Assembly: GCF_002973535.1 (NCBI RefSeq)
Contig: NZ_PVEP01000004.1
Location: forward strand, 131,501 to 195,500
DNA: 64,000 bases
Reading direction: 5' to 3'
Origin: Albidovulum denitrificans
GTDB taxonomy: Bacteria; Pseudomonadota; Alphaproteobacteria; Rhodobacterales; Rhodobacteraceae
In this document: positions 1 to 64,000 of the stretch, in pieces
Position numbering within the stretch: the stretch's first letter is position 1
Layout of the letters: each line of letters starts with the position of its first letter
The notes under the pieces: model-generated
Databases searched by the model: none
Told to the model about the DNA's origin: nothing
Seen by the model: only the letters and a program-made list of their open reading frames with translations
Made by a program: the position numbers and the translations under genes

Positions 1-96
1 GCCCATCCGGTAGAAGAGGAGCGCGTCGGAATAGCGCCCCTTGATCTCCAGATATTGCGCCATCATCGGCGTCACATTGCCGTCACTTGTGTCCAC
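1..96 (-). CDS. mutS: MutS mismatch-repair ATPase, N-terminal fragment
   Basis: Only the first ~32 codons lie in the window. The reverse strand reads TPMMAQYLEIKGRYSDALLF followed by YRMG, the characteristic start of the MutS mismatch-binding domain I, just before the usual mismatch-reading Phe-x-Glu motif. The frame opens at a GTG (94-96); a second GTG at 73-75 and an ATG at 64-66 are alternatives, and a stop lies further upstream in frame. MutS recognises base mismatches and recruits MutL. It is transcribed away from maeB, an arrangement common in Rhodobacterales. The truncation is only the window edge. Confidence 0.9.
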   Translation of the reverse strand, partial: MDTSDGNVTPMMAQYLEIKGRYSDALLFYRMG

Positions 97-240
97 GCTG
101 TCCCCCGGTTTCCGGCGGAGCCTACAGAAGCGGGCAGGGGCGGAAAAGCCGAAATGATGTTGGCGTTAACGACCCATTGCGGCGTTGTGACGCGCCGCGC
201 CGGGCGCTATGACTGCGGGACTCAGGAGGAAAATCGGCCC

Positions 241-2511
241 ATGGCAACCAAGAACCGCGTCACGCCGGAAGAGGCGCTGGCCTATCACCTCAACCCCACG
301 CCGGGGAAATATGAGGTTGTCGCCTCAAAACCCATGGCGACGCAGCGCGACCTGAGCCTGGCCTATTCGCCGGGTGTCGCCGTGCCGGTGCAGGCCATCG
401 CGGACGCGCCGGAAACGGCCTACGACTACACGACCAAGGGCAACATGGTGGCCGTCGTGTCGAACGGGACCGCGATCCTGGGCATGGGGAACCTTGGTGC
501 GCTGGCCTCAAAGCCGGTGATGGAGGGCAAGGCGGTTCTTTTCAAGCGCTTCGCCGACGTCAACGCCATCGACATCGAGCTGGATACCGAGGACCCGGAG
601 GAAATCATCCAGGCGGTCAAGCTCATGGGGCCAAGCTTTGGTGGCGTGAACCTTGAGGATATCAAGGCGCCAGAATGCTTCATCATCGAGCAGCGGCTGA
701 AGGAGCTTATGGACATTCCGGTGTTCCATGACGATCAGCATGGTACGGCGGTGATCTGCGCGGCGGGGCTTTTGAACGCGCTTGAGATCTCGGGCAAGAA
801 GATCGAGGACTGCCGCATCGTCCTGAACGGCGCCGGGGCGGCCGGGATCGCCTGTCTGGAACTTCTGAAGGCGATGGGCGCGAAGCATGACAACTGCATC
901 ATGTGCGACACCAAGGGTGTGATCTGGCAGGGCCGGACCGAGGGCATGAACCAGTGGAAATCGGCCCATGCCGCGCGGACCGAGGCGCGCACGCTGGATG
1001 ACGCGATGAAGGGCGCCGACGTGTTCCTGGGTGTGTCGGCCAAGGGCGCGGTGACGGCCGATATGGTGGCCTCCATGGCGCCGAACCCGGTGATTTTCGC
1101 CATGGCCAACCCGGACCCGGAAATCACGCCGGAAGAGGCGCATGCCGTGCGCGAGGATGCGATCGTCGCCACCGGCCGGTCGGACTATCCCAATCAGGTC
1201 AACAACGTCCTTGGGTTCCCTTACCTTTTCCGCGGCGCGCTCGACATCCACGCCCGCGCGATCAATGACGAGATGAAGATCGCCTGTGCCGAGGCGCTGG
1301 CAAAGCTCGCGCGGGAGGATGTGCCGGATGAGGTCGCGATGGCCTATGGCCGCAAGCTGACCTTCGGGCGCGATTACATCATCCCGACACCCTTCGACCC
1401 GCGTCTGATCCACGTCATCCCGCCCGCCGTCGCCAAGGCCGGGATGAAGACCGGGGTCGCGCGACGGCCGATCATCGACATGGAGGCCTATGAGCTTCAC
1501 CTGAAGTCGCGGATGGACCCGACCGCCTCGATCCTGCAAGGCATCCATGCCCGCGCCCGTGCCGCACAGGCGCGGATGATCTTTGCCGAAGGGGACGATG
1601 CCCGCGTGTTGCGCGCCGCCGTTGCCTATCAGCGCGCCGGTCTTGGCAAGGCGCTGGTCGTCGGGCGCGAGGCCGATGTGGCCGAAAAGCTGACGGCCGA
1701 AGGGCTGGCCGACGCGGTGAAGGAGCTTGAGATCATCAACGCCGCCAACACGGTCCACCTTCAGGAGTACAAGGATTTTCTTTACGCGCGCCTGCAACGG
1801 AAGGGGTTCGACCGTTACGATATTCACCGCCTTGCCGCGCGGGACCGGCATGTCTTTTCCGCGCTGATGCTGGCGCATGGGCATGGCGACGGCCTTGTCA
1901 CCGGCGCGACGCGGAAATCGGCGCATGTGCTGGGCCTTATCAACCACGTCTTCGACGCGCGGGCCGAGGATGGGGCGGTCGGCATCACCGCTGTCCTGCA
2001 TCGCGGCCGGATTGTTTTCATCGGCGATACGCTGGTTCACGAATGGCCGGATGAGGAAGACCTCGCCGACATCGCCGAACGCGGTGCGGCGGTTGCGCGC
2101 GGCATGGGGATTGAGCCGCGCGCGGCATTCCTGTCGTTTTCGACCTTCGGTTACCCGGTCTCGGAGCGCGCGACGAAGATGCATGTCGCGGCGAATGTCC
2201 TCGACAAGCGCGGCGTCGATTTCGAGTATGAGGGCGAAATGACCGTCGATGTCGCGCTGAACATGGAGCAGATGGCGGCCTATCCGTTCTGCCGCCTGAC
2301 CGGCCCGGCGAATGTGCTGGTGGTCCCGGCGCGGCATTCGGCCTCGATCTCGGTCAAGCTGATGCAGGAAATGGCGGGTGCGACGGTGATCGGCCCGATC
2401 CTGACCGGTGTCGACAAGCCGATCCAGATCTGCTCGACCGGGTCGACGGTGAACGATATCGTCAACATGGCGGTGATTGCCGCCTGTCGTCTGGGGCAGG
2501 ATCGCCCCTGA
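241..2511 (+). CDS. maeB: NADP-type malic enzyme with C-terminal phosphotransacetylase-like domain
   Basis: A 756-residue multidomain malic enzyme that decarboxylates malate to pyruvate. The N-terminal catalytic half (about 1-410) shows AYSPGVAVP with the likely catalytic Tyr42, the metal-site segment HDDQHGTAVI and the dinucleotide loop LNGAGAAG. The C-terminal half (about 430-756) resembles phosphate acetyltransferase (FAEGDDARVLRAAV, TGATRKSAHVLG) and in this family is usually regulatory rather than catalytic. The frame is open far upstream, but ATG 241 follows a clear ribosome-binding site (caggagga) and gives the family length. It is divergent from mutS. The gene supplies pyruvate and reducing power during growth on C4 acids. 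Confidence 0.95.
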   Translation: MATKNRVTPEEALAYHLNPTPGKYEVVASKPMATQRDLSLAYSPGVAVPVQAIADAPETAYDYTTKGNMVAVVSNGTAILGMGNLGALASKPVMEGKAVLFKRFADVNAIDIELDTEDPEEIIQAVKLMGPSFGGVNLEDIKAPECFIIEQRLKELMDIPVFHDDQHGTAVICAAGLLNALEISGKKIEDCRIVLNGAGAAGIACLELLKAMGAKHDNCIMCDTKGVIWQGRTEGMNQWKSAHAARTEARTLDDAMKGADVFLGVSAKGAVTADMVASMAPNPVIFAMANPDPEITPEEAHAVREDAIVATGRSDYPNQVNNVLGFPYLFRGALDIHARAINDEMKIACAEALAKLAREDVPDEVAMAYGRKLTFGRDYIIPTPFDPRLIHVIPPAVAKAGMKTGVARRPIIDMEAYELHLKSRMDPTASILQGIHARARAAQARMIFAEGDDARVLRAAVAYQRAGLGKALVVGREADVAEKLTAEGLADAVKELEIINAANTVHLQEYKDFLYARLQRKGFDRYDIHRLAARDRHVFSALMLAHGHGDGLVTGATRKSAHVLGLINHVFDARAEDGAVGITAVLHRGRIVFIGDTLVHEWPDEEDLADIAERGAAVARGMGIEPRAAFLSFSTFGYPVSERATKMHVAANVLDKRGVDFEYEGEMTVDVALNMEQMAAYPFCRLTGPANVLVVPARHSASISVKLMQEMAGATVIGPILTGVDKPIQICSTGSTVNDIVNMAVIAACRLGQDRP

Positions 2512-2524
2512 GGGAGGGCGCGGC

Positions 2525-3397
2525 ATGACGATCTTCAACCTTGGTTCGATCAATATCGACCACTTCTATCGCCTGCCGCACCTGCCCCTGCCGGGGGAGA
2601 CGCTGGCGGCCACCGATTACAGCACCGGGCTGGGCGGCAAGGGCGCGAACCAGTCTGCCGCCGCCGCGAAGGCAGGGGTGCGGGTGGTTCATATCGGCGC
2701 GATCGGGGCCGACGGCGGCTGGACGATCGGGCGGTTGAAGGGCTGGGGCGTCGATACCTCGGCCATCGCGACCATCGACACGCCGACCGGCCATGCGATC
2801 ATCAATGTCGATGCCGGGGGCGAGAATTCCATCGTGATCTTTCCCGGCGCCAACCGGGCCATGCCGTTCGACATCGTCGAACGCGCGCTGGCCGGGGCGC
2901 GGCCGGGCGATACGCTTCTGATCCAGAATGAAACCGCGCATCAGGCGCAAGCCGCCGATCTGGCCCGCGCGAAGGGTCTGCATGTCATGTATTCCGCCGC
3001 GCCTTTCGATGTGGACGCGGTGCGCGCGGTGCTGAAAAACGTCTCTATCCTTGCCCTGAACGCGGTCGAGGCGCAGCAATTGACCGCCGCGATGGGCGTC
3101 ACGCTTGACGATCTCGACGTGCCTGAGCTTTTGGTGACGCGCGGTGCCGACGGGGCCGAATGGCGCGGCGACGGCAAGGTCTTTACCGCCGCGTTGCACA
3201 AGGTGACGGCGGTCGATACCACCGGTGCAGGCGATACCTTCGCGGGCTATTTCGCCGCCGGGCGCGACGCCGGGATGACCCCGGCCGAGGCGCTTGACCT
3301 TGCCGCTGCCGCCGCCAGCCTCAAGGTCACGCGGGCGGGTACGGCCGATGCGATTCCGACGCGGGATGAGGTGGCGGCCTTTCGCGTTAATGGATGA
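2525..3397 (+). CDS. PfkB-family (ribokinase-like) sugar kinase
   Basis: A 290-residue cytoplasmic PfkB-family kinase that should phosphorylate a sugar or nucleoside with ATP. It has the N-terminal signature STGLGGKGANQS (residues 33-44) and the C-terminal anion-hole/catalytic motif DTTGAGDTFAGY with general base Asp237. ATG 2525 lies 13 bases after the maeB stop behind gggagggcg, so the two genes are probably co-transcribed. The substrate cannot be read from the sequence: ribokinase is closest in style, but no ribose transporter is nearby. Its 3' end overlaps the convergent msrA gene by 11 bases. Confidence 0.85.
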   Translation: MTIFNLGSINIDHFYRLPHLPLPGETLAATDYSTGLGGKGANQSAAAAKAGVRVVHIGAIGADGGWTIGRLKGWGVDTSAIATIDTPTGHAIINVDAGGENSIVIFPGANRAMPFDIVERALAGARPGDTLLIQNETAHQAQAADLARAKGLHVMYSAAPFDVDAVRAVLKNVSILALNAVEAQQLTAAMGVTLDDLDVPELLVTRGADGAEWRGDGKVFTAALHKVTAVDTTGAGDTFAGYFAAGRDAGMTPAEALDLAAAAASLKVTRAGTADAIPTRDEVAAFRVNG

Positions 3398-4010
3398 ACG
3401 GGGCCGCGCTGCCCCAAAGCTGTTTCACCCGCTGATCCCGGCCGCAGGCCTTGCGGTAGAAGGCATAGGCACCCGCCTGCGTCTTCAGCCCCCGACGGGT
3501 CAGGACGATGTGCTTTCCACGATAGTAGTTCTGGTGTTCCTCACCGGCCTTATAGAAGGGTCCGGCGGGCAGGATCATGGTCGCCACCTTTCGGCCAAGG
3601 GCTGCTTGTGCCTTGGCTTTCGCGGCCTCGGCGGCGGCCTTTTCCGCGGCCGTCTTCACGAAGATCGCGGTCCGGTAGCTGGACCCGCGATCGCAGAACT
3701 GCCCGCCCGCGTCGGTTGGATCGACGGAGCGGAAGAAAAGCTCAAGGATCTGCTCATAGCTGATGCGGGCGGGGTCGTAGAAGATTTGCGCGGCCTCGTA
3801 ATGCCCTGTCTTTCCGCCTTTCACCTCCTTGTAGGTCGGGTTTCTGGTCTTTCCGCCGGTAAAGCCGGAAATGACGCCTTTGACCCCCGGCACGCTTTCG
3901 AAATCCGCCTCGACACACCAGAAACACCCCCCGGCGACCGTGGCGATGCTGGTCTTCGCAACGGCGGGCGAGGCCATCAGCAAAGCCAGGCTCAGGATCA
4001 TACGCAGCAT
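3387..4010 (-). CDS. msrA: Exported peptide-methionine (S)-S-oxide reductase
   Basis: A 207-residue MsrA that repairs Met-S-sulfoxide. The catalytic motif GCFWC places the nucleophilic Cys at residue 29; EEHQNYY and downstream residues fit the family. Unlike the usual cytosolic MsrA, it begins with a hydrophobic signal sequence (MLRMILSLALLMASPAVA), so it probably works in the periplasm. ATG 4010 follows aggaggtg. A much longer upstream frame exists but covers the divergent aminotransferase and is not coding. A periplasmic methionine repair enzyme is notable because a Met-repeat exported protein is encoded 6 kb away, although the two are not linked by operon. Confidence 0.93.
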   Translation of the reverse strand: MLRMILSLALLMASPAVAKTSIATVAGGCFWCVEADFESVPGVKGVISGFTGGKTRNPTYKEVKGGKTGHYEAAQIFYDPARISYEQILELFFRSVDPTDAGGQFCDRGSSYRTAIFVKTAAEKAAAEAAKAKAQAALGRKVATMILPAGPFYKAGEEHQNYYRGKHIVLTRRGLKTQAGAYAFYRKACGRDQRVKQLWGSAAPFIH

Positions 4011-4154
4011 GGGACACCTCCTGTTCGCGGCCAAACCCTCACCCGGTTTGCAGGTTTCAAACAACTCATCTTCGCGTGAGATCATCTTGCCGTGATCGCC
4101 CCCCTTGGCCTTCGCGGCGCCGCGCATTAGCGTCACGGCGAACGGAGGGCGCCC

Positions 4155-5054
4155 ATGACCGAACATGTCACCACCCATCAGGCCGAAGAGGATGCGCGCA
4201 ATGACGCGATCCTGATCTACGTCAACGGCCGCATCGTCCCGAAGGCCGAGGCGACGGTCAGCGTCTATGATTCCGGCTTCATGCTGGGCGATGGCGTGTG
4301 GGAGGGGCTCAGGCTTTACGACGGGCGCTGGTCCTTCATCGACGAACATATGGACCGGCTGTTCGAGGCGGCGAAGGCCATCGACCTTGACATCGGCATG
4401 ATGCGGGATCAGGTGATTTCCGCCATAACAGAGACGCAAAAGGCCAATGGCATGGTGACCGACGCCCATGCCCGGCTGATGGTGACGCGCGGGGTCAAGA
4501 CGCGGCCGTTCCAGCATCCGTCGCTGTCGCGGCAGGGGCCGAGCGTGGTCATCATCATGGAACATTCGCGGCCAAAGATCCCGCGGCCGATCCGCCTTGC
4601 CACCGTGCCGCATATCCGTGGCCTGCCGATGACGCAGGACCCGAAGTTGAATTCGCATTCGAAGCTGAACTGCATCCTTGCCTGCATCGCCGCCGAAAAG
4701 GCCGGTGCGGATGAGGGGCTGATGCTGGACGTCCATGGTTTTGTGAACACCACCAACGCCTGCAACTTCTTCATCGTGCGCAAGGGGGAGGTTTGGACCT
4801 CGACCGGCGATTACTGCATGAACGGGATCACGCGGCAGAAGGTGATCGACCTGTGCCGCGCGAACGGTATCCCGGTGTATGAGCGGAACTTTTCCCTCGT
4901 CGATACCTATGGCGCGGATGAGGCGTTCCTGACCGGCACCTTCGGCGCCCAGACCCCGGTGGGGGAGATCGACGGAAGGGTGATCGGAACCGGGCGGATG
5001 GGGCCGATGACGGAACGGCTGCGCGGGCTTTACAAGGCGCTTGTCACATCCTGA
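4155..5054 (+). CDS. Class IV PLP aminotransferase (branched-chain / D-amino-acid type)
   Basis: A 299-residue fold-type IV aminotransferase. Family marks are the N-terminal VSVYDSGFMLGDGVWEGLRL, the PLP-lysine region DPKLNSHSKLNCI (Lys164 or Lys170) and the phosphate-binding GITRQKVIDL. The frame runs about 20 residues longer at the N terminus than ordinary IlvE or D-amino acid aminotransferases. The start at 4155 has aacggagg upstream. It is followed 68 bases later by a sulfotransferase-like gene on the same strand, which suggests a shared small-molecule pathway rather than plain branched-chain amino acid synthesis. The true amino donor is unknown. Confidence 0.85.
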   Translation: MTEHVTTHQAEEDARNDAILIYVNGRIVPKAEATVSVYDSGFMLGDGVWEGLRLYDGRWSFIDEHMDRLFEAAKAIDLDIGMMRDQVISAITETQKANGMVTDAHARLMVTRGVKTRPFQHPSLSRQGPSVVIIMEHSRPKIPRPIRLATVPHIRGLPMTQDPKLNSHSKLNCILACIAAEKAGADEGLMLDVHGFVNTTNACNFFIVRKGEVWTSTGDYCMNGITRQKVIDLCRANGIPVYERNFSLVDTYGADEAFLTGTFGAQTPVGEIDGRVIGTGRMGPMTERLRGLYKALVTS

Positions 5055-5122
5055 ACGGCGCGCGCGCCCTGTAGCTACGAAAACCCTACGCCAAACCGAC
5101 GCAAACCTGACGGAGAACCGAC

Positions 5123-5845
5123 GTGAAAATCGCGATGTGGAGCGGGCCGCGGAACCTTTCGACCGCGCTGATGTACAGCTTCGCCGCGCGCGGCGATTGC
5201 GCCGTCTGGGATGAGCCGTTCTATGCCGCCTACCTGAAGGCGACGGGTATCGACCATCCCATGGGTAAGGCGATCATCGCCGGAAACGAAAGCGACGCGA
5301 CCAGGGTCGCCGCCGCCTGTTCGGGCGGAATTCCGCAAGGAAAGAGCCTGTTTTACCAGAAACACATGACCGTCCACATGATCCCGGAATTCCCCCGTGG
5401 CTTCATGCGGTCGTGTAAGAATGTGTTCCTGATCCGCCACCCCGCCCGCGTCGTGGCCTCTTACGCCAAAAAGCGCGAGGGGCCGACCCTGGCGGATATC
5501 GGCTTTGTCCAGCAGGCGGAATTGTTCGATCAGGTCGCGGATTGGAAGGGGCAGGCCCCGGTTGTGATCGACAGCCACGACATCAGGGATAACCCGACGA
5601 AAATGCTGGAGAAACTTTGCGTTGCGCTGGGCATTCCGTTCACCGAACGCATGCTTTCCTGGCCGGCCGGTCCGAAGGAGTATGACGGTGTTTGGGCGCC
5701 GCACTGGTACGGCGCGGTTCATCGGTCGACGGGGTTCGACGGTGCCGAGGGGCCGCTGCCGGAGCTGCCCGCCGGTTATCAGGCGCTCGTCGATCAGGCT
5801 TTGCCCTATTACGAACGCCTCAAGGCCTTTGCGATCAGTGCGTGA
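5123..5845 (+). CDS. Sulfotransferase-like P-loop protein
   Basis: A 240-residue protein of the sulfotransferase fold. The N-terminal segment MWSGPRNLSTALMYSFAARG corresponds to the PAPS 5'-phosphosulfate loop, and NVFLIRHPARVVASYAKK matches the 3'-phosphate-binding Arg/Ser motif of that superfamily. A GTG start at 5123 follows cggagaacc. It lies directly downstream of the class IV aminotransferase. It could sulfate an amino alcohol or other small molecule, but some members of this family have no demonstrated sulfotransferase activity, so the function is an inference from fold only. Confidence 0.7.
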   Translation: MKIAMWSGPRNLSTALMYSFAARGDCAVWDEPFYAAYLKATGIDHPMGKAIIAGNESDATRVAAACSGGIPQGKSLFYQKHMTVHMIPEFPRGFMRSCKNVFLIRHPARVVASYAKKREGPTLADIGFVQQAELFDQVADWKGQAPVVIDSHDIRDNPTKMLEKLCVALGIPFTERMLSWPAGPKEYDGVWAPHWYGAVHRSTGFDGAEGPLPELPAGYQALVDQALPYYERLKAFAISA

Positions 5846-5884
5846 AGTGCCGCGCCGTTAACGGACCCGTAAGGCAGCCTGCCA

Positions 5885-6760
5885 TCATCCGTCCCGTTTC
5901 GCGTTCTCTTCGTCCATCAGCGCCCGCAGGCCGGTGCGATAGTCGGGATAGCGCAGGGTCACGCCCAGATCGCGCTTGATCCTGTCATTCCGCACCCGCT
6001 TTGACTCGGCGTAAAAGCTGCGGGCCATTGGCGTCATCTCGGCCTCTTCGAACCGCACCTCGGGCGGTTCCGGCAGGCCCAGCAGGCGGGCGGCTTCGGA
6101 CAGCACATCCTCGGGCGGCGAGGGGTCGTCATCGGCGACGTTATAGATCGCGCCGGGATCGGGGCGCGCGACCGAAGCGGCGAGGACAGAGGCGATGTCA
6201 TCGACGTGGATGCGGCTGAAGTATTGGTTTTCCTTGATGATTCTTCGCGCGGTGCCGTTCCTGACTTTCTCGAACGGGCCGCGCCCCGGCCCGTAGATAC
6301 CGGCAAGCCGGAAGATATGAAGCGGCAGCCCGCTGGCCCCGGCAATCGCCTGCCATTGCCGTTCCGCCATCAGCCGGACCTTGCCGCGGCGGGTCGTCGG
6401 TTCAAGCGGCGTCATCTCGTCAATCCAGCCGCCGTCATGGTCGCCATAGACGCCGGTGGTGGAAAGGTACCCCACCCAGCGCAGATGCGGCGCGGCCTTG
6501 GCGACAGTATCGCCATAGGCCGCGACGACAGGGTCGCCGTCCGTGTCGGGCGCGATGGACAGCAAGAGATGGGTGGCGTCGTCCAGCGCAGGCCGCAAAT
6601 CCCCGCCCGGCCAAAGCTGTGCGTCTATGCCTTGGTCCTTCAGGCGGACGATCTTGTCGGGATCGCGGGTCGTGCCGGTCACCTGCCAGCCCCGCCCAAG
6701 CCGTCGCACGAAGGCCTGGGCGCTGTAGCCGCAACCGAATATCAAGAGCTTGCCGGTCAT
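5885..6760 (-). CDS. NAD(P)-dependent epimerase-like short-chain reductase (YeeZ-like)
   Basis: A 291-residue extended-SDR protein. The Rossmann motif is near the start (LIFGCGYSAQAFVRRL), followed by TGVYGDHDGGWIDE, where Tyr would be catalytic, and the substrate segment FRLAGIYGPGRGPFEKV. Family members annotated YeeZ or NAD-dependent epimerase have this size. ATG 6760 begins MTGKLLIFGCG; longer frames run into the gnd promoter. It is convergent with the sulfotransferase gene and divergent from gnd. The substrate is unknown, probably a nucleotide sugar or a small carbonyl compound. Confidence 0.75.
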   Translation of the reverse strand: MTGKLLIFGCGYSAQAFVRRLGRGWQVTGTTRDPDKIVRLKDQGIDAQLWPGGDLRPALDDATHLLLSIAPDTDGDPVVAAYGDTVAKAAPHLRWVGYLSTTGVYGDHDGGWIDEMTPLEPTTRRGKVRLMAERQWQAIAGASGLPLHIFRLAGIYGPGRGPFEKVRNGTARRIIKENQYFSRIHVDDIASVLAASVARPDPGAIYNVADDDPSPPEDVLSEAARLLGLPEPPEVRFEEAEMTPMARSFYAESKRVRNDRIKRDLGVTLRYPDYRTGLRALMDEENAKRDG

Positions 6761-6879
6761 GGGCCGACTATCCGGCTTCACCCTCGCGAGAGCAAGCCCC
6801 GGCCATGGTTGGCGCGGCGGTCCGATGGTGGCAGGTTGGCGGCATGATTCCACATTGGCGATGAACGGGAGGGTGCGGA

Positions 6880-8280
6880 GTGACCCAGGCGCAGATCGGG
6901 CTTGTCGGGTTGGGGACGATGGGGGCGGCCCTAGCGCTCAACATCGCCGAAAAGGGCTTTCCCATCGCGGTCTGGAACCGCACCGGATCGGTCACCGAAA
7001 GCGTTCATTCCGGGGCGGGGGCGCTTTCCCCGCGCATCGTTCCGACGCAGACCCTGGCCGACCTGGTTGCCGCCATCGCCCGGCCCCGCGCCATCATCCT
7101 GATGGTTCCCGCCGGGCAGCCGGTGGACGATCAGATCGCCGCGCTGACCCCGTTGATGGAGGAAGGCGACCTTATCATCGACGCCGGGAACGCCAATTTC
7201 CACGACACGAACCGTCGCACCGCCGACGCCGGGCCGGTCCATTTCCTTGGCATGGGCGTGTCGGGTGGCGAGGATGGCGCGCGTCACGGGCCGTCGATCA
7301 TGGGTGGCGGGGACCGGGCCGACTGGGACCGTGTCGCGCCGATCCTGACCGCGATCGCCGCGAAGGCAGAGGACGGGACGCCTTGCGCGAAATGGATGGG
7401 TGAGGCGGGCGCCGGGCATTTCGTCAAGACCGTCCACAACGGCATCGAATATGCCGATATGCAAATGATCGCAGAGGTTTACGGGATCATGCGCGACGGG
7501 CTTGGGCTGTCGGCAGGCGAGGTGTCCGGGGTTTTCGCGGGCTGGAACACGGGGGTTCTGCACTCTTATCTGGTGGAGATCACCGCGACGGTTGCGGCGG
7601 CGACGGACCCCGCGACGGGTGCGCCGATGCCGGATGTCATCCTTGACGCGGCGGGGCAGAAGGGAACCGGGCGCTGGACCGCGATCGAGGCGCAGCATCT
7701 GGCCGCGCCGGTCCCGGTGATCGAGGCGGCGGTGATGGCGCGCAACGTCTCTGCCCGCGTGGCGGAGCGGGCGGCGGGGCAGGCCCGGTTCGGGGCAGCG
7801 CCCGGTCCGGTGACGATCACCGTCGACGCGCTGGAACAGGCGATGATCGCGGGCAAGATCCTGTGTTACGCGCAGGGTTTTGGCATGATCGAGGCGGCGG
7901 GGCGGGAGTTCGGCTGGACGCTCGACCTGCCCGAAATCGCGCGCGTCTGGCGGGCGGGCTGCATCATCCGGTCTTCGATGCTGAACGACATGGCCGCGGC
8001 GCTGGCCGAGGATGCGGGCCGGAACCTGATGCTCGCCCCGACATTTGCGCGGCTGCTTGAGGGGAACGGTCCCGCGCTGCGCGAGGTTGTGGGGCAGGGC
8101 GCGCTGGGCGGTCACGCGGTTCCGGCGCTGGCCGCCGGTCTTTTCTGGTTCGACATGATGCGGACGGGGCGTGGGACGGCCAACATGATCCAGGCGCAGC
8201 GCGATTATTTCGGCGCCCACGGGTTCGACCGGCTGGATGGGCGCGACAGCCATCATGGACCATGGTGGCCGCAGGGCTGA
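6880..8280 (+). CDS. gnd: 6-phosphogluconate dehydrogenase (decarboxylating)
   Basis: A 466-residue enzyme that converts 6-phosphogluconate to ribulose 5-phosphate with NAD(P)H in the pentose phosphate pathway. Visible marks are the dinucleotide loop GLVGLGTMGAALALNIAEKG, VWNRT at the end of beta 2 (Asn-Arg-Thr suggests NADP), MGVSGGEDGARHGPSIMGGG, and the catalytic Lys/Asn/Glu segment GHFVKTVHNGIEY. A GTG start at 6880 has gggagggtg upstream. It is a lone gene: zwf and pgl are not adjacent. A 7-bp hairpin immediately follows the stop. Confidence 0.95.
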   Translation: MTQAQIGLVGLGTMGAALALNIAEKGFPIAVWNRTGSVTESVHSGAGALSPRIVPTQTLADLVAAIARPRAIILMVPAGQPVDDQIAALTPLMEEGDLIIDAGNANFHDTNRRTADAGPVHFLGMGVSGGEDGARHGPSIMGGGDRADWDRVAPILTAIAAKAEDGTPCAKWMGEAGAGHFVKTVHNGIEYADMQMIAEVYGIMRDGLGLSAGEVSGVFAGWNTGVLHSYLVEITATVAAATDPATGAPMPDVILDAAGQKGTGRWTAIEAQHLAAPVPVIEAAVMARNVSARVAERAAGQARFGAAPGPVTITVDALEQAMIAGKILCYAQGFGMIEAAGREFGWTLDLPEIARVWRAGCIIRSSMLNDMAAALAEDAGRNLMLAPTFARLLEGNGPALREVVGQGALGGHAVPALAAGLFWFDMMRTGRGTANMIQAQRDYFGAHGFDRLDGRDSHHGPWWPQG

Positions 8281-8567
8281 TCGTCGCTTGCGACGATCCG
8301 TCACATGACAGGTGGCGCGGCGGCCTTTGTCAAATTGGCATCCGGTCGAGGGCTGTTTGGCCGGGATTTCAGAGGCTGCGCTTTATGAACCCTGCAAAAT
8401 TGTCATGGCCTTGCGGCGCGCGCCACTCCTAACACCCTGTATCAAAAAGAAAATCGGTGTCGCGCCCCAAGTCGCTTTAGTAAAAGCGGCGCCGGGTCGG
8501 CACGAGGGCTGCCGATCCGCCAAGTCACGCCCGGCCGCGTCGCGGGCAATCAAGAGAGAGCAGAGTC
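8281..8567 (+). other. 287-bp intergenic leader between gnd and the small anchored-protein gene
   Basis: A tight hairpin at 8281-8296 (tcgtcgc/gcgacga) follows the gnd stop but has no T-run, so it is only a weak terminator candidate. A second small inverted repeat, gctttagtaaaagc, lies at 8474-8487. The start region before 8568 has agagagagcaga as a purine-rich ribosome-binding site. No convincing gene, FNR box or tRNA is seen. Confidence 0.4.
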
Positions 8568-8870
8568 ATGTCTTCCCGTAGTTCGCTTGTTATCGGAGCT
8601 GTCGCCGTGCTGATTGCGGGGGCGGTCGGCTACTATGTCCTTAAGGGCAGCGATACCGCGACCGCTCCGGTGGCAGATCAAAGCCAGACAACGGCGCCGG
8701 CCCAATCAACCGCCGCGAAACCGGCGGCGACGGAACCGGCCGCATCGGCCAGCTCGGGTGCCGCGCCGGTCGAGAGCGCACCGACCGAGGCCGCGCCCTG
8801 CACGCAATATACCTGGAACGGCGAAGGCTGGGCCTGCACCGGTGCAGCCGCAGTGAGCGGCGCCAACTGA
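8568..8870 (+). CDS. Small membrane-anchored periplasmic protein with Ala/Pro linker and CTQYT motif
   Basis: A 100-residue protein of no recognised family. Residues 7-25 form one membrane segment (or uncleaved signal), residues 28-77 are a low-complexity Ala/Pro/Thr/Ser linker, and the end is a short tail CTQYTWNGEGWACTG with Cys78 and Cys90, which could form a disulfide in the periplasm. The tail shares CTQ-aromatic-T with the two WVCTQWT motifs of the Met-repeat protein at 9701, suggesting a common partner or ligand. A strong terminator follows at 8901, so it is a separate transcript from the operon starting at 9317. The ATG is preceded by agagagagcagagtc. Confidence 0.65.
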   Translation: MSSRSSLVIGAVAVLIAGAVGYYVLKGSDTATAPVADQSQTTAPAQSTAAKPAATEPAASASSGAAPVESAPTEAAPCTQYTWNGEGWACTGAAAVSGAN

Positions 8871-8900
8871 TCCCACCCCCCCCCCAAAGCGGTGGTACCG

Positions 8901-8940
8901 GAAGGCCCTGGGCATGCGAATGCCCGGGGCCTTCTTCTTT
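8901..8940 (+). terminator. Strong intrinsic terminator
   Basis: A 15-bp stem, 8901-8915 pairing with 8920-8934 with one G-U pair and a GCGA loop, is followed by ttcttt. It ends the transcript of the small anchored protein and isolates it from the operon that begins at 9317. Confidence 0.85.
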
Positions 8941-9316
8941 CGCGGCGGCGGTGGCGGGCGATTCGCGGGTTCGGGTGCTTTCGCGGCTCCCGTTTACCGG
9001 GAATCCGCGGGCCGGGCCGCCGTTTCAGGACCGGCGGCAATTTCGCGTCGTTATGACGCATGACAATGTGTCAGCGCCAAAATGACAGCATGTCCGGGGC
9101 CGGTCGGGTTTTTCCTTTACCTTTTCGCAACCCTGTCCCCTGCGTGACGAAATGGCAGGGATCAGGTTGGGTGACAGATTTCTAACCCACTCAAAACAAA
9201 CAAAAAATGTTTGATTGGCCGCAACAAGCGCCCATAGGTTCCCCATCACCGCACAGACCCCCGAGCCACGTTGGAAGGGGCGTCTGGCAGCGGTATTGCC
9301 AAAAGGGGAGCTCAGG
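8941..9316 (+). promoter_or_regulatory. 376-bp regulatory region of the Met-repeat/molybdoenzyme operon
   Basis: No gene is seen here. Two candidate elements stand out. First, a perfect palindrome CAAACA-N5-TGTTTG at 9197-9213 in a locally A-rich stretch could be an operator; it overlaps TTGATT (9211-9216), which could be a -35 box with a poor -10 near 9234. Second, TGGCAGCGGTATTGCC at 9285-9300 has GG and GC exactly 12 bases apart, as in sigma-54 promoters, but would start RNA near 9311, leaving almost no leader before ATG 9317. The linked regulator lacks the sigma-54 contact loop, so the second site may be coincidental. Confidence 0.45.
9197..9213. promoter_or_regulatory. Palindromic operator candidate CAAACA-N5-TGTTTG
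   Basis: A perfect 6-bp inverted repeat with a 5-base A-only spacer in an otherwise GC-rich intergenic region, 104 bases before the first gene of the accessory operon. It is a plausible binding site for the NtrC-type regulator encoded at 18869, whose Fis-type helix-turn-helix would bind as a dimer. This is inference from position and symmetry only. Confidence 0.4.
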
Positions 9317-9604
9317 ATGCGTGCTGTTTCCAAGAAACTTACGATTGCGGTCCTGGTCCTGCTTCCCACGGTGCTTCAGGCGCAGGAGCTTTTCATCGCG
9401 GGCGTGCATCCCGGCGAAAGACCGGCGAATGCGCCTGTTGTCACCGACTATCCCAAGGATGCCGCCTGGTTTGAACGGGCGCTGCACGGCATCACTGAGC
9501 CGCACCCCGACAGTCTTCGTTTCCTCGAATCCCAGGGGGCGTGGTTCACGCCGTTCGACCGGCCCGGAATGACGGGTCCCTACGACATCCGCGATTGGCA
9601 TTGA
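9317..9604 (+). CDS. Small secreted protein of unknown function
   Basis: A 95-residue protein with a clear cleavable signal sequence (residues 1-22, ending VLQA before QE). The mature part has no cysteines and is rich in Pro, His and aromatic residues, with a C-terminal segment GAWFTPFDRPGMTGPYDIRD. I recognise no family. It is the first gene after the 8941-9316 regulatory region and lies 96 bases before the Met-repeat gene, so it is likely part of the same periplasmic system. ATG 9317 follows gctcagg, a weak site. It could be an accessory or chaperone of the redox enzyme. Confidence 0.65.
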   Translation: MRAVSKKLTIAVLVLLPTVLQAQELFIAGVHPGERPANAPVVTDYPKDAAWFERALHGITEPHPDSLRFLESQGAWFTPFDRPGMTGPYDIRDWH

Positions 9605-9700
9605 GCAAACTGCCCCGGCCGCCCTTCGTGGCCGGGGTGGGAGTGTGCGGTCAGCGCGCAATTTCTGCGAGCGGCCGGAACAACAGTTGGAGAAAGCCAG

Positions 9701-10657
9701 ATGAAAATGAAATCTCACACGCTCGCAGCGGTTCTGTGCTCCGCAGCCCTGTTCGCCGCGCCGACCGTCGCAAGCGCTGACAGCATGTCGGGCATGGATG
9801 GCATGTCCGGTATGGGCGGTATGTCGGGTATGTCCGGCATGGGTGGCATGTCCGGTATGGGCGGCATGTCGGGTATGTCCGGCATGGGTGGCATGTCCGG
9901 TATGAGCGGCATGTCCGGCAATGGCGGCATGAGCTGGGTCTGCACCCAGTGGACCAGCACGGGTATGGGCGGCATGTCGGGTATGTCCGGTATGGGTGGC
10001 ATGTCCGGTATGGGCGGTATGTCCGGCATGGGCGGCATGTCCGGCATGGGCGGCATGTCCGGCATGGGCGGCATGTCCGGCATGGGCGGTATGGCTGGCA
10101 TGGACGGCATGTCGGGCATGGGTGGCATGTCCGGTATGGGCGGCATGTCGGGCATGGGCGGCATGGCTGGCATGGACGGCATGTCGGGCATGGGCGGTAT
10201 GGCTGGCATGGACGGCATGTCGGGCATGGGCGGTATGGCTGGCATGGACGGCATGTCGGGCATGGGTGGCATGGCTGGCATGGACGGCATGTCCGGTATG
10301 GGTGGCATGTCGGGCATGGGTGGCATGTCCGGTATGGGCGGCATGTCCGGTATGGGCGGCATGTCCGGTATGGGTGGCATGTCCGGTATGGGCGGCATGT
10401 CCGGTATGGGTGGCATGTCCGGTATGGCCGGCAATGCTTCCGGCTGGGTCTGCACCCAGTGGACCGTCTCCGGTCCGGCGATGTCGGGCATGAGCGGCAT
10501 GTCCGGTATGGGCGGCATGTCCGGTATGGGCGGCATGTCGGGCATGGGTGGCATGTCCGGTATGGGCGGCATGTCCGGCATGGGCGGCATGTCGGGCATG
10601 GGTGGCATGTCCGGTATGGACGGCATGTCGGGCATGGACGGTATGTCCGGCAACTAA
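9701..10657 (+). CDS. Exported Met-Gly-Ser repeat protein with two WVCTQWT motifs
   Basis: A 318-residue protein: signal sequence 1-26 (cut after VASA), then three blocks of degenerate M-S-G-M-G-G repeats in which roughly every third residue is Met. The blocks are separated by two copies of WVCTQWT, with Cys81 and Cys251 the only cysteines after the signal. Variant units carry Ala or Asp (MAGMDG). The reading frame is supported by the signal peptide, the RBS ggagaaag, and residues that differ from the repeat only at the motifs. Such a Met density suggests metal binding (Cu), haem or quinone contact, or an oxidant sink that cycles through Met sulfoxide. The gene sits just before the cytochrome and a sulfoxide-reductase-type enzyme. 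I know of no named family. Confidence 0.8.
   Translation: MKMKSHTLAAVLCSAALFAAPTVASADSMSGMDGMSGMGGMSGMSGMGGMSGMGGMSGMSGMGGMSGMSGMSGNGGMSWVCTQWTSTGMGGMSGMSGMGGMSGMGGMSGMGGMSGMGGMSGMGGMSGMGGMAGMDGMSGMGGMSGMGGMSGMGGMAGMDGMSGMGGMAGMDGMSGMGGMAGMDGMSGMGGMAGMDGMSGMGGMSGMGGMSGMGGMSGMGGMSGMGGMSGMGGMSGMGGMSGMAGNASGWVCTQWTVSGPAMSGMSGMSGMGGMSGMGGMSGMGGMSGMGGMSGMGGMSGMGGMSGMDGMSGMDGMSGN
9785..10650 (+). repeat. Tandem 9/18-bp coding repeats (atgtccggtatgggcggc type)
   Basis: Degenerate tandem units of nine and eighteen bases in three blocks (9785-9929, 9965-10431, 10481-10650) encode the Met-Gly-Ser protein. Because unit length is a multiple of three, slippage changes copy number without breaking the frame, so length polymorphism between strains is expected. 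The periodicity opens long false frames on both strands. Confidence 0.95.
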
Positions 10658-10674
10658 CTCAAGGCCGTGACAAT

Positions 10675-10701
10675 CTGCAGGGCGGGCTCTCCGCCCTGCA
10701 G
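10675..10701 (+). promoter_or_regulatory. 11-bp perfect stem-loop between the Met-repeat gene and the cytochrome gene
   Basis: ctgcagggcgg pairs perfectly with ccgccctgcag around a gctct loop, 18 bases after the repeat-protein stop and 30 bases before the cytochrome start. There is no following T-run. It probably protects the upstream mRNA or attenuates downstream expression, so that the structural Met-rich protein is made in excess over the enzyme. Confidence 0.7.
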
Positions 10702-10730
10702 GCACATGAAATACCGCTCGGGTTGGAACC

Positions 10731-12221
10731 ATGAAAAAGCTTGAAGGCCTGCTGGGCATCGTGGCGGGCATATTCTTTTCGCTCACCGCTCTCATTGCCC
10801 TGATGGTGATCGCAACACTGATCTACAAAGGGCCTGCGCGCCACGCTACGGCGGTGGCCCAATCGGCCGCACCGGCGGATGCCGCACCCGCTACCCAACC
10901 CGAAACCGCTGCCGCGCCCGCGCCGACCGCCGAGGTCAAGACCGCCGGGGTGAGTGTCGCGGCGGGCGAAAAGGTTTTCAAGAAATGCAAGGCTTGCCAC
11001 ACGGTCGATGAGGGCGGCAAGAACACCACCGGACCCAACCTCTGGGATATCCTCGACCGCGGCATCGCCGCGCATGAGGGGTTCGCCTATTCCGACGGGA
11101 TGTCGGCGAAGGCCGGGGACAGCTGGGACGTGGCGCTTCTCGACCAGTATCTGACCAAGCCGAAAGATGTGGTTCCGGGGACCAAGATGGCCTTCGCGGG
11201 CCTGCCCAAGGAAGAGGACCGGCAGAACGTCATCGTCTATCTCGCCAGCCTGTCTGCCAACCCGAAAAGCGCCGAGGCGCTTGGCTTTGCAGCCGCGAGC
11301 GGAACCGAGGTCGCCGCCGCTGAAAGCCCGGCCGCCGACGGCCCGGTTGAGATTGAGCCTGTCCCCTACCCGGACGGCGTGACCTATACCAACCCGCCCG
11401 CGCCGACGGATGCCGAAATCGCGGCCTCGGCCGCGGCGGTGGAGGAGATCCAGAAGGAACTCGCCACGATGGATTACGAGCGTGCGCAGTATGATCCGAT
11501 CCATTTCGCACCCGCGATCAACACTGCCACGAACGAGGAATGCCTGACCTGCCACCAGGAGATCATGGACCACAAGCCGCGCGAGACGTCGCAGGCGGGG
11601 GTTGCCGCCACGGACACGATCGCGTGGTACCAGACGCTGGATACCTACACCCAGGATCAGGCGAGCTTTCACTGGCGGCATATGGAAAGCGATTTCGCCA
11701 AGGAGGTGATGAACCTTCAGTGCGTCTTCTGCCACAAGGGCAACGACCCGCGTGAGGAAAGCCCCGACATGCTGCCGACCCGCGCCGCGTTCAGCGCCCC
11801 CGCGCAGCCGGAGTTCACCTTGCGCAAGATGGTCAACCCCTCGACCACCTGCCTGCTCTGCCATGGCGCGATGCCCGACCCCGAGAACATCATGGGTCTT
11901 GCGGGCGACTGGCCCGAGGCGCGCGTCGATCTTGAGACACCTGAGGCCCCGAATGGCTGCCTGAGCTGCCACGCGGAGTTGTTCCGTACCGAGCGTCACA
12001 ACGTGTCCTACCTGAAGGCCGCGAATATCGAGGAGCTGGCCCGCGCCGGGTCGTCGGACAGCTGCTACGGCTGTCATGGCGGGCGGCAGTGGTACCGCAT
12101 CTCCTACCCCTATCCGCGCCATGCCTGGCCCGGAATGGATGACAGCGAGGTCCCGGACTGGGCGGTCAACCGCCCGACGGAATCGGACCCTGAATACGCC
12201 CTGCCCGCCGCCGCGCAATAG
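10731..12221 (+). CDS. Membrane-anchored hexahaem cytochrome c (class I domain fused to a pentahaem domain)
   Basis: A 496-residue protein with one N-terminal membrane helix (about 8-31), an Ala/Pro linker, and a class I cytochrome c domain (about 75-178) with CKACH at 86-90 and the axial-Met candidate PGTKM (Met153). A second linker leads to a C-terminal region with five more CxxCH sites: CLTCH 271, CVFCH 331, CLLCH 374, CLSCH 410 and CYGCH 445. Six c-type haems are predicted, all periplasmic. It lies directly upstream of the molybdoenzyme and most likely passes electrons between the membrane or soluble cytochrome pool and that enzyme, replacing a DmsC-type membrane anchor. The fusion of CycM-like and pentahaem parts is unusual. 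Direction of electron flow is not evident. Confidence 0.85.
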   Translation: MKKLEGLLGIVAGIFFSLTALIALMVIATLIYKGPARHATAVAQSAAPADAAPATQPETAAAPAPTAEVKTAGVSVAAGEKVFKKCKACHTVDEGGKNTTGPNLWDILDRGIAAHEGFAYSDGMSAKAGDSWDVALLDQYLTKPKDVVPGTKMAFAGLPKEEDRQNVIVYLASLSANPKSAEALGFAAASGTEVAAAESPAADGPVEIEPVPYPDGVTYTNPPAPTDAEIAASAAAVEEIQKELATMDYERAQYDPIHFAPAINTATNEECLTCHQEIMDHKPRETSQAGVAATDTIAWYQTLDTYTQDQASFHWRHMESDFAKEVMNLQCVFCHKGNDPREESPDMLPTRAAFSAPAQPEFTLRKMVNPSTTCLLCHGAMPDPENIMGLAGDWPEARVDLETPEAPNGCLSCHAELFRTERHNVSYLKAANIEELARAGSSDSCYGCHGGRQWYRISYPYPRHAWPGMDDSEVPDWAVNRPTESDPEYALPAAAQ

Positions 12222-12231
12222 GAGAGAGATC

Positions 12232-14781
12232 ATGGACGGAAGCATCACCAACGGGTCCCCGCAAAGCACGTCCCGCCGCGCGTTCCTGAAGGCATCGGCG
12301 GCGACGGCGGCGACCGGGCTTGTCCTCGGCGCCGGGGCGAAAGAGGCCAAGGCCTTTGCCTATGAGCCCTATCCCCGCGACGACGATCTTGAGACGGTCG
12401 TGACAAGCTGCGCCCACAACTGCGGGTCGCGTCACATGCTGGTCGCGCACAAGAAGGGCGACGTCATCGTCCGCCTGTCGACCGACAACGGCACCTATCA
12501 GGGCGACGCCTACGGCACCGATACCGAGGAAAAGCCGCAGCTGCGTGCCTGTCTGCGCGGCCGGTCCTACCGCTCGCGGCTCTATTCGCCTGAGCGGCTG
12601 CTGTACCCGATGAAGCGCGTCGGTGCGCGCGGCGAGGGCAAGTTCAAGCGCGTAACCTGGGACGAGGCGCTGTCCGACATCGCCCAGCGGATGGTCTATC
12701 TGCGCGACACCTACGGGCCGACGGCGCTTCTCGACCAATCTTATGCCGGGGCGTCCTATGGCGTCCTGCATAAGTCCGACCAGATCGAGGGCCTTCTTGG
12801 GCGCTTCATGGGTATGTTCGGGTGTCGTACCTCGAGCTGGTCGGTGCCGTCCTATCAGGGGACCACATTCTCAAGCCGGACGACCTTCGGTACGATCCAG
12901 GACGGGAATGAGGATGACGCCTTCGCGCATTCGAAGCTGATCATCATGTGGGGCTGGAACCCGGCCTATACGTTCCACGGCGGCAACACGTTCTATTACA
13001 TGCGGATGGCCAAGCAGCGCGGCTGCAAGTTCGTCCTTGTCGATCCGCAATATACCGACTCCGCCTCGGCCTATGACGCGTGGTGGATTCCGATCCGGCC
13101 CAATACCGATGCCGCGATGATGGCCGGGATGGCCTATCACATCTGGGACAACGACTGGCACGATCAGGCGTTCATCGACCGCTTTGTCCAGGGCATGGAC
13201 AAGGGGACGATGCCCGGCTGGGCGCAGGGCCAGGAAAGCTTCAAGGACTATATCTTTGGTGAGCGTGACGGGGTCGCGAAGACGCCGGAATGGGCGGCCG
13301 AGATTTGTGGCGTCAAGGCCGAGGACATCAAGAAACTGGCCGAGATGTATGCCACGACCAAGCCCGCGGCGCTGAAGGCGAGCTGGTCTCCGGGGCGGAA
13401 CGCCTATGGCGAGCAGTATAACCGCATGGCCGCCGCGCTTCAGTCGATGACGGGCAATATCGGTATCCTTGGCGGTTGTGCCGAGGGTGTTGGCAAGGCC
13501 TGGCACGCCGAGGCGGTGGCCTATCCCTATGACCAGTTCGCGAATGTCTGGTACGCCTCGATCAAGTCCGACCGCTGGGCGCATTGCGTCCTGAACTACC
13601 CCAACCTCAAGCGCGAGGAAATCGGGCTTTGGCCGCGGATGGACCAGCTTGACGGGGTGGCGCCGAATATCCGCGGGATCTTCTGGCAGGGGTCGGACTG
13701 GCTGAACCAGTTGACCAACATCAACAAGGAAATCGCCGCGATCCGCAAGCTGGACAGCTATGGCGAGGGCGAGAGCCTTCTGGTCTGCATGGACAGCACG
13801 ATCACCCCGACGGGGATCTGGGCCGACTATCTTCTGCCCATCGCCACCCATTTCGAACGGCATGATGTGGCGCTGCCCTGGTACAAGGGGCATTACTACA
13901 TCCACCGTCCGGTGGTCATTCAGCCGCTGGGCGAATCCAAGACCGACTTCCAGGTCTTTACCGAGCTTGCCTATCGCCTTGGTTTCGGTCCCGGCTATAA
14001 CCCCCGCGCGACGCGCGACTACTTCAACGACCCGACCCAGGTCGATGAGGCCTATCTGGTCGCCTGGTGGGACAATGTGCGCCATCATCAGGGGGTCGAG
14101 TGGGACTGGGAGACGTTCAAGAAGCGCGGAGTCTACAAATTCGTCCTGCCCGAGCCGCATGTCGCCTTCCGGCCGCAGATCGAGCAGGGGATGCCGTTCG
14201 AGACGCCGTCGGGCAAGATCGAGATCTTCTCCACCACGCTTGCGCAGACGCCGGACTGGACCCGGACGCAATATGGCTACGAAATCCCGGCGATCCCGAA
14301 ATGGATCGAGCCGTGGGAAAGCCTGAACCACCCCAAGGCCAAGGAATTCCCCTTCCACATGATCAGCCCGCATCCGCGTTGGCGGACGCACTCGATCTTC
14401 AACAACATCCCGTGGCTGCGTGAGACCTTCGCGCAGGAAACGATGATGAACGCCTCGGATGCCGAGAAGATGGGTATCCGCACCGGCGACACGATCGAAT
14501 GTTGGAACGAACGCGGGCGGGTCATCACGCCGGTCTATGTCAGCGAACGCTGCATGCCGGGGGTGGTGGTCCTGCACGAAGGTGCCTGGATGGACCTTGA
14601 TGAGGATGGCGTCGACCGGTCCGGCAACCCGGACTTCCTGACCCTCGACAACCCATCTCCTGCGGGGGCCTTCGCCTATAACACGGTGCTTTGCAACGTG
14701 AAGAAAAGCGATCTTAACCACCGGCCCGGCTGGGACAAGCTGTCGACCGCGCGGAGCCATGTGTTCCGTCGCGACCTTTGA
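12232..14781 (+). CDS. Tat-exported DmsA-like molybdopterin oxidoreductase, catalytic subunit
   Basis: An 849-residue DMSO-reductase-family enzyme. A Tat signal (SRRAFLK, 14-20) sends the folded protein to the periplasm. The sequence RACLRGRSYRSRLYSPERL followed by PMKRVGARGEGKF is close to E. coli DmsA, and Ser207 (VPSYQG) aligns with the DmsA molybdenum-ligating Ser. The FS0 cluster site reads C60-x3-C64-x3-H68 ... C107, so the third Cys of DmsA is His here. Followed by a DmsB-like subunit and a TorD chaperone, but no DmsC. Likely substrates are sulfoxides or N-oxides; oxidation of a thioether is also possible because the partner is a cytochrome. ATG 12232 follows ggagagagatc. Confidence 0.88.
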   Translation: MDGSITNGSPQSTSRRAFLKASAATAATGLVLGAGAKEAKAFAYEPYPRDDDLETVVTSCAHNCGSRHMLVAHKKGDVIVRLSTDNGTYQGDAYGTDTEEKPQLRACLRGRSYRSRLYSPERLLYPMKRVGARGEGKFKRVTWDEALSDIAQRMVYLRDTYGPTALLDQSYAGASYGVLHKSDQIEGLLGRFMGMFGCRTSSWSVPSYQGTTFSSRTTFGTIQDGNEDDAFAHSKLIIMWGWNPAYTFHGGNTFYYMRMAKQRGCKFVLVDPQYTDSASAYDAWWIPIRPNTDAAMMAGMAYHIWDNDWHDQAFIDRFVQGMDKGTMPGWAQGQESFKDYIFGERDGVAKTPEWAAEICGVKAEDIKKLAEMYATTKPAALKASWSPGRNAYGEQYNRMAAALQSMTGNIGILGGCAEGVGKAWHAEAVAYPYDQFANVWYASIKSDRWAHCVLNYPNLKREEIGLWPRMDQLDGVAPNIRGIFWQGSDWLNQLTNINKEIAAIRKLDSYGEGESLLVCMDSTITPTGIWADYLLPIATHFERHDVALPWYKGHYYIHRPVVIQPLGESKTDFQVFTELAYRLGFGPGYNPRATRDYFNDPTQVDEAYLVAWWDNVRHHQGVEWDWETFKKRGVYKFVLPEPHVAFRPQIEQGMPFETPSGKIEIFSTTLAQTPDWTRTQYGYEIPAIPKWIEPWESLNHPKAKEFPFHMISPHPRWRTHSIFNNIPWLRETFAQETMMNASDAEKMGIRTGDTIECWNERGRVITPVYVSERCMPGVVVLHEGAWMDLDEDGVDRSGNPDFLTLDNPSPAGAFAYNTVLCNVKKSDLNHRPGWDKLSTARSHVFRRDL

Positions 14782-14801
14782 TCCGAGCGAGGAGAGAGAA
14801 G

Positions 14802-15476
14802 ATGGCAAACCAAGTCGACAAGGCCCGGATCAAGGAAAACGTCGCGCGCATGAAGCGCGAGACCTACACCCCGGTGGTGCCGGACATGCAGATGGGGTTC
14901 GTCCACAACAACGTGGACTGCATCGGCTGCCGCGCCTGCGAAATCGCCTGCAAGGACAAGAACGGGCTGGCGGCCGGCCCGCGCTTTCGCCGGGTGCAAT
15001 ATATTGAGGGCGGGACCTATCCCGAGGTCTTCGCCTTCAAGATCAACATGTCCTGCAACCATTGCGCCGAACCGGCCTGCCTTCCGGCCTGCCCGACCGG
15101 CGCGATCTTCAAGCGCAAGGATAACGGGGTCGTCGATATCGATTCGACCCTCTGCATCGGGTGCCGCAAGTGCGAGGCGGCCTGCCCCTTTGGCGCGCCG
15201 CAGTTCAACGTGGAACTGAACATCGTCCAGAAGTGCAACATGTGCGTGGATGAGCTTGAGGTTGGCCGTGATCCCTATTGCGTCGCGGCCTGCATGATGC
15301 GGGTTCTCGATGTCGGGCCGATCGACCAGATCGCCGATGGCAGCTATGACACCAAGGCTGTCGGCCCGAATGAGACGGTGGTCCGGCAGGTCCGTTCGAT
15401 GGCGGACCCTGAGCTGACCAACCCGTCGATCCGCTTCGTGCCGCATTCGAAGGGGATTGTTCAAGATGGCCAGTGA
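14802..15476 (+). CDS. DmsB-like four-cluster iron-sulfur subunit
   Basis: A 224-residue ferredoxin-type subunit with four cysteine groups, CIGCRACEIAC, CNHCAEPACLPAC, CIGCRKCEAAC and CNMCVDELEVGRDPYCVAAC, consistent with four [4Fe-4S] clusters as in DmsB, TtrB and PhsB. It has no signal of its own and should be carried through the Tat system with the catalytic subunit. It would connect the FS0 cluster of the molybdoenzyme with the hexahaem cytochrome. ATG 14802 is 20 bases after the preceding stop with a strong gaggagagag site; its end overlaps the chaperone gene by 11 bases, indicating translational coupling. Confidence 0.92.
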   Translation: MANQVDKARIKENVARMKRETYTPVVPDMQMGFVHNNVDCIGCRACEIACKDKNGLAAGPRFRRVQYIEGGTYPEVFAFKINMSCNHCAEPACLPACPTGAIFKRKDNGVVDIDSTLCIGCRKCEAACPFGAPQFNVELNIVQKCNMCVDELEVGRDPYCVAACMMRVLDVGPIDQIADGSYDTKAVGPNETVVRQVRSMADPELTNPSIRFVPHSKGIVQDGQ

Positions 15477-16212
15477 CGCCCGCACCCTTGGCTCTGATGC
15501 GGCGTCACGGCTGGCGGACCTGGCCGATGTCGTCTCGGTCCTGGCGCGATTTCACGACCGTGAGGTCGATGCCAGGACGATCGACTGGCTCAGGCAGTTC
15601 GACGTCGCCGGTTTCTTCGCCGAGGTTCTGACCTCGGCGCCGGGACGGGCGGCGGCGAAGGCGTTCACGGCAGCGGTGGTGGCGCTGCCGGAACGTCCCT
15701 CCGCCGAGGTGATTGACGACCTCGCCGCGGAATACGCCTCGATCTATCTTAACCATGCCTATCGCGCCTCGCCCAGCGGATCGGTCTGGCTGACCGAGGA
15801 CCGGCTGGAACGGCAGATGCCGATGTTCGACGTGCGCGAGTGGTATGATCATTACGACATCTCCGTCCCCGACTGGCGCCGCCGGGCGGACGACCATATC
15901 GTGCCAGAGCTTGAATTCGTGGCCCATCTCTGCCGTTTCGGCGCGATGAGCGGGGCCGAGGATGCGGCGGGGTTCCTTGACGGGCATGTCCTGAACTGGA
16001 TGCCCGAGTTTCTGGAAAAGGCCGCGCGTCCGGCGCAATGTGCGCTTTACCGCGCGATCCTGCAAATGACCGACGCGGTTCTGGACGAGTTGAGGGATGA
16101 GCTTGAGGCGATCACCGGGCGCGCGCGGCAGGTGGCTTTCCCGACCTCGGACGACGCGCAGCAGGCCGAGACGGCGGCGCCCTACTTTCCCGGCGTCGCG
16201 GAAAGCTGGTAG
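15466..16212 (+). CDS. TorD/DmsD-family molybdoenzyme maturation chaperone
   Basis: A 248-residue all-helical cytoplasmic protein of the TorD family, which binds the Tat signal and folds the apo-enzyme during cofactor insertion. The central segment AAEYASIYLNHAYRASPSGSV and the later DHIVPELEFVAHL (the E-P-D-H-type signature region) fit the family. Residues 220-248 form an extra charged tail. Overlap with the DmsB-like gene and location in the operon support a role dedicated to the molybdoenzyme. ATG 15466 is chosen; a TTG nine bases earlier is possible. Confidence 0.85.
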   Translation: MASDARTLGSDAASRLADLADVVSVLARFHDREVDARTIDWLRQFDVAGFFAEVLTSAPGRAAAKAFTAAVVALPERPSAEVIDDLAAEYASIYLNHAYRASPSGSVWLTEDRLERQMPMFDVREWYDHYDISVPDWRRRADDHIVPELEFVAHLCRFGAMSGAEDAAGFLDGHVLNWMPEFLEKAARPAQCALYRAILQMTDAVLDELRDELEAITGRARQVAFPTSDDAQQAETAAPYFPGVAESW

Positions 16213-16217
16213 GGCGC

Positions 16218-16991
16218 ATGGCGGGGGCGTTGTCCTGGGCGTCGATCCGCCAGGGTACGGCTTACCTGCGGTGCCGACAGGGGCCACGCGCCTTCTGTGT
16301 CGGCCAGATTGACCTTGAAAGGCTGGCGCAGATCTATCTGGCGGGCGTTCTGCACGTCATTACCGCGCCCTGCAACTGCGGCAATCACGCCGAGGGCGCG
16401 GATCGGGTCATCGGGCAGTTCAACGACCTGATCCGGGTCCGCGGCCTGCCCGAAATCAACCATCGTGAGGTCGCGGTGGAGATCGTCCGCAACGGCGCGG
16501 GCGAAAGCATCGATGGCGCCCGTCGCGGGTTCCTGCGTCGGGTCAGCGATGTGGTGGTCGAGGATGAAGAGGCCGCAGAAGACCCGCCCGCCCTTGCCGC
16601 GATCCTTGCTTTCGGGGCCGAGGATCCGAACGTCCCTTACCCCTGGGTGCCGGTCTTCGACGCCGATCTTTGTACCGGATGCAATGGATGCATCAACGTC
16701 TGCCCGGAAGACAGTTTGATCTTGATCACGGCAGAGGATGGCACGGTGTGCTATGGGGCGCGTCCTGAAACGTGCAACGGGTGCGAACTTTGTATGTCGG
16801 TTTGCGAGTATGGGGCGATTGAGCTGCGTGGGATGACCGCGCGCAGCCCCGATATTCCGCTTGTTTCCGGTGTCTGCCGGGCCTGCGGTGTCGACTATCA
16901 CGAACCTGCCGGACGCGAGTCCGCAAGCGGGTTCTGTCCGGTCTGTCGCAGGACCGGGCATCATCGCAAGCTTTTCCAGGTCATTCAGTGA
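16218..16991 (+). CDS. Ferredoxin-like protein with two [4Fe-4S] sites and a C-terminal zinc ribbon
   Basis: A 257-residue soluble protein with no signal. The N-terminal ~125 residues carry scattered cysteines (LRC, FCVG, PCNCG) and no family I can name. Residues ~148-200 hold a two-cluster ferredoxin, CTGCNGCINVCPE and CNGCELCMSVCEYGA. The C terminus is a zinc-ribbon pair, CRACG and CPVC. It is not a standard subunit of DMSO-type reductases. As a cytoplasmic iron-sulfur protein next to TorD it may assist cluster or cofactor loading, or supply electrons for maturation. Stop and the following kinase start overlap (GTGA), so expression is coupled. Confidence 0.7.
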   Translation: MAGALSWASIRQGTAYLRCRQGPRAFCVGQIDLERLAQIYLAGVLHVITAPCNCGNHAEGADRVIGQFNDLIRVRGLPEINHREVAVEIVRNGAGESIDGARRGFLRRVSDVVVEDEEAAEDPPALAAILAFGAEDPNVPYPWVPVFDADLCTGCNGCINVCPEDSLILITAEDGTVCYGARPETCNGCELCMSVCEYGAIELRGMTARSPDIPLVSGVCRACGVDYHEPAGRESASGFCPVCRRTGHHRKLFQVIQ

Positions 16992-18865
16992 TCCGGCTGT
17001 CCCGGAGCGCCACCGCGCGTTTCGGCGCGCTGTCGCTTCAGCGCAAGTTCGCGCTGGTGGCGGGGGCGCTGATGTTTGCCACCTCGCTCTGCTTCCTGAT
17101 CCTTGTCCTTGGGCTGCACCTGAACAGCGTTTCGGCATCGAACGAACGGGCGGTGCGTTCGGTCAACCGGCTTTTGCAGGCAGCGTTGGAAAACGCGATG
17201 CTGAAGCGCGATATTCCGGGGCTGCGAGAGATCATCACCGATCTTGGCGCGCAGGACGGTATTCGCGGGGTGATGATCGTCAACCCCGAGGGAGAGGTGC
17301 GCTTTTCCTCATATGAACAGGACCTCTACAGCACCTTCGACGACCCGGCGCTGACCGAGGCGCTGGCAAGTCAGAGCCAGCAGACGGAGTTCCGTGCGGT
17401 CGGGGGGGTCGATGTCCTTCGAAGCATCAACCCGGTCCTGAACAAGCAGCAGTGCAACGTCTGCCATGGCCTGTCCGCCGATCATCCGGTGAACGGCCTT
17501 CTGGTGATCGACTACGAAACCGCCGGGACGCGGCGTTATGCCCTGATCGGGGCCGCGCTCCTGATGGCGCTTGGCCTTGTCGTCGTGCTGGCGGTTGAGG
17601 GTGGGCTCTGGGTCGCGCTGCGGAAGATCGTCCTGGACCGGGTCGCGCGGCTTGACAGTGCCTTCGCGCAGGTGGGCGCGGGCAATCTTGACGCGCGGAC
17701 CGATGTCGTCGGCGGGGATGAGATCGGGCGGCTGGCGGGGAACTTCAACCTGATGTCGGACCGGCTGGCGATGTCGGTCGATAGGCTGCGGGCCTCGGAG
17801 GCGTTCTTGCAGGACCTGATCGACGCGGTTCCCGACGGCATTCGCGTCATCGGCCCCGATTTCCGCATCATCGTGGCCAACGCCGCCTATCTGCGCCAGG
17901 TCGGCGCCGATCGCGCTTCGGTCGTGGGGCAGCCCTGCCATCTGTCCAGCCATGGACGCGACGCGCCCTGCATCCCGACGATGCGGACCTGTCCGGTGGC
18001 CGCGCTTCTCCATGACCGCACGGAAAGCTTCTGCAAGTTCAACGACCGCCATCTGCGCGACGGCGCTGGCCTGTCGGTCGAGGTTTCGGCAGTGACGGCG
18101 AATATGGTGATCGACGGGCAGAGCGTGCCCTGCGTGATCGAATCCATCCGCGATCTTGAGGCGGAGGTGCAAATCTCCCATTCCGAGCGTCTGTCTGAGA
18201 TCGGCCTTCTGGCCGCCGGGATCGCGCATGAGGTCTATAATCCCCTGTCGTCGATCCGCCTTGCGCTGCGCGCGGTGGCCAACCAGCCGAACCTGACCGA
18301 GGCGACGCGCAATTACCTGTCCATCGCGGATACGGAGATTTCGAGCTGCCAGGGCTTCACCGACGGCTTGCTCAGGCTTGCTTCGCGCCCGTCGCCGCAT
18401 CTGGAACTGGTGGCGCTTCGGGCCGCGATCGTCGAGACGGCAGCGCTTCTGAACTATCAGGCGGAACAATCCGACGCGAAGATCGACATCGACATCGAGG
18501 GGGAGCCGCGCGTTCTGGCCCATGACAGCGAGATCAGGATGCTGGTCTTCAACCTGGTCCTGAACGCGGTTCACGCCATGCCCGATGGCGGCCCCGTCCG
18601 CGTGTCCTGCCGCGCCGACGGGGCGGGACGCATCCGGCTTCAGGTGGCCGATACCGGCGTCGGCATCCCCGAGGATCTGCGCGACAAGGTGATGCTGCCT
18701 TTCTGGACGCGCCGCGCGGATGGCAGCCGGGGGCGGGGCCTTGGCCTGACGATCTGCAACGCCATCGTCGGGGCGCTGGGCGGACAGATCGGGTTCGAAA
18801 GCGAGGTTGGGCGCGGTACGGTCTTTACCGTCGATCTCGCCGATGCCGACAAGAAGGAGGAGTGA
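16988..18865 (+). CDS. Sensor histidine kinase with periplasmic c-haem motif and Cys-rich PAS domain
   Basis: A 625-residue membrane kinase: TM1 about 21-44, a periplasmic sensor domain 45-184 containing CNVCH (Cys156, Cys159, His160), TM2 about 185-208, HAMP to about 263, a PAS domain with the cluster Cys317-His318, His322, Cys328, Cys335 and Cys349, then a HisKA domain with phospho-acceptor His414 (GIAHEVYNPL), N box NLVLNAVHAM and G boxes. Covalent haem in the sensor would report periplasmic redox state or a ligand, and the Cys/His group in PAS could bind metal or act as a thiol switch. The following regulator is its partner (3-base gap). Confidence 0.88.
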   Translation: MIRLSRSATARFGALSLQRKFALVAGALMFATSLCFLILVLGLHLNSVSASNERAVRSVNRLLQAALENAMLKRDIPGLREIITDLGAQDGIRGVMIVNPEGEVRFSSYEQDLYSTFDDPALTEALASQSQQTEFRAVGGVDVLRSINPVLNKQQCNVCHGLSADHPVNGLLVIDYETAGTRRYALIGAALLMALGLVVVLAVEGGLWVALRKIVLDRVARLDSAFAQVGAGNLDARTDVVGGDEIGRLAGNFNLMSDRLAMSVDRLRASEAFLQDLIDAVPDGIRVIGPDFRIIVANAAYLRQVGADRASVVGQPCHLSSHGRDAPCIPTMRTCPVAALLHDRTESFCKFNDRHLRDGAGLSVEVSAVTANMVIDGQSVPCVIESIRDLEAEVQISHSERLSEIGLLAAGIAHEVYNPLSSIRLALRAVANQPNLTEATRNYLSIADTEISSCQGFTDGLLRLASRPSPHLELVALRAAIVETAALLNYQAEQSDAKIDIDIEGEPRVLAHDSEIRMLVFNLVLNAVHAMPDGGPVRVSCRADGAGRIRLQVADTGVGIPEDLRDKVMLPFWTRRADGSRGRGLGLTICNAIVGALGGQIGFESEVGRGTVFTVDLADADKKEE

Positions 18866-18868
18866 CGC

Positions 18869-20245
18869 ATGGCCGAGCCGAACATCATCGTGATCGAGGA
18901 CGACCGCAACCTGAACGCGCTTCTAAGCGGTCAGCTTGCCGAAGAGGGGTTCCGCGTCACCTCGGCCCATAGTTGCCGGGAGGGGCGGGCGCTTCTGGAA
19001 GGGTCAGAGCCGAACCTGATGATCATCGACATTCGTCTGCCCGACGGCGACGGGTTCGAGTTCATTCGGCAATATGGCGAGATCTTCCCGATCATCGTCC
19101 TGACCGCCTATGGCACCGTCGATCAGGCGGTTGAGGCGGTTCAGGCGGGGGCGAGCGACTATCTGCTCAAGCCGATTTCCTTCGACGCGCTCAAGGTCGC
19201 CATCGGCCGCGCGCTGGCGACGGTCGAGCTGAAGCGTGACGTGCAGTACTGGCAGAAGCGGGCGCAGAAGGACCTGAACGTCACCATCGTCGGCAACAGC
19301 CCGAAGGTGGCGCATATGCGCCATCTGATCGAGCTTTATGCCGTCACCGATTCCAGCCTTCTGATCGTTGGCGAAAGCGGCGTCGGGAAAGAGCTTGTGG
19401 CCCATGCGATCCATAAGAAAAGCGACCGCAAGAACGGCCGGTTCGTCGCGGTGGATTGCGATCCGGCTCAGGAAAGCAATGTCGCGCAAGAGCTTTTCGG
19501 CGAGGAACAGACCATGCGCGGCGGCGCCCGGCGCGAGGGGATGCTGGCCATCGCGCAGAACGGGACGATCTATGTCAACAACGTTGCCGAGATGTCGTTG
19601 GCGCTGCAAAGCAAGCTTTTGCGGGTGATGGAGACGGGGACGTTCCGGCGTGTGGGCGGGACGCAGGACCTTGTCACCAATGTCCGCATCCTTGCCGCGA
19701 CCAGCAGCAACCTTCAGGCCCGGATTGCCGATGATCGTTTCCGCAGCGAGTTGTTCTATCGCCTGAACGCTTTCTGCATCGAGGTGCCGCCGCTGCGCGA
19801 CCGGTTGACGGATGTCCCGCTGCTGGCAGAGCATTTCCTGAAATACCGCAACTTCCAGCGCGGGATAGACAAGCGTCTGGCGGCCGACACCATCGCCGCG
19901 CTGACCGATTACGCCTGGCCCGGCAACGTGCGTGAGCTGCGCAACGCCATCGAACGCGGTGTCATCATGTCGGGGCAGGAGGAAGAGATCACCGCCGCCC
20001 ATGTCGGCATCAGCGCGACGCGAAGCGCGGCCGGGGATCATGGCGGCGTGGTTCTGGGCTTTGACTATGAACCGACGATGGAGGAGGTGCGGGACCACTA
20101 CATCCGCATGTTGTTGCGCCGCTATGACGGCAATCGCCGGAAGGTGGCCGGAATCCTCGGTATCAGCGAACGCAACACCTATCGTCTTGTCGGCAAGCTT
20201 GAGGTGGATGGCGAAACGGGCGGCTTGGGTGGCGCGGCGGAATAG
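18869..20245 (+). CDS. NtrC-family response regulator lacking GAFTGA and Walker B acids
   Basis: A 458-residue REC-AAA-Fis protein. The receiver has Asp54 and Lys101. Walker A is intact (GESGVGKE, 168-175). The GAFTGA loop that contacts sigma-54 is absent: ELFGEEQTMRGGA occupies its place. Walker B, usually TLFLDE, reads TIYVNN, so both acids are Asn. The arginine-finger region FRSELFYRLN and a C-terminal Fis-type helix-turn-helix (RKVAGILGISERNTYRLVGK) remain. By analogy with Rhodobacter capsulatus NtrC, which also lacks GAFTGA and works with the housekeeping sigma factor, it probably regulates without sigma-54 remodelling. Its target is presumably the 9317-16991 operon. Confidence 0.9.
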   Translation: MAEPNIIVIEDDRNLNALLSGQLAEEGFRVTSAHSCREGRALLEGSEPNLMIIDIRLPDGDGFEFIRQYGEIFPIIVLTAYGTVDQAVEAVQAGASDYLLKPISFDALKVAIGRALATVELKRDVQYWQKRAQKDLNVTIVGNSPKVAHMRHLIELYAVTDSSLLIVGESGVGKELVAHAIHKKSDRKNGRFVAVDCDPAQESNVAQELFGEEQTMRGGARREGMLAIAQNGTIYVNNVAEMSLALQSKLLRVMETGTFRRVGGTQDLVTNVRILAATSSNLQARIADDRFRSELFYRLNAFCIEVPPLRDRLTDVPLLAEHFLKYRNFQRGIDKRLAADTIAALTDYAWPGNVRELRNAIERGVIMSGQEEEITAAHVGISATRSAAGDHGGVVLGFDYEPTMEEVRDHYIRMLLRRYDGNRRKVAGILGISERNTYRLVGKLEVDGETGGLGGAAE

Positions 20246-20305
20246 GGTAGGCCGGGGGCGGGTGCCTTTGCCGCCCCTCTGACCCACCGCGCAGGAGTGC
20301 CGCCC

Positions 20306-20956
20306 ATGGCTGCCATTGTCTTCGATCTTGACGGAACGCTGATCGACAGCGCGCCCGATATTCACCGTTCCCTTTCGGTCGCGCTTGAGGCGGAGGGGCG
20401 GCCTGTCCTGACGCTTGACGTGGTGCGCTCCTTCATCGGCAACGGGGTCGCGGTGTTGGTGCGGCGCGCGATGGGGGTCAGCGATCTGGCGGGGGATGAG
20501 GTTCACGCGCGGATGCTGGCGCGGTTCATGGCCGCCTATGATGCCGCGCCCGCCGATCTGACGCGGCCCTATCCGGGCGTGGCAGAGGCGCTGGCGGGGT
20601 TGAAGGCGGCGGGGCATAAGCTGGCCGTCTGCACCAACAAGCCCGAGGCGATCAGCCGGGCGATCCTCGCCTCGCTGAATCTGGCGCCGTTCTTCGACGA
20701 CATCGTCGGGGGCGACCGGTTGCCTGAGCGCAAACCCGATCCGCGGCCGCTTCACACCGCCTTCGCGGCGCTGGGCGCGCCCACCGGGCTTTATGTCGGT
20801 GACAGTGAGGTCGATGCCGAAACCGCCAGGGCGGCCGGGGCGCCGTTTATCCTCTTCACCCGTGGCTATCGCTCCAAAAGCGTTGCGGAGCTTGCCCCCG
20901 TCGCCAGCTTTGATGATTTTGCCGGGCTTGCCACCATCGTGGCCGCCCGGACATGA
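20306..20956 (+). CDS. gph: Phosphoglycolate phosphatase (HAD family)
   Basis: A 216-residue HAD hydrolase with motif I FDLDGTLIDSAPD, motif II region VCTNKPE, and motif III/IV KPDPRPL and VGDSEVDAETA, matching Gph, which dephosphorylates 2-phosphoglycolate. ATG 20306 behind gcaggag is preferred to an in-frame GTG at 20297. A small stem (ggggcgg/ccgcccc, 20256-20277) separates it from the response-regulator gene, so it is probably not part of that operon. Confidence 0.9.
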   Translation: MAAIVFDLDGTLIDSAPDIHRSLSVALEAEGRPVLTLDVVRSFIGNGVAVLVRRAMGVSDLAGDEVHARMLARFMAAYDAAPADLTRPYPGVAEALAGLKAAGHKLAVCTNKPEAISRAILASLNLAPFFDDIVGGDRLPERKPDPRPLHTAFAALGAPTGLYVGDSEVDAETARAAGAPFILFTRGYRSKSVAELAPVASFDDFAGLATIVAART

Positions 20957-20990
20957 AAAATCGCCGGGGCATGACCCCGGCGATGTCTGT
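20956..20990. terminator. Bidirectional intrinsic terminator between gph and the class III aminotransferase
   Basis: A 10-bp GC stem (20960-20969 with 20975-20984) has an A-run on its left side (20956-20960) and tgtcttt on its right, so it can end both convergent transcripts. Confidence 0.8.
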
Positions 20991-21007
20991 CTTTCAACGC
21001 GAGTGGG

Positions 21008-22381
21008 TCAGCCCAGAACTGTCTTCACCGCCCGCGCGGTCGCGGCGACCACGGTATCCGCTTCGGCCTTCGTCAGGCAGAAGGGCGGGGCAAAGCCAAG
21101 GATGTCGCCCTGCGGCATGGCCCGTGCGATGACCTTGTCCTGCGCCAGAAGCGTGGCCGAAATCTGCGGGCCGACCTTGCGGGCGGGGTCGAAGAAGGTG
21201 CGGCCCGCCTTGTTGTCCACGAATTCCACCGCGCAGAGCATCCCCTCGCCGCGGATGTCGCCGACATGGGGGTGGTCGCCCAGCGCCTCGGTCATGGTTT
21301 TCTTCAGATAGGCCCCGACCTCACCCGCGTTCTGCACCAGGTTCAGGTCGTCGATAAGCTTCAGGTTCGCGACCCCCGCCGCCGCGCCGATCGGGTGGGC
21401 GGAATAGGTCCAGCCGTGGCCGATCGGGCCGTTTTCATCGGTCCCCTGCTCCAGCACCTTCCAGACCTTGTCCGAGACGATGGAGCCGGAAAGCGGCGCA
21501 TAGGCCGAGGTCAGGCCCTTGGCGATGGTGATGATGTCGGCCTCGATCCCGAAGTGATCGGAGCCGAACATGGTGCCGAGGCGACCAAAGCCGGTGACGA
21601 CCTCATCCGCGATGAGAAGGATGTCATGCTTCTTCAGCACCGCCTGAATGGCCTTCCAGTACCCGGCGGGCGGCGGGACGATGCCGCCGGTGCCAAGGAC
21701 CGGCTCACCGATGAAGGCGGCGATGGTGTCGGCGCCCTCGCGCTCGATCAGCGCCTCAAGCTCGGCGACGCAATGCGCGACGAACTCGGCCTCCGACTGC
21801 GCCAGATCGGTGCGGCGGTAGTAATAGGGCGCCTCGGTATGGACCACCTGCGCCAGCGGCAGGTCGAATTTCTTGTGGAACAGCTCAAGCCCCGTCAGCG
21901 AGCCGGTCATCAGGCCCGAGCCGTGATAACCGCGCCAGCGCGAGATGATTTTCTTCTTCTCGGGGCGGCCAAGGATGTTGTTGTAATACCAGACCAGCTT
22001 GACGTTGGTTTCGTTCGCATCCGACCCGCCAAGGCCGAAATAGACCTTCGACATGTTCGAAGGCGCCCGGTCGAGGATCATCTTGGCCAGCGTGATGGAG
22101 GCTTCCGTCCCATGCCCGACATAGGCGTGGTAATAGGCCAGTTCCTTCGCCTGGGCCGCGATGGCCTCGGCGATCTCCTGCCGCCCGTAGCCGACGTTCA
22201 CGCAGTAAAGCCCGGCGAAGGCGTCGAGAAGCTTGTTGCCGTCGCGGTCCTCGATATGGACGCCCGAGGCAGTCTTGATCACCCGGTTCGGGCTTTCACC
22301 GCGCGCATGCTGGGCAAGATGCGTCGAGGGGTGGAAAAAGTTCTCACGGTCCCAGGTGTCGAGTTGATCGTTCTTCAGCAT
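21008..22381 (-). CDS. Class III PLP aminotransferase (putrescine/omega-amino acid--pyruvate type)
   Basis: A 457-residue fold-type I omega-aminotransferase. Visible marks are GLGGSDANETNVKLVWYYNN, the PLP-contact LLIADEVVTGFGRLG and the Schiff-base Lys in ITIAKGLTSAYAPL. It is translated just after the semialdehyde dehydrogenase gene (16-base gap, gaaggaagaag site). The pair fits transamination of an amine or omega-amino acid (putrescine, GABA, beta-alanine) followed by oxidation of the aldehyde. Close families (SpuC, taurine-pyruvate, omega-amino acid-pyruvate transaminases) cannot be separated by eye. Confidence 0.85.
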   Translation of the reverse strand: MLKNDQLDTWDRENFFHPSTHLAQHARGESPNRVIKTASGVHIEDRDGNKLLDAFAGLYCVNVGYGRQEIAEAIAAQAKELAYYHAYVGHGTEASITLAKMILDRAPSNMSKVYFGLGGSDANETNVKLVWYYNNILGRPEKKKIISRWRGYHGSGLMTGSLTGLELFHKKFDLPLAQVVHTEAPYYYRRTDLAQSEAEFVAHCVAELEALIEREGADTIAAFIGEPVLGTGGIVPPPAGYWKAIQAVLKKHDILLIADEVVTGFGRLGTMFGSDHFGIEADIITIAKGLTSAYAPLSGSIVSDKVWKVLEQGTDENGPIGHGWTYSAHPIGAAAGVANLKLIDDLNLVQNAGEVGAYLKKTMTEALGDHPHVGDIRGEGMLCAVEFVDNKAGRTFFDPARKVGPQISATLLAQDKVIARAMPQGDILGFAPPFCLTKAEADTVVAATARAVKTVLG

Positions 22382-22397
22382 GTCTTCTTCCTTCTTC

Positions 22398-23873
22398 TCA
22401 TGCCCAGTCGCGGCAGACGTACTTGATTTCGGTGAATTCCTCCATGCCCAGCCGTGATCCTTCGCGGCCAAGGCCGGACTGTTTCATGCCGCCGAAGGGG
22501 ATCGGCGCGCCGGTGACTTTGGTGCGGTTGACCGCGACCATGCCGAATTGCAGCGCGCGGGACAGGCGGTAGATGCGGCGCGGGTCCTGGGTGTGGATAT
22601 AGGCGACAAGGCCGTATTCGGTGGCGTTGGCCTTTGCGATGACCTCTTCTTCGGCATCGAAGGGCAGGATCGCGGCGACGGGACCGAAAGTCTCTTCGCG
22701 CAGGATCTTCGCGTCGTCCGGCACGTCGGTCAGAACCGTCGCCTCATAGAAGAGCGGGCCAAGAGCGTGGCGCTTGCCGCCGCAGGCGAGCTTCGCGCCC
22801 TTGGCCAGCGCGTCGGCCACATGCTCCTCCTGCTTGGCGACGGCCTTTTCGTTCATCAGGGGGCCAAGGTCGCGGTCCTCCATCCCCGGCCCGATGGTGA
22901 GGGCCTTTGTCGCCTCGGTGAAGCGCGCGCAAAAGTCGGCATAGATCGGGCGTTCGACATAGATCCGGTTGGCGCCAAGGCAGTCCTGGCCAGAGGTCGC
23001 CCATTTCGCCTTCATCGTCTCGGCCACGGCATTGTCCATGTCGGCGCCCTTGAAGACGATCACCGGGGCGTGGCCGCCAAGCTCCATCACCAGCCGTTTC
23101 ATCGTGTCGGCGGACTGACGATACAGCAGCTTTCCGATCCCGGTCGATCCGGTGAAGGAGAGCGCCCGCACCCGCGTGTCCCTTGTCCATGGCTCGACGA
23201 TCACCGGCGCCTCGCCCGTGACGACGTTGAAGACACCCGCCGGAACGCCCGCGCGTTCGGCCAGTTCTGCCAGCGCAAGCGCCGAGAACGGGGTTTCGGC
23301 CGAGGGGTGGCAGAGGACGGTGCAACCGGCGGCGAGCGCGGCGGCCGCCTTGCGCGTCAGCATCGCCGAAGGGAAGTTCCACGGCGTGATAAGCGCTGCA
23401 ACGCCGACGGGTTCGCGCCAAAGCTCCACCTCCGCGTCCGGCAGGTGGCTGGTGACGCCTTCGATATTCGGGCGCTTGGCCTCTTCGGCGTAGAATTCGA
23501 CAAAGGCCGCGCCATAGTCGATCTCACCGCGCGCTTCCGAGAGCGGCTTGCCCTGTTCAAGGACCATGATCCGGGCGAGGTCTTCCTTATGCGCCAGCAT
23601 CAGGTCGAACCAGCGGCGCAGGATCGCGGATCGCGCCTGCGGCAGCATCGCAGACCAACCGGCGAAGGCGGCCTGCGCGACATCGACGGCAGCGGCGGAG
23701 TCTTCGGCCGAGAGGCTCGCCACCTCACCCAGAAGCTCTCCGGTGGCGGGATCGGTCACGCCGATCGTCGCGCCTGAGGTGGCCGACTGCCACTTGCCGC
23801 CGATATAGGAAAAGCTGCGGACAAGGGTCTTGTCGGTGATCTCGCTGCGCGCGGAAATCGCTGTGTCGAGCAT
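22398..23873 (-). CDS. NAD(P)-dependent semialdehyde dehydrogenase (GabD-like)
   Basis: A 491-residue aldehyde dehydrogenase closest in style to succinate-semialdehyde dehydrogenase. It shows TPWNFPSAMLTRK, the Rossmann motif FTGSTGIGKLL, the general base MELGGHAPVIVF, the catalytic Cys in SGQDCLGANR and EETFGPVAAILPF. One oddity: the cofactor-binding Lys-Pro of the family (KP-x-E/S-x-TP) is His-Pro here (CHPSAETPF). Upstream of it lie 118 bases without a gene, then the ABC ATPase. Likely oxidises the aldehyde made by the neighbouring aminotransferase. The His substitution may change cofactor preference. Confidence 0.87.
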   Translation of the reverse strand: MLDTAISARSEITDKTLVRSFSYIGGKWQSATSGATIGVTDPATGELLGEVASLSAEDSAAAVDVAQAAFAGWSAMLPQARSAILRRWFDLMLAHKEDLARIMVLEQGKPLSEARGEIDYGAAFVEFYAEEAKRPNIEGVTSHLPDAEVELWREPVGVAALITPWNFPSAMLTRKAAAALAAGCTVLCHPSAETPFSALALAELAERAGVPAGVFNVVTGEAPVIVEPWTRDTRVRALSFTGSTGIGKLLYRQSADTMKRLVMELGGHAPVIVFKGADMDNAVAETMKAKWATSGQDCLGANRIYVERPIYADFCARFTEATKALTIGPGMEDRDLGPLMNEKAVAKQEEHVADALAKGAKLACGGKRHALGPLFYEATVLTDVPDDAKILREETFGPVAAILPFDAEEEVIAKANATEYGLVAYIHTQDPRRIYRLSRALQFGMVAVNRTKVTGAPIPFGGMKQSGLGREGSRLGMEEFTEIKYVCRDWA

Positions 23874-23991
23874 GGCGTCCTCATCGGGAATAGGCCCGCA
23901 GGATCGCCTTTGACCGGCAGAGGGTGAGACCGAAGTTCGGGTTCTTGCCAGATGAATCCTCTGCCATCCGCTCCGAAGGCAGCCGAAGGCT

Positions 23992-25037
<1,046 letters not shown>

Positions 25038-25041
<4 letters not shown>

Positions 25042-25823
25042 CCTTGGGCGGCCTTGGTATGTTTCGAAAAGCGGGTGACGAGTTGGATCAGGCCCATGCA
25101 GGCCCATGTGATCGCGAAGGCGATGGTCGAGAGCGCAAAGGGTTCATACGCCTTGTTGGCGCCCATCAGTTGCAGATAGGGGCCGAAGGCGGGGCGGTTG
25201 AGAAGGGCGGCCATGGTGAATTCGCCCATGACGATGGCAAAGGTCACGAAGGCGCCCGACAGGACCGCGACAAGGACGTTGGGCAGGATGATGCGGGCCA
25301 GGATCGTGGTCCAGCCCGCGCCAAGGGATTGCGCGGCCTCGGTCAGCGTCGCCACGTCAATGGTCCTGAGGCCGGTATCGACGGCGCGGTACATATAGGG
25401 CAGCGAGAGCATCGCGTAGCCCATCAGCAGAAGGAAGTTCGACCCCATCAGCGTGCCGGTCAGGGGCAGCCAGCTTGAGGTGTTATAGAGCCTGATATAG
25501 CCGAAAACGGTCACGATGGCCGGAATGACCAGCGGCATCAGCGTCAGGAATTCCACATAGGGCCGCGCCCAGGGCATCTTGAGCCGGACCCAGAAGGCGG
25601 TCGGCACCACCAGGAGGACGCCGAACAGGATCGTCAGCAGCGACATCACCACCGAATAGGTGAAGGTCTGGCGGAACTGCGGGTCGGCCAGCACGACGCG
25701 GTAGGCCTCAAGGCTGTAGACGCCGCGTTTCATCGAGAGGGAAAATTCGACCATCCCGGCCAGCGGCAGGATGAAATAGATCCCCCCGAGAAGCAGGATC
25801 GACCAGGCGGCGGCGCGCTTCAT
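25038..25823 (-). CDS. ABC importer inner-membrane permease (PotC-like)
   Basis: A 261-residue permease with about six membrane helices and the cytoplasmic EAA loop TEAAQSLGAGWTTILARIILP that couples to the ATPase. ATG 25823 forms an ATGA overlap with the preceding permease stop and is preferred to an upstream GTG at 25832. Second of two permeases of the same importer. Confidence 0.9.
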
Positions 25824-26698
25824 TTCAGCCACCTCTCGGCGCGGATGCGCAGCCAGATATAAAGGACGTTGGCCACGGCGGTGACAAGGATCATGCCGAA
25901 GGCCATGGCATAGCCCAGATGCGGGTCGCCCAGCACGTCACCGCGGATTTGCGCGAACAGCATGATCGGCACGATGTTCAGCGATGACCCGGTCAGCGCG
26001 ATGGCGGTGGCGACGGCGCCGAAGGCATTGGCGAAGAGAAGCGCGAAGGTCCCGAGGATCGAGGGGAAGAGGATGGGCAGCGCCACCATGCGCCAATATT
26101 GCGGCCCGGTGGCGCCAAGGACCGATGCCGCCTCGCGCCATTCGCGTTTCAATCCGTCGATGGCGGGCGTGATGATGAGGATCATCAGCGGGATCTGGAA
26201 GAAGAGATAGGTGATCGTCAGGCCCCAGAAGGACAGGATGTTGAAGCCCATCGCCCGCAGGTTGATGCCGAAATGGGTCTTGAGGATCAGCGTCACAAGG
26301 CCAAGCGGCCCCAGTGTGGCGAGAAAGGCGAAGGCCAGCGGTACGCCCGCAAAGTTCGATGCGACACCGGAAAAGGTCATCAGCGGCGACCGGACGCCCT
26401 TTGGCACGCCGCCGAGGATCATCGCCGCCGCCATCAGAAAGCCCACAAGGCAGCCGAGCGCCGATGAGGCGACGGAAATCTTGATGGAAATCCAGTAGCT
26501 TGACAGGATCGAGTCGGTGAAAAGACCGCGCAGGTTGTTCAGCGTGAAGTCGCCTTGCGGGGTCTGGAATGCGCCGACGACGATCTTCATCGTGGGGGCG
26601 ATCAGGAACAGCACGATGAATGCGGCAAAGGGCAGAAGCCCGATCCATGTCATCGGCAGCCGCCTGCGCGGCGCTTGGGGTGGTGTCTGGTCGGTCAC
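25820..26698 (-). CDS. ABC importer inner-membrane permease (PotB-like)
   Basis: A 292-residue permease with about six membrane helices; the EAA loop is REAASVLGATGPQYWRMVALP. A GTG start at 26698 (GTG ACC GAC CAG) is used. It follows the binding-protein gene after 78 bases that hold two hairpins, a common way to keep binding protein in excess over permease. Confidence 0.9.
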   Translation of the reverse strand: MTDQTPPQAPRRRLPMTWIGLLPFAAFIVLFLIAPTMKIVVGAFQTPQGDFTLNNLRGLFTDSILSSYWISIKISVASSALGCLVGFLMAAAMILGGVPKGVRSPLMTFSGVASNFAGVPLAFAFLATLGPLGLVTLILKTHFGINLRAMGFNILSFWGLTITYLFFQIPLMILIITPAIDGLKREWREAASVLGATGPQYWRMVALPILFPSILGTFALLFANAFGAVATAIALTGSSLNIVPIMLFAQIRGDVLGDPHLGYAMAFGMILVTAVANVLYIWLRIRAERWLK

Positions 26699-26724
26699 GC
26701 GCGTTCCGCTTGTCGGGAAGGTGC

Positions 26725-26770
26725 CGCCCCGGCCGGAACCGGGGCGACGTGACGGGGCCGCAAGGCCCCG
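26725..26770 (-). promoter_or_regulatory. Two stem-loops between binding-protein and permease genes
   Basis: An 8-bp stem (26725-26732 with 26739-26746) and a 7-bp stem (26753-26759 with 26764-26770) lie in the 78-base gap. Neither has a T-run on the transcribed strand. They probably stabilise the upstream mRNA end or partly terminate. Confidence 0.65.
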
Positions 26771-26776
26771 GTCGAT

Positions 26777-27880
26777 TTACTGCACGTTGGCGCCGACGAC
26801 GGCATCCCAGCCGCTGACGACCGCTTCCTTGTTGCCCGCCTGTTCGTCAAGCGTCGGGAAGTAGGCCTTGGCATAGCCTTCCGCCGGGGGCAGCGCGTCA
26901 AGCAGGTCCTGCGGGATCTTGCCCGCCGCCGACATCGCGTTGAAGCGGGCGGGGTGGCAATAGCCCTTGAGCCAGAGGGTCTGCCCCTCATCCGAATACA
27001 GGTATTCCATCCACAGCTTCGCGGCGTTCGGATGCGGCGCATGGGCCGAGATCGCCTGAACGTAAACCCCGGCCAGCACGCCGGAGGCCGGGACGACCAC
27101 CTCGACCGGCGGGTTGCCGTTCAGCGAATCGCGCCAGGACAGGGCGTTGTAGTCCCAGGCGATGACGACCGGCGTCGCGCCCTGCGCGAGCGTACCCGCC
27201 TTGCCGATGACCGGGACGAAGTTGCCCGCCTCGTTCATCTGCTTGAAGTAGTCGAGACCCTTTTCGCCCGCTTCCTTGCCAGCGGCACCGCCCGCGGCCA
27301 GACCTGCGGCCAGAACGCCGAGGATCGCCTGGTTGGAGGCGCGCGGATCGCCCGCCAGTGCCACCTGCTGCGCGTATTCGGGCTTCAGCAGGTCCGGCCA
27401 GTCCATCGGCGTGTTCTCGACGAGGTCCTTGTTCACCATGAAGGACATCACGCCGTAATAGTCGCCGTACCAGTAGCCGTCGGCGTCCTTGATCGAGTCC
27501 GGGATCTCGTCCCAGGTGGCGACCTTGTAGGGCTGGATCAGCCCTTCTTCCTTGGCTTGCGGGCCGAAGGACAGGCCGACGTCAAGCACGTCGGGTGCCT
27601 GCGGGCCGGTATTGCCGATATTGGCGCGGATCGCCTCAAGCTCATCGGCCGAACCCGCGTCGGGGTTCAGTTCGTTCACGGTGATGTCGGGGTACTTCGC
27701 CTTGAAACCGGCGATCACGTCGCCATAGCCGCACCAGCTATGCGGCAGCGCGATGGTGGTCAGCATGCCTTCGGCCTTGGCCGCGGCTTCCAGATCGGCC
27801 ATCGCATCGGCGCGCACGATCGAGGTAGAGGCCAGCAGGGCGGTCATCGACACCGCCAAAGTCAACTTGTTCTTGTACAT
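26777..27880 (-). CDS. Periplasmic substrate-binding protein of the ABC importer
   Basis: A 367-residue binding protein with signal sequence 1-24 (ending VRADA). The mature part has the type II binding-protein pattern of the AfuA/PotD group: DVLDVGLSFGPQAKEEGLI, GYWYGDYYGVMSFMVNKDL and DWPDLLKPEY. Aromatic residues (YWYGDYYG) suggest a cationic or small organic ligand. First gene of the importer operon; the 134 bases upstream (27881-28014) must hold its promoter but no recognised operator was seen. Ligand inferred as an amine or omega-amino acid from the downstream aminotransferase and dehydrogenase; 2-aminoethylphosphonate is another possibility for this family. Confidence 0.85.
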   Translation of the reverse strand: MYKNKLTLAVSMTALLASTSIVRADAMADLEAAAKAEGMLTTIALPHSWCGYGDVIAGFKAKYPDITVNELNPDAGSADELEAIRANIGNTGPQAPDVLDVGLSFGPQAKEEGLIQPYKVATWDEIPDSIKDADGYWYGDYYGVMSFMVNKDLVENTPMDWPDLLKPEYAQQVALAGDPRASNQAILGVLAAGLAAGGAAGKEAGEKGLDYFKQMNEAGNFVPVIGKAGTLAQGATPVVIAWDYNALSWRDSLNGNPPVEVVVPASGVLAGVYVQAISAHAPHPNAAKLWMEYLYSDEGQTLWLKGYCHPARFNAMSAAGKIPQDLLDALPPAEGYAKAYFPTLDEQAGNKEAVVSGWDAVVGANVQ

Positions 27881-28014
27881 CTGATTGTCACTCCCCTTGA
27901 AGTGGTCACATCCGTTTTGGATACCGGACCGCTTTACGCTGGTCGCATGACAGATTTGCGACGCGCAAACTGATGCCAGCTAAGCCCGGAAATCGCGGGC
28001 TGGCAACTCTCTTG

Positions 28015-29241
28015 TTACAAAAGCGTTACATTACCTAAGGGCGGCTTTACCCAATCGCCCGCAAAGGTGACGCGGTCACAACCACAGAATGTCGCGACCC
28101 TGTCCAGCTCTGCCAGAAGCCGTGCTTCGCGCGTCTTTGACAGGGCGACGCCGACCTCGGGCCAGAGGGCGGTGACGTGCAGCGCGCCCTCGGCGCGGCG
28201 GGCGCGCATGTCGATGCGGCCGATCAGGCGGTCGCCTTCGAGGATCGGGAAGACATAATAGCCATAGACCCGTTTCGGTTCCGGCACGAAGACCTCGATC
28301 CGGTAGTGGAAGCCGAACAGGCGTTCGGCCCGGTTACGGTCGCGCAGCGCCGGGTCGAAGGGCGACAGGATACGGCAGCGGGAGGAGGGGGCGGGAAGTG
28401 CCGCGGCTTCTTCGGGCAGCCCCGGAAAGGCGAAGGCGCGGCGGGGGCGGCCATCGGCGGAGGTGACCTCGATCTCCTCGATCCGGCCGTCCGCCAGCGC
28501 GCGGGCGCACCAGTCGCGCGCCTCATCGGGGCGGATCAAGGCCCAGAAGGCGGCGAGTTCGCCGGAGGTTGCAAAGCCCAGCCGGGTCAGGGCGGCGGTG
28601 CAGGCCCAGTCGATCACCGCGTCTTCGTCCGGGACCGGGCAATCGTGCAGGGCGGGCAGGACACGTTCGGTCAGGTCATAGACCTTGGCGAAGTTGCGCC
28701 GGTGGCAGACGCAAAGCTGCCCGGTCCGCCAGAGGTATTCCAGCGCGGTCTTGGACGGGTGCCATTCCCACCAGCCGCCCTTGCCGCGTACCTCATCCGT
28801 GCCGACCTCCCCCGACCCGACGGGGCCGTCGCGGCGGATATGGGCCAGCACGTCCTCCACCTTGCCGTGAAACGCGGTCCCTTGCCAGTCCGACCAGCGC
28901 TGGCGCAGCCGCGCCTGATCGCGGGCGAAACGGTGCTTCCAGTAGGGGAAGAACGCGGTCGGGATGACCGAGGCGTCATGGGTCCAGTGTTCGAACAGCG
29001 CCCGGTCGCGTTCCAGAAGCGGGGTGAGGTTGCGGGGCCGGTAGCTTTGCCGCCGCGACCAGAGGATCATGTGATGGGCGCGTTCGACCGTGTTGATGCT
29101 GTCGACCTGCACGAAGCCAAGGCGCCGGATAAGGGCCAGCAGATCCTCGCCCCGCGCCGGGCCGGTCGGCGGCTCCAGCAGGGCGTGCCGGTCCAGGAAC
29201 AGCCGCCGCGCCGCGCGGTTCGAAAGGACGGGCCGCGTCAT
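28015..29241 (-). CDS. ycaQ: YcaQ-family winged-helix DNA glycosylase
   Basis: A 408-residue protein of the HTH_42/YcaQ family, whose E. coli member unhooks DNA interstrand crosslinks. Marks are the Gln-rich catalytic segment FVQVDSINTVERAHHMILWS near residue 43-62 (QxD motif), HDASVIPTAFFPYW, and repeated winged-helix regions. Its ATG overlaps the dipeptidase stop (ATGA), so it is the last gene of the opp-dipeptidase transcript, probably only for shared expression. Confidence 0.85.
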   Translation of the reverse strand: MTRPVLSNRAARRLFLDRHALLEPPTGPARGEDLLALIRRLGFVQVDSINTVERAHHMILWSRRQSYRPRNLTPLLERDRALFEHWTHDASVIPTAFFPYWKHRFARDQARLRQRWSDWQGTAFHGKVEDVLAHIRRDGPVGSGEVGTDEVRGKGGWWEWHPSKTALEYLWRTGQLCVCHRRNFAKVYDLTERVLPALHDCPVPDEDAVIDWACTAALTRLGFATSGELAAFWALIRPDEARDWCARALADGRIEEIEVTSADGRPRRAFAFPGLPEEAAALPAPSSRCRILSPFDPALRDRNRAERLFGFHYRIEVFVPEPKRVYGYYVFPILEGDRLIGRIDMRARRAEGALHVTALWPEVGVALSKTREARLLAELDRVATFCGCDRVTFAGDWVKPPLGNVTLL

Positions 29242-30299
29242 GCGCCCCAGGTCCGCTCCAGCAGGGCGAACCAGTTTTCATGCCCGAGCTTGCGAAGCAG
29301 ATCGTCGGTGTAGCCATGGCCGCGCAGCGCCGCGATCAGGTTCGGCAGACCTGCGGCATCGCCGATCCCCGCGGGGACCGAGGTTCCGTCGAAATCCGAA
29401 CCGAAGCCAACGCGATCTTCGCCCAGACGACCTATCAGGTAGTCAAGATGGCGCAGGAGCGGATCCCAGTCTGTGATCGTCTCCTGCCGCCCGTCGGGGC
29501 GCAGGAAGATATTACCGAAGTTCAGCCCCACCATGCCGTCGCTGTCACGGATCATGTCCAGTTGCCGGTCGGTCAGGTTGCGCGACAGGGGTGTCACGGC
29601 ATGGGCGTTGGAATGGGTGGCGACCAGCGGCGCGTCAGAGATCGCCGCGACATCGTCAAAGCCTTTGCCATTCAGGTGGCTGAGGTCGACCATGATCTTC
29701 AGCCTGTTGCATTCGCGGATCAGCCGTTTGCCCGCCTCGGTCAGCCCCGGCCCGGTATCGGGGTCGGAGGGGTAGCGGAACGGGACGCCATGGCCGAAAA
29801 GCGTGGGCCGCGACCAAACCGGGCCAAGTGATCGCAGCCCTGCCGCGTGCCAAAGATGCAGCGCGTCCAGATCGTCCCCGATCGGTTCGGCGCCTTCGAA
29901 ATGCAGGATGGCGGCGATGCGGCCCGCGGCAACGGTGGCGCGCAGCTCCGCCGCGCTGCGGCAGATGGTCAGGGTGCCGGTACGCTCCATCCACATCAGA
30001 TGCCCGATCATCGCGGCGGCGACGGGCTGGGCGGCGGAAAGCGGCACCGGCGAGGGCAGCGGCAGGTCGTAGGGCGGGTTTTCCATCGCCCGGTCCATGT
30101 CGATCATCGCCGGTTCGGGGGGTGAGGGGATGTAGACCGCAAAGAAGCCGCCGATCATGCCGCCCGCCTTCATGCGCGGCAGGTCCAGGTGGCCCTTGCC
30201 CTCGCCCGTCAGCCAGATCTTGTCACGCAGGCCAGGCGCGCGCAGCAGGCGCAGAAGGAAATCGTTATGGCCGTCGAAAATGCCGATCTGATCCGTCAT
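29238..30299 (-). CDS. Membrane dipeptidase (peptidase M19 family)
   Basis: A 353-residue zinc dipeptidase of the renal dipeptidase family. The N-terminal metal ligands are in FDGHNDFLLRLL (His-x-Asp), the bridging Glu is in LHFEGAEPIGDD, and later ligands are in VDLSHLN and VATHSNAHAV; GFGSDFDG closes the site. No signal sequence is present, so it acts in the cytoplasm on imported dipeptides, which fits its position downstream of oppABCDF. The longer frame upstream of 30299 is rejected. Confidence 0.9.
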   Translation of the reverse strand: MTDQIGIFDGHNDFLLRLLRAPGLRDKIWLTGEGKGHLDLPRMKAGGMIGGFFAVYIPSPPEPAMIDMDRAMENPPYDLPLPSPVPLSAAQPVAAAMIGHLMWMERTGTLTICRSAAELRATVAAGRIAAILHFEGAEPIGDDLDALHLWHAAGLRSLGPVWSRPTLFGHGVPFRYPSDPDTGPGLTEAGKRLIRECNRLKIMVDLSHLNGKGFDDVAAISDAPLVATHSNAHAVTPLSRNLTDRQLDMIRDSDGMVGLNFGNIFLRPDGRQETITDWDPLLRHLDYLIGRLGEDRVGFGSDFDGTSVPAGIGDAAGLPNLIAALRGHGYTDDLLRKLGHENWFALLERTWGA

Positions 30300-30390
30300 G
30301 CCGGTCGCTCCCTTCCCCCGCGTCGGGGCAGAGTTGCGCGATCGCGGGGGGAGGGCAAGGCCCTTGCGGGGCATCGCGCGAAAAGGTGGA

Positions 30391-31404
30391 TCAGGCCGGA
30401 GTGCGGTCGATCTCTGCCATCTCAAGCGGGCCGGGGAAGTGGCAGGCGGTGGCGTGGTCGCCGCCCGCCAGCCCCGGCACCTCCTCGCCGCAACGTGCCT
30501 GCGCGCGCGGGCAGCGGGTGCGGAAGACGCAACCCGAAGGCGGGTTCATCGGTGACGGCAGGTCGCCACCGAGCGGGATCACGACCTTTTCGCGTTCCGC
30601 CGCCGGGTCCGGGATCGGCACGGCGGACAACAGGGCCTGCGTGTAGGGATGCTGTGGGGCGCCGTAAAGATCGGGGCTTGCCGCGACCTCCATCGTGCGG
30701 CCGAGGTAAAGCACCATCACCCGGTCCGAGATATGTTTCACCACGCTGAGGTCATGGGCGATGAAGATCATCGCAAGGTCCAGATCGCGCTGAAGGTCGG
30801 TCAGAAGATTGATGACCTGGGCCTGAATAGACACATCGAGCGCGGAAACAGGCTCATCGCAGATCAAGAGCCTTGGTTCCACGATCAGCGCGCGGGCGAT
30901 GCCGATCCGCTGGCACTGACCGCCGGAAAATTCGTGCGGATAGCGGTTGATCTGGTTCGGCAGCAGGCCGACGCGATCCATCATCGCTTTGACCTTGGTC
31001 TTCACCTCGGCTGACCCAAGGCCACGGTGATGGGTCCTGAGCGGTTCGGCGATGATCTGGCCCACGGTCATGCGGGGGTTGAGGCTGGCCAGCGGGTCCT
31101 GAAACACCATCTGGATATCGGCGCGGTATTTCAGCATCTCGCGTGGGGAAAGCGACAGAAGGTCCGTCTCCCCCCGCCAGATGGCCTTGCCGGTCGCCGG
31201 AACCATCTGGATCAGCGCGCGGGCCAGCGTGGACTTGCCGCAACCGGATTCGCCGACGATGCCCAGCGTTTCGCCCGCAGCAAGGGTGAAATCCACGCCG
31301 CTGACGGCATGAAGCAGGCGCGGCGGCGTCCAGGGCAGGTCGCCCGCGCGGCGCAGTTCGAAACTGACGCGCAGGTCGCGGACGTCGAGGAGGGGCGCGG
31401 TCAT
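30391..31404 (-). CDS. oppF: Oligopeptide ABC importer ATPase (OppF/DppF-like)
   Basis: A 337-residue ATPase with Walker A GESGCGKSTLAR, signature FSGGQCQRIG, Walker B LLICDEPVSALD and a C-terminal Cys group (CVFRTRCPRAQARC) that in DppF/OppD proteins can bind an iron-sulfur cluster. Its ATG overlaps the oppD stop (ATGA). Confidence 0.92.
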   Translation of the reverse strand: MTAPLLDVRDLRVSFELRRAGDLPWTPPRLLHAVSGVDFTLAAGETLGIVGESGCGKSTLARALIQMVPATGKAIWRGETDLLSLSPREMLKYRADIQMVFQDPLASLNPRMTVGQIIAEPLRTHHRGLGSAEVKTKVKAMMDRVGLLPNQINRYPHEFSGGQCQRIGIARALIVEPRLLICDEPVSALDVSIQAQVINLLTDLQRDLDLAMIFIAHDLSVVKHISDRVMVLYLGRTMEVAASPDLYGAPQHPYTQALLSAVPIPDPAAEREKVVIPLGGDLPSPMNPPSGCVFRTRCPRAQARCGEEVPGLAGGDHATACHFPGPLEMAEIDRTPA

Positions 31405-32369
31405 GCCAGATCCTCCACGCTGCGGTTGCAGGCACGCCAGCGGCCGGGCGCGAATTCGCTCAGCGGGTGCAGGTGGTCCAGGCAATCCTCACCCGCATGG
31501 CCGCAGCGCGGGGCGAAGGGGCAACCCTTCGGTGCGGCGGTCATGTTGGGCGGCGAACCGGGGATGGAATGCAGCGCCTCCTCCTCCTGATCGACGCGGG
31601 GGATCGCGGCGAGAAGACCGCGGGTGTAGGGGTGCGAAGGCGTCGCGAAAAGCGGATCAGTCGGGCCTTTCTCCATCACCGTGCCGCCGTAAAGGACCAG
31701 CACCTCCTTGCAGAAGCCCGCGACGACGCCAAGGTCATGGGTGATGAGGATCGTCGCCATGCCGAAATCGTGCTGCAACTCGGCCAGAAGGTTCATGATC
31801 TGCGCCTGAACCGTCACGTCGAGTGCGGTGGTGGGTTCATCCGCGATCAGAAGTTCGGGGCGGCAAAGAAGCGACATCGCGATCATCACCCGCTGCCGCA
31901 TCCCGCCGGAAAACTCATGCGGATAAAGCCGCGCGCGACCCTTGGCGTCGGGGATCTTCACCGCGTCCAGCATGCGGATGGACTCTGCCACCGCCTCGGC
32001 CTTGGACATGCCCTTGTGCAGCGTCAGCACCTCCGCCATCTGGTCGGATACCCGCATGTAGGGGTTCAGCGATGTCATCGGGTCCTGAAACACCATGGCG
32101 ATCTTGTTGGCGCGGATCGGGTTGATTGTCTTGCGCGGGGCGTTCAGAATCTCTTGCCCGTCGAAGCGGACAGATCCGGTGGCGGTGCCGTTCTTCGCCA
32201 GAAGCCCCATGATCGCGAAGGCAAGTTGCGACTTGCCCGATCCGCTTTCGCCGACGATGCCCAGCGTTTCGCCCTTGTCGAGGGTCAGGCTGACGCCGTT
32301 GACCGCGCTGACGGTGCCGTCGGTGGTCGCGAAGCGGACGGCGAGGTCGGTGATTTCCAGCATCGCCAT
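31401..32369 (-). CDS. oppD: Oligopeptide ABC importer ATPase (OppD/DppD-like)
   Basis: A 322-residue ATPase with Walker [12 protein letters not shown], signature [10 protein letters not shown], Walker [13 protein letters not shown] and the C-terminal Cys motif [17 protein letters not shown] 32369 lies one base past the oppC stop; the longer upstream frame overlaps oppC and is not used. Confidence 0.92.
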
Positions 32370-32370
32370 G

Positions 32371-33294
32371 TCAGCGGTCCTTCGGATCGAAGGCATCGCG
32401 CAGTCCGTCGCCGACGAAGAAGAAGGCGAAAAGCGTGACGACGAAGAAGAGAAGCGGGAAGCCAAGCTGCCAGATCGTGCCGTAATAGATTGTCTTTGCC
32501 CCTTCGGAGATCAGCGCGCCAAGCGAGGTCAGCGGCTCCTGCACGCCGAGGCCGAGGAAGGAGATGAAGCTTTCGATCAGGATCATTTCCGGCACGAGAA
32601 GCGTGGCATAAACCGCGACGATGCCCAGAAGGTTCGGCACGATATGGCGCAGGATGATGGTGAAGGGCGCGACGCCGGTCGCGCGGGCGGCCTCGACAAA
32701 CTCCTTGTGCTTCAGGCTGAGGGTCTGGCCCCGCACGATCCGCGCCATGTTGAGCCATGAGATCAGGCCGATCCCGAGGAAGAGCATGACGAGCGATCGC
32801 CCGAACATGACCAGAAGCAGGATCACGACGAACATGAACGGCACCGACAGAAGAATATCGACCAGCCGCATCATCGCCTGATCGGTCCGCCCGCCGACAT
32901 AGCCGGAAGTGGCGCCGTAAAGCGTGCCGACGACGACCGCGATGAAGGAGCCGACAATGCCGACCATCAGCGAAATTCGCGTGCCTTGCAGCGTGCGGGA
33001 ATACAGGTCGCGGCCCAGATCGTCGGTGCCGAAGTAATGGCCGTTTTCGATGGAGGGGCCGCCAAGCTCATAGGCCTGTCCCATGACGTTGAAGTCGATC
33101 TCCTCATTCGACCAGACCGCGATGCTGTCGCCGAACAGGGCAATGATCGCGATCAGGATCAGCGCGACCAGCCCGCCGAGCGAGGCCTTGTTGCGCACGA
33201 ACCGCCGCCGCGCATCGACCCAGGGGGACCGGCCCTTGACCTCTCGCATGGTCATGTCGTCGGTCATGGTTGCAACTTTCGTCGGGCTTGCCAT
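32371..33294 (-). CDS. oppC: Oligopeptide ABC importer permease (OppC-like)
   Basis: A 307-residue permease with an N-terminal cytoplasmic part, a first membrane helix at about 41-60, a periplasmic loop (GTDDLGRDLYSRTLQGTRIS, the OppC signature) and five further helices. EAA loop: EAARATGVAPFTIILRHIVP. Separated by three bases from oppB. Confidence 0.92.
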   Translation of the reverse strand: MASPTKVATMTDDMTMREVKGRSPWVDARRRFVRNKASLGGLVALILIAIIALFGDSIAVWSNEEIDFNVMGQAYELGGPSIENGHYFGTDDLGRDLYSRTLQGTRISLMVGIVGSFIAVVVGTLYGATSGYVGGRTDQAMMRLVDILLSVPFMFVVILLLVMFGRSLVMLFLGIGLISWLNMARIVRGQTLSLKHKEFVEAARATGVAPFTIILRHIVPNLLGIVAVYATLLVPEMILIESFISFLGLGVQEPLTSLGALISEGAKTIYYGTIWQLGFPLLFFVVTLFAFFFVGDGLRDAFDPKDR

Positions 33295-33297
33295 CGC

Positions 33298-34221
33298 TCA
33301 GTACCGGATCTTGGGGTCGATCCAGGCGTAAAGGATATCGACCACGAGGTTGAAGAAGATCGTCAGCGCCCCGACGAGGATGGTGATGCCCAGCATCACG
33401 GCGTAGTCCCGGTTCAGCGCGCTGTCGACAAAGCTTTTGCCGATGCCGCCGGTCGAGAAATAGAAATCCACCACGACCGAGCCGGTGATCATCAGAACGA
33501 AGGTCGGCCCCAGATAGGACAGCACCGGCAGCAGCGCCGGTTTCAGCGCGTGTTTCAGGATCACCTGCGATTCCGGCAGGCCCTTGGCGCGGGCGGTGCG
33601 GATGTGGTTCGAGGTCAGCACCTCAAGCATCGAAGCGCGGGTGAGGCGCGCGATGGAGGCCATGAACGACGTCGACAGCGCGATCACCGGCATCACCATA
33701 TAGCGCCAGTCGCCCCCTTCCCATCCGCCGCCGGGCAGCCAGCCCAGCCACCAGGTGAAGGTCAGCAGCAATAGCGGCGCCATGACGAAGTTCGGCAGCA
33801 CTTGCGCCCCGATGGAGATCCCGACGGCGAGGTAATCGAGCCAGGAGTTGTGCCAGATTGCCGCCGACACGCCCAGCGCGACGCCAAGGACCACCGCGAC
33901 GACGAAGGAGACGGTGCCGTAGGTCAGCGTCACGGGGAAGCCCTGGGCGATGATCTCGTTCACGGTGCGGTCCTTGTAGATGAAGGACGGGCCGAAATCG
34001 AAATGCGCCACGATGCCCCAGACATAGGAGACAAGCTGACGCCAGAGCGGTTCGTCTAGGCCGTATTTTGCATTGAGATTGGCCAGCACCGCTGGCGGAA
34101 GCTGACGTTCCTGCGTGAAGGGGCCGCCGGGCGCGGCGTGCATCAGGAGGAACGAGATGATGACAAGCAGCAAAAGCGTCGGCACCGCGATGGCCAGCCG
34201 CTTGAGGATATAGGTGATCAT
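33298..34221 (-). CDS. oppB: Oligopeptide ABC importer permease (OppB-like)
   Basis: A 307-residue permease starting MITYILKRLAIAVPTLLLL, the typical OppB/DppB opening, with six predicted helices and EAA-type loop RTARAKGLPESQVILKHALK. It follows oppA after 67 bases that contain a stem-loop. Confidence 0.92.
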   Translation of the reverse strand: MITYILKRLAIAVPTLLLLVIISFLLMHAAPGGPFTQERQLPPAVLANLNAKYGLDEPLWRQLVSYVWGIVAHFDFGPSFIYKDRTVNEIIAQGFPVTLTYGTVSFVVAVVLGVALGVSAAIWHNSWLDYLAVGISIGAQVLPNFVMAPLLLLTFTWWLGWLPGGGWEGGDWRYMVMPVIALSTSFMASIARLTRASMLEVLTSNHIRTARAKGLPESQVILKHALKPALLPVLSYLGPTFVLMITGSVVVDFYFSTGGIGKSFVDSALNRDYAVMLGITILVGALTIFFNLVVDILYAWIDPKIRY

Positions 34222-34247
34222 GCGCAGACCCCGGAAGGAAGGGGGAA

Positions 34248-34275
34248 GGGCGCGCCGCGATCCGGCAGCGCGCCC
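34248..34275 (-). promoter_or_regulatory. Stem-loop between oppA and oppB
   Basis: gggcgcgc (34248-34255) pairs with gcgcgccc (34268-34275) around a 12-base loop without a T-run. It is placed exactly where binding-protein mRNA is often stabilised or transcription partly stopped. Confidence 0.6.
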
Positions 34276-34288
34276 GGATCATGCCGCC

Positions 34289-35905
34289 CTAGTTGGCGAC
34301 GCGGTACATGTCCTTGATGTACCAGTTCTGCATCAGGTTGTTCAGGCTCATGCCGCGCATGTCCGGCTTGATCATCTCAACCTTGGTGTACTGGTAAATC
34401 GGCGCCATCGGCATCTGATCGGCGAGGATCTGTTCGGCCGCCGTGTACATCGGGTTCGGGTCCTCGGCGGTCTTCGAGTCCTTCATCAGCTTGTCGTAGT
34501 CCGGGCTGAAGAACTTGCCGTTATTGTGGCCCGAATAGCTGGTGAAGAGGTCGAGATAGGTCGAGGCTTCGTTATAGTCGCCGCACCAGGCATAGCGGGC
34601 GATGTCGAAGTCCTGGTTCTGCATCTTGTCGGTGTGAACCTTCCACTCCATGTTGTTGAGCGTGAGGTTGACGCCGATCTTCTTCCAGAACTGCTGCACG
34701 GCGATGGCGATTTTCTTGTGCGATTCCGAGGTGTTGTAATTCAGCGTCAGGTCCAGCGGCTTGTCGGGGCCATAGCCCGCCTCTTTCATGAGCTCCAGCG
34801 CCTTGGCGTCCCGCTCCGCCTGGGTCCAGTGCGAATAGTCGATGTCGGGCAGCTGGAAGCCTTCGGTCGAATGGTGGGTCCAGTTGTAGGACGGCCACTG
34901 ACCGCCTTGCAGGATCTTGTCGACGATGATGTCGCGGTCGATGGCGTAGGACAGCGCCTTGCGAACGCGCACGTCCTTCAGCGCCTCCGGCCCCTTCGCC
35001 TCATCCAGGTTGAACATGTAGATGTAGGAACAGGACTGCGGGACCGAGACGGCCTGATCGGGGTATTCCGCCTTCAGGCGCGGATACTGGCCGGCGGGGA
35101 TTTCCACGCGGTCCAGCTCGCCCGCCAGATAGCGGGTCAGCGCGGCGTTCTGATCGTTGATGGTCAGCGCGGTGACGGTCTGGATGATGGTGTGTTCGTT
35201 GTCCCAGTAGTTCGGGTTCGGCTCCATCACCACCTTTTCGCCCAGCACATGTTCCTTGAGGATATAGGCGCCGTTGCCGACCAGCGTCCCGGCCTCCGTC
35301 CATTTGTCGCCATTCGCCTCGATCACCTTCTGGTTGACCGGGAAGGTGGAGGCATGGGTCAGCATTTTCGGGAAGTAGGGCAGGGGCGCGTCGATCGTCA
35401 CCTCGAACGTGTGATCATCGACGGCCTTCACGCCCAGATCGTCGACCGGCACTTCGCCCGCGATGACGGCGGCGGCGTTCTTGACCTGCATCAGCTCGAT
35501 ATACCAGGCGTATTCCGAGGCGGTTGCGGGATCGGCGAGGCGCTTCCAGGCATAGACGAAGTCCTGCGCCGTGACCGGGTCGCCGTTCGACCATTTCGCA
35601 TTGTCGCGCAGGTGGAAGGTATAGACGGTCTTGTCATCGGACAGATCATGGTTCAGCGCGACGCCGGGGACGAGGGCGCCTTCCTGATCCTCATCGTAAA
35701 GCCCCTCGAAGAGAGAGCGCAGCACGCCGGAGCCTTCGACATCGGTGTTGATCTGCGGGTCCATCGACTTGATCGCGTCAAGCAGCCAGTAGGTGTAATC
35801 CTGATTGTCGGCCAGCGTGTCGCCGGGTGCGACGTTGGCGGCAAGCGTCGGAAGCGCAAGGCCAAGGCTGAGGGCGGTGGTCAGAAGAAGCTTGTTGATC
35901 GGCAT
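34289..35905 (-). CDS. oppA: Oligopeptide-binding periplasmic protein (OppA-like)
   Basis: A 538-residue family 5 binding protein with a signal sequence (MPINKLLLTTALSLGLALPT, cut near LAANVA). Its sequence LFEGLYDEDQEG, FHLRDNAKWSNGDPVTAQDF and RVRKALSYAIDRD is typical of OppA. Two in-frame ATGs lie six bases apart (35911, 35905); the second has better spacing from gacagggg. It delivers peptides to OppBCDF, and the downstream M19 dipeptidase would then cut dipeptides. Confidence 0.93.
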   Translation of the reverse strand: MPINKLLLTTALSLGLALPTLAANVAPGDTLADNQDYTYWLLDAIKSMDPQINTDVEGSGVLRSLFEGLYDEDQEGALVPGVALNHDLSDDKTVYTFHLRDNAKWSNGDPVTAQDFVYAWKRLADPATASEYAWYIELMQVKNAAAVIAGEVPVDDLGVKAVDDHTFEVTIDAPLPYFPKMLTHASTFPVNQKVIEANGDKWTEAGTLVGNGAYILKEHVLGEKVVMEPNPNYWDNEHTIIQTVTALTINDQNAALTRYLAGELDRVEIPAGQYPRLKAEYPDQAVSVPQSCSYIYMFNLDEAKGPEALKDVRVRKALSYAIDRDIIVDKILQGGQWPSYNWTHHSTEGFQLPDIDYSHWTQAERDAKALELMKEAGYGPDKPLDLTLNYNTSESHKKIAIAVQQFWKKIGVNLTLNNMEWKVHTDKMQNQDFDIARYAWCGDYNEASTYLDLFTSYSGHNNGKFFSPDYDKLMKDSKTAEDPNPMYTAAEQILADQMPMAPIYQYTKVEMIKPDMRGMSLNNLMQNWYIKDMYRVAN

Positions 35906-36220
35906 ATGCATACCCCTGTCAAAAAGGTTGGTCATGTTCAGTTGTCCGCCTTCGCGCGGGCGGAGCCTGCAAGGAGCCTAGCCGCATCAGGGCCGCTGGC
36001 AAGGCAAATGCGTCAGGCTGTGGCGGGTACTTTGCGTCAACCTGACGGTGAAACCGGGCATTCTGACGGTTGGGGGCCGGGGTGCGGCATTTCCGCCGGG
36101 TCCGGCCGCGTCAATTTCGTTGACCGATGTCCGGTCTCTGCTACGCTTCGTCGGGCTGAAGTCGGCAGGCAGTCAGCATAATCGGTGTGTGCCATATCGG
36201 TCTCTGCAACGGAGGAAGGT
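35906..36220. other. 315-bp divergent intergenic region between oppA and the MttB-family gene
   Basis: It must hold both promoters. I see the ggaggaag ribosome-binding site for 36221 and a gacagggg site for oppA, but no clear FNR box, operator or RNA gene. Confidence 0.5.
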
Positions 36221-37786
36221 ATGGAGCAGACCAGGACACGATCGCCCCGGCGCAGCCGCGGCGCAACGCAACGCGAAACCCTCACCGCCAGCGCATTCCG
36301 GCAAGAGGCCGCGGCTCGCCCGCGCGCGGGGTTCGGATTTCTCGATCCCGGCGATCTCGACAACCTCAAGGCGCGCGTGTTCGAGATATTGGCGGATTAT
36401 GGCGTCGTGGTGCTGCACCCCGCCGCCCGCCGCGCCTTCCTGAAGGCGGGCGCGCAAGAGGGGCGGGATGCCGACCGGCTGCGCCTGCCGCGCGAGATGA
36501 TCGCCGAGGCGCTGGCGGCGACGCCGAAAAGGGTGCGTCTTGCGGGCAAGCGGCGCGATCTGGATCTTGACCTGCCGCGCACGGATGGCGGGTTCATCAT
36601 GCGGACCGGGACGGGGGCGCATGGCTATGTGAACCCGCGCGATGCCAGCTATCGCAACATGGACCTTGCCGCCGTGACCGAGATCGCGGCGGTGGCCAAT
36701 AGGCTGGATCAGGTCGGGTTCATCGCCCACCCCTTCGTGCATGGCGTGCCGGAAAAGACCGCCGACATCCATAGCTTCGGCCGCCTGATCACGCGGACTG
36801 ACAAGCATATCTGGATGCAGCCCTATCAGCATGAGAATGTCGATTATCTGATGAAGATCGCCGCCATCGCGGCGGGCGGTGAGGCGGAGCTGCGCGCCAA
36901 TCCGATCACCAGCGCCATCACCTGCTCCTTCACCCCGCTTGAGTTCAAGTACATGGACACGCAGGTGATCATCGCGGCCGGGCAGTATGGTGTGCCGCTT
37001 CATGCCTGCTCGCTGCCCTCATCGGGGGGAACCGCGCCCCTGTCGGTGCCGTCGATGGCGATCATGGCGGCGGCAGAGATCGTGGGCATGACGGTGATGG
37101 CGCATGTGCTGTCGCCCGGCATTCCGGTGATCGCGACACCGCTGATGTTCACGCTCGACATGCGGACCGGATCGGCGTTGCAAAGCTGCGTCGAAAGCCT
37201 TCAGGCGGCCAATATGGCGGTGCAGGTGATGAAGCAGGGCTTCGGGATGCTGACGCACACCTATGGGTCGGGGTCGGACACGCCGGATGCGGATCATCAG
37301 TCGATGGCCGAACGCGCCTTCCTGACCCAGACGGTCGCGCTGGCCGGGGCCGACATTCTGGGCGGGGTCGGGCAGTTGGAATGCGCGACGGTGTTCAGCC
37401 CGGTTCAGGCGGTTCTGGACAATGAGATGGGGGCGATGATGCGCCGCTTCATCCGCAAGCCCGCGCTGGAGGCCGGGGACCTGAACTGGGAGGAGATGAT
37501 GCGCATCCGCACCGGCGGGCATTTCCTGGACAGCGCGCATACGATCCGCACCTGCCGCGATCAGCTGTCGCCGGGCGTGTTCCTGCGGCAGGGGCGCGAC
37601 GATTATGAGAAATCGGGCCGCCGCACCGCCTTTGACGCGGCGCGGGAGGCAGCCTTGTCCGCGATTGCCACGGCGCCCGAAGATGGTGTCCTTTCGCCCG
37701 AGCAGGAAAGGGAGATCGCCGCCCTTGCCGCCCATGCGGATGAACATATCGTGGCGGCCTATGCGGGTGCGGTCGAGGTGATCTGA
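36221..37786 (+). CDS. Trimethylamine methyltransferase family (MttB-like, non-pyrrolysine) protein
   Basis: A 521-residue MttB superfamily member. Segments such as TRTDKHIWMQPYQHENVDYL, ITCSFTPLEFKYMDTQVII and the C-terminal GGHFLDSAHTIRTCR match the TIM-barrel family. No in-frame amber codon is present, so it is the pyrrolysine-free type, whose studied members demethylate quaternary amines such as glycine betaine or carnitine to a corrinoid protein. No corrinoid protein or reactivase gene is nearby, so the partner must be elsewhere. ATG 36221 follows ggaggaag. Confidence 0.85.
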   Translation: MEQTRTRSPRRSRGATQRETLTASAFRQEAAARPRAGFGFLDPGDLDNLKARVFEILADYGVVVLHPAARRAFLKAGAQEGRDADRLRLPREMIAEALAATPKRVRLAGKRRDLDLDLPRTDGGFIMRTGTGAHGYVNPRDASYRNMDLAAVTEIAAVANRLDQVGFIAHPFVHGVPEKTADIHSFGRLITRTDKHIWMQPYQHENVDYLMKIAAIAAGGEAELRANPITSAITCSFTPLEFKYMDTQVIIAAGQYGVPLHACSLPSSGGTAPLSVPSMAIMAAAEIVGMTVMAHVLSPGIPVIATPLMFTLDMRTGSALQSCVESLQAANMAVQVMKQGFGMLTHTYGSGSDTPDADHQSMAERAFLTQTVALAGADILGGVGQLECATVFSPVQAVLDNEMGAMMRRFIRKPALEAGDLNWEEMMRIRTGGHFLDSAHTIRTCRDQLSPGVFLRQGRDDYEKSGRRTAFDAAREAALSAIATAPEDGVLSPEQEREIAALAAHADEHIVAAYAGAVEVI

Positions 37787-37803
37787 CCGCGCCCGCGCCG
37801 GGA

Positions 37804-38643
37804 TCAGTGTACCATCAGGACCGGCAGGTCGGTGCCTTCAAGCATGTTGCGCGTGGTGCCGCCCAGGATCGCCTCGCGGAAGCGGGAATGGCCGTAGGCG
37901 CCCATGACGATCAGGTCGGCGTTGATGTCATGCGCGTGACGCGACAGGACCTCCGACGCCTTGGGCAGGGTCTTGGCCAGGACGGACACCTCTGCCTGAA
38001 CCCCGTGGCGGGCCAGAAGCTGCGACAGCATCCCGCCGGGGTCGGAGCGTTCCGGGCCATGCGCGGGCGGGTCGATGATCGTGATGTTGACCGAGGTCGC
38101 CGCCTTCAGGATCGGCAGCGCGGCGCGCGCGGCGCGCAGGGATTCGTTGCTCTGGTTCCAGGCCAGCACGACGCGCTTGCCAAAGGCCGCGTCCTTGGCC
38201 GCGCTGGGCAGGACCAGCACCGGCGCGCCGCCTTCGAACAGCGCCGCCTCAAGGATCGCCTCATCGGCATAGCCGCGCCCGTCGCCATAGGGCTTGCGCA
38301 GAAGCACGAGATCGGAGAACCGCGCCAGCATCGCGACGGGTCCCGAAAGCGCGCCGACCTGGGCGATGGCGGTATCGACGGACCAGCGGATGTCCTCGGC
38401 GTTCAGACGTTCCCGCACGGCGGCTTCGGCGCGCGTGACATCTTCCTTGGCCTGATTATACGCCTCCTGCGTCAGGACCGCGGTGGCGCCGGCATAGTAG
38501 TACCCGGTCTGGGTCTGATCGACGCCGATGCACAGCACGTCGAGATGGGCGTCCTCACGGCGGGCCAGATCGACCGCCAGGTCGAGTTGATGCGCGGTCT
38601 GTTCGGGATTCGTCGTGATCGTCAGAATCGACTTGAAAGCCAT
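37804..38643 (-). CDS. Tandem universal stress protein
   Basis: A 279-residue protein with two Usp domains. The C-terminal half ends in the nucleotide-binding pattern DLIVMGAYGHSRFREAILGG-T, the ATP-type G-2x-G-9x-G signature; the N-terminal half is less conserved. ATG 38643 follows aaggagtt. It is divergent from ccoN and shares a 200-bp region with two FNR-type boxes, so it is probably induced at low oxygen together with the cbb3 oxidase. Confidence 0.88.
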   Translation of the reverse strand: MAFKSILTITTNPEQTAHQLDLAVDLARREDAHLDVLCIGVDQTQTGYYYAGATAVLTQEAYNQAKEDVTRAEAAVRERLNAEDIRWSVDTAIAQVGALSGPVAMLARFSDLVLLRKPYGDGRGYADEAILEAALFEGGAPVLVLPSAAKDAAFGKRVVLAWNQSNESLRAARAALPILKAATSVNITIIDPPAHGPERSDPGGMLSQLLARHGVQAEVSVLAKTLPKASEVLSRHAHDINADLIVMGAYGHSRFREAILGGTTRNMLEGTDLPVLMVH

Positions 38644-38704
38644 GGCATAACTCCTTTTCCGCCGAAGCCAAGGTTCAGTGTCGCCGGGCGTGGACGGGAC
38701 CGCC

Positions 38705-38718
38705 TTGATACGGATCAA
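38705..38718. promoter_or_regulatory. FNR/Anr-type box TTGAT-N4-ATCAA (perfect)
   Basis: TTGATACGGATCAA is a perfect dyad matching the FNR/FnrL consensus. It lies 62 bases from the usp start and 128 from ccoN, so it may serve the stress-protein promoter. Confidence 0.9.
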
Positions 38719-38736
38719 CCACCCTGACAGTATCAT

Positions 38737-38750
38737 TTGACGCAGATCAA
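38737..38750. promoter_or_regulatory. FNR/Anr-type box TTGAC-N4-ATCAA
   Basis: TTGACGCAGATCAA differs from consensus at one base and sits 96 bases upstream of ccoN, a suitable activating position for low-oxygen induction of the oxidase. Confidence 0.85.
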
Positions 38751-38845
38751 GGCACCCTTTTGCACCCACGTCCACAAGCGGGTACGTCGGGGAAGGCTCG
38801 GGGTGTTGGATTCGAGCCTCCAGGAAAGACAAGGGACGCAGAAAA

Positions 38846-40459
<1,614 letters not shown>

Positions 40460-40471
40460 GGAGCTTGGATC

Positions 40472-41197
40472 ATGGGTATTCTTGATAAACACAAGTTCCT
40501 TGAGACCAACGCGACCGCGCTTCTCATCGGGGCCTTCGCGGTGGTGACCATCGGCGGCATCGTCGAGATCGCACCCCTCTTCTACCTTGAGAACACGATC
40601 GAGGATGTCGAGGGGATGCGGCCCTACACGCCGCTGGAGCTGACCGGGCGGGACGTCTACATCCGCGAGGGTTGCTATCTCTGCCACTCGCAGATGATCC
40701 GGCCGATGCGGGACGAGGTGGAGCGTTATGGCCACTACAGCCTCGCGGCGGAGTCGCAGTATGACCACCCGTTCCAGTGGGGTTCCAAGCGGACGGGGCC
40801 TGACCTCGCCCGCGTCGGCGGCCGCTATTCGGACGAATGGCATGTCGATCACCTGACCGACCCGCAATCGGTGGTGCCGGAATCGGTGATGCCGAAATAC
40901 GGCTTCCTCGCCAACCGGCTGATCGAGCCGACCTATATCGAGGATCGTCTGAAGACCGACGCGCTGGTGGGTGTTCCCTACACCTCGGAGATGATCGAAC
41001 AGGCCAAGGCCGACTTCGCCGCGCAGGCGGACCCGGATGCGGATGTCGATGGTCTTCAGGAACGCTATCCGAACGCCAAGGTCGCCAATTTCGACGGTCA
41101 GGCGGGCGTTTCGGAAATGGACGCGCTGGTCGCCTATCTTCAGGTCCTCGGCACGATGGTCGATTTCTCGACCTTCCAGCCCGTGGCAAGCCGATAG
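40472..41197 (+). CDS. ccoO: cbb3-type oxidase monohaem cytochrome subunit II
   Basis: A 241-residue membrane-anchored cytochrome with an N-terminal helix (about 14-37) and one haem site CYLCH (Cys68, Cys71, His72), followed by the conserved [18 protein letters not shown]. Twelve bases after ccoN, with aaggagctt as ribosome-binding site. Confidence 0.97.
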
Positions 41198-41208
41198 GAG
41201 CGTGAGGG

Positions 41209-41415
41209 ATGGATCTTTACTCTCTCATGCGGGAATTCGCGGACAGCTGGGCGCTTCTGGCGCTGGTGCTGCTCTTCTGCGGCATCGTGTTCTGGGCCTT
41301 CCGGCCCGGTTCGCGGCCGCTGCATGACGACGCGGCGAATGTCCCCTTTCGGAACGATAGCAGACCAGCCCGGCAAGACATGACCGACGTCCGGGCGCAG
41401 GAGGCGCTGAAATGA
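41209..41415 (+). CDS. ccoQ: cbb3-type oxidase small subunit IV
   Basis: A 68-residue protein with a single membrane helix (about 14-32). CcoQ stabilises the CcoNOP complex. It overlaps ccoP by four bases (ATGA). Confidence 0.92.
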
Positions 41416-42281
41416 GCAAGAAACCTGTCACAAGAAAAGTGGACCCGGATACGACCGGCCATAGCTGGGACGGCATCGAGGAGTTCAACAACCCGCTTCC
41501 GCGCTGGTGGCTCTGGACCTTCTATGTGACGATCGTGTGGGCCATCGGCTATATGATCGCCTATCCGGCCTGGCCGCTGATCAGCGGTGCAACGCCCGGT
41601 ATGCTGGGCGCCAGCACCCGCGCCGACGTCGCCGCCGAGATCACGCGCTACGAAGAGGCGAACGCCCCGATCGAAGCCAAGCTGGTCGCGACCGACCTCA
41701 ACGCCATCGCTTCGGACCCGGAACTGGTGAACTACACCATGAACGCGGGCGGCGCGGTGTTCCGTACCTGGTGCGCGCAGTGCCACGGTTCGGGTGCGGC
41801 GGGGAACGTGGGCTATCCCAACCTGCTCGACAACGACTGGCTCTGGGGCGGTACGATCGACGACATCCACACCACGATCAGCCACGGTATCCGCAACACG
41901 ACCGACGCGGACGCGCGGTATTCGGAAATGCCGAAATTCGGTGCGGATGAACTGCTTGAACCGGCGCAGATCGACCAGGTGGTGCAATATGTGCTGCAAA
42001 TCTCCGGTCAGGACCATGATGCAGCGCTGGCGACCGAAGGGGCGACCGTCTTCGCCGACAACTGCGCATCCTGCCACGCCGAGGATGGCACGGGCGACCG
42101 CATGCAGGGCGCGCCGAACCTGACCGACGCGATCTGGCTCTATGGCGGCAATCAGGCCGCACTTACGGAAACCGTCACCAATGCCCGCTTCGGTGTCATG
42201 CCATCCTGGCAGGACCGGTTGAGCGAGGCCGACATCCGCGCCGTGGCCGCCTGGGTCCACAGCCGCGGTGGCGGCGAGTGA
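41412..42281 (+). CDS. ccoP: cbb3-type oxidase dihaem cytochrome subunit III
   Basis: A 289-residue cytochrome with one membrane helix (about 34-58) and two haem sites, CAQCH (121-125) and CASCH (218-222), with later Met ligands ([13 protein letters not shown]). It receives electrons from soluble cytochrome and passes them to CcoO. Last gene of the operon; a strong terminator follows. Confidence 0.96.
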
Positions 42282-42292
42282 TTTGAAGAATT

Positions 42293-42376
42293 CGGAGGGG
42301 CCTCGGCCCCTCCGGGTAGTGGCATCGGCACCCCGTCCTGTTCGCGCGTTTCCTGGGGGAGCCGATGCCATTTTTA
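42293..42376 (+). terminator. Double hairpin terminator of ccoNOQP
   Basis: A first 10-bp stem (42293-42302 with 42305-42314) is followed by a 15-bp stem with one mismatch (42320-42334 with 42356-42370) that runs into TTTTT at 42371-42375, a convincing intrinsic terminator. Confidence 0.88.
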
Positions 42377-42395
42377 TGTCAGGACCGCGCGATTG

Positions 42396-43082
42396 TCAGC
42401 CCATTGCGGCACGCCCGCCCCTTTCGCGTATCCGACGTTCGTCCGCCCGCCTGATCCAGACCGCCAGCGCGACCCAGGACAGGATGTAGAGAAAGCCGAT
42501 CGTCAGCACCGCCTCACCCGGCATCAGGGGGCCGATATCGGCGCGCCGGATGAAGGTCTCCAGATCGGGAACCGGCGTCGGATGCACGGTCAGCTTGCCG
42601 ACATAGGCGACTGTCTGGATCAGCAGGATCCACAGATAGTTGTTGCGCACCCGCCGCGCGACCGCCGCGAGGTATCCGACATGGTAGGACGGCCGGTCAT
42701 AATCGGCGGCCAGCGCCTTTTGCCAGTTTTCCTCGGTGTGAAGATCGCCGCCATCCTTCAGCATCGGCACGAAGAAATGCCGTTCCATCCAGCGCGATCG
42801 CGCCCGCCAGACGCTGAAATAGCGATAGCGCCGCGCCTCAAGCGCGAGGAACAGCAGGATGAGAATCCCGACGAGGAGCAGCGGCAGGGGCGACGCCTCG
42901 GGCGAGGAATAGGTGATCGACAACGCCACCCCCAGTGTCACCACCGCCCAGTTGGTCGTGGTGTCGAGACGGGTCCGCCAGATGGTCGAACGATAGACCT
43001 CGCCCCGGTACAGATGCGCGAGCGCGCCGATCTCGGCGGCCGAGAATTCACTCGGGTCCTCGGCAATGCGTTTTTCCGGCAT
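42396..43082 (-). CDS. DUF2270 membrane protein
   Basis: A 228-residue predicted inner-membrane protein of DUF2270. It has a soluble N terminus (FSAAEIGALAHLYRGEVYRS), two adjacent helices at about 45-80, a basic loop (LEARRYRYFSVWRARSRWME), and two helices near the C terminus. The frame is open further, but ATG 43082 gives the family form. It lies between the two cco blocks on the opposite strand. The function is unknown; it may simply be carried along with the oxidase locus. Confidence 0.75.
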   Translation of the reverse strand: MPEKRIAEDPSEFSAAEIGALAHLYRGEVYRSTIWRTRLDTTTNWAVVTLGVALSITYSSPEASPLPLLLVGILILLFLALEARRYRYFSVWRARSRWMERHFFVPMLKDGGDLHTEENWQKALAADYDRPSYHVGYLAAVARRVRNNYLWILLIQTVAYVGKLTVHPTPVPDLETFIRRADIGPLMPGEAVLTIGFLYILSWVALAVWIRRADERRIRERGGRAAMG

Positions 43083-43399
43083 GGTTCCTCCCCCGGCGGA
43101 GCTGGCCCGCCTTCTTCCTGATGCGAACCCCCATGAGGCGCGCGTGGTCAGCATGGGGCAAGGGGATTCTGCCAAAATGGCGTGATTCCCCCTGACAGGC
43201 ATGCGACAATGGGTTGCAGCGGGGGGGACGGTTTTGCTGTTTCCACTGCCGCCGGACCGGCGTAACGAAAACTTGACTTCACGAATCCGGTTTTTGCGGA
43301 TCGGGACGATCCAGCCCGGATTTGGTTGATCTGCGTCAAGGCCCCGGCGTGGCGGTAAGCACATAAGTGGGCCGCAACAGGACGAATGGAGAATACCCG
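43083..43399 (+). promoter_or_regulatory. 317-bp divergent region with an FNR-type box before ccoG
   Basis: TTGATCTGCGTCAA at 43326-43339 matches TTGAT-N4-ATCAA with one mismatch, 61 bases before the ccoG GTG. The rest contains no gene I can support; a short open frame over 42935-43195 on the plus strand is a GC shadow. Confidence 0.8.
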
Positions 43400-44848
43400 G
43401 TGGACGCTTCCGGCAACCCGGCGCCAAATCTTTACGCGGCGCGTGAACCCGTCTTTCCCCGCCGTGTCAAAGGCGCATTCCGCAACCTGAAATGGTTCCT
43501 GATGGCGGTGACGCTGGGGATCTATTACATCACGCCGTGGCTGCGCTGGGACCGTGGGCCGGGGATGCCCGATCAGGCGGTTCTGGTCGATCTTGCCAAC
43601 CGGCGCTTCTTCTTCTTCATGATCGAGATCTGGCCGCACGAATTCTACTTCGTCGCGGGCCTGCTTATCATGGCGGGGCTTGGGCTGTTCCTTTTCACTT
43701 CGGCGCTGGGCCGGGTGTGGTGCGGCTATGCCTGCCCGCAGACGGTCTGGACCGACCTTTATATTCTCGTGGAGCGTTGGGTCGAAGGCGACCGCAATGC
43801 CCGTGTCCGCCTCTGGAACGCCAAATGGGACCTGCGCAAGGCGCGGCTTCGGCTTACCAAATGGGTACTTTGGCTTCTGATCGCGCTGGCGACCGGGGGG
43901 GCCTGGGTGTTCTATTTCACCGATGCACCGGCGTTGCTGAACAATCTCATCCACGGCACCGCCCATCCCATCGCCTATATGACCATCGGCGTGCTGACCG
44001 CGACCACCTTCTTCTTCGGTGGTTTCGCGCGTGAACAGATCTGCATCTATGCCTGCCCCTGGCCGCGGATTCAGGCCGCGATGATGGATGAGGATACGCT
44101 GGTCGTCGCCTATCGCGAATGGCGCGGTGAGCCGCGCGGAAAGCTGAAGAAGGGCGCGCACGACCCCGATCATGGCGATTGCATCGACTGCATGGCCTGC
44201 GTGAACGTCTGCCCGATGGGGATCGACATCCGCGAGGGGCAGCAGCTTGAATGCATCACCTGCGCGCTGTGCATCGATGCCTGCAACGAGATGATGGACA
44301 AGATCGGCAAGCCGCGCGGCCTGATCGACTATATGGCGCTGAAGGACGAATCGGCGGAACGCGCGGGGGCCAAACCGAAATCCGTCATCAAGCACGTCCT
44401 GCGGCCCCGGACGCTTCTTTATTTCACGCTCTGGTCCGGGATCGGTGTGGGCCTGATCGTGGCGCTGTTCCTGCGCTCGCCCATCGACCTGAACGTGACG
44501 CCTGTCCGCAACCCGGTCTATGTGCTTCTGGCCGACGGCTCGATCCGCAACACCTATGAGCTGCGGATTCGCAACAAGCAGGCCGAAGTGCGCGATTTCG
44601 CGATCACCGCGACGCTGCCGGGGCCGGACGGGGCGCCGGTCGAGCTTCCGCTGACGCTGGAAGGGGTTGAGGGCAACGTGGCCCGTGTCGCGGCGGACGA
44701 AACGCTGACGCAGCGGGTCTATGTCACCGCCCCCCCGGGCAACGACATGGCGAACGCGGGGCTGACCGACATCACGATCTGGCTTCAGGATCAGGGTGGC
44801 TCGGATCGTGCAAGCGCCGGGACCGTGTTTACCGGGAAGGATGGCTGA
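43400..44848 (+). CDS. ccoG: CcoG/RdxB cupric reductase and cbb3 assembly ferredoxin-like protein
   Basis: A 482-residue membrane protein with about five helices, a polyferredoxin centre with CIDCMACVNVCPMGIDI and CITCALCIDACNEMMDKIGK, plus membrane-proximal Cys pairs (WCGYACPQT, CIYACPWPR). CcoG reduces Cu(II) for delivery to the oxidase. The GTG at 43400 behind ggaga gives the usual short N terminus; an upstream GTG at 43367 is possible. An FNR box is upstream. Confidence 0.93.
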   Translation: MDASGNPAPNLYAAREPVFPRRVKGAFRNLKWFLMAVTLGIYYITPWLRWDRGPGMPDQAVLVDLANRRFFFFMIEIWPHEFYFVAGLLIMAGLGLFLFTSALGRVWCGYACPQTVWTDLYILVERWVEGDRNARVRLWNAKWDLRKARLRLTKWVLWLLIALATGGAWVFYFTDAPALLNNLIHGTAHPIAYMTIGVLTATTFFFGGFAREQICIYACPWPRIQAAMMDEDTLVVAYREWRGEPRGKLKKGAHDPDHGDCIDCMACVNVCPMGIDIREGQQLECITCALCIDACNEMMDKIGKPRGLIDYMALKDESAERAGAKPKSVIKHVLRPRTLLYFTLWSGIGVGLIVALFLRSPIDLNVTPVRNPVYVLLADGSIRNTYELRIRNKQAEVRDFAITATLPGPDGAPVELPLTLEGVEGNVARVAADETLTQRVYVTAPPGNDMANAGLTDITIWLQDQGGSDRASAGTVFTGKDG

Positions 44849-44849
44849 G

Positions 44850-45305
44850 ATGACGAAACCGCTGTCCGGCCGCAAGGTTCTGGCGATCACCGTTTCGGCC
44901 TTCGCCATCATCATCGGGGTGAACGTGCTGATGGCCTACAAGGCCGTCAGCACCTTCCCCGGCCTTGAGGTGCCGAATTCCTACGTCGCGTCGCAGACCT
45001 TCGACGCGGAGCGGAAGGCGCAGCAGGCGCTGGGCTGGACGTTGACCGAAAGCCATGCCGACGGGCAGTTGCGCCTTGCCTTCCGCGACCGTGACGGGCT
45101 GCCGGTTCGGGTCAAGGACCTGTCGGCGCTTGTCGGGCGCACGACCGAGGCGGCGCAGGACATCCACCCGGATTTCAGCTATGTGAACGGTGACTATGTC
45201 GCCGACGCGCCCCTGGCGCCGGGCAAGTGGATGATCCTGCTTGAGGCGTTTTCGGATGACGGCACAAGGTTCCACCAGAGGCTCGATCTTTTCGTGAAAG
45301 GCTGA
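44850..45305 (+). CDS. ccoH: CcoH/FixH assembly protein
   Basis: A 151-residue protein with one N-terminal membrane helix (about 10-30) and a periplasmic domain. The segment DAERKAQQALGWT is typical of FixH. It helps assemble the cbb3 complex. ATG 44850 is one base after the ccoG stop (an in-frame ATG at 44841 overlaps ccoG); its stop overlaps ccoI by one base. Confidence 0.9.
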   Translation: MTKPLSGRKVLAITVSAFAIIIGVNVLMAYKAVSTFPGLEVPNSYVASQTFDAERKAQQALGWTLTESHADGQLRLAFRDRDGLPVRVKDLSALVGRTTEAAQDIHPDFSYVNGDYVADAPLAPGKWMILLEAFSDDGTRFHQRLDLFVKG

Positions 45306-47488
45306 TGTCTACTTCGGCGACAAATATCTCTGCCTGCCCGGCCTGCGTTGCGGCCCCTTCGGCGGAATCCATCGCGGCGAAACGGGCGGAGCGGGACGCG
45401 GGCATCATCCTGTCGCTGCCGACCGCGCATTGCGCCGTGTGCATTTCGGACGTGGAGCGCACGCTGAACGCCATGCCCGGCGTGAAATCGGCGCGGGTCA
45501 ACCTGACGCAAAAGCGGGTCTCGGTCGCCGCCGCGCCCTCGGTCACGGCAGATACGTTGATCGAGGCGCTGAAGGGGGCCGGCTTCCCGGCGCATGAGCT
45601 TGACCCCGGCCTTCTGTCGACCACCGCCACCGACCGCGCCGGGCGCGAGTTGCTGATGCGGCTGGGCGTTGCCGCCTTCGCGATGATGAACGTCATGATC
45701 CTGTCCTTCGCCGTCTGGTCGGGGGCCGAGGATGCGACGCGCGATCTGTTCCACTGGATTTCCGCCGCGATTACGCTGCCGACGCTGGTCTTTGCCGGGC
45801 AGCCCTTTTTCCGCTCCGCCTGGGCCTCGCTGAAAGCGCGGCGGCTGGGCATGGATGTGCCGATCTCGCTGGCGCTGATCCTGGCCGCCTCCATCTCTCT
45901 ATACGAGACGATGATGGGCGGGGAGCATGCCTATTTCGATGCCGCCGTGTCGCTGTGTTTCTTCCTGCTGGCGGGGCGCTATCTCGACTATCGCAGCCGC
46001 GCCGCCGCGCGTTCGGCGGCCGAGGAGCTGGCCGCGCTTGAAGTTCCCCGCGCGACGCGGATCGGGGAAAACGGGGAAGAGATCGTCCCCGTCGCCGATC
46101 TGGCGGCCGGGGAACTGGTTCTGGTCCGCCCCGGCGCGCGGATGCCGGTCGATGGCGTGGTGACGGACGGCACGTCCGAGATAGACCGTTCCCTTTTGAC
46201 CGGCGAAACGGTGCCGCTTTACGCAGGCGCCGGGACCGTCGTCAGCGCGGGGGAGGTCAACCTGACCGGCCCGCTGACGCTGCGGGTCACGGCGGCCGGG
46301 CGGGACAGTTCACTGCATCGGATGGCCGATCTGGTCGCCGTCGCGGAAAGCGCCAAGACCCGCTACACCTCGCTTGCCGACCGGATGGCGCGGCTTTATT
46401 CGCCGTCGGTCCATATCCTTGCGCTGGGCGCGTTCCTGTCCTGGCTTTTGCTGACGCATGACCTCAGGCTTGCCATCAACATCGCGGCGGCGGTCCTCAT
46501 CATCACCTGCCCCTGCGCGCTGGCGCTGGCGGTTCCGGCGGTGGTGACCTCGGCCTCCGGGCGGCTGTTCCGCAAGGGGCTGCTGATCAAGGACGGCACC
46601 GCGCTGGAACGTCTGGCCGAGGTCGATACCGTCGTGTTCGACAAGACCGGGACACTGACTCTTGGCGCGCCGACGCCGCTGGCGCTGGATAGGCAGGACC
46701 CGCGCGACCTGTCGCTTGTCGCGGCGCTTGCGGGCGTTTCGGGCCATCCGTTGTCGCGCGCGCTGGATGCCGCGTTGTCGGGGATGGCGGTCGCGCCCGC
46801 GACGGTCACGGAGGCGCACGAGGTTCCGGGCTACGGGGTCGAGGCGCGCTGGCAGGGTCAGGCGGTCCGGCTTGGCCGCGCCGAATGGGTCGGCGGCGGC
46901 GAAAGCGAGGAAACCGCGACATGGCTTCGCATCGGCGATGCGGCGCCGGTGGCGTTCCGCTTTACCGACAGCGCCCGTCCCGGCGCGGAAGAGGCGATCG
47001 CTGCGCTCAAAGCCGCGGGCAAGCGGCTGATCCTGTTGTCGGGCGACAGCGAGGCGCCGGTGGCGCGGCTGGCCGCGACCCTTGGGCTGAACGAATGGCA
47101 GTCCCACGCGCTGCCCGAGGACAAGGCGGCGCTGATCGGGGCGCTTCAGGGTGAGGGTCACAAGGTGCTGATGGTCGGCGACGGTCTGAACGACACCGCC
47201 GCCCTTGCCTCGGCCCATGTCTCCATCTCGCCCGCCTCGGCGCTGGACGCGGCGCGGGTGGCCTCGGACATCGTGCTTCTGGGGCAGGACATGTCGCCGC
47301 TGCCCGACGCGCTCAGCGTGGCGGTCAAGGCCCGCCGCCGGATCAAGCAGAACTTCGCGCTGTCGCTGGCCTATAACATGATCGCGGTGCCGGTCGCGCT
47401 TCTGGGCTTCGCGACGCCGCTGATCGCGGCCTTGGCGATGTCGTCTTCCTCGATTACCGTCTCGCTCAACGCGCTTCGTCTGCGTTAA
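45305..47488 (+). CDS. ccoI: Copper-transporting P-type ATPase for cbb3 assembly
   Basis: A 727-residue P1B-type ATPase. It has an N-terminal metal-binding domain with AHCAVC (Cys43, Cys46) and an extra CPAC at 11-14, the membrane CPC motif (402-404), the phosphorylation site DKTGTLT (Asp446), the nucleotide-site SGHPLS and hinge GDGLNDTAAL. It loads copper into the oxidase. The start ATG overlaps the ccoH stop (TGATG). Confidence 0.96.
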   Translation: MSTSATNISACPACVAAPSAESIAAKRAERDAGIILSLPTAHCAVCISDVERTLNAMPGVKSARVNLTQKRVSVAAAPSVTADTLIEALKGAGFPAHELDPGLLSTTATDRAGRELLMRLGVAAFAMMNVMILSFAVWSGAEDATRDLFHWISAAITLPTLVFAGQPFFRSAWASLKARRLGMDVPISLALILAASISLYETMMGGEHAYFDAAVSLCFFLLAGRYLDYRSRAAARSAAEELAALEVPRATRIGENGEEIVPVADLAAGELVLVRPGARMPVDGVVTDGTSEIDRSLLTGETVPLYAGAGTVVSAGEVNLTGPLTLRVTAAGRDSSLHRMADLVAVAESAKTRYTSLADRMARLYSPSVHILALGAFLSWLLLTHDLRLAINIAAAVLIITCPCALALAVPAVVTSASGRLFRKGLLIKDGTALERLAEVDTVVFDKTGTLTLGAPTPLALDRQDPRDLSLVAALAGVSGHPLSRALDAALSGMAVAPATVTEAHEVPGYGVEARWQGQAVRLGRAEWVGGGESEETATWLRIGDAAPVAFRFTDSARPGAEEAIAALKAAGKRLILLSGDSEAPVARLAATLGLNEWQSHALPEDKAALIGALQGEGHKVLMVGDGLNDTAALASAHVSISPASALDAARVASDIVLLGQDMSPLPDALSVAVKARRRIKQNFALSLAYNMIAVPVALLGFATPLIAALAMSSSSITVSLNALRLR

Positions 47489-47499
47489 GGGCCGGTGCC

Positions 47500-47658
47500 A
47501 TGGAAACGCTCGTCTATCTGATCCCGATTTCGTTGTTTCTGGGGGGCGTCGGCCTTGTCGCCTTCATCTGGGCGCTTCGAAGCAACCAGTTCGACGATCC
47601 CGACGGCGACGGTCACCGCGTGCTGCGCGATGACTGGGACGATCATCCGAAACCGTAA
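47500..47658 (+). CDS. ccoS: cbb3-type oxidase assembly protein CcoS
   Basis: A 52-residue protein, METLVYLIPISLFLGGVGLV and so on, with one membrane helix, the pattern WALRSNQFDDPDGDGHRVL and an acidic tail. It is 11 bases after ccoI. CcoS is required for haem and copper insertion in the cbb3 oxidase. Confidence 0.94.
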   Translation: METLVYLIPISLFLGGVGLVAFIWALRSNQFDDPDGDGHRVLRDDWDDHPKP

Positions 47659-47670
47659 AGCGCCGGCCCT

Positions 47671-49539
47671 TCAGGGACCGACGACGCTGCATTCGGTCTG
47701 CCGCGCGGTCAGGCGGCGGCAGGCGAGGCTGGCCATCTCTTCGGTCATGCCGACGAAGTTGGCGTCATAACCGCCCTTGCGCGGGGTGACCTTGCGCAGC
47801 GCCTCATCCAGGGTGTTCATCTCGATCAGCGCGGTCTGAAGAAGAACCCGTTCGGCGGCATAGCGCGACGGGTAATTGCCGACATTGATCGCCCATTCGC
47901 GACCGCCGGAGGTGGAAACGCGGGTGACGACCTCAAGCGGTTCCTCGGCGACAGGGGCGGCCGGGGCCGAGGCAAGGATGATCTCTTCCGGGCGCGCTTT
48001 CGGCGCGACGATGGTCATGGTTTCGGCGGTCATGGTTTCGGCAGGCGCGACGGCGGCCAGCGCGACGGCGTCCTGCCTCACGGGCTCTTCCAGCGTCTCA
48101 ACGGCTTCGGCGACGGTGGCCGGTTCGGCGACGGCCGGATTGGCCGGGGGTGGCGTCAGGGCAGCCTCGGCCAGTGCGGCGACGTCTTCGGCGGGTGCTT
48201 CGACCACGGCTTCGGCGACATCGACCGCTTCCGGCGCGGCCTCTGCCGGTCGCGGCGCGGCCTGCGGTACGGGGGAGGAGGCGAGCGCCAGCGCGGTGTC
48301 GCTTTCGGCCTGAAGCCCAAGCGTTTCGGGCTGCGGGGTGGTGGTCTGGGCGAAGGCCGGGCCTTCGGCGGCTTTTTCCTCGGCCTCGGCGGTGACCGCC
48401 GCGACCTTTTCGGCCGTTTCCTCACCCGCGAGCGTGGTCTGCGCCTCGGCCAGGGCTGCGGCGATGTCGTCCTGCATCGACGACAGCAGCATTTCGTCCA
48501 GCGCCTGTTCCGGCACGGCTGCCGGGGCGGGGGCGTTCGGGTCGGGCCGCGATTTCGGCCGCAGGCTTTTCGCGACCGCGACCTGAAGCCGGATCGTCTT
48601 GCCCGCCGCGACGCCAGAGCCGCTGTCGATGTCGCTGTCAGGCGTCAGATTCTCGGGCGCGGAGGCGACATAGGTCGGCCGCCCCGGCTTTTGCACCAGC
48701 GCGCGGTTCGGCGACTTGCGGAAGCCGAGGTCAAGCAGTTCGGCCATCCGCGCGTTGCGCATCGCGGTCGAGGTGCCGCCGAAGATGACGCCGATCACCC
48801 GCTTGTTGCCACGCTGGGCGGAGGCGACGAGGTTGAAACCCGCCGCCGAGGTATAGCCGGTCTTGATCCCGTCGGCGCCCTCATAGGCGTCAAGGAAACG
48901 GCGGTTGGTCGATCGCACCGTCGCGATCCCCGCATCGGCGGAGCGGCGGGAGAAGAGGTTGTAATATTGCGGATAGTCGAAGAAGAGATGCCGCCCCAGC
49001 GTCACCATGTCACCGGCGGTCGACAGGTGCCCGGATGCCGTCAGGCCGTTGGCATTGACGAAATTCGTCCGGGTCATGCCCAGCGATTTGGCGGTGCGGT
49101 TCATGCGTCGGGCAAAAGCCGCCTCAGACCCCTCGATCGCCTCGCCGATGGCCGTGGCCGCATCGTTGGCCGATTTGATCGCGGCGGCGCGGATCAGGTA
49201 GCGCAGGGCGATGGTCTGGCCGGGCCGCAGGCCAAGCTTCGACGGCGGTTCAGCGGCCGCGTTCTTCGTGATCGTCACCCGGCTGTCGAGCGAAATCTCG
49301 CCATGTTCGATCGCCTCGAACGCGATGTAGAGCGTCATCATCTTGGTCAGAGAGGCGGGGTTGAGACGGGTATCGGCGTTCTTCGACCGCAGCACCTCGC
49401 CGGTGCGCATGTCCATGACCAGTTCCGCATAGGGAACCGCGCCGGAAATTACCGGGTTGAGAAGCAGCATCACAAGGATCGCTGCAAACACGCCAATGCG
49501 ACGGACGCACTGCCCCGGACAAGCAAACACCTGTCTCAC
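47671..49539 (-). CDS. D-alanyl-D-alanine carboxypeptidase with long acidic Ala-rich linker and C-terminal SPOR domain
   Basis: A 622-residue exported low-molecular-weight penicillin-binding protein. The membrane/signal helix is about 14-34. Catalytic motifs are SLTK (Ser63, Lys66), SAN (123-125) and KTG (226-228). Residues about 300-540 are a long low-complexity linker rich in Ala, Glu, Pro and Val. The C-terminal ~75 residues (WAINVGNYPSRYAAERVLLQ onwards) are a SPOR domain that binds denuded septal glycan, so it trims stem peptides at the division site. A GTG start at 49539 follows caggaaca. Convergent with ccoS (12-base gap). Confidence 0.92.
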   Translation of the reverse strand: MRQVFACPGQCVRRIGVFAAILVMLLLNPVISGAVPYAELVMDMRTGEVLRSKNADTRLNPASLTKMMTLYIAFEAIEHGEISLDSRVTITKNAAAEPPSKLGLRPGQTIALRYLIRAAAIKSANDAATAIGEAIEGSEAAFARRMNRTAKSLGMTRTNFVNANGLTASGHLSTAGDMVTLGRHLFFDYPQYYNLFSRRSADAGIATVRSTNRRFLDAYEGADGIKTGYTSAAGFNLVASAQRGNKRVIGVIFGGTSTAMRNARMAELLDLGFRKSPNRALVQKPGRPTYVASAPENLTPDSDIDSGSGVAAGKTIRLQVAVAKSLRPKSRPDPNAPAPAAVPEQALDEMLLSSMQDDIAAALAEAQTTLAGEETAEKVAAVTAEAEEKAAEGPAFAQTTTPQPETLGLQAESDTALALASSPVPQAAPRPAEAAPEAVDVAEAVVEAPAEDVAALAEAALTPPPANPAVAEPATVAEAVETLEEPVRQDAVALAAVAPAETMTAETMTIVAPKARPEEIILASAPAAPVAEEPLEVVTRVSTSGGREWAINVGNYPSRYAAERVLLQTALIEMNTLDEALRKVTPRKGGYDANFVGMTEEMASLACRRLTARQTECSVVGP

Positions 49540-49721
49540 TGTTCCTGCCTCGTTACCCCGATCTTTTGCCGGGATTTGGTGATTTGCGGAAACGATAGCA
49601 CAGAGGCGTCAGGACGAAAACAGCTTGTTTTGAAAACAGTTGCGGCGTGTTTCTGCCGCAAGATCGGGGGCGGGTGAGCCTAAATCTCGCCCATGCCCCC
49701 GGCCGGACCACAACACTGGCC

Positions 49722-50423
49722 TTAGCCCGCCGCCTCGATCCGGTCGAGAAGCGCGGGAAGCTGGCCGAGATCGTCAATCAGACGGAAACGCGGGGCATGT
49801 TCGGGGGCGGTGTCATGTTCAAGCGCCCAGGTCAGGTCATGGGGGACATGAACGCCCCAGCCGCCCAGTGCCAGAACCGGCAGCACGTCGGATTTCAACG
49901 AATTGCCGACCATCATCGCGGCGTCGGCCCGGATCGCGCGGCGGCGGAAGATCTCGGCATAGACCTCGGGCGTCTTGGTGGAGACGATTTCGACCCCGTC
50001 GAAGACCTCGCCCAGCCCGGACTGCGCGATCTTGCGTTCCTGGTCGATCAGGTCGCCCTTGGTGATGACGAGCAGCGGGTAGCGGCCCTTCAGTTGCGCC
50101 AGCGCCGCCTCGGCATGGGGCAAAAGCTCGATCGGGTGGCCCAGCATCTCGCGCCCCGCCGCGACAATCTCGCCGATGACGGCGCCGGGGACGCGATTGC
50201 CGGTCACCTCAAGCGCGGTTTCGATCATCGAGAGGACAAAGCCCTTGATGCCGAACCCGTAGCGCCCGACGTTGCGCCGTTCGGCCGCCAACAGGCGCTC
50301 CTCCAGATGGTCGCGCCCGGCATAGTCGGACAAGAGGTCGGAGAAGTGATCATGCGTCAGGCGAAAAAAGCGTTCGTGGTGCCAGAGCGTATCGTCGGCG
50401 TCGAAGCAAACTGCGTGAAGCAT
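49722..50423 (-). CDS. HAD-family hydrolase
   Basis: A 233-residue HAD phosphatase with motif I FDADDTLWHHERFF, motif II LLVITKGD, and motif III/IV region KTPEVYAEIF and MVGNSLKSDVLPVLALGG. The substrate is unknown. The ATG at 50423 overlaps the stop of the AT-rich upstream gene (TGATG), so insertion of that gene placed HAD translation under its control. Confidence 0.85.
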   Translation of the reverse strand: MLHAVCFDADDTLWHHERFFRLTHDHFSDLLSDYAGRDHLEERLLAAERRNVGRYGFGIKGFVLSMIETALEVTGNRVPGAVIGEIVAAGREMLGHPIELLPHAEAALAQLKGRYPLLVITKGDLIDQERKIAQSGLGEVFDGVEIVSTKTPEVYAEIFRRRAIRADAAMMVGNSLKSDVLPVLALGGWGVHVPHDLTWALEHDTAPEHAPRFRLIDDLGQLPALLDRIEAAG

Positions 50424-51565
50424 CAATCGAATCGCCCATTCATGTCACACCTTGGCTTTTTGAAACCAATATAGTGCTCTGCAGCCCCAGAAATGAACTT
50501 CAAGTCAGAGAAGCCAGCGGCGAGCGCAAGAGACGATATCCCGGATATGAGATCGAGAACATACATTGGGTCTGGTTCAGAATAGCCCTCGTTCCTAGCT
50601 GCGTAGTTCGGGTTGTAGTTGGTTCGAGACAGGCCGCGAGTAATCGTTTCATCTTTTGACAAATAAAGATGTGACACTGATACAATTGCGGTGCCGTTTG
50701 GCTTTAGTACTCGCCAAGCTTCGGATAGCGCCCGCTCTATACCGAAGTAAGATGACTGGTATGTTTTTAGACAGTAGTAAACATCGAATGTAAGCGTTGT
50801 TGGCAAATCCTCAGCTTCACCGACATTGACATTTCGAAAATGTTTCGTTGCGATTTCCACGGCGCCTGCAGCTATGTCAAAAGCAAAGAACTCTTTAAAT
50901 TTATCGTAAAAACCAACGCCCTCGGGTTTTGAGCCTATTCCAACGCAGATACAGCTCAATTGGCCAATTTCAGGGACTCCCATGAACTGAGAGACAAATG
51001 TAATCTCTTTAAGCCAGTCATTCCCATCGACTTCCCTCTCGTCTGGAGAGTCAATCTTCTTCCCGTACTTGGTGTTAAAGAGTTTGGATCGAGCGTCGGA
51101 AGCGATTGATTTCGCCGTCTCATATGGCATATTTGCAATACTGGAGATGTGATGAGCCGCCCCCTCGATCGAGCGAGAATATATTTGCCTATCTTCTCCA
51201 AAGCTGTAATTTATCTCAGTGAGAATATGGTTCCAGAATAGTTGCGCTGACTTGAGTTCATGAAAAACTGATAGTTTAGCAACGCTATGCTTTCTAATTT
51301 CTTTGTCTAAAGCAGTCCTTAATATATTATAATCCTGATTGCCAGCTTCATCGTGCTTGAAGAAGCATCTGATCAGCCGATTGGCGATTTCTTCATTCAG
51401 GCCTTTGCCTTTTTTGTAATTTATAATTGTATTAACGCTTTTTCTAAGCATTATTGCAATAGCGGCGTTTGTTAGCGGCTCGGATGCCCCTACAGAGTAT
51501 CCGGCGCGCTTCCCCTCTTTCATTAGCTTATTTATAATAGATTGAAGGGTATAACTATTATTCAA
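50423..51565 (-). CDS. AT-rich acquired gene: N-terminal helix-turn-helix fused to a class I SAM-methyltransferase-like domain
   Basis: A 380-residue protein. Residues ~32-70 look like a helix-turn-helix (LTNAAIAIMLRKSVNTIINY). The middle (75-190) is helical and unrecognised. Residues ~205-320 have a Rossmann methyltransferase pattern: motif I VGIGSKPEG (208-216), acidic Asp230, AEDLPTTLTFDVYYCL and the VLKPNGTAIVSVSHLYL strand. It starts with TTG 51565 behind gaggaggg. Codon and base use are strongly AT-rich (51241-51300 has only 22 G/C of 60) in a GC-rich window, implying transfer. Four GTTGTGAT repeats lie just upstream. It could be a self-regulated DNA-binding methyltransferase or defence/addiction gene; no partner is known. 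Confidence 0.75.
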   Translation of the reverse strand: MNNSYTLQSIINKLMKEGKRAGYSVGASEPLTNAAIAIMLRKSVNTIINYKKGKGLNEEIANRLIRCFFKHDEAGNQDYNILRTALDKEIRKHSVAKLSVFHELKSAQLFWNHILTEINYSFGEDRQIYSRSIEGAAHHISSIANMPYETAKSIASDARSKLFNTKYGKKIDSPDEREVDGNDWLKEITFVSQFMGVPEIGQLSCICVGIGSKPEGVGFYDKFKEFFAFDIAAGAVEIATKHFRNVNVGEAEDLPTTLTFDVYYCLKTYQSSYFGIERALSEAWRVLKPNGTAIVSVSHLYLSKDETITRGLSRTNYNPNYAARNEGYSEPDPMYVLDLISGISSLALAAGFSDLKFISGAAEHYIGFKKPRCDMNGRFD

Positions 51566-51578
51566 TATGCCCTCCTCA

Positions 51579-51618
51579 GTTGTGATGTCGTTGTGATCAG
51601 CCGTTGTGATGTTGTGAG
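51579..51618. repeat. Four direct repeats GTTGTGA(T/G) upstream of the HTH-methyltransferase gene
   Basis: Copies at 51579-51586, 51590-51597, 51603-51610 and 51611-51618 (last ends in G). They start 14 bases before the TTG start and lie in the region shared with the divergent 47-residue ORF, as expected for an autoregulatory operator of the HTH protein. Confidence 0.75.
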
Positions 51619-51680
51619 CCGAACATCTTTACGATTGTGAAGAAAATCTGATCCGATGCACGAGTCAAGAGGAGGGCGCA

Positions 51681-51824
51681 ATGAGTTCGGATCTCGTCGA
51701 AATCCTGGTGTATGTCGAACTGTCATTCGTGCATGCGTCGATGTGCTCGAGAAATCAGCGGTACCTAATCGCTGCTATCTGCTACCTTCTCCTGTCCTAT
51801 GCAAAGCTCCAAGGCATGCCTTGA
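51681..51824 (+). CDS. 47-residue small ORF divergent from the HTH-methyltransferase gene
   Basis: Begins ATG at 51681 after the same strong site gaggagggcgca used by the opposite gene and encodes a 47-residue peptide with a hydrophobic stretch ([14 protein letters not shown]). No homologue is recognised. Divergent orientation across the GTTGTGA repeats suggests a regulated pair. It could be a small membrane peptide or toxin-like partner, or a chance frame. Confidence 0.4.
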
Positions 51825-52059
51825 CAAGGTGACGCGGCAGAAAACCGCGATCAATGCAGGGGCCGCCGACGTTTCCGCGGTTCGTCGCGAGAGCCAAATG
51901 GCCCCGGCACTGTCGCGCGGGCTGGCGCCGGGATCAATCCCCGGACAAACCAACCCTTTTCTCGCCGGGCACAGGCCCTATATTGTGGCCTCGACCCGAA
52001 CCCCGCGAATCCCGGCCCCGGTGATGGAGTTTTTCGACTTGCCCTTGCACCCGCTGCAT
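51825..52059 (+). other. 235-bp region before clpS
   Basis: GC content returns to the level of the rest of the window. Open frames run through it but none has a good start, and no terminator, tRNA or repeat is clear. It probably holds the clpS promoter. Confidence 0.4.
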
Positions 52060-52380
52060 ATGTCGGACCGCAAAGACGGCAATGATCAGGATGCCTCGGT
52101 CATTACCAAGACGCGCGCCAAGACGCAGCGGCCGCCGCTTTACAAGGTGCTTCTGCTGAACGACGACTACACGCCGATGGAATTCGTCGTGCATATCCTT
52201 GAACGGTTCTTCGGCATGACCCATGCCCAGGCGTTCGAGATCATGCTGACGGTCCACAAGAAGGGCGTGGCGGTCGTGGGCGTCTTTTCCTTCGAGGTGG
52301 CCGAGACGAAGGTCGCGCAGGTGATGGATTTCGCGCGGCGGCATCAGCACCCGCTTCAATGCACCATGGAAAAGGAATAG
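52060..52380 (+). CDS. clpS: ATP-dependent Clp protease adaptor ClpS
   Basis: A 106-residue adaptor that delivers N-end-rule substrates to ClpAP. The core [20 protein letters not shown] contains the Asn-Asp and Met residues of the N-degron pocket, and [16 protein letters not shown] completes the fold. ATG 52060 is chosen; ATG 52024 is also in frame and no clear Shine-Dalgarno decides. clpA does not follow. The 21-base gap to the next methyltransferase suggests co-transcription. Confidence 0.93.
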
Positions 52381-52401
52381 GGGCTTCGGCCCGTTCCCGA
52401 G

Positions 52402-53415
52402 ATGCTTTCCCAACGCCTTCCCCTGGCCCTTGCCGATGCGGGGCCGCTGCCTGCCACAGGGGCCGTTCTGGTCCATGGCGCGCGGGCGGATGGTGGGCTG
52501 TCGGCGCTGCCGCGTGACCGGGTGGTGGTGGTGCAGGGCTTTCGTCCCGACCATGACGCGCTGGCGGGGCAGGGCTTTACCGTGGTGCCGCAGGCGTCGG
52601 ATGTGACCGATCCCGCTGCGGCGGCCATCGTCAGCCTGCCGCGCGCCAGGGCGGCGGCGCGGGATGCGGTCGCCTCGGTCTTGCGCGGGCTGCGGCCCGG
52701 CGCGCCGGTCTGGATCGACGGGCAAAAGACCGATGGCGTCGATTCCATGCTGAAGGAGTTGCGCGCCCGCGTTGCCGTCTCGCAGCCCATCGCCAAGGCG
52801 CATGGCAAGATCTTCCGCTTCGACCGCCCCGCCGATGACAGCTTTTCCGACTGGCTGGCCGGTGACATCACGCCCGCGTCGGGCTTTGTCACCCGGCCCG
52901 GCGTGTTTTCCGCCGATGCCGTCGATCGCGGTTCGGCGCTGCTGGCCTCGGCCTTGCCTGAAAGGCTGGGCGCGCGGGTGGCGGATTTCGGCGCCGGCTG
53001 GGGCTGGCTTTCGGCGCAGATCCTTGCGCGTGACGGCGTCGCGGCGCTGGATCTGGTCGAGGCGGATCACCTCGCCCTTGCCTGCGCGCGGCGCAACGTG
53101 ACCGATCCGCGCGCCGCCTTTCACTGGGCCGATGCGACACGATTCCGGCCCGAACGGCGTTATGATGCGGTTGTCACCAATCCGCCCTTCCATACCGGCC
53201 GCGCCGCCGAGCCGGGTCTGGGCGTTGCTTTCATCACCGCCGCCGCCGCGTCGCTTGCCCCGCAGGGGGCGCTCTGGCTTGTCGCCAATCGCCAGTTGCC
53301 CTACGAAGCGGCGCTGACCCGCCTGTTCCGCGACGTGCGCGAGGTCGGCGGTGACAAGGGGTTCAAGGTTCTGAGTGCTTCGGGTGTTGTCAACGCGCCT
53401 CGTTCCGGGGCGTGA
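52402..53415 (+). CDS. RsmC-like rRNA (guanine-N2)-methyltransferase
   Basis: A 337-residue protein with an N-terminal inactive methyltransferase-like half and a C-terminal catalytic half: motif I DFGAGWGWLSAQIL, and the amino-methyltransferase motif TNPPFHTG (NPPF). This matches RsmC/RlmG, which modify guanine N2 in rRNA. It starts at ATG 52402 and its stop abuts the next gene's leader. Confidence 0.85.
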   Translation: MLSQRLPLALADAGPLPATGAVLVHGARADGGLSALPRDRVVVVQGFRPDHDALAGQGFTVVPQASDVTDPAAAAIVSLPRARAAARDAVASVLRGLRPGAPVWIDGQKTDGVDSMLKELRARVAVSQPIAKAHGKIFRFDRPADDSFSDWLAGDITPASGFVTRPGVFSADAVDRGSALLASALPERLGARVADFGAGWGWLSAQILARDGVAALDLVEADHLALACARRNVTDPRAAFHWADATRFRPERRYDAVVTNPPFHTGRAAEPGLGVAFITAAAASLAPQGALWLVANRQLPYEAALTRLFRDVREVGGDKGFKVLSASGVVNAPRSGA

Positions 53416-53459
53416 AATCCACTACTCTGCCGCCAGGCAGAATCGCTGACGGATCTCAT

Positions 53460-54269
53460 ATGTCTCTTTCTCTTGCCGGCAAGACGGCCATCGTGACGGG
53501 CGCGGCCAAGGGCATCGGCCTTGCCATCGCGCGTCATTTCGTCGATCGCGGCGCCCGCGTCATGTTCGCCGATTGCGACGAAACCGCCCTTGCCGAAGCG
53601 GTCGACGGCCAGACGGGCGAGGACAGCCCGATCCGCGGCTATGGTGGCGATCTGAGCCAGAAGCTTGCCATGGCGAACTTGCTTTCGGCCACCGTCGATG
53701 CGTTCGACCGGATCGACATCCTGGTCAATGCCAGCCGCAATTGCCTTCTGAGCGATCCGTTGAACCCCGAGGATCAGAGCCTTGAGGCGATGCTGAAGCA
53801 GAACCTGATGACCTCGCTCAGGCTGTCGCAGATGACCGCGAAGCGGATGATCGCGCAGGCGGAGAAGGACGGGAATGAAGACGGGCCGGTGGGCGCGATC
53901 GTCAATATCTCCTCGCTGGCCGCGCAGCGCACCCAGCCGGAGCTTCTGGCCTATTCCATCGCCGGGGCGGCGCTCGATCAGGCGACGCGCTCGCTGGCGC
54001 TGGCGCTGGCGCCGCAGCGTATCCGCGTGAACGGCATCGCCATCGCCAGCGTGATGACGGCAAGCCTTCAGGCCGCGCTGCGCGACAACCCCGACTGGCG
54101 CGGTGAGATCGAGGAGAAAACCCCCCTTGGCCGTATCGCCGCCCCGTCCGAGCTTGTGGATGCGGTGCAGTTCCTGTCGGCCGACGGGGCCGGGTTCGTC
54201 ACCGGGCAGATCCTGACCATCGACGGTGGTCGTGGTCTTCTGGATGTGGTGGCGGCGCCGGGCTATTAA
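53460..54269 (+). CDS. Short-chain dehydrogenase/reductase
   Basis: A 269-residue classical SDR with TGAAKGIGLAIARHF cofactor loop, NASRN in place of the usual NNAG, catalytic Ser in VNISSLAAQRT, Tyr-x3-(Ala) in LAYSIAGAALD (Tyr with Ala, not Lys, at +4), and C-terminal TGQILTIDGG. The Lys of the YxxxK pair appears missing, so catalytic competence is uncertain. ATG 53460 is chosen over an upstream GTG overlapping the previous gene. Its stop codon lies in the left edge of a 94-bp repeat. Confidence 0.8.
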   Translation: MSLSLAGKTAIVTGAAKGIGLAIARHFVDRGARVMFADCDETALAEAVDGQTGEDSPIRGYGGDLSQKLAMANLLSATVDAFDRIDILVNASRNCLLSDPLNPEDQSLEAMLKQNLMTSLRLSQMTAKRMIAQAEKDGNEDGPVGAIVNISSLAAQRTQPELLAYSIAGAALDQATRSLALALAPQRIRVNGIAIASVMTASLQAALRDNPDWRGEIEEKTPLGRIAAPSELVDAVQFLSADGAGFVTGQILTIDGGRGLLDVVAAPGY

Positions 54270-54361
54270 AGCGTTTCGGGTTTGCGTTGAGAAAGTAACT
54301 ATCAGAATTCGAACGAAATAAGTTCAAATTCTGATTCAGCGCAAACCCGAAATGCTATAGG
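54268..54361. repeat. 94-bp palindromic repeat element, copy A
   Basis: Begins within the SDR stop and ends before the convergent lipoprotein stop. Its ends form an imperfect inverted repeat (agcgtttcgggtttgcgttga against tcagcgcaaacccgaaatgct). An inverted copy B lies at 56822-56915. Position between convergent genes fits a bidirectional terminator or a MITE/REP-like element. Confidence 0.85.
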
Positions 54362-54368
54362 CCCAGCG

Positions 54369-54770
54369 CTATTCGGGATATTGCGCCTTGCAGGCGGCGA
54401 TTGCGGGGGCGGCCTGACTGGCCAGCACCTTGCGCCGCGCTGTCAGCGCCGCCAGCTTGCGGTTTTCGGCTGCCGGGTCGATGGCGACGGGCTTGCGCAC
54501 CGTCCGCTCATAGGGTTCCCAGCACATGTCGCGGCCGGTACCCGCCACGTTCGGGCGGCTGGGGAAGCAGGGCTCCCAGTCCCAGTCGGTGACGGTCTGT
54601 TCGTCATAGCCATAGCCGCGTGACAGGTTGGCGCGGGTTTCGGCGATCAGCGCATCGACCTGGCGCAGTTCCTTGGTATTGGCGCGGATGCACTGTTCCT
54701 GCGGTGTGCCGCAGGCGGTCAGCGTCAGGACAAGGGCCAGCCCGGTGGCCGTGGCCAGTTTCATCGTCAT
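54369..54770 (-). CDS. Small lipoprotein, tandem paralogue 1
   Basis: A 133-residue lipoprotein with signal and lipobox LTAC (Cys at about residue 19). The mature part has ELRQVDALIAETRANLSRGY, four or more cysteines and a coiled, charged C terminus (ENRKLAALTARRKVL). It resembles the gene just upstream (ELRTVDKLI..TQAAIARGY), so the two arose by duplication. Function unknown. Confidence 0.75.
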   Translation of the reverse strand: MTMKLATATGLALVLTLTACGTPQEQCIRANTKELRQVDALIAETRANLSRGYGYDEQTVTDWDWEPCFPSRPNVAGTGRDMCWEPYERTVRKPVAIDPAAENRKLAALTARRKVLASQAAPAIAACKAQYPE

Positions 54771-54771
54771 G

Positions 54772-55152
54772 TCAGGCCCCTCCGGCCGTGCATTGCGCCG
54801 TCCTGGCGTTGATCGTGGAGCGCAGGGCCATGCGCCTCGCCTCAAGCGCCTTCAGCTTGCGTTCCTCGGCGGTAAGGTCGATGGCGACGGGCCGGGTCCT
54901 GGTCGAGGGATCGGTGCAAAGCGCCGCCCCGACATGGGACCCGCCGCCGCCAAGGCAGAAGTTGAAGCTGCCCCCGGTCTGGTCGCGTTCAGTCCGGTAC
55001 CCGCGTGCGATGGCGGCCTGCGTATCCTCGATCAGCTTGTCGACGGTGCGCAGCTCGCGCATCTCCTCGCGCGCGCAACTGGCGCCGCTGTCGACGCAGG
55101 CGGGCAGGGCGGCGAGAAGGATCAGGGCGGGGAGGTGGCGAAAGGGGACCAT
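54772..55152 (-). CDS. Small lipoprotein, tandem paralogue 2
   Basis: A 126-residue lipoprotein with lipobox LPAC, the shared block EMRELRTVDKLIEDTQAAIA, the RGY motif, and a charged C-terminal helix (EERKLKALEARRMAL). It ends one base before the start of its paralogue, so both form one transcript. Function unknown. The conserved block plus Cys pairs suggest a small periplasmic helical domain. Confidence 0.75.
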   Translation of the reverse strand: MVPFRHLPALILLAALPACVDSGASCAREEMRELRTVDKLIEDTQAAIARGYRTERDQTGGSFNFCLGGGGSHVGAALCTDPSTRTRPVAIDLTAEERKLKALEARRMALRSTINARTAQCTAGGA

Positions 55153-55296
55153 GGCGGGCGACTCATCACTGGTGTGCGGGGTGGGGCCAGCTTACAGCCT
55201 GTTGCCCACGGGGCCAAATCAAGTTGCGGGCTGCCGATATGGCGGGTGCCGCGCAAAGCTGATAGGCCCAAGGGGAACGCCCTGACGGAGGCCCCC

Positions 55297-56187
55297 TTGT
55301 CCGACCCATTCGACACCCGCAAGGACCGTGCCGCGCGCTGGTTCCGCAGCCTGCGCGACGACATTACCGCCGCCTTCGAGGCGCTGGAGGACAGCCAGTC
55401 CACCGGCCCCTTCGCCGACCGTCCCGCCGGACGGTTCGAGATGGCCGAAACCCGCCGGCAGTCCGAAGATGGCAGCGACGCGGGTGGCGGGCTGATGAGC
55501 GTGATGCGCGGCGGACGGGTGTTCGAGAAGGTCGGCGTCAACGTCTCGACCGTCCATGGCCGCCTTGGCCCCCGCGCGCAGGCGGCGATGGCCGCGCGCG
55601 GCGTGCCGGGGATGGCAGAGGACCCGCGCTTCTGGGCGTCCGGCATCAGCCTTGTCGCCCATATGCAGAACCCGCATACGCCCGCCGTCCACATGAACAC
55701 GCGGATGTTCTGGACCCCCCATGCCTGGTGGTTCGGCGGCGGGGCCGACCTGAACCCCTGCATCGACTATGCCGAGGACACGGCGCATTTCCATTCGGTG
55801 CTGGCGGCGGCCTGCGATGCCCATGATCCGGGCTATTACACCCGTTTCAAAAGCTGGGCCGACGAATATTTCTTTGTCCCGCACCGGGGCCGGGCGCGCG
55901 GTGTCGGCGGCATCTTCTACGACGATCTGAACACCGGCGACTGGGAGGCGGATTTTGCCTTCACCCAATCCGTCGGCCGCGCCTTCCTGCCCGCTTTCGT
56001 GCCGGTGACAGAGCGTCGCCGCGACACGGTTTGGGATGACGGCGACAAGGACCGCCAGCTTGTCCATCGCGGGCTTTATGCGGAATACAACCTTGTCTAC
56101 GACCGCGGGACCAAGTTCGGGCTTGAGACGGGCCATGACGCCAATGCCGTGTTGATGAGCCTTCCGCCAATGGCCAAGTGGGTCTGA
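55297..56187 (+). CDS. hemF: Oxygen-dependent coproporphyrinogen III oxidase
   Basis: A 296-residue enzyme of haem and chlorophyll synthesis, converting coproporphyrinogen III to protoporphyrinogen IX with oxygen. GVNVSTVHGRLG, HMNTRMFWTPHAWWFGGGAD and GRARGVGGIFYDDLN match the family, and its length equals E. coli HemF. The start is TTG 55297, behind gacggag with good spacing; a long upstream extension of the frame is antisense to the lipoproteins and is not coding. Confidence 0.95.
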   Translation: MSDPFDTRKDRAARWFRSLRDDITAAFEALEDSQSTGPFADRPAGRFEMAETRRQSEDGSDAGGGLMSVMRGGRVFEKVGVNVSTVHGRLGPRAQAAMAARGVPGMAEDPRFWASGISLVAHMQNPHTPAVHMNTRMFWTPHAWWFGGGADLNPCIDYAEDTAHFHSVLAAACDAHDPGYYTRFKSWADEYFFVPHRGRARGVGGIFYDDLNTGDWEADFAFTQSVGRAFLPAFVPVTERRRDTVWDDGDKDRQLVHRGLYAEYNLVYDRGTKFGLETGHDANAVLMSLPPMAKWV

Positions 56188-56192
56188 CGGCG

Positions 56193-56819
56193 ATGATCCC
56201 CACCGGCCTGCCGGCCTTCGTCCTCGCCTCCACGCTGATCGAGCTGACGCCGGGGCCGAACATGGCCTGGCTCGCCATGGTCGCGGCGACCGAGGGGCGG
56301 CGGCCGGGCTTGGCCGCCGTCGGGGGCGTGGCGCTGGGCCTTGGCGTGATCGGCGTCGCCGCCGCCTTTGGGCTGGCCGCGATCATCGCCGCCACGCCCG
56401 CGCTTTACCAGGCGTTGCGCTGGGCGGGGGTGCTGTATCTGCTCTGGCTCGCCTGGGACGGCTGGCGCGATGGCGGGGCAGAGGACGGGAACACCCATGC
56501 GGGCATCACCCTGCGCCGTGCGTTCCGGCGCGGGCTTGTCACCAACCTTCTGAACCCGAAGGCCGCGCTTTTCTACATCGCGGTTCTGCCGGGCTTCACC
56601 GATCCCGGCGCCTCTGTGCTGGTGGAGACACTGATCCTGACCGCTGCCTATGTCGCCGTGGCAACCGCGATCCATGCCGGGATCGTGGCGCTGGCGGGGT
56701 CCGCCCATGCGCTGCTCGACGATCCGGTGAAAAGCCGTATCGTGCGGCGGGTCCTGTCCGCCGCGCTTGCCCTTGTCGCGCTCTGGTTCGCCTGGTCCAG
56801 CCGTACCGGCGGCGCCTGA
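56193..56819 (+). CDS. LysE/RhtB-family amino acid exporter
   Basis: A 208-residue exporter with about six helices and the family opening IELTPGPNMAWLAMVAATEG and the mid-loop GLVTNLLNPKAALFYIAVLP. Starts five bases after hemF. The substrate is unknown. A GTG start overlapping the hemF end is possible. It ends next to repeat copy B. Confidence 0.85.
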   Translation: MIPTGLPAFVLASTLIELTPGPNMAWLAMVAATEGRRPGLAAVGGVALGLGVIGVAAAFGLAAIIAATPALYQALRWAGVLYLLWLAWDGWRDGGAEDGNTHAGITLRRAFRRGLVTNLLNPKAALFYIAVLPGFTDPGASVLVETLILTAAYVAVATAIHAGIVALAGSAHALLDDPVKSRIVRRVLSAALALVALWFAWSSRTGGA

Positions 56820-56821
56820 CG

Positions 56822-56915
56822 CCTATAGCATTTCGGGTTTGCGCTGAATCAGAGTTTGACCCTATTTCGTTCTAATTCTGTTACTTACGTTCTCAACGCA
56901 AACCCGAAGCGCTTT
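56822..56915. repeat. 94-bp palindromic repeat element, copy B (inverted)
   Basis: Reverse complement of copy A with scattered substitutions in the middle and near-identical ends. It again lies between two convergent stop codons (LysE family and uraH), whose stop codons touch the element edge. Confidence 0.85.
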
Positions 56916-57273
56916 AACTCCCGCGATAGGTCGAATAGCCGAAAGGCGACAGCAGCAGCGGTACATGGTAATGCGCGCTGTCGTCCGAAATGCCGAAGCG
57001 GATCGGGATCTGGTCAAGGAAGCGCGGGCTTTCCGGCGCCGCGCCGGTGCTGTCCAGATAATCGCCCGCGTGAAAGATCAGCTCATACCGTCCCGCCACG
57101 AAATCGCCCTTGGGCAGGATCGGGCCGTCGGTGCGGCCATCGGCATTCGTCACCATCCGCGCCAGCGCCACGCGCCCCTCTGCCGTCAGCCGGAAAAGCT
57201 CCACCACCATGCCCGCCGCCGGGCAGCCCCGCGCGGTGTCCAGAACATGCGTCGTCAGATAGCCCTCGACCAT
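56914..57273 (-). CDS. uraH: 5-hydroxyisourate hydrolase
   Basis: A 119-residue transthyretin-related enzyme with the N-terminal LTTHVLDTARG and C-terminal YRGS signatures of HIUase. It hydrolyses 5-hydroxyisourate in urate breakdown. Divergent from puuE. Confidence 0.95.
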   Translation of the reverse strand: MVEGYLTTHVLDTARGCPAAGMVVELFRLTAEGRVALARMVTNADGRTDGPILPKGDFVAGRYELIFHAGDYLDSTGAAPESPRFLDQIPIRFGISDDSAHYHVPLLLSPFGYSTYRGS

Positions 57274-57422
57274 TCCCTACCTCTCCGCTGCATCCGGGCC
57301 AGCTTAGCGGACCGCCCGCGAAAGGCGAGCGTCGGAATTCCCGTCAAGTACTTCTGGAATTTCTTGATAATATCGCATCCAATCCGGGGCTAGGGTGCAG
57401 GCAGATCTGGAAGGGGCCGCGA

Positions 57423-58835
57423 ATGAACCGCTATCCGCGCAACATGATCGGCTATGGTGCCAATCCGCCCGATGCCGCCTGGCCCGGCGGGGCGAAGATC
57501 GCCGTCAGCCTCGTGTTGAACTACGAGGAAGGCGGCGAGAATTGCGTCCTGCACGGCGATGCCGCGTCCGAGGCGTTCCTGTCCGACATTGCCGGGGCCG
57601 CGATGTGGCCGGGGCAGCGCCACTGGAACATGGAATCGATCTACGAATACGGCGCGCGGGCCGGGTTCTGGCGGCTCCACCGCCTGTTCACTGGCATGGA
57701 CATCCCGGTGACGATCTACGGTGTGGCCACCGCGCTTGCCCGGTCCCCCGAACAGGTCGCCGCGATGAAGGAAGCGGGGTGGGAGATTGCGTCCCACGGC
57801 CTGAAATGGGTCGAACACAAGGACATGCCGGAAGAGGAAGAGAGGCGCCAGATCGCCGAGGCCATCCGCCTGCATACGGAGGTGACCGGCAGCCGCCCGA
57901 CCGGATGGTATACCGGGCGCTGTTCGCTCAACACCGTGCGCCTGACGGCCGAGGCCGGGTTCGACTGGATTTCCGACACCTATGACGACGATCTGCCTTA
58001 TTGGATCGAGGCGGGAGGGCGCGACCAGCTGGTGATCCCCTACACGCTTGAAGCCAACGACATGCGCTTTGCCACCGCGCCGGGCTATATCACGGGGGAG
58101 CAGTTCTTTCAGTATCTGAAAGACGCTTTCGACGTGCTTTATGCCGAAGGGCAGGCGGGCGCGGCGAAGATGATGTCGGTCGGCCTTCACTGCCGCCTGA
58201 TCGGCCGGCCGGGCAAGATGGCGGGGCTGAAGCGGTTCCTCGACTACGCGCAGGCGCATGAGGGCGTGTGGTTCCCGCGCCGTATCGACATCGCGCGCCA
58301 CTGGGCCGCGACCCATCCGCCGCGTCGCTTCGACCGGCCAAGCCGGATGGACAGGGCGACGTTCACCGCCCGCTTCGGCGGCATCTTCGAACATTCCCCC
58401 TGGATCGCCGACCGCGCCTGGGCGCTTGAGCTTGGTCCGGCGCATGACACCGCCGCCGGGCTCCACAACGCGCTCGCCCGTGCCTTCCGCTCGGCCAGCC
58501 GGGCCGAACGCCTTGGCGTCCTGACCGCGCATCCCGACCTTGCGGGCAAGCTTGCCGCCGCCAGGCGCCTTACCGCCGAAAGCACCGCCGAACAGGCCTC
58601 TGCCGGGCTGGATGCCCTGACCGATGCCGAACGGATCGAGTTCACCGAGCTGAACAACGCCTATACCGCGCGCCACGGCTTTCCCTTCATCATCGCCGTG
58701 CGCGACCACACCAAGGCGACGATCCTCGACGCCTTCCGCCGCCGTCTGGAACAGGACAATGAGGTGGAATTCGATGAGGCCTGCCGTCAGGTGGAACGGA
58801 TCGCCGAACTGCGCCTCAAGGACATGCTGATATGA
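57423..58835 (+). CDS. Fused allantoinase PuuE and OHCU decarboxylase
   Basis: A 470-residue two-domain enzyme. Residues 1-300 are a polysaccharide-deacetylase-type allantoinase (PuuE: MIGYGANPPDAAWPGGAKIA, EIASHGLKWVEHKDM, GWYTGRCSLNT). Residues about 308-470 match OHCU decarboxylase, with the active-site HSPWIADRAW and HPDLAGKLAAARRL. The fusion joins urate-derived OHCU decarboxylation to allantoin hydrolysis in one chain. ATG 57423 follows ggaagggg. Confidence 0.92.
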   Translation: MNRYPRNMIGYGANPPDAAWPGGAKIAVSLVLNYEEGGENCVLHGDAASEAFLSDIAGAAMWPGQRHWNMESIYEYGARAGFWRLHRLFTGMDIPVTIYGVATALARSPEQVAAMKEAGWEIASHGLKWVEHKDMPEEEERRQIAEAIRLHTEVTGSRPTGWYTGRCSLNTVRLTAEAGFDWISDTYDDDLPYWIEAGGRDQLVIPYTLEANDMRFATAPGYITGEQFFQYLKDAFDVLYAEGQAGAAKMMSVGLHCRLIGRPGKMAGLKRFLDYAQAHEGVWFPRRIDIARHWAATHPPRRFDRPSRMDRATFTARFGGIFEHSPWIADRAWALELGPAHDTAAGLHNALARAFRSASRAERLGVLTAHPDLAGKLAAARRLTAESTAEQASAGLDALTDAERIEFTELNNAYTARHGFPFIIAVRDHTKATILDAFRRRLEQDNEVEFDEACRQVERIAELRLKDMLI

Positions 58836-59668
58836 CCGGCTATTACACCCCGCCCGGCGGCCTGCCGCCCCAGACCGCCCTGATGACCGGCCGCGCGGTC
58901 TTTACCGATGCCTATTGCGTCATCCCCAAGGGCTGCTTTTCCGACATCGTGACCAGCAACCTGCCGGGCTGGAAGAACACCCGCCTCTGGCTTATCGCGC
59001 GGCCCATGTCGGGCTTTTCCGAAACCTTCAGCCAATATGTGATGGAGGTCGGCCCCGGCGGCGGCGCAGACCTGCCCGAGCCTGACCCGGTCGCCGAAGG
59101 CGTGATTTTCGTGACCGGGGGGGAAATCTGGCTTTCCCTCGACGGCAAGGAACATGAACTCGGCGCGGGCGGCTATGCCTATATCCCGCCCGGCTGCGAC
59201 TGGCGGCTGCATAACGGCAGCGATCATCCCGCCCGCTTCCACTGGATCCGCAAGCTTTACGAATACGCGCCGGGTCTGACTGCGCCCGCCGCCTTCGTCA
59301 CCTCGGACCAGGAGGTGAAACCCATCGCCATGCCTGACACCGAAGGCCGCTGGGCGACGACCCGTTTCGCCGACCCCGACGATTTGCGCCACGACATGCA
59401 TGTCAACATCGTCACCTTCCAGCCCGGCGGCGTGATCCCGTTCGAGGAAACCCATGTGATGGAACACGGGCTTTACGTCCTTGAGGGCAAGGCGGTCTAC
59501 AAGCTCAACCAGGACTGGGTGGAGGTGGAGGCAGGCGATTTCATGTGGCTGCGCGCCTATTGCCCACAGGCTTGCTACGCCGCCGGTCCCGGCCCCTTCC
59601 GCTATCTGCTTTACAAGGACGTGAACCGCCACGCCAAACTGCGCGGCCCCGGCGCCTTCGGCCGCTAG
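58832..59668 (+). CDS. (S)-ureidoglycine aminohydrolase (bicupin)
   Basis: A 278-residue two-cupin enzyme of the YlbA/UGlyAH family. The second cupin carries the metal-site pattern FEETHVMEHGLYVLEGKAVY and the end has DFMWLRAYCPQACYAAG. It releases ammonia from ureidoglycine. Its ATG overlaps the puuE-uraD stop (ATGA). Confidence 0.92.
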   Translation: MTGYYTPPGGLPPQTALMTGRAVFTDAYCVIPKGCFSDIVTSNLPGWKNTRLWLIARPMSGFSETFSQYVMEVGPGGGADLPEPDPVAEGVIFVTGGEIWLSLDGKEHELGAGGYAYIPPGCDWRLHNGSDHPARFHWIRKLYEYAPGLTAPAAFVTSDQEVKPIAMPDTEGRWATTRFADPDDLRHDMHVNIVTFQPGGVIPFEETHVMEHGLYVLEGKAVYKLNQDWVEVEAGDFMWLRAYCPQACYAAGPGPFRYLLYKDVNRHAKLRGPGAFGR

Positions 59669-59778
59669 GGCTTCTTCGTTGCGCAAAATACTCCACGGGG
59701 GGTTGCCATTCTTGCGCCATTGGTTCGAGCAACAATGGCGACGGGTGTGAAACCCCAGGCCCGGGCCAGAGGAAAGCG

Positions 59779-60267
59779 ATGACTCGAACAATCGAAGCCG
59801 AACCCATCATCGCACACACCTTCGCCGCCTTCGGCGATGTCCTCGACGCGACGGGCGACTTCCGGCTTATCAATGACGGTCTTTGCCACCGTCACCACGA
59901 CCGCGCGCGGCTCGATTTCGGTTCGGGCCGGGCCGGGATTTCCATCTTCGACGCGGTTCCGCGCGCCTTGCCTTACGACTTCGATCTTGTCGAACGCCAC
60001 CCCGAGGGGTCGCAGGCCTTCCTGCCGATGACCGAACACCCGTTCCTTGTCATCGTCGCCCCGGATGCGGGCGGTCGCCCCGGCAGCCCGCGCGCCTTCC
60101 TGACCGCGCCGGGGCAGGGGATCAACCTTCTGCGCGGGACCTGGCATGGCGTGCTGACCCCGCTCGCCGCGCCCGGCCGCTTTGCCGTTGTGGATCGCAT
60201 CGGCGACGGCCCGAACCTTGAGGAGTTCCGCTATCCCGCCCCTTGGCAGGTCATCGGTCCCGCCTGA
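59779..60267 (+). CDS. allA: Ureidoglycolate lyase
   Basis: A 162-residue AllA-type enzyme that splits ureidoglycolate to glyoxylate and urea. RHHDRARLDFGSGRAGISIF and NLLRGTWHGVLTPL are family patterns. Starts after 110 bases with an agaggaaag site and belongs to the ureide operon. Confidence 0.92.
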   Translation: MTRTIEAEPIIAHTFAAFGDVLDATGDFRLINDGLCHRHHDRARLDFGSGRAGISIFDAVPRALPYDFDLVERHPEGSQAFLPMTEHPFLVIVAPDAGGRPGSPRAFLTAPGQGINLLRGTWHGVLTPLAAPGRFAVVDRIGDGPNLEEFRYPAPWQVIGPA

Positions 60268-60272
60268 TCGCC

Positions 60273-61256
60273 CTAAAGGCTACCCATCCGCGCCGCCACG
60301 TCCAGCATCCGGTTGGCAAAACCCCATTCGTTGTCATACCAGCCGAAAAGCCGCAGCAGGCCGCCACTGGTGACGCGGGTCTCCGGCAGGGCCATGACGA
60401 TACTTTCGGGTCGCGCGCGCAGGTCCGACGACACCAGCGGCCGGTCGGTCCGGCCGATCACGCCCCCCGCCGCCGCCAGTGCCGCGTTGACCGTCGCCAC
60501 GTCCGGCCGCGCCCGTGTCATCACCGTCAGGTCCACGGCCGAGACGGAGGCGACCGGCACCCGGACCGCTGCGCCCTCGATCCGCCCGGCGATGCCCGGC
60601 AGCACCACGTCCAGCAGGCGCTGGGCCGAGGTCGTCGTCGGCACCATCGACAGCGCCGCCGCGCGGCTTCGGGCATATTCCGCCCCCGGCGCGTCGATCG
60701 TCGGCTGGCTGCCGGTGTAGCAGTGGATCGTGGTCATCCATCCCGTCTCCACGCCCCATTCTGCCTCGACCAGCCGCACCAGCGGCGCCAGCGCGTTGGT
60801 CGTGCAGGAGGCGTTTGAGACGATCCGATGCTCCGGCCCCAGCTTTTCATCATTCGCGCCCAGCACGACGGTGAAATCGGCGGTATCCGAGGGGCCTGAA
60901 ACCAGCACCCGCTTCGCCCCGGCGCGCAGACCGGCCTCGGCAAAGGAGCGTTCCCCACCCAGCCCGGTGCATTCCATCACGATGTCGATGTCCGACAGGT
61001 CGAGCGATGCCAGATCGCGCGCCCCGGTCAGACGAATGCGCACCCCGTCGATGACCAGCGCGCCGTTCTCCAGCGCGACTGACCCCTTCCAGGGGCCAAA
61101 GGTCGAATCGTATTCGAAAAGATAGGCCGCCATCTCAGGCTTCGCGATGTCATTGACCGCGACGATCTCCACATCGCCCGCGCCGTCCGACAGCGCCGCG
61201 CGCAGCACCGACCGGCCGATGCGGCCAAACCCGTTGATCGCGACTCTCACCGCCAT
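60273..61256 (-). CDS. Divergent type I glyceraldehyde-3-phosphate dehydrogenase-like enzyme
   Basis: A 327-residue GAPDH-family protein with VAINGFGRIGRSVLRA, the catalytic Cys151 in SNASCTTNALAP and the C-terminal WYDNEWGFANRML. The usual VLxSAPxK-DD segment reads VLVSGPSDTADFTVVLGAN, closer to erythrose-4-phosphate or specialised dehydrogenases. Asp in VNDIAKP suggests NAD preference. It sits convergent to allA and is not with other glycolytic genes, so it may be a second, specialised form. Confidence 0.85.
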   Translation of the reverse strand: MAVRVAINGFGRIGRSVLRAALSDGAGDVEIVAVNDIAKPEMAAYLFEYDSTFGPWKGSVALENGALVIDGVRIRLTGARDLASLDLSDIDIVMECTGLGGERSFAEAGLRAGAKRVLVSGPSDTADFTVVLGANDEKLGPEHRIVSNASCTTNALAPLVRLVEAEWGVETGWMTTIHCYTGSQPTIDAPGAEYARSRAAALSMVPTTTSAQRLLDVVLPGIAGRIEGAAVRVPVASVSAVDLTVMTRARPDVATVNAALAAAGGVIGRTDRPLVSSDLRARPESIVMALPETRVTSGGLLRLFGWYDNEWGFANRMLDVAARMGSL

Positions 61257-61380
61257 GGCGTTCCTTCCCGGATGGCTTTCACGCCAAGAAGCACGGGACG
61301 GCGCCCCGCCGCAACCACGCGATTGTGACCGTCACATCGGCTCAAGCCTGCATTTCATTGTGGTTAAAGTACTCCGGGGT

Positions 61381-61397
61381 CCGGGGCGGAGCCCCGG
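61381..61397. terminator. GC stem-loop between RNase T2 and GAPDH-like genes
   Basis: ccggggc/gccccgg with a 3-base loop, downstream of the RNase gene on its strand, no strong T-run. It is at best a weak terminator. Confidence 0.45.
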
Positions 61398-61427
61398 CGC
61401 TTTCCACCGGTGCGGGCGACATTGGCC

Positions 61428-62057
61428 TCAGCGCACCCGTTCCATCAGCGCATCCTTCATCCGGCAGTCCCGCGCGGCATCGTCGCCGCAGGGGCGGGGG
61501 GTCAGGTCGCGGGTCAGGCAAATGCGCACCTCGTCGATCCGGCCCGCCTCGCATGTGACGGTGATCATCGACCGTTCAAGGCCCGGATTGGCTTCAACGA
61601 ACGCGTCCTCCACCACCTGCGCGGGCAGCTTCACGTCGCGGTCCAGATGGGCCAATACAGGCGGTATAGAGACGTTTTCATAGGCTTTCCGCGACAGCGC
61701 GAAGTAGTCATCCGCGCTTAGCCCCGAACAGCGGCCGTGCTTTTTCCATTCATGCCAGGCCAGCCCGCCGGACCCCATGATGTCGGCCATCGCGGCCGTT
61801 TCGCGCCGCGACGGATCGCGCGCGCCGGTGCGGCAGTCGCTTGGCCAGCCATAGTCGTTCTGCGGCCAAAGCCCGTGCAGGGTGAAACCGAAGTCGTGGC
61901 GCGTGTCGCACTGGTCGTCGCGGCGCGCATCGCCGGTCAGCGCGCACCAGGTCGGCGACCAGCCCAGCGACAGGATGTAATAGTCGAAATCCCCGGCCCG
62001 CTCGCCCCCGGCATGGGCGGGCAGGGCCAGGCAGATCAGGGCGGCCAGAACACGCAT
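61428..62057 (-). CDS. Secreted ribonuclease T2
   Basis: A 209-residue RNase T2 with signal sequence 1-16. The two catalytic conserved sites are visible: FTLHGLWPQ (CAS1 His) and WHEWKKHGRCS (CAS2 His/Glu). Several Cys pairs support an extracytoplasmic fold. It degrades RNA in the periplasm, perhaps for phosphate or nucleoside use. Confidence 0.93.
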   Translation of the reverse strand: MRVLAALICLALPAHAGGERAGDFDYYILSLGWSPTWCALTGDARRDDQCDTRHDFGFTLHGLWPQNDYGWPSDCRTGARDPSRRETAAMADIMGSGGLAWHEWKKHGRCSGLSADDYFALSRKAYENVSIPPVLAHLDRDVKLPAQVVEDAFVEANPGLERSMITVTCEAGRIDEVRICLTRDLTPRPCGDDAARDCRMKDALMERVR

Positions 62058-62183
62058 TTACTCTTCCCTCCAACGCGGCTTGGGACTATATAGCCCCACA
62101 ACTTCCCCGAAATCGAGGAGTGGCGGTCCAAGGACCGCAGCCGATTTCCCGGCGCGGGAGAGATTTGTAAAGGAGAGATCCAG

Positions 62184-62939
62184 ATGTCGAAACCGCTTAT
62201 GGCCAAGGCCACGGCCGTCTGGCTCGTGGATAACACGACGCTCAGCTTCAAGCAGATCGCCGATTTCACCGGCATGCACGAACTTGAGATTCAGGGCATC
62301 GCGGATGGTGACGTCGCGACGGGCGTCAAGGGGTTCGATCCGATCGCCAACAACCAGCTTGACGCGGTGGAGATCGAGAAGGGCCAGAAGGACCCGCTTT
62401 ACAAGCTGAAGCTGAAATTCAACCCTGCCTCGGTGGGCGAGGAAAAGCGCCGCGGCCCGCGCTACACGCCGCTGTCCAAGCGTCAGGACCGCCCGGCGGC
62501 GATTCTCTGGCTGGTGAAGTTCCACCCGGAGCTGGCGGATGCGCAAATCTCGAAACTTGTCGGCACGACGAAGCCCACGATTGCCGCGATCCGCGACCGG
62601 ACCCACTGGAACATCAACAACATCACGCCGATCGACCCGGTCGCGCTGGGCCTGTGCCGCCAGACGGAGCTTGACGCCGCCGTGCAGAAGGCCGCCAAGA
62701 AGAAGGCCGCCGAGGGTGTGATGAGCGATGATGAGCGGCGCAGGCTCGTCTCGACCGAACAGTCGCTTGGCATGTCGACCGAACCGAAGATTCCGACCGC
62801 CATTGCGGGGCTTGAGAACTTCACCCTCTCCGGCACCTCCGATGAGGAAGAGAAGAACCCGGCGGATTATTCCAATGCCGACAGCTTCTTCAACCTGCCG
62901 GACAATGACGACGACGAAGACGAAGACGACGACAACTGA
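62184..62939 (+). CDS. DUF1013 helix-turn-helix regulator-like protein
   Basis: A 251-residue protein conserved in Alphaproteobacteria, with an N-terminal HTH-like region (LSFKQIADFTGMHELEIQGI), a second helical region (LADAQISKLVGTTKPTIAAI) and an extremely acidic C-terminal tail of Asp/Glu. Probably a DNA- or RNA-polymerase-associated regulator. A strong terminator follows. Confidence 0.85.
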   Translation: MSKPLMAKATAVWLVDNTTLSFKQIADFTGMHELEIQGIADGDVATGVKGFDPIANNQLDAVEIEKGQKDPLYKLKLKFNPASVGEEKRRGPRYTPLSKRQDRPAAILWLVKFHPELADAQISKLVGTTKPTIAAIRDRTHWNINNITPIDPVALGLCRQTELDAAVQKAAKKKAAEGVMSDDERRRLVSTEQSLGMSTEPKIPTAIAGLENFTLSGTSDEEEKNPADYSNADSFFNLPDNDDDEDEDDDN

Positions 62940-62944
62940 TCCCG

Positions 62945-62977
62945 AAACCCCGGCCCCCCGCGCCGGGGTTTTCGTTT
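62945..62977. terminator. Intrinsic terminator between DUF1013 and recR
   Basis: A 10-bp stem (62945-62954 with 62962-62971) runs into ttcgttt; it lies between convergent genes. Confidence 0.88.
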
Positions 62978-62985
62978 CTGCCGCG

Positions 62986-63585
62986 TCAGACCGATTTTCG
63001 CGCCCGAAGCGCCGCCTGGATCGTGCCGTCGTCAAGGTAGTCCAACTCCCCCCCGACCGGCACGCCCTGGGCCAGAGAGGTGACGCGCGCGCCCGCCCCT
63101 TCCAGCGCGTCGGCGATGTAATGGGCGGTCGTCTGGCCATCGACGGTTGCGTTCAGCGCCAGGATCACCTCGGCGATCCCCTCATCCCGCACCCGCGACA
63201 GCAGTTTCGGGATGCGCAGATCCTCCGGTCCCACGGCATCCAGCGCCGACAGCGTGCCGCCAAGGACGTGATAGCGGCCCTTGAAGCTTTGCCCGCGCTC
63301 CATCGCCCACAGGTCGGCCACATCCTCGACCACGCAGATCTCCCCCGTCGCGCGGCGATCGTCGCGGCAGATGTCGCAGATGTCGGCGGTGCCGATATTG
63401 CCGCAACTGACGCATTCGCGCGCCGTTGCCGCCACCTCGGCCATCGCCTGTGCAAGCGGCGCCATCACCTGCCCGCGCTTCTTCAGAAGATGCAGCACCG
63501 CGCGGCGCGCCGAGCGTGGCCCCAGCCCCGGCAGGCGGGACATGAGGGCGATCAACGCCTCGATGTCGCGGGTGGCGTCGGACAA
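62986..63585 (-). CDS. recR: Recombination mediator RecR
   Basis: A 199-residue RecR with an N-terminal HhH segment ([17 protein letters not shown]), a four-Cys zinc finger (Cys-x2-Cys, 15 residues, Cys-x2-Cys) and a TOPRIM domain. It loads RecA with RecFO. A TTG start at 63585 fits gaggcgg spacing and follows ybaB by seven bases. Confidence 0.94.
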
Positions 63586-63592
63586 GGCCGCC

Positions 63593-63946
63593 TCAGATCG
63601 GCAGCTTCATGTCGGCCGGCAGGCCGAGGCTTTCGTAAAGCCGCTTCATCTCATCCTGCTTGCGGTCGGCGGCCTTTTTCTGCGCGTCCTTGATCGCGGC
63701 AAGGATCAGGTCCTCGACCACTTCCTTCTGGCTGGGGTCAAAGATCGAGGGGTCGATCTCAAGCGCCTTCAGGTCGCCCTCCAGCGTGCAGGTCGCGGTG
63801 ACAAGGCCCGCTCCAGCCTCGCCCACAGCGTTCATGGTCTTGAAGCTTTCCTGAAGCTCCGCCACCTTGCCCTGCATCTCCTGCGCGGCCTTCATCATCT
63901 TGGCCATGTCGCCGAGGCCTCCGAGGCCCCCAAGTCCCTTGATCAT
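63593..63946 (-). CDS. YbaB/EbfC nucleoid-associated protein
   Basis: A 117-residue dimeric DNA-binding protein. [18 protein letters not shown] and [20 protein letters not shown] are standard for the family. It lies between dnaX and recR as in most bacteria. Confidence 0.95.
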
Positions 63947-63956
63947 TTCCTACTCC

Positions 63957-64000
63957 TCAATTTTCCTCAAACGGGTCCCATTCATCCTCGACCTCGGGCA
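63957..64000 (-). CDS. dnaX: DNA polymerase III gamma/tau subunit, C-terminal end
   Basis: Only the last 14 codons are present; the reverse strand reads PEVEDEWDPFEEN followed by TGA. The acidic WDPFEE end and the dnaX-ybaB-recR order identify it. Truncated by the window. Confidence 0.8.
   Translation of the reverse strand, partial: PEVEDEWDPFEEN

Follow-up and report, generated by a model that had tools for sequence, protein, structure and literature searches.

Several bacterial systems resemble parts of the locus described here. In MrpX / YedY1-YedZ1 of Azospira, a member of the SigF/NrsF regulon, a Met-rich exported polypeptide and its own molybdenum MetO reductase are described as a system of periplasmic methionine cycling that detoxifies hypochlorite (as summarised in PMC4623255). 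Rhodobacter DorA is a periplasmic Mo enzyme with a serine ligand and Tat export that reduces DMSO as well as protein-bound methionine sulfoxide (MetO); BisA also reduces protein-bound MetO (PMC7402097, PMC10653797). The SYGW motif has been described as necessary for sulfoxide reduction by DorA (PMC7402097). E. coli DmsABC is likewise capable of MetO reduction and is induced by hypochlorite (PMC12096835). DorA acts approximately three times faster on the flexible Gly-rich peptide QWGAGM(O)QAEED than on TTPGYM(O)EEWNK. In the open-access literature, we found no description of the repeat string reported below or of an operon combining a DMSO-reductase with a Met-rich protein. To our knowledge, the principle of a protein dedicated to being oxidised and recharged has so far been known mainly from MrpX in perchlorate reducers. 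Haemophilus influenzae MtsZ is reportedly a Mo enzyme for MetO that is served by a five-haem cytochrome, and we know of no Met-rich protein associated with it.

We analysed a stretch of 64,000 nucleotides from Albidovulum denitrificans (the window) that carries an operon on the + strand at 9317-20245, in the order p2, Met-repeat protein, cytochrome, DmsA-like enzyme, DmsB-like subunit, TorD-like chaperone, ferredoxin, kinase and regulator. We propose, with a probability of roughly 0.6, that this cassette encodes an exported Met protein that absorbs oxidants and is re-reduced by the molybdoenzyme with electrons from the cytochrome. The features are as follows.

8568..8870, + strand: p1, 100 aa, membrane-anchored, Ala/Pro-rich, with the C-terminal end CTQYTWNGEGWACTG (8799-8843)
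9317..9604, + strand: p2, 95 aa, exported, first gene of the operon
9701..10657, + strand: Met-repeat protein, 318 aa, a Sec signal followed by (M-x-G)n
10675..10701, + strand: perfect hairpin CTGCAGGGCGG-GCTCT-CCGCCCTGCAG, intercistronic between the Met gene and the cytochrome gene, without a T tail
10731..12221, + strand: membrane-anchored six-haem cytochrome, one N-terminal anchor and six CXXCH
12232..14781, + strand: DmsA-like molybdoenzyme, Tat motif at 12274-12291 (RRAFLK), PF00384/PF01568
14802..15476, + strand: DmsB-like four-cluster Fe-S subunit, TIGR02951 (E 2.8e-55; 186.8 bits, under the cut-off of 214.1)
15466..16212, + strand: TorD-type assembly chaperone, PF02613 (E 5.5e-19)
16218..16991, + strand: ferredoxin-type protein with two 4Fe-4S motifs and further Cys pairs, no export signal
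16988..18865, + strand: histidine kinase with a periplasmic haem-c site (CNVCH, 17453-17467), HAMP, PAS, HisKA and HATPase
18869..20245, + strand: NtrC-type response regulator whose GAFTGA loop is lost (EEQTMRGG, 19502-19525)

All the genes that the first-pass annotation had listed as a same-strand run were found on the + strand within 8568-20245, and its calls of an exported small protein, a Met-repeat protein, a six-haem anchored cytochrome, a TorD chaperone, a ferredoxin and a two-component pair were confirmed. Its call of Tat export for both DmsA- and DmsB-like subunits held for the former, which has the twin-arginine signal; the latter has no signal and could be exported only alongside DmsA. 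The single run also needed correction at its start. Downstream of the p1 gene lie a hairpin of its own and 446 bp without coding sequence, so p1 probably forms a unit apart from the neighbouring operon. The p1 protein is probably accessory; its end motif is shared with spacers of the Met-repeat protein, and at two related loci (L044 and L046) the Met gene is separated from the cytochrome gene by comparable short proteins that end in CTQYSWDGVKWVCTSG and CVQYSWDGAKWTCTSG. The p2 family has the consensus PYPxSLxFLxDQGxWxTPFxxPGMTGPYDIRxWH and no Pfam match, and its profile gave no convincing match in the PDB or Pfam. AlphaFold2 modelling of p2 from 39 sequences (mean pLDDT 67) gave no usable fold. 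PADLOC returned no match for an anti-phage role of the cassette.

The mature part of the Met-repeat protein (292 aa) contains 87 Met and 86 M-x-G triplets, in which x is S (42), G (30), D (8) or A (6). The Met-Met spacing is exactly 3 in 83 of 86 cases, and the array is broken twice by [SG]WVCTQWT spacers (9932-9955 and 10442-10465). A 30-base repeat pattern occurred 27 times in the genome, with all listed places at this locus, while the same pattern read backwards occurred 0 times; the repeat is far beyond chance. Across 39 complete arrays, 93% of Met spacings equal 3 while x varies (S, G, A, E, D, N, K, Q), and one array (G220) keeps the Met period though x is mostly P, Y or R. Such a strict array distinguishes the protein from MrpX. 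Matches of the Met-repeat protein to collagen and adhesin families were judged compositional. The strict three-residue period with Gly, the matches to collagen-type families and the conserved GYFKITPQGQIFFYP or WVCTQWT spacers, which recur at intervals in the Met arrays, would also fit a structural or electron-relay scaffold, such as a polyglycine-II-like or collagen-like fibre that orders the cytochromes and the enzyme outside the membrane while its sulfur goes unconsumed. However, there is almost no proline to stabilise a collagen helix, and a scaffold alone would not need Met at every third place, where other residues would stack; we regard this explanation as very improbable. If our preferred reading of the cassette is true, it would explain an extreme low-complexity protein that is annotated as hypothetical and breaks genome assemblies.

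The inheritance of the repeat ties it to the enzyme. The family was sampled at almost one genome per genus, 249 in total. The enzyme, the Met repeat and p2 each occur in 7 of these genomes, and the 7 are identical; the chance of such co-inheritance is ~1e-13, assuming independent genomes. Across alpha-, beta- and gammaproteobacteria, 40 enzyme loci had >2.6 kb of upstream DNA, and in 38 of these a Met-rich gene adjoins the enzyme on its 5′ side. The first-pass annotation had suspected a functional link between the two genes, and the co-occurrence speaks clearly for one: the repeat gene travels with the enzyme and was not found widely without the enzyme cluster. Its wider interpretation, with the Met-rich protein as a sink or substrate, is supported in part. 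No Met-rich neighbour was seen in those of the nearest sister clades that we examined. The remaining two loci (L083 and L093) carry the enzyme without a Met-rich neighbour, an observation that speaks against our preferred reading. The entire cassette is also carried on a conjugative plasmid, and the gene set is a horizontally mobile, self-contained redox cassette of many proteobacteria. One scan of the genome collection gave 347 candidate loci of the enzyme clade, whose hosts are sediment and water bacteria as well as clam and tubeworm symbionts, many of them sulfur oxidisers.

The other repeat matches seen, in genomes that lack the enzyme, were short runs within proteins of the copper type. 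Repeats of Met alone are able to bind Cu(I), and copper proteins also hold the closest look-alikes of the array, which counts against an oxidant buffer. The enzyme might then be an ordinary respiratory reductase of a small S-oxide, N-oxide or oxyanion, as DMSO-reductase-family enzymes mostly are, with a Met protein that handles Cu(I) or another metal in the same operon. Genomes that lack the enzyme do have M-x-G-M motifs, in CopA-type multicopper oxidases and in a CopB-like protein. However, the short M-[ST]-G-M runs of the exported CopA/PcoA oxidases are few, sit inside a large oxidase unlinked to this enzyme and mix Met with His and Asp, whereas our arrays are nearly His-free (8 of 7,501 residues). 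Neither the recurrent neighbour families nor the annotated plasmid cassette include a copper transporter, oxidase or regulator, the sensor is a haem protein, and copper handling would leave the one-to-one tracking of the repeat with the enzyme clade unexplained. We consider metal handling unlikely.

Judged by sequence, the DmsA-like enzymes form their own deep clade beside DmsA/YnfE. Among characterised enzymes, E. coli DmsABC / YnfEFGH are the closest in both tree and profile, and they share the pairing of a catalytic with a four-cluster subunit. The enzyme is closest to TIGR02166 (dmsA_ynfE) yet scores under the cut-off of this DmsA family, unlike the E. coli type (607 vs 777.7 bits). The first Fe-S motif, CAHNCGSRH (12409-12435), provides C60, C64 and H68, and the Cys of RACLRG is present as well. 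The third ligand position is His in 83/83 orthologues, whereas it is Cys in EcDmsA, YnfE, YnfF and three other DmsA-like relatives, so that the motif reads Cys-Cys-His here and all-Cys in the E. coli enzymes. This natural variant, predicted to be His-ligated, allows the tuning of the first Fe-S cluster of DMSO-reductase-family enzymes to be studied. The Mo-ligand serine, S207 (within 12841-12861), is of the sulfoxide-reductase type and aligns with the Ser ligand in 83/83 orthologues. SYAG stands at 12739-12750, where DorA has SYGW, and the orthologues have SYAG or AYAG; the tyrosine at the DorA Tyr position is kept. The absence of SYGW, which E. coli DmsA also lacks, weighs against MetO cycling and favours the metal-handling alternative. 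The catalytic subunits of DorA, TorA and BisC have no Fe-S motif, in contrast to the enzyme here; DorA also has neither a DmsB partner nor a Met-rich protein, and MtsZ, from the TorA/TorZ/BisC branch, lacks the Fe-S subunit that is present here.

A c-type cytochrome takes the place of the DmsC quinol dehydrogenase of E. coli DmsABC, and no DmsC-type membrane quinol dehydrogenase was found in the window operon or the annotated plasmid cassette. In the cytochrome, a c552-like domain (CKACH, 10986-11000; best PDB match 9fks_o, E 7e-28) is fused to a conserved five-haem core (11541-12077). Pfam gave no NapC/NrfH-type domain, and the model of the pentahaem core (pLDDT 71) matched no PDB fold at E under 1; a sequence profile match was not found for the core either. 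A c552-like donor has a high potential, so MetO reduction would be only marginally favourable, which is a point against our preferred reading. The c552-type domain belongs to a class that normally donates electrons to oxidases, and together with the many sulfur-oxidising hosts it would suit an enzyme that works oxidatively, for example on dimethyl sulfide or another sulfur compound like DMS dehydrogenase, passing electrons via the cytochrome to an oxidase while the Met protein protects the complex against reactive by-products. However, the enzyme belongs to the DmsA branch with a serine ligand, where the members characterised so far are reductases, and falls outside the type II branch of DMS dehydrogenase, and the c552 domain is missing from most gammaproteobacterial members. 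An oxidative role appears improbable.

Returning to the reductive buffer, we provide a putative mechanism. The haem-c sensor kinase and the regulator would turn the operon on, and the (Met-x-Gly)n protein would be exported in excess. Its Met residues would take up oxidants outside the cytoplasm and become methionine sulfoxide. The Tat-exported DmsA/DmsB-like enzyme would turn the sulfoxides back with electrons supplied via the membrane-anchored cytochrome, which is probably fed from the cytochrome bc1/c pool, and a single Met protein could thus be recharged many times. The bolder claim, that this widespread and mobile system makes an abundant exported Met redox buffer the sole physiological substrate of a dedicated His-cluster, cytochrome c-fed enzyme clade, we hold to be an even bet. 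If true, bacteria maintain a dedicated protein for oxidation and then recharge it through the respiratory chain, and a function would be assigned to a large molybdoenzyme clade. As in the MrpX/YedYZ system, an exported Met-rich polypeptide is encoded and linked with a Mo reductase, and the MetO activity here is predicted. The reductase of the MrpX system is YedY/MsrP (PF00174), whereas here it is a bis-MGD enzyme of the DMSO-reductase family, accompanied by Fe-S subunits and a multihaem cytochrome. Two PF00174 (MsrP-family) proteins are encoded elsewhere in this genome, outside the operon, and a MetO reductase may therefore already exist in it.

The hairpin after the Met gene is conserved in position. 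Stems of at least 9 bp lie 3′ of the Met gene at 34 of 70 loci, compared with 0 in shuffles and 7 of 281 after p2, dmsA, dmsB and the cytochrome gene pooled (Fisher p 5e-21). The hairpin probably raises the yield of the Met gene. That about half of the loci have such a stem directly 3′ of this gene would fit a need for the Met protein in excess. Control differs from the SigF/NrsF type of MrpX in that a haem sensor kinase acts with an NtrC-type regulator. The kinase matches the Mcp40H-20 sensor family weakly, and CXXCH is present in 54 of 55 kinases of related loci. A TGTCA-N9-TGACA inverted repeat 5′ of p2 was rejected as a regulator site, being present in the window only and lacking conservation, and no simple sigma-70 promoters were found. 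A GAFTGA regulator with a -24/-12 promoter, present in many relatives, was not seen at this locus, whose regulator has lost the loop. The GAFTGA-type loop is kept in 35 of 54 related regulators, and sigma-54 (-24/-12) sites lie 5′ of p2 at 14 of 22 loci with a GAFTGA regulator and at 0 of 10 without one.

The genome of the window falls in the Rhodobacter family group, with Paracoccaceae as its closest relatives, and carries a compact operon with the following features:

9317 to 20245, + strand: operon, from p2 (a small exported protein encoded by the first gene) to the end of the response regulator gene
10675 to 10701: hairpin directly 3′ of the gene for an exported (Met-x-Gly)n protein, the Met protein

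Every gene named in the first-pass annotation was borne out by reading frames and by Pfam and NCBIfam assignments. That annotation had proposed the Met-rich protein as a possible sink or substrate kept reduced through a six-haem cytochrome and a Tat-exported DmsA-like molybdoenzyme. Protein methionine sulfoxide (MetO) can be repaired by the DMSO-reductase-family enzymes DorA and BisA (PMC7402097, PMC10653797), and Escherichia coli DmsABC acts on MetO and is induced by hypochlorite (PMC12096835). Because of this work, the strict co-inheritance of repeat and enzyme, and the hairpin, we favor a rechargeable oxidant sink, with the enzyme re-reducing the Met protein (probability about 0.6). Given two PF00174 (MsrP/sulfite-oxidase family) genes elsewhere in the genome (C5:67761-68231 and C4:7656-8123), the host may have another MetO reductase in the periplasm.

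A scan of one genome per species yielded 347 loci encoding an enzyme relative, of which 80, mainly from alpha-, beta- and gammaproteobacteria, were kept (76-86% identical). A Met-rich gene lay just 5′ of the cytochrome and enzyme genes in 38 of the 40 loci with more than 2.6 kb upstream; many other contigs ended within the array, as expected because tandem repeats break assemblies. In a family-level sample of 249 genomes (nearly one per genus), seven contained the enzyme, and the repeat pattern and p2 were each present in those seven and in no others; in wider samples of the class (337) and phylum (399) all array-type genomes had the enzyme. Six genomes matched the repeat without an enzyme orthologue (G040, G198, G296, G773, G912 and G926), and these matches were short stretches within CopA-type multicopper oxidases or a CopB-like protein. 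Therefore, a repeat gene common without the enzyme, the finding that the first-pass annotation had set against its own proposal, was absent from the family, class and phylum samples. Cu(I) can be bound by Met-only arrays, and a copper-handling role for the Met protein is possible but considerably less probable than the sink. Short M-[ST]-G-M inserts in CopA-type multicopper oxidases at L107, L110, L111, L118 and L120 may be an independent origin of motifs of this kind.

Only two well-covered enzyme loci, L083 (8597-12550) and L093, had no Met-rich gene nearby; L083 kept p2 immediately 5′ of the cytochrome gene, an arrangement that would fit loss of the Met gene. A Lamellibrachia endosymbiont (L100, 16730-20893) carries a second, diverged set of cytochrome, enzyme and DmsB adjoining the standard cluster, with the CAHNCGSRH motif retained and no Met-rich gene of its own directly upstream. 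The complete cassette also resides on pEJ01, a conjugative plasmid of Rhodobacter xanthinilyticus whose annotation lists both the Met protein and p2 as hypothetical proteins.

The Met protein comprises a Sec signal and a 292-residue mature part with 87 Met and 121 Gly; 83 of 86 Met spacings follow a period of three, and two WVCTQWT spacers interrupt the array. Across 39 complete arrays, Met makes up 27% of residues, and successive Met lie exactly 3 residues apart in 93% of cases. The position between Met and Gly is variable (S, G, A, E, D, N, K, Q), and His is nearly missing (8 of 7,501 residues). One genome (G220, enzyme 76% identical) has P, Y or R in place of most serines and keeps M-x-G. 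Methionine density and spacing thus appear to be what selection acts on. That the repeat is a structural scaffold seems unlikely.

In 34 of 70 loci the Met gene is followed directly by a perfect stem of 9 bp or more. Dinucleotide shuffles gave no such stem, and the ends of p2, dmsA, dmsB and the cytochrome gene gave 7 in 281 (p = 5e-21, with related loci not fully independent). The stem persists while its sequence varies, usually with no T tail. Intercistronic stems of this kind typically make the mRNA ahead of them more stable or reduce transcription of the genes that follow. The cell therefore probably produces more Met protein than enzyme, which a role as sink or bulk substrate would demand.

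In a tree of 111 proteins, built by a quick method and containing long branches, the 84 orthologues grouped together as a single clade (SH-aLRT 100, stem length 2.9), next to E. coli DmsA, YnfE and YnfF and outside the DorA/TorA/BisC branch; it appears to be an uncharacterized clade of the DMSO reductase family. No Met-rich neighbor was found at the sister clades or DorA-like locus examined. Apart from the query, there are 83 orthologues, and every one retains the Mo-ligating serine and has a first-cluster motif C-x3-C-x3-H; DmsA, YnfE, YnfF and three further DmsA-like relatives have Cys where this motif has His. From its position, we infer that the His may ligate the Fe-S cluster; NarG is a known precedent, at another position. 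DorA's SYGW is SYAG in the window enzyme, so substrate preference is not readable from family membership. Operation in the oxidative direction is unlikely. CP059262.1, titled Exiguobacterium profundum, is probably mislabelled, its enzyme clustering with Rhodobacter sequences.

The simplest electron route would run from the bc1/cytochrome c pool through the five-haem core and DmsB to DmsA. The window operon encodes no quinol dehydrogenase of DmsC, NapC or NrfD type. Its cytochrome fuses a membrane-anchored c552-like domain to a five-haem core; the core is retained in nearly all loci, and loci with the c552 domain belong to Rhodobacterales or to certain other alphaproteobacteria. Some gammaproteobacterial loci have, in place of this domain, a separate small cytochrome c 3′ of the TorD-type chaperone gene.

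Of 55 kinases at related loci, 54 carry a CXXCH haem site, and a GAFTGA-type loop is present in 35 of 54 regulators. Sigma-54 sites (TGGCAY-N5-TTGC; background 0.02 per kb) lie shortly 5′ of p2 in 14 of 22 loop-bearing loci versus 0 of 10 loop-less ones (Fisher p = 0.001), and in four further loci whose contigs lack the regulator. The window regulator has lost the loop, as have several in Rhodobacterales.

As an oxidant sink, the operon would work like the MrpX/YedYZ methionine cycle. However, it is not a member of that system, because reductase family, electron donor and regulators all differ. The open-access papers searched do not describe it. Elsewhere in the window, a region of clearly lower GC (0.507 versus about 0.64 around it) suggests recent acquisition of the gene it holds:

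50423 to 51565, - strand: gene whose product has a methyltransferase-like C-terminal part

Follow-up and report, generated by a model that had tools for sequence, protein, structure and literature searches.

What could be the function of an exported protein that consists almost entirely of M-x-G triplets? This question is raised by a gene in the window, that is, the complete 64,000-nucleotide stretch of Albidovulum denitrificans DNA analysed here. The ORF at 9701..10657 (+) encodes 318 amino acids, starting with MKMKSHTLAAVLCSAALFAAPTVASADSMSG, and the stretch 5' of its ATG, GGAGAAAGCCAG, is rich in purines. The N-terminal Sec-type signal, which is similar in the homologues, comprises residues 1-26 (9701..9778, +), with cleavage probably occurring after ASA, and the mature repeat protein extends over 9779..10654 (+), the stop codon ending at 10657. 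The 291 mature residues include 121 Gly, 87 Met, 47 Ser, 8 Asp and 8 Ala, with Met accounting for almost one-third of the protein. The original prediction of an exported M-x-G repeat protein with two WVCTQWT motifs is confirmed by both the composition of this ORF and its homologues; the motifs occupy residues 79-85 and 249-255.

Two antisense ORFs, of 312 and 534 amino acids, are also open at this gene, but neither a signal peptide nor homologues of matching layout are found outside the + frame. The codon structure points in the same direction. In all 86 regular 9-nt units, ATG and GG occupy constant positions, whereas the wobble base of the Gly codon varies (60 C and 26 T) and Ser is encoded by TCC, TCG or AGC; fixed ATG and GG combined with variable wobble bases of Gly and Ser are the pattern expected of translation in the + frame.

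The repeat is under an unusually specific constraint. Among 32 homologues, a count that includes two duplicate records, the first position of the triplet is Met in 1474 of 1492 cases, the rest being 15 Gln, 2 Ile and 1 Ser, with no Leu or Val, and the third position is Gly in 1491 of 1492, although the counting rule, which follows regular runs and tolerates single deviations only, is biased towards regularity. The middle residue drifts among S, G, N, Q, D and A. Repeat homogenisation may contribute to this regularity. Nevertheless, if the role were merely hydrophobic or structural, Leu, Ile or Val would be acceptable as well, yet these almost never replace the repeat Met, so that the thioether itself matters. 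His is nearly absent from the homologues (0-4 per protein), and the mature part of the complete homologues contains either no Cys or two.

In the AlphaFold predictions (7 rows), the pLDDT is below 50 across the repeats, and there are only two strands, which coincide with the CTQWT motifs, at residues 78-86 (9932..9958, +) and 249-257 (10445..10471, +). Because strands need a partner, these two presumably pair with each other in the model and close a putative Cys81-Cys251 disulfide loop. Although both WVCTQWT motifs are present in the window protein, they are not a constant of the family: the homologues have CVQWT/CTSWA, CTKW/CVEW, the Cys-free WVWVP or YFRISPTGEIFFYP, or lack the insert altogether. 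Given that Cys-free versions occupy this place in other homologues, the strand insert is a module that can be replaced. Many homologues also have a C-terminal W-x-P-P, which is missing in the window protein. Motifs of this kind were seen in other proteins as well. A small membrane-anchored or exported protein encoded at 8568-8870 of the window, which had no counterpart in the other cluster loci checked, has an end, APCTQYTWNGEGWACTG, that resembles the CTQWT motif. Beside the cluster in locus L076 (14338-14817 and 14912-15766, -), the first of two genes encodes an exported protein that combines a peptidoglycan-binding domain with two CTQ motifs (CTQWT and CTQIT), and the second a fusion of a class I cytochrome c to a domain resembling the small exported protein described below.

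The expectation that no named family has this layout held up. Because of the Gly-x-y periodicity, Pfam and NCBIfam yield collagen-like matches only: Pfam Collagen scores 37.6 bits against a cut-off of 27.2, and a scan of seven homologues against NCBIfam, to E = 10, returned only collagen-like adhesin models far below their cut-offs. Matches in the PDB were rejected as reflecting collagen periodicity. A search of the literature found no paper with the M-x-G repeat string or the cluster, and the homologue on a conjugative plasmid of Rhodobacter xanthinilyticus, which bears the whole cluster, is annotated in RefSeq as ‘hypothetical protein'. The M-x-G proteins are a real, widespread and unnamed family that is tied to a molybdoenzyme clade; the function proposed below is inferred from sequence.

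The strongest clue to this function is the DMSO-reductase-like gene cluster in which the gene resides and which the original prediction did not mention. The order of the genes is: small exported protein, M-x-G protein, multihaem cytochrome c, DmsA-like protein, DmsB-like protein, TorD, ferredoxin-like protein, histidine kinase and response regulator. The small exported protein (t9215; 9317..9604, +), with the end PGMTGPYDIRxWH, is conserved in the cluster and belongs to no known family; its AlphaFold model (mean pLDDT 62.5) is too weak for a fold search, and a profile search of the PDB produced nothing significant. The cytochrome (10731..12221, +) is membrane-anchored and has six CxxCH sites in a class I domain and a five-haem domain, an architecture shared by the aligned Rhodobacterales chains, whereas the Thiothrix chain has the five haems only. 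It is followed by a Tat-exported, DmsA-like molybdenum enzyme that forms its own clade (12235..14781, +), the DmsB-like Fe-S subunit (14778..15476, +; TIGR02951, 186.7 bits, below the cut-off of 214.1), a TorD-family chaperone (15457..16212, +), a ferredoxin-like 4Fe-4S protein that appears NapF-like by its layout (16218..16991, +), a histidine kinase with one CxxCH haem-c site in the periplasmic sensor (16988..18865, +) and an NtrC-type response regulator (18869..20245, +). The GAFTGA motif is missing in this regulator and present in that of Thiothrix (L081, 4876-6213, -), so that sigma-54 dependence may have been lost in the window lineage; a conserved sigma-54 promoter upstream was rejected, with one near-match in the window and none consistent across the loci. 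An exported MsrA is encoded 5.7 kb upstream (3390..4010, -; PF01625, 9.9e-54) and could be a helper of the M-x-G system, but conserved linkage was rejected because, in L054 and L057, the ORFs read 5' of the cluster do not include this gene.

GC-rich hairpins flank the M-x-G gene, one between it and the small exported protein gene (9610..9640, +) and one, without a T run, directly 3' of its stop codon (10674..10702, +). For the 75 nt that follow the stop codon, the folding z-score has a median of -3.3, with 26 of 33 homologues below -2, compared with -0.36 and 13 of 150 for random 75-mers from the same loci, an imperfect control, in which the positions are mostly coding. The position of the hairpin is kept among the homologues whereas the stem sequences are unrelated. 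It may be an element that stabilises the M-x-G mRNA or causes partial termination and thereby raises this mRNA over that of the cytochrome.

Once evident duplicate records are removed, about 36 distinct loci with the cluster remain, from alpha-, beta- and gammaproteobacteria, and the M-x-G layout is kept across genera, orders and classes. The organisms include Rhodovulum imhoffii, Sedimentimonas, Zhengella, Marimonas, Hyphomicrobium, Azospirillum rugosum, Thiobacillus, a Zoogloeaceae MAG, Thiofilum, Thiothrix and Chromatiales, many of the carriers being sulfur oxidisers. Of 298 genomes of the family, seven (the genome of the window and six others) encode true M-x-G proteins, and these seven genomes, with the same eight loci, are exactly those with a full-length match to the downstream cytochrome. 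The weak M-x-G matches in the same 298 genomes are mostly other-frame repeats or other proteins, and the loci kept from them (to L026) include no further M-x-G protein, except for an insert in L021 discussed below. A contig scan that used the cytochrome, rather than the M-x-G protein, as its only anchor yielded 31 loci with the DmsA-like enzyme (L061-L091), and 26 of the 30 that were testable have, directly upstream of the cytochrome, an M-x-G gene that is either complete or represented by its end at a contig edge; scans anchored on the small exported protein added four loci, all four with the M-x-G gene. In four loci (L075, L088, L089 and L091), the enzyme cluster has no adjacent M-x-G gene, so that the protein is an accessory rather than a core subunit and the enzyme must have another substrate or use.

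The family is easily missed. A tblastn search of plasmids with the M-x-G protein produced zero matches despite the plasmid homologue, which indicates that low-complexity filtering hides the family. Furthermore, the metagenomic contigs L062, L066, L068, L071, L073, L074 and L086 start inside the M-x-G gene. With several MAG contigs breaking within the repeats, the gene is under-represented in assemblies, and short-read assemblies systematically truncate or lose it.

The DmsA-like chains are 69-88% identical across the cluster loci and share no more than 36% identity with the other DmsA proteins found. They resemble DmsABC and DorA in the Ser-ligated Mo site, the equivalent of Tyr114, the Tat-exported large subunit, the DmsB-like subunit and the TorD chaperone: Ser147, the Mo ligand of Rhodobacter sphaeroides DorA, and Tyr114 align with S206 and Y170, which are invariant in seven homologues, whereas Trp116 of DorA is not conserved, with Gly in its place. 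Tyr114 of DorA favours S-oxides. The differences from the known systems are that the large chain does not reach the cut-off of TIGR02166, the NCBIfam DMSO/selenate family (607 against 777.7 bits), and that the cluster includes a multihaem cytochrome and the M-x-G protein; no ORF for the DmsC membrane anchor was found in the window cluster, L064, L081, L085 or L149, the multihaem cytochrome being there instead.

Of the three roles that had been put forward originally, namely, soft-metal (Cu) binding, redox or oxidant buffering and an extracellular fibre, the second is best supported by the sequence data because the gene travels with a DMSO-reductase-like molybdoenzyme; Cu binding is possible and a fibre is less likely. 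The reading we tentatively prefer is that the M-x-G protein is a disordered periplasmic Met/methionine-sulfoxide redox buffer that is probably recycled by the adjacent molybdoenzyme. The approximately 87 thioethers would react with two-electron oxidants to give methionine sulfoxide, and the Ser-ligated DmsA/DmsB-like enzyme, fed by the multihaem cytochrome c if electrons flow in this direction, would reduce these sulfoxides back, making the protein a rechargeable sink. The haem-c histidine kinase and the response regulator could switch the cluster on with the redox state, and the hairpin 3' of the M-x-G gene might allow the protein to accumulate in excess over the enzyme.

This redox-buffer reading draws on the cluster linkage, the Met-specific repeat, the conserved Ser and Tyr residues of the active site, the hairpin, and two precedents. 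First, DorA reduces protein-bound methionine sulfoxide, including that in disordered casein, and for disordered proteins, the efficiency is similar to that with free methionine sulfoxide; of two peptides tested, QWGAGM(O)QAEED was reduced faster than TTPGYM(O)EEWNK (PMC7402097). Second, perchlorate reducers combine a Met-rich peptide with YedYZ, a molybdenum methionine sulfoxide reductase, in periplasmic methionine cycling (PMC4623255). Four observations speak against the buffer: four loci have the enzyme cluster but no M-x-G gene beside it; in alphaproteobacteria, the multihaem cytochrome is fused to a class I cytochrome c domain, which points to a partner of high potential, a poor fit to sulfoxide reduction; the Trp116 of DorA is not conserved; and the M-x-x-M spacing fits Cu(I) equally well.

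The last of these leads to the strongest alternative to the redox buffer, although an unlikely one, that the protein is a soft-metal sponge, with the M-x-x-M thioethers binding Cu(I), Ag(I) or similar ions in the periplasm for storage or detoxification. M-x-x-M is a recognised Cu(I) motif and runs throughout the protein, the failure of Met to be exchanged for other hydrophobic residues is consistent with metal binding, and a multicopper-oxidase-like protein of a relative (L021, genome G183) has a Met-rich insert with M-x-G-M units. However, this insert mixes Met with His and Asp whereas the M-x-G proteins have hardly any His, no copper transporter, oxidase or regulator was found in the neighbourhoods read, and the linkage to a molybdenum S-oxide-type reductase would be left unexplained. 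The copper-binding Met-rich proteins and the PcoA/CopA inserts share the periplasmic M-x-x-M spacing, but the M-x-G protein has almost no His and no copper genes nearby, and it consists of repeats nearly throughout.

Rather improbably, the protein might scavenge a reactive by-product, such as hypohalous acid, of oxyanion reduction by the molybdoenzyme, with Met restored by MsrA, MsrP or other enzymes. Perchlorate reducers use a Met-rich peptide against hypochlorite, and hypoiodous acid has been proposed to form in iodate reduction; a class I cytochrome c would fit a high-potential acceptor, and an accessory protector would be consistent with the loci that lack the gene. The exported MsrA near the cluster in the window would suit this role but is unlinked in the other loci read. 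The enzyme retains the Ser ligand and the Tyr of S-oxide reductases, and chlorite dismutase, peroxidase and yedYZ were not seen among the ORFs read, all of which weighs against a scavenger of this type.

It is improbable that the protein is a structural Gly-x-y chain, be it collagen-like, a polyglycine-II bundle or a coat of sulfur or selenium particles, in which Met would provide a hydrophobic face. The periodicity of Gly and the Pfam Collagen match conform with such a chain, as does the abundance of sulfur oxidisers among the carriers; some sulfur oxidisers store sulfur. However, the carriers include Hyphomicrobium and Rhodobacterales, in which sulfur globules are not known, and SoxB does not discriminate them: as a predictor of the cluster, it was rejected, with 186 of the 298 family genomes above the cut-off, and among the seven carriers, the five near-complete genomes are above and two that are 78% complete are below. 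In bacterial collagen-like proteins such as SclB and Lcl, Gly also occupies every third position, but the M-x-G repeats have Met at nearly every X and no Pro (the single Pro of the mature protein lies outside the repeats), which makes a collagen triple helix unlikely, and there is no surface anchor. The rarity of Leu, Ile and Val in place of Met and the disorder predicted for the repeats, with a pLDDT below 40, count against the fibre that had originally been considered. Highly improbable is the notion that the protein is a rechargeable terminal electron acceptor made by the cell, a methionine-sulfoxide polymer that is charged in the presence of oxygen and that the DmsA-like enzyme respires once oxygen is gone, at oxic-anoxic interfaces.

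As a redox buffer, the M-x-G system would work like MRP (MrpX)-MsrP with another class of enzyme. In both, a small exported Met-rich protein is encoded beside a periplasmic molybdenum enzyme of the sulfoxide-reducing type, and methionine cycling is proposed for the MRP-YedYZ/MsrPQ system. The M-x-G system is not, however, a member of the MRP system because both the repeat and the enzyme differ. The protein described here has an M-x-G triplet repeat and matches no NCBIfam Met-repeat model; the enzyme is DmsA-like rather than MsrP-like and comes with a multihaem cytochrome and an Fe-S subunit of its own; and a two-component system takes the place of sigF/nrsF. No yedYZ/msrPQ and no sigma/anti-sigma pair were found among the cluster genes or the ORFs read.

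Although DorA reduces protein methionine sulfoxide in vitro, its function in vivo, according to the authors, remains to be validated (PMC7402097). The M-x-G protein is a natural candidate substrate for methionine sulfoxide reduction by an enzyme of the DMSO reductase type: its gene adjoins that of the enzyme, it consists almost wholly of the potential target, and it occurs in cultured sulfur bacteria and on a conjugative plasmid. In sulfur-oxidising macrobacteria, dmsAB genes have been read as indicating DMSO respiration (PMC5728499), a reading that may need revision where these genes belong to the M-x-G-linked clade. The repeat itself also occurs as part of a different protein: in genome G023, which carries the cluster on another contig, a PQQ-dependent alcohol dehydrogenase (L060, 4661-6820) has a C-terminal tail of about 25 M-x-G units.

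Follow-up and report, generated by a model that had tools for sequence, protein, structure and literature searches.

In the molybdenum enzymes related to the dimethyl sulfoxide reductase DmsA, the iron-sulfur cluster FS0 adjoins the Mo centre, where it controls the passage of all electrons into and out of the protein. Escherichia coli DmsA, identified by its serS-dmsABC context, carries the FS0 residues C63-TVN-C67-GSR-C71, whereas in the type II enzymes a histidine occupies the first ligand position and several members work with c-type electron partners. According to one study, a His ligand of FS0 is conserved in subfamily II (PMC8840923), which bears out the histidine that a first-pass annotation of the DNA analysed here had ascribed to NarG-type enzymes. 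With respect to the substrates, DorA from Rhodobacter sphaeroides is described as reducing protein-bound Met sulfoxide in vitro, with GAGM(O)Q as preferred peptide context (PMC7402097), and the MrpX/YedY pair is presented as an oxidant sink made of a Met-rich peptide and a Mo-dependent Met sulfoxide reductase (PMC4623255).

The window, i.e., the whole stretch of 64,000 nucleotides of Albidovulum denitrificans DNA that was analysed, encodes an 849-residue DmsA-like protein whose FS0 motif consists of Cys60-x3-Cys64-x3-His68...Cys107, exactly the residues and positions given in the first-pass annotation. The features of this catalytic subunit are the following:

12232..14781, + strand: DmsA-like Mo-bisPGD catalytic subunit, 849 aa, with a putative 3Cys:1His FS0 motif
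12274..12279, + strand: twin arginine R15-R16 of the Tat signal, read from the sequence (PF10518 E = 0.0024, under its cut-off)
12409..12411, + strand: Cys60 codon (tgc), FS0 ligand 1
12421..12423, + strand: Cys64 codon (tgc), FS0 ligand 2
12433..12435, + strand: His68 codon (cac), replacing the third FS0 Cys
12550..12552, + strand: Cys107 codon (tgt), FS0 ligand 4
12850..12852, + strand: Ser207, in alignment with the DorA/DmsA Ser and presumed to bind Mo

In a BLASTP alignment, His68 pairs with Cys71 of E. coli DmsA within the common motif NCGSR[H/C]. The Pfam domain PF04879 scores 18.5 bits in the window protein, under its cut-off of 22.7, with the three Cys and the His of FS0 retained. Ser207, which we take to be the Mo ligand as established for this family, occurs in every FS0-bearing row of the alignment that reaches its column.

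The first-pass annotation had proposed an alignment of orthologues at this site, where a Cys at the third position or a substitute Cys nearby would count against the unusual histidine. Depending on the identity with the window protein, two bands of relatives were distinguished: the combination C-C-H-C occurs in all 98 relatives that reach 65% identity and have the four FS0 columns filled, whereas C-C-C-C occurs in 30/30 FS0-bearing relatives of less than 45% identity, and no relatives of about 45% to 65% identity were found in the genome samples searched. Two rows of the upper band were set aside, one devoid of column 60 but possessing His68, and L095, truncated ahead of His68. No Cys-bearing orthologue was thus found, and residues 65-106 are devoid of any Cys, hence of a replacement ligand, in 98 of the 99 rows with His68. 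Cys60 occupies the first position in 98 of these 99 rows, the remaining one having no residue there; Cys60, Cys64 and Cys107 are retained and position 3 is the sole FS0 change. His68 is a family-wide trait, far beyond chance, and not a local oddity. His62 is equally invariant (99/99 rows) but represents a weaker candidate, because it also occurs in the Cys-bearing sister clade.

On the tree, the His-bearing sequences (32 rows) form a single clade (SH-aLRT 100). Its nearest neighbours are Cys-bearing alphaproteobacterial sequences (L026, L027, L028, L030 and L031; SH-aLRT 87), a placement that is unsure since the tree tool warned of long branches meeting there. These neighbours, 36-40% identical to the window protein, share the CGHNCGG motif with the His family but differ by a Cys at position 68 and by a twin-arginine signal that was not seen. 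Two records have labels that seem erroneous and were disregarded for taxonomy: L050, a sequence with 82% identity to the window protein, is titled Exiguobacterium, and L068, which adjoins a betaproteobacterial MAG on the tree, is titled Desulfobulbus. A cultivated carrier is Rhodobacter xanthinilyticus LPB0142, where the enzyme is encoded by plasmid pEJ01 (WP_071167317.1).

His68 probably binds FS0 as a ligand. The competing idea, that FS0 is a three-Cys cluster, either [3Fe-4S] or [4Fe-4S] with an open iron, and that His68 merely shapes the loop, appears improbable, taking into account that a residue which merely fills space would not need to be exactly His at exactly this place in 98/98 sequences; in its favour, N-terminal [3Fe-4S] clusters occur in the superfamily, as reported for AioA/IdrA in the available part of PMC10100899, and the FS0 loop is resolved in neither of two AlphaFold2 models. 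In the first model, built with 55 close relatives, the pLDDT stayed below 50 for residues 1-96 and 104-113. The second drew on more remote relatives taken from viral_contigs; it was improved and showed strands 54-59, 69-75 and 78-84 around the motif, with a pLDDT still below 50 at 63-66 and 105-111; neither model placed His68. A fold search confirmed the family only, with 1eu1 and 7l5i (DorA and MtsZ) as the best structural matches. As for EPR of the purified enzyme, suggested by the first-pass annotation, it may not decide by itself because FS0 may be EPR-silent, its signal being described as absent in EbDH, DmsABC and SerABC (PMC8840923, in part).

A [FeFe]-hydrogenase offers a point of comparison for the redox potential, its His-ligated cluster having an Em of -565 mV versus -630 mV for the Cys variant, according to an excerpt of PMC9019909. 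By analogy with these +65 mV, a higher FS0 potential through His ligation is plausible, and we consider it somewhat on the likely side that His68 raises the potential of FS0.

The genes that surround the catalytic subunit are organized as follows:

9308..9604, + strand: small exported protein, 98 aa, family unknown, conserved 5' of the operon; start 9308 chosen within the ORF 9215-9604
9701..10657, + strand: secreted Met-rich repeat protein (Met-x-Gly)n, 318 aa
10731..12221, + strand: c-type cytochrome with a c550-like domain (CKACH) and a five-haem domain; N-terminal membrane segment seen by eye
14802..15476, + strand: DmsB-like four-cluster Fe-S subunit, 16 Cys (TIGR02951 186.8 bits, cut-off 214.1)
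15457..16212, + strand: TorD/NarJ-type maturation chaperone (PF02613)
16218..16991, + strand: ferredoxin-like protein with 4Fe-4S motifs, 17 Cys
16988..18865, + strand: sensor histidine kinase whose sensor region bears the haem-c motif CNVCH
18869..20245, + strand: sigma-54-dependent response regulator

The five-haem domain of the cytochrome contains the motifs CLTCH, CVFCH, CLLCH, CLSCH and CYGCH. A cytochrome match occurs in 78 of 80 loci; 59 of these have five CxxCH motifs, 17 have six and 2 have four. The c550-type and five-haem cytochromes form one fused protein in the window but are encoded separately in the single gammaproteobacterial locus that was inspected. The DmsB-like subunit possesses 16 Cys in 71/80 loci and therefore FS0 alone has changed. 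The CxxCH of the sensor kinase is present in all 47 loci with a match. The 98-residue protein, with tblastn matches upstream in many loci and a counterpart (WP_198037906.1) in R. xanthinilyticus, gave no match to Pfam or NCBIfam. A periplasmic MsrA (window 3387-4010) was also considered as a conserved partner and rejected, a match being found in only 1 of 80 loci.

DmsC is absent from the locus: the only DmsC match of the window genome lies on a different contig from dmsA, at C1:400480 versus C4:143732, and in 3 of the 7 family-carrying genomes tested no DmsC match occurs anywhere in the genome. The His swap in FS0 comes together with a rewiring, in which the locus has lost DmsC but contains a multihaem cytochrome, as well as a Met-rich repeat protein. 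Coupling of the enzyme to cytochrome c is likely. The rewiring also bears on the idea of an ordinary DMSO/TMAO respiratory enzyme, in which the Cys-to-His change in FS0 would be functionally neutral drift. The window protein shares 36% identity with E. coli DmsA over 828 columns and belongs to the same fold family, which speaks for this idea, but the His is invariant among the members seen, the electron partner is a different one, the operon is devoid of DmsC, and the DmsA/YnfE model TIGR02166 (cut-off 777.7) yields 607 bits for the window protein, as well as 611.5 for that of R. xanthinilyticus and 1440.9 for E. coli DmsA; drift is accordingly a very unlikely explanation.

The Met-rich protein contains 89 Met, and the spacing between successive Met is 3 residues in 83 of 88 cases. 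Of the 40 dmsA copies for which 2.5 kb or more of upstream DNA was available, 36 are preceded by a Met-rich ORF; the exceptions are L107, L110, L111 and the second copy in L090. Within 4 kb downstream, such an ORF occurs in none of 67 cases. When a repeat array is defined as 3 or more hits, arrays are found, among genomes of the window's family, in 6/6 with dmsA vs 0/192 without (Fisher P 1.3e-11, relatedness uncorrected) and, in a second genome sample, in 14/14 vs 2/307 (Fisher P 1.1e-22, relatedness uncorrected). Two genomes, G1158 and G1191, harbour arrays without the enzyme. The link of an exported Met-rich protein to a reductase-type gene is of the kind known from the MrpX-MsrP pair.

Regular Met-x-x-Met spacing of this kind occurs in Cu(I) sites, and Cu(I) binding by the repeats is conceivable just as well, which counts against a sulfoxide client. 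The protein might accordingly bind or store Cu(I)/Ag(I), next to a separate, co-regulated S- or N-oxide reductase. This combination is a minority possibility, since a copper transporter or chaperone is absent among the classified operon genes and the association of the Met-rich protein with a DMSO-reductase homologue is specific. Another candidate, the sulfur-globule proteins, was rejected because the composition is Met/Gly and not Tyr/Asn, as in those proteins, and because many of the named carriers are not known as globule formers.

As we infer its substrate, ligation and electron direction, the enzyme would function as follows. In this unnamed DmsA-like clade, an FS0 [4Fe-4S] cluster would be held by Cys60, Cys64, Cys107 and His68, and the enzyme would be exported by the Tat pathway together with the DmsB-type Fe-S subunit. 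Electrons would be exchanged with the five-haem and c550-type cytochromes, replacing quinol via DmsC, and the neutral His would raise the FS0 potential and make the cluster suited to a chain at the level of cytochrome c. Sulfoxide reduction in the periplasm would be the most likely activity, with the co-encoded Met-rich protein as a special client: oxidants would turn the Met of (Met-x-Gly)n into Met sulfoxide, which DmsAB would reverse with respiratory electrons, the operon presumably being turned on by the haem-c sensor kinase and the sigma-54 regulator. Taken as a whole, this reading of a periplasmic sulfoxide reductase that is linked to cytochrome c, has a 3Cys:1His FS0 and probably restores an oxidised Met-rich protein has in our opinion an even chance of being correct; the identity of the Met-rich protein as the Met sulfoxide client is proposed tentatively, at somewhat less than even. 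In a more speculative and rather improbable extension, the Met array would be a rechargeable periplasmic redox store, reset or deliberately charged and discharged by the cytochrome-c-wired Mo enzyme, and the third-position His an adaptation for electron exchange near the potential of cytochrome c, a solution reached convergently by the type II enzymes with their His at the first position.

Sulfoxides have a potential near +160 mV, and a donor at the c550 level does not readily suggest itself for them, which counts against the reductase. The enzyme might instead act as a periplasmic dehydrogenase that oxidises reduced (organo)sulfur, e.g., a thioether; as in DMS dehydrogenase, electrons leaving FS0 would pass through DmsB and then the five-haem cytochrome before they reach cytochrome c and the oxidases. 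The c550-type cytochrome partners and the locus without DmsC speak for this direction, and several carriers belong, by record name, to the sulfur-oxidising genera Thiodiazotropha, Thiothrix, Sedimenticola and Thiolinea, although Dechloromonas, Paracoccus and Hyphomicrobiaceae are carriers as well. A His-ligated FS0 is also mentioned for other cytochrome-linked members of the superfamily (PMC8840923, in part). However, the closest relatives are sulfoxide reductases, the enzyme is not of type II (206.1 bits with the model TIGR03479 against a cut-off of 984.75), and a dehydrogenase alone leaves the Met-rich protein unexplained; we regard it as unlikely. Lucinid symbionts are described as having dmsAB beside soxY and dsrAB (PMC11237559, in part, which cites work by Koch and Dahl on dmsAB of Hyphomicrobium), but their dmsAB were not equated with the His clade, and sox/dsr genes were not seen by eye in L078. 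A selenate reductase was also considered by way of Sedimenticola, where the link to the His clade could not be made: the likely selenate reductase of a strain is a SerA-like gene, and the accessible part of that paper does not mention the His clade (PMC5052931).

Returning to the periplasmic sulfoxide reductase, the family and its Met-rich partner point to a so far undescribed mechanism that deals with oxidised sulfur or with oxidants outside the cell membrane. In the open-licence literature, neither a third-position FS0 His nor the pairing of a Met-rich protein with DmsA was found described, which is weak evidence of absence. The Cys-to-His change of the third ligand, natural and clade-wide, can be compared cleanly with the His that nitrate reductase and its kin have at the first position, and may reveal if a His-ligated FS0 has arisen more than once among cytochrome-linked members. 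The near-exclusive link to Met-Gly repeats leads to the claim that respiratory electrons maintain a sacrificial or storage Met array on the outer side of the cytoplasmic membrane in many Pseudomonadota, which is testable because the cultivated R. xanthinilyticus LPB0142 exists.

Compared with E. coli DmsABC/YnfEFGH, the family shares the Tat signal, the NCGSR motif of FS0 at the same place, the Mo-Ser and a 16-Cys DmsB, with the same four Cys groups as the E. coli subunit, but it differs by the His in place of the third Cys, by the locus devoid of DmsC and by scores below the subfamily cut-off; a multihaem cytochrome, a haem-sensor kinase and a Met-rich protein occur instead. With the type II enzymes (NarG, EbdA, PcrA, ClrA, SerA, DdhA), it would share a 3Cys + 1His FS0, as we infer the ligation, but the His is the first ligand in type II and the third in the family, where Cys60 comes first, and the Mo ligand is Asp in type II (PMC10100899, in part) and Ser in the family. 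DorA from R. sphaeroides and MtsZ from Haemophilus influenzae, the best structural matches, share the Ser Mo ligand and the Tyr of the SYGW motif. This motif, which the DorA/TorA/BisC type requires to reduce sulfoxides, reads SYAG in the window protein: Tyr171 corresponds to the DorA Tyr and Gly173 replaces the DorA Trp. The SYGW motif is also absent from E. coli DmsA. DorA-type proteins are devoid of FS0 and of a DmsB partner, whereas the family keeps an FS0 motif of three Cys and a His. Finally, the repeats of the Met-rich protein are longer and more regular than those of MrpX. The hypochlorite-scavenging MrpX-YedY1 (MsrP) system of Azospira suillum, as far as the available part of PMC4623255 goes, similarly combines an exported Met-rich peptide with a Met sulfoxide reductase, but differs in the enzyme family, DmsA-like here, in the electron chain, and in its control by SigF/NrsF instead of a sigma-54 two-component system.

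The DmsA-like catalytic subunit, a protein of 849 residues encoded at 12232-14781 (+), displays the N-terminal stretch ...TSC60AHNC64GSRH68MLVAHKKGD...QLRAC107LRGRS, which reads ...SACTVNCGSRCPLRMHVVDG...QVRACLRGRS in E. coli DmsA (sequence taken from the serS-dmsABC context of a plasmid-collection record). By BLASTP, His68 stands opposite the third Cys of the iron-sulfur site FS0, and the replacement noticed in the first-pass annotation is borne out by this comparison together with 98 rows of the family alignment. The Fe4S4 domain (Pfam) scores 18.5 bits in the window protein and 15.9 bits in a second family member, both below the cut-off of 22.7; the four relatives with Cys that were scored for comparison all pass it, with 24.2 to 60.2 bits.

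Relatives were collected from 198 genomes of the window's family, 385 of its class, 398 of its phylum and 321 belonging to the class that includes genome G662, a same-phylum relative (probably Gammaproteobacteria), and from a genome_contigs scan (best 80 of 583 relatives); many of the named genomes are MAGs. The alignment comprised 140 rows including the window, near-identical reads being taken out, and the tree 63 rows. Among the 100 rows with at least 65% identity, 98 possess C60-C64-H68-C107, the other two consisting of a row with His68 but without column 60 and a truncated row. The band below 45% identity contains 40 rows: FS0 occurs in 30, all with Cys at column 68, and is absent from nine DorA-like proteins and one fragment. 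No relatives between 45% and 65% identity were found in the samples gathered. The 32 His rows of the tree occupy one side of a single branch (SH-aLRT 100). Aligning orthologues, as originally suggested, thus revealed His in every row of the upper band reaching the column and no Cys. A ligand role of a nearby Cys would likewise have counted against the observation; since 98 of the 99 His68 rows are devoid of Cys between residues 65 and 106, a neighbouring Cys cannot substitute for His68. Another histidine, His62, is invariant in the family and, because it is common to the Cys-bearing sister clade, His68 is the natural fourth ligand, by which we infer that FS0 is completed; the site is resolved in neither of two AlphaFold2 models. 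Owing to the invariance, the single branch and the lack of a spare Cys, His68 is fixed throughout a family and is no local change, and this family ranges over Alpha-, Beta- and Gammaproteobacteria according to record titles. EPR, the other check proposed, may be silent for FS0: according to PMC8840923, the cluster went undetected in EbDH, DmsABC and SerABC. In the DmsA-like sister clade (loci L026, L027, L028, L030 and L031), the reading frames begin without a twin-arginine signal and the enzymes are perhaps cytoplasmic.

The operon encodes, in this order, a small exported protein, a Met-rich protein, a cytochrome, dmsA, dmsB, a TorD-type chaperone, a ferredoxin-like protein, a histidine kinase and a sigma-54 regulator. 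The genes preceding dmsA are:

9308-9604, +, small exported protein with a conserved C-terminal PGMxGxYDIRxWH-like motif, kept near the operon
9701-10657, +, Met-rich repeat protein of (Met-x-Gly)n type, secreted
10731-12221, +, cytochrome with a c550-like domain fused in front

The small exported protein has no family match in Pfam or NCBIfam. By tblastn, most of the best 80 of 583 relatives retain the gene order of the window, the kinase and regulator lying upstream on the opposite strand in several gammaproteobacterial loci; plasmid pEJ01 of Rhodobacter xanthinilyticus carries an annotated, cultivated copy in unchanged order. Among these best 80, a cytochrome match exists in 78 loci, of which 59 have five CxxCH, 17 have six and 2 have four. 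The sixth motif of the window cytochrome belongs to its c550-like domain; the gammaproteobacterial locus L078 lacks this domain and has, after the chaperone gene, a gene of its own for a one-haem cytochrome. DmsB retains 16 Cys in 71 of the 80 loci, so the change is limited to FS0. DmsC is absent from the operon, the single match of the window genome being on a different contig; of 7 genomes with the enzyme family, 3 lack any match. In all 47 matched loci of the same 80, the sensor region of the kinase (16988-18865, +) contains a CxxCH haem-c motif. The ferredoxin-like protein (16218-16991, +; 13438-14511 in L078) contains 17 Cys in the window and at least 24 in most matched relatives; in the lineage of the window it has apparently lost part of its length or been remodelled.

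The Met-rich protein, with a signal-peptide-like start, contains 89 Met among 318 residues (28%), spaced by exactly three residues in 83 of 88 intervals, Gly being third in most triplets. Both Gly codons (GGC/GGT) and Ser codons (TCC/TCG/AGC/TCT) vary, which suggests that the repeats are conserved as protein, not as DNA. No curated family covers it, the Pfam and NCBIfam matches being weak and collagen-like. Of the 40 dmsA copies preceded by at least 2.5 kb of DNA, 36 have a Met-rich ORF in the 4 kb upstream, versus 0/40 on the opposite strand of that stretch and 0/67 in the 4 kb following dmsA; it is missing in L107, L110, L111 and before the second copy of L090. The latter, a tubeworm-symbiont MAG, carries at 16639-19191 a more divergent His-type DmsA (about 69-71% identity) adjoining the first, without a Met-rich ORF in front. 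When whole genomes were searched with a 30-base repeat pattern, arrays of at least three matches appeared in 6/6 enzyme-bearing versus 0/192 other genomes of the window's family (three of the latter with one match each), and in 14/14 versus 2/307 in the class of G662, where six further genomes have one or two matches. The two arrays without enzyme (G1158, G1191) each belong to the genus of an enzyme-bearing genome. The co-occurrence was seen in two separate samples, with Fisher P values (1.3e-11 and 1.1e-22, respectively) that are too small owing to relatedness. The arrays listed for some draft genomes (G1098, G1048 and, in part, G1217) lie on a different contig from the enzyme gene. An exported-looking MsrA (3387-4010, -; TIGR00401, 161.8 bits, cut-off 108.1) is separated by about 6 kb from the gene of the Met-rich protein and is matched in only one of the best 80 of 583 related loci.

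Three lines favour sulfoxides as substrates: the closest kin of the enzyme, its Tyr171, which is of DorA type, and, most strongly, the Met-rich protein. According to PMC7402097, DorA of R. sphaeroides acts on protein-bound Met sulfoxide, with a preference for the peptide context GAGM(O)Q, similar to the repeat; MrpX with YedY, in which a Met sulfoxide reductase regenerates a Met-rich peptide, is an established oxidant sink (PMC4623255). A Met-sulfoxide client is tentatively proposed for the enzyme, at somewhat below an even chance, and the repeat protein may instead have a copper role. PMC9019909 places a His-ligated cluster of an [FeFe]-hydrogenase 65 mV above its Cys variant, and PMC8840923 describes FS0 of type II enzymes as 3 Cys + 1 His, from which the Cys-to-His change is read as upward tuning. 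His68 would accordingly raise the FS0 potential to suit a chain at the level of cytochrome c; alternatively, the enzyme may run in the reverse direction.

With respect to its sequence, the protein belongs to the Mo-bisPGD enzymes of the Ser-ligand branch (predicted ligand Ser207), in a set combining a four-cluster partner, a multihaem cytochrome replacing the quinol subunit and the fixed FS0 His. The top NCBIfam rank, dmsA_ynfE, reaches 607 bits, below the subfamily cut-off of 777.7 (E. coli DmsA, 1440.9); the protein probably acts like a sulfoxide reductase and is not placed in the DmsA/YnfE subfamily. A plain DmsA is ruled out, as two defining features, the third FS0 Cys and a DmsC partner in the operon, are lacking, and a DorA-type enzyme by the retained FS0 motif. 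No description of a third-position FS0 His, or of the Met-rich/DmsA pairing, was found in searches of open-licence papers. A type II enzyme is excluded by a score far below the family cut-off and by the ligand order, since the FS0 His is the first ligand in type II enzymes, whereas it occupies the third position in the enzyme family described here.
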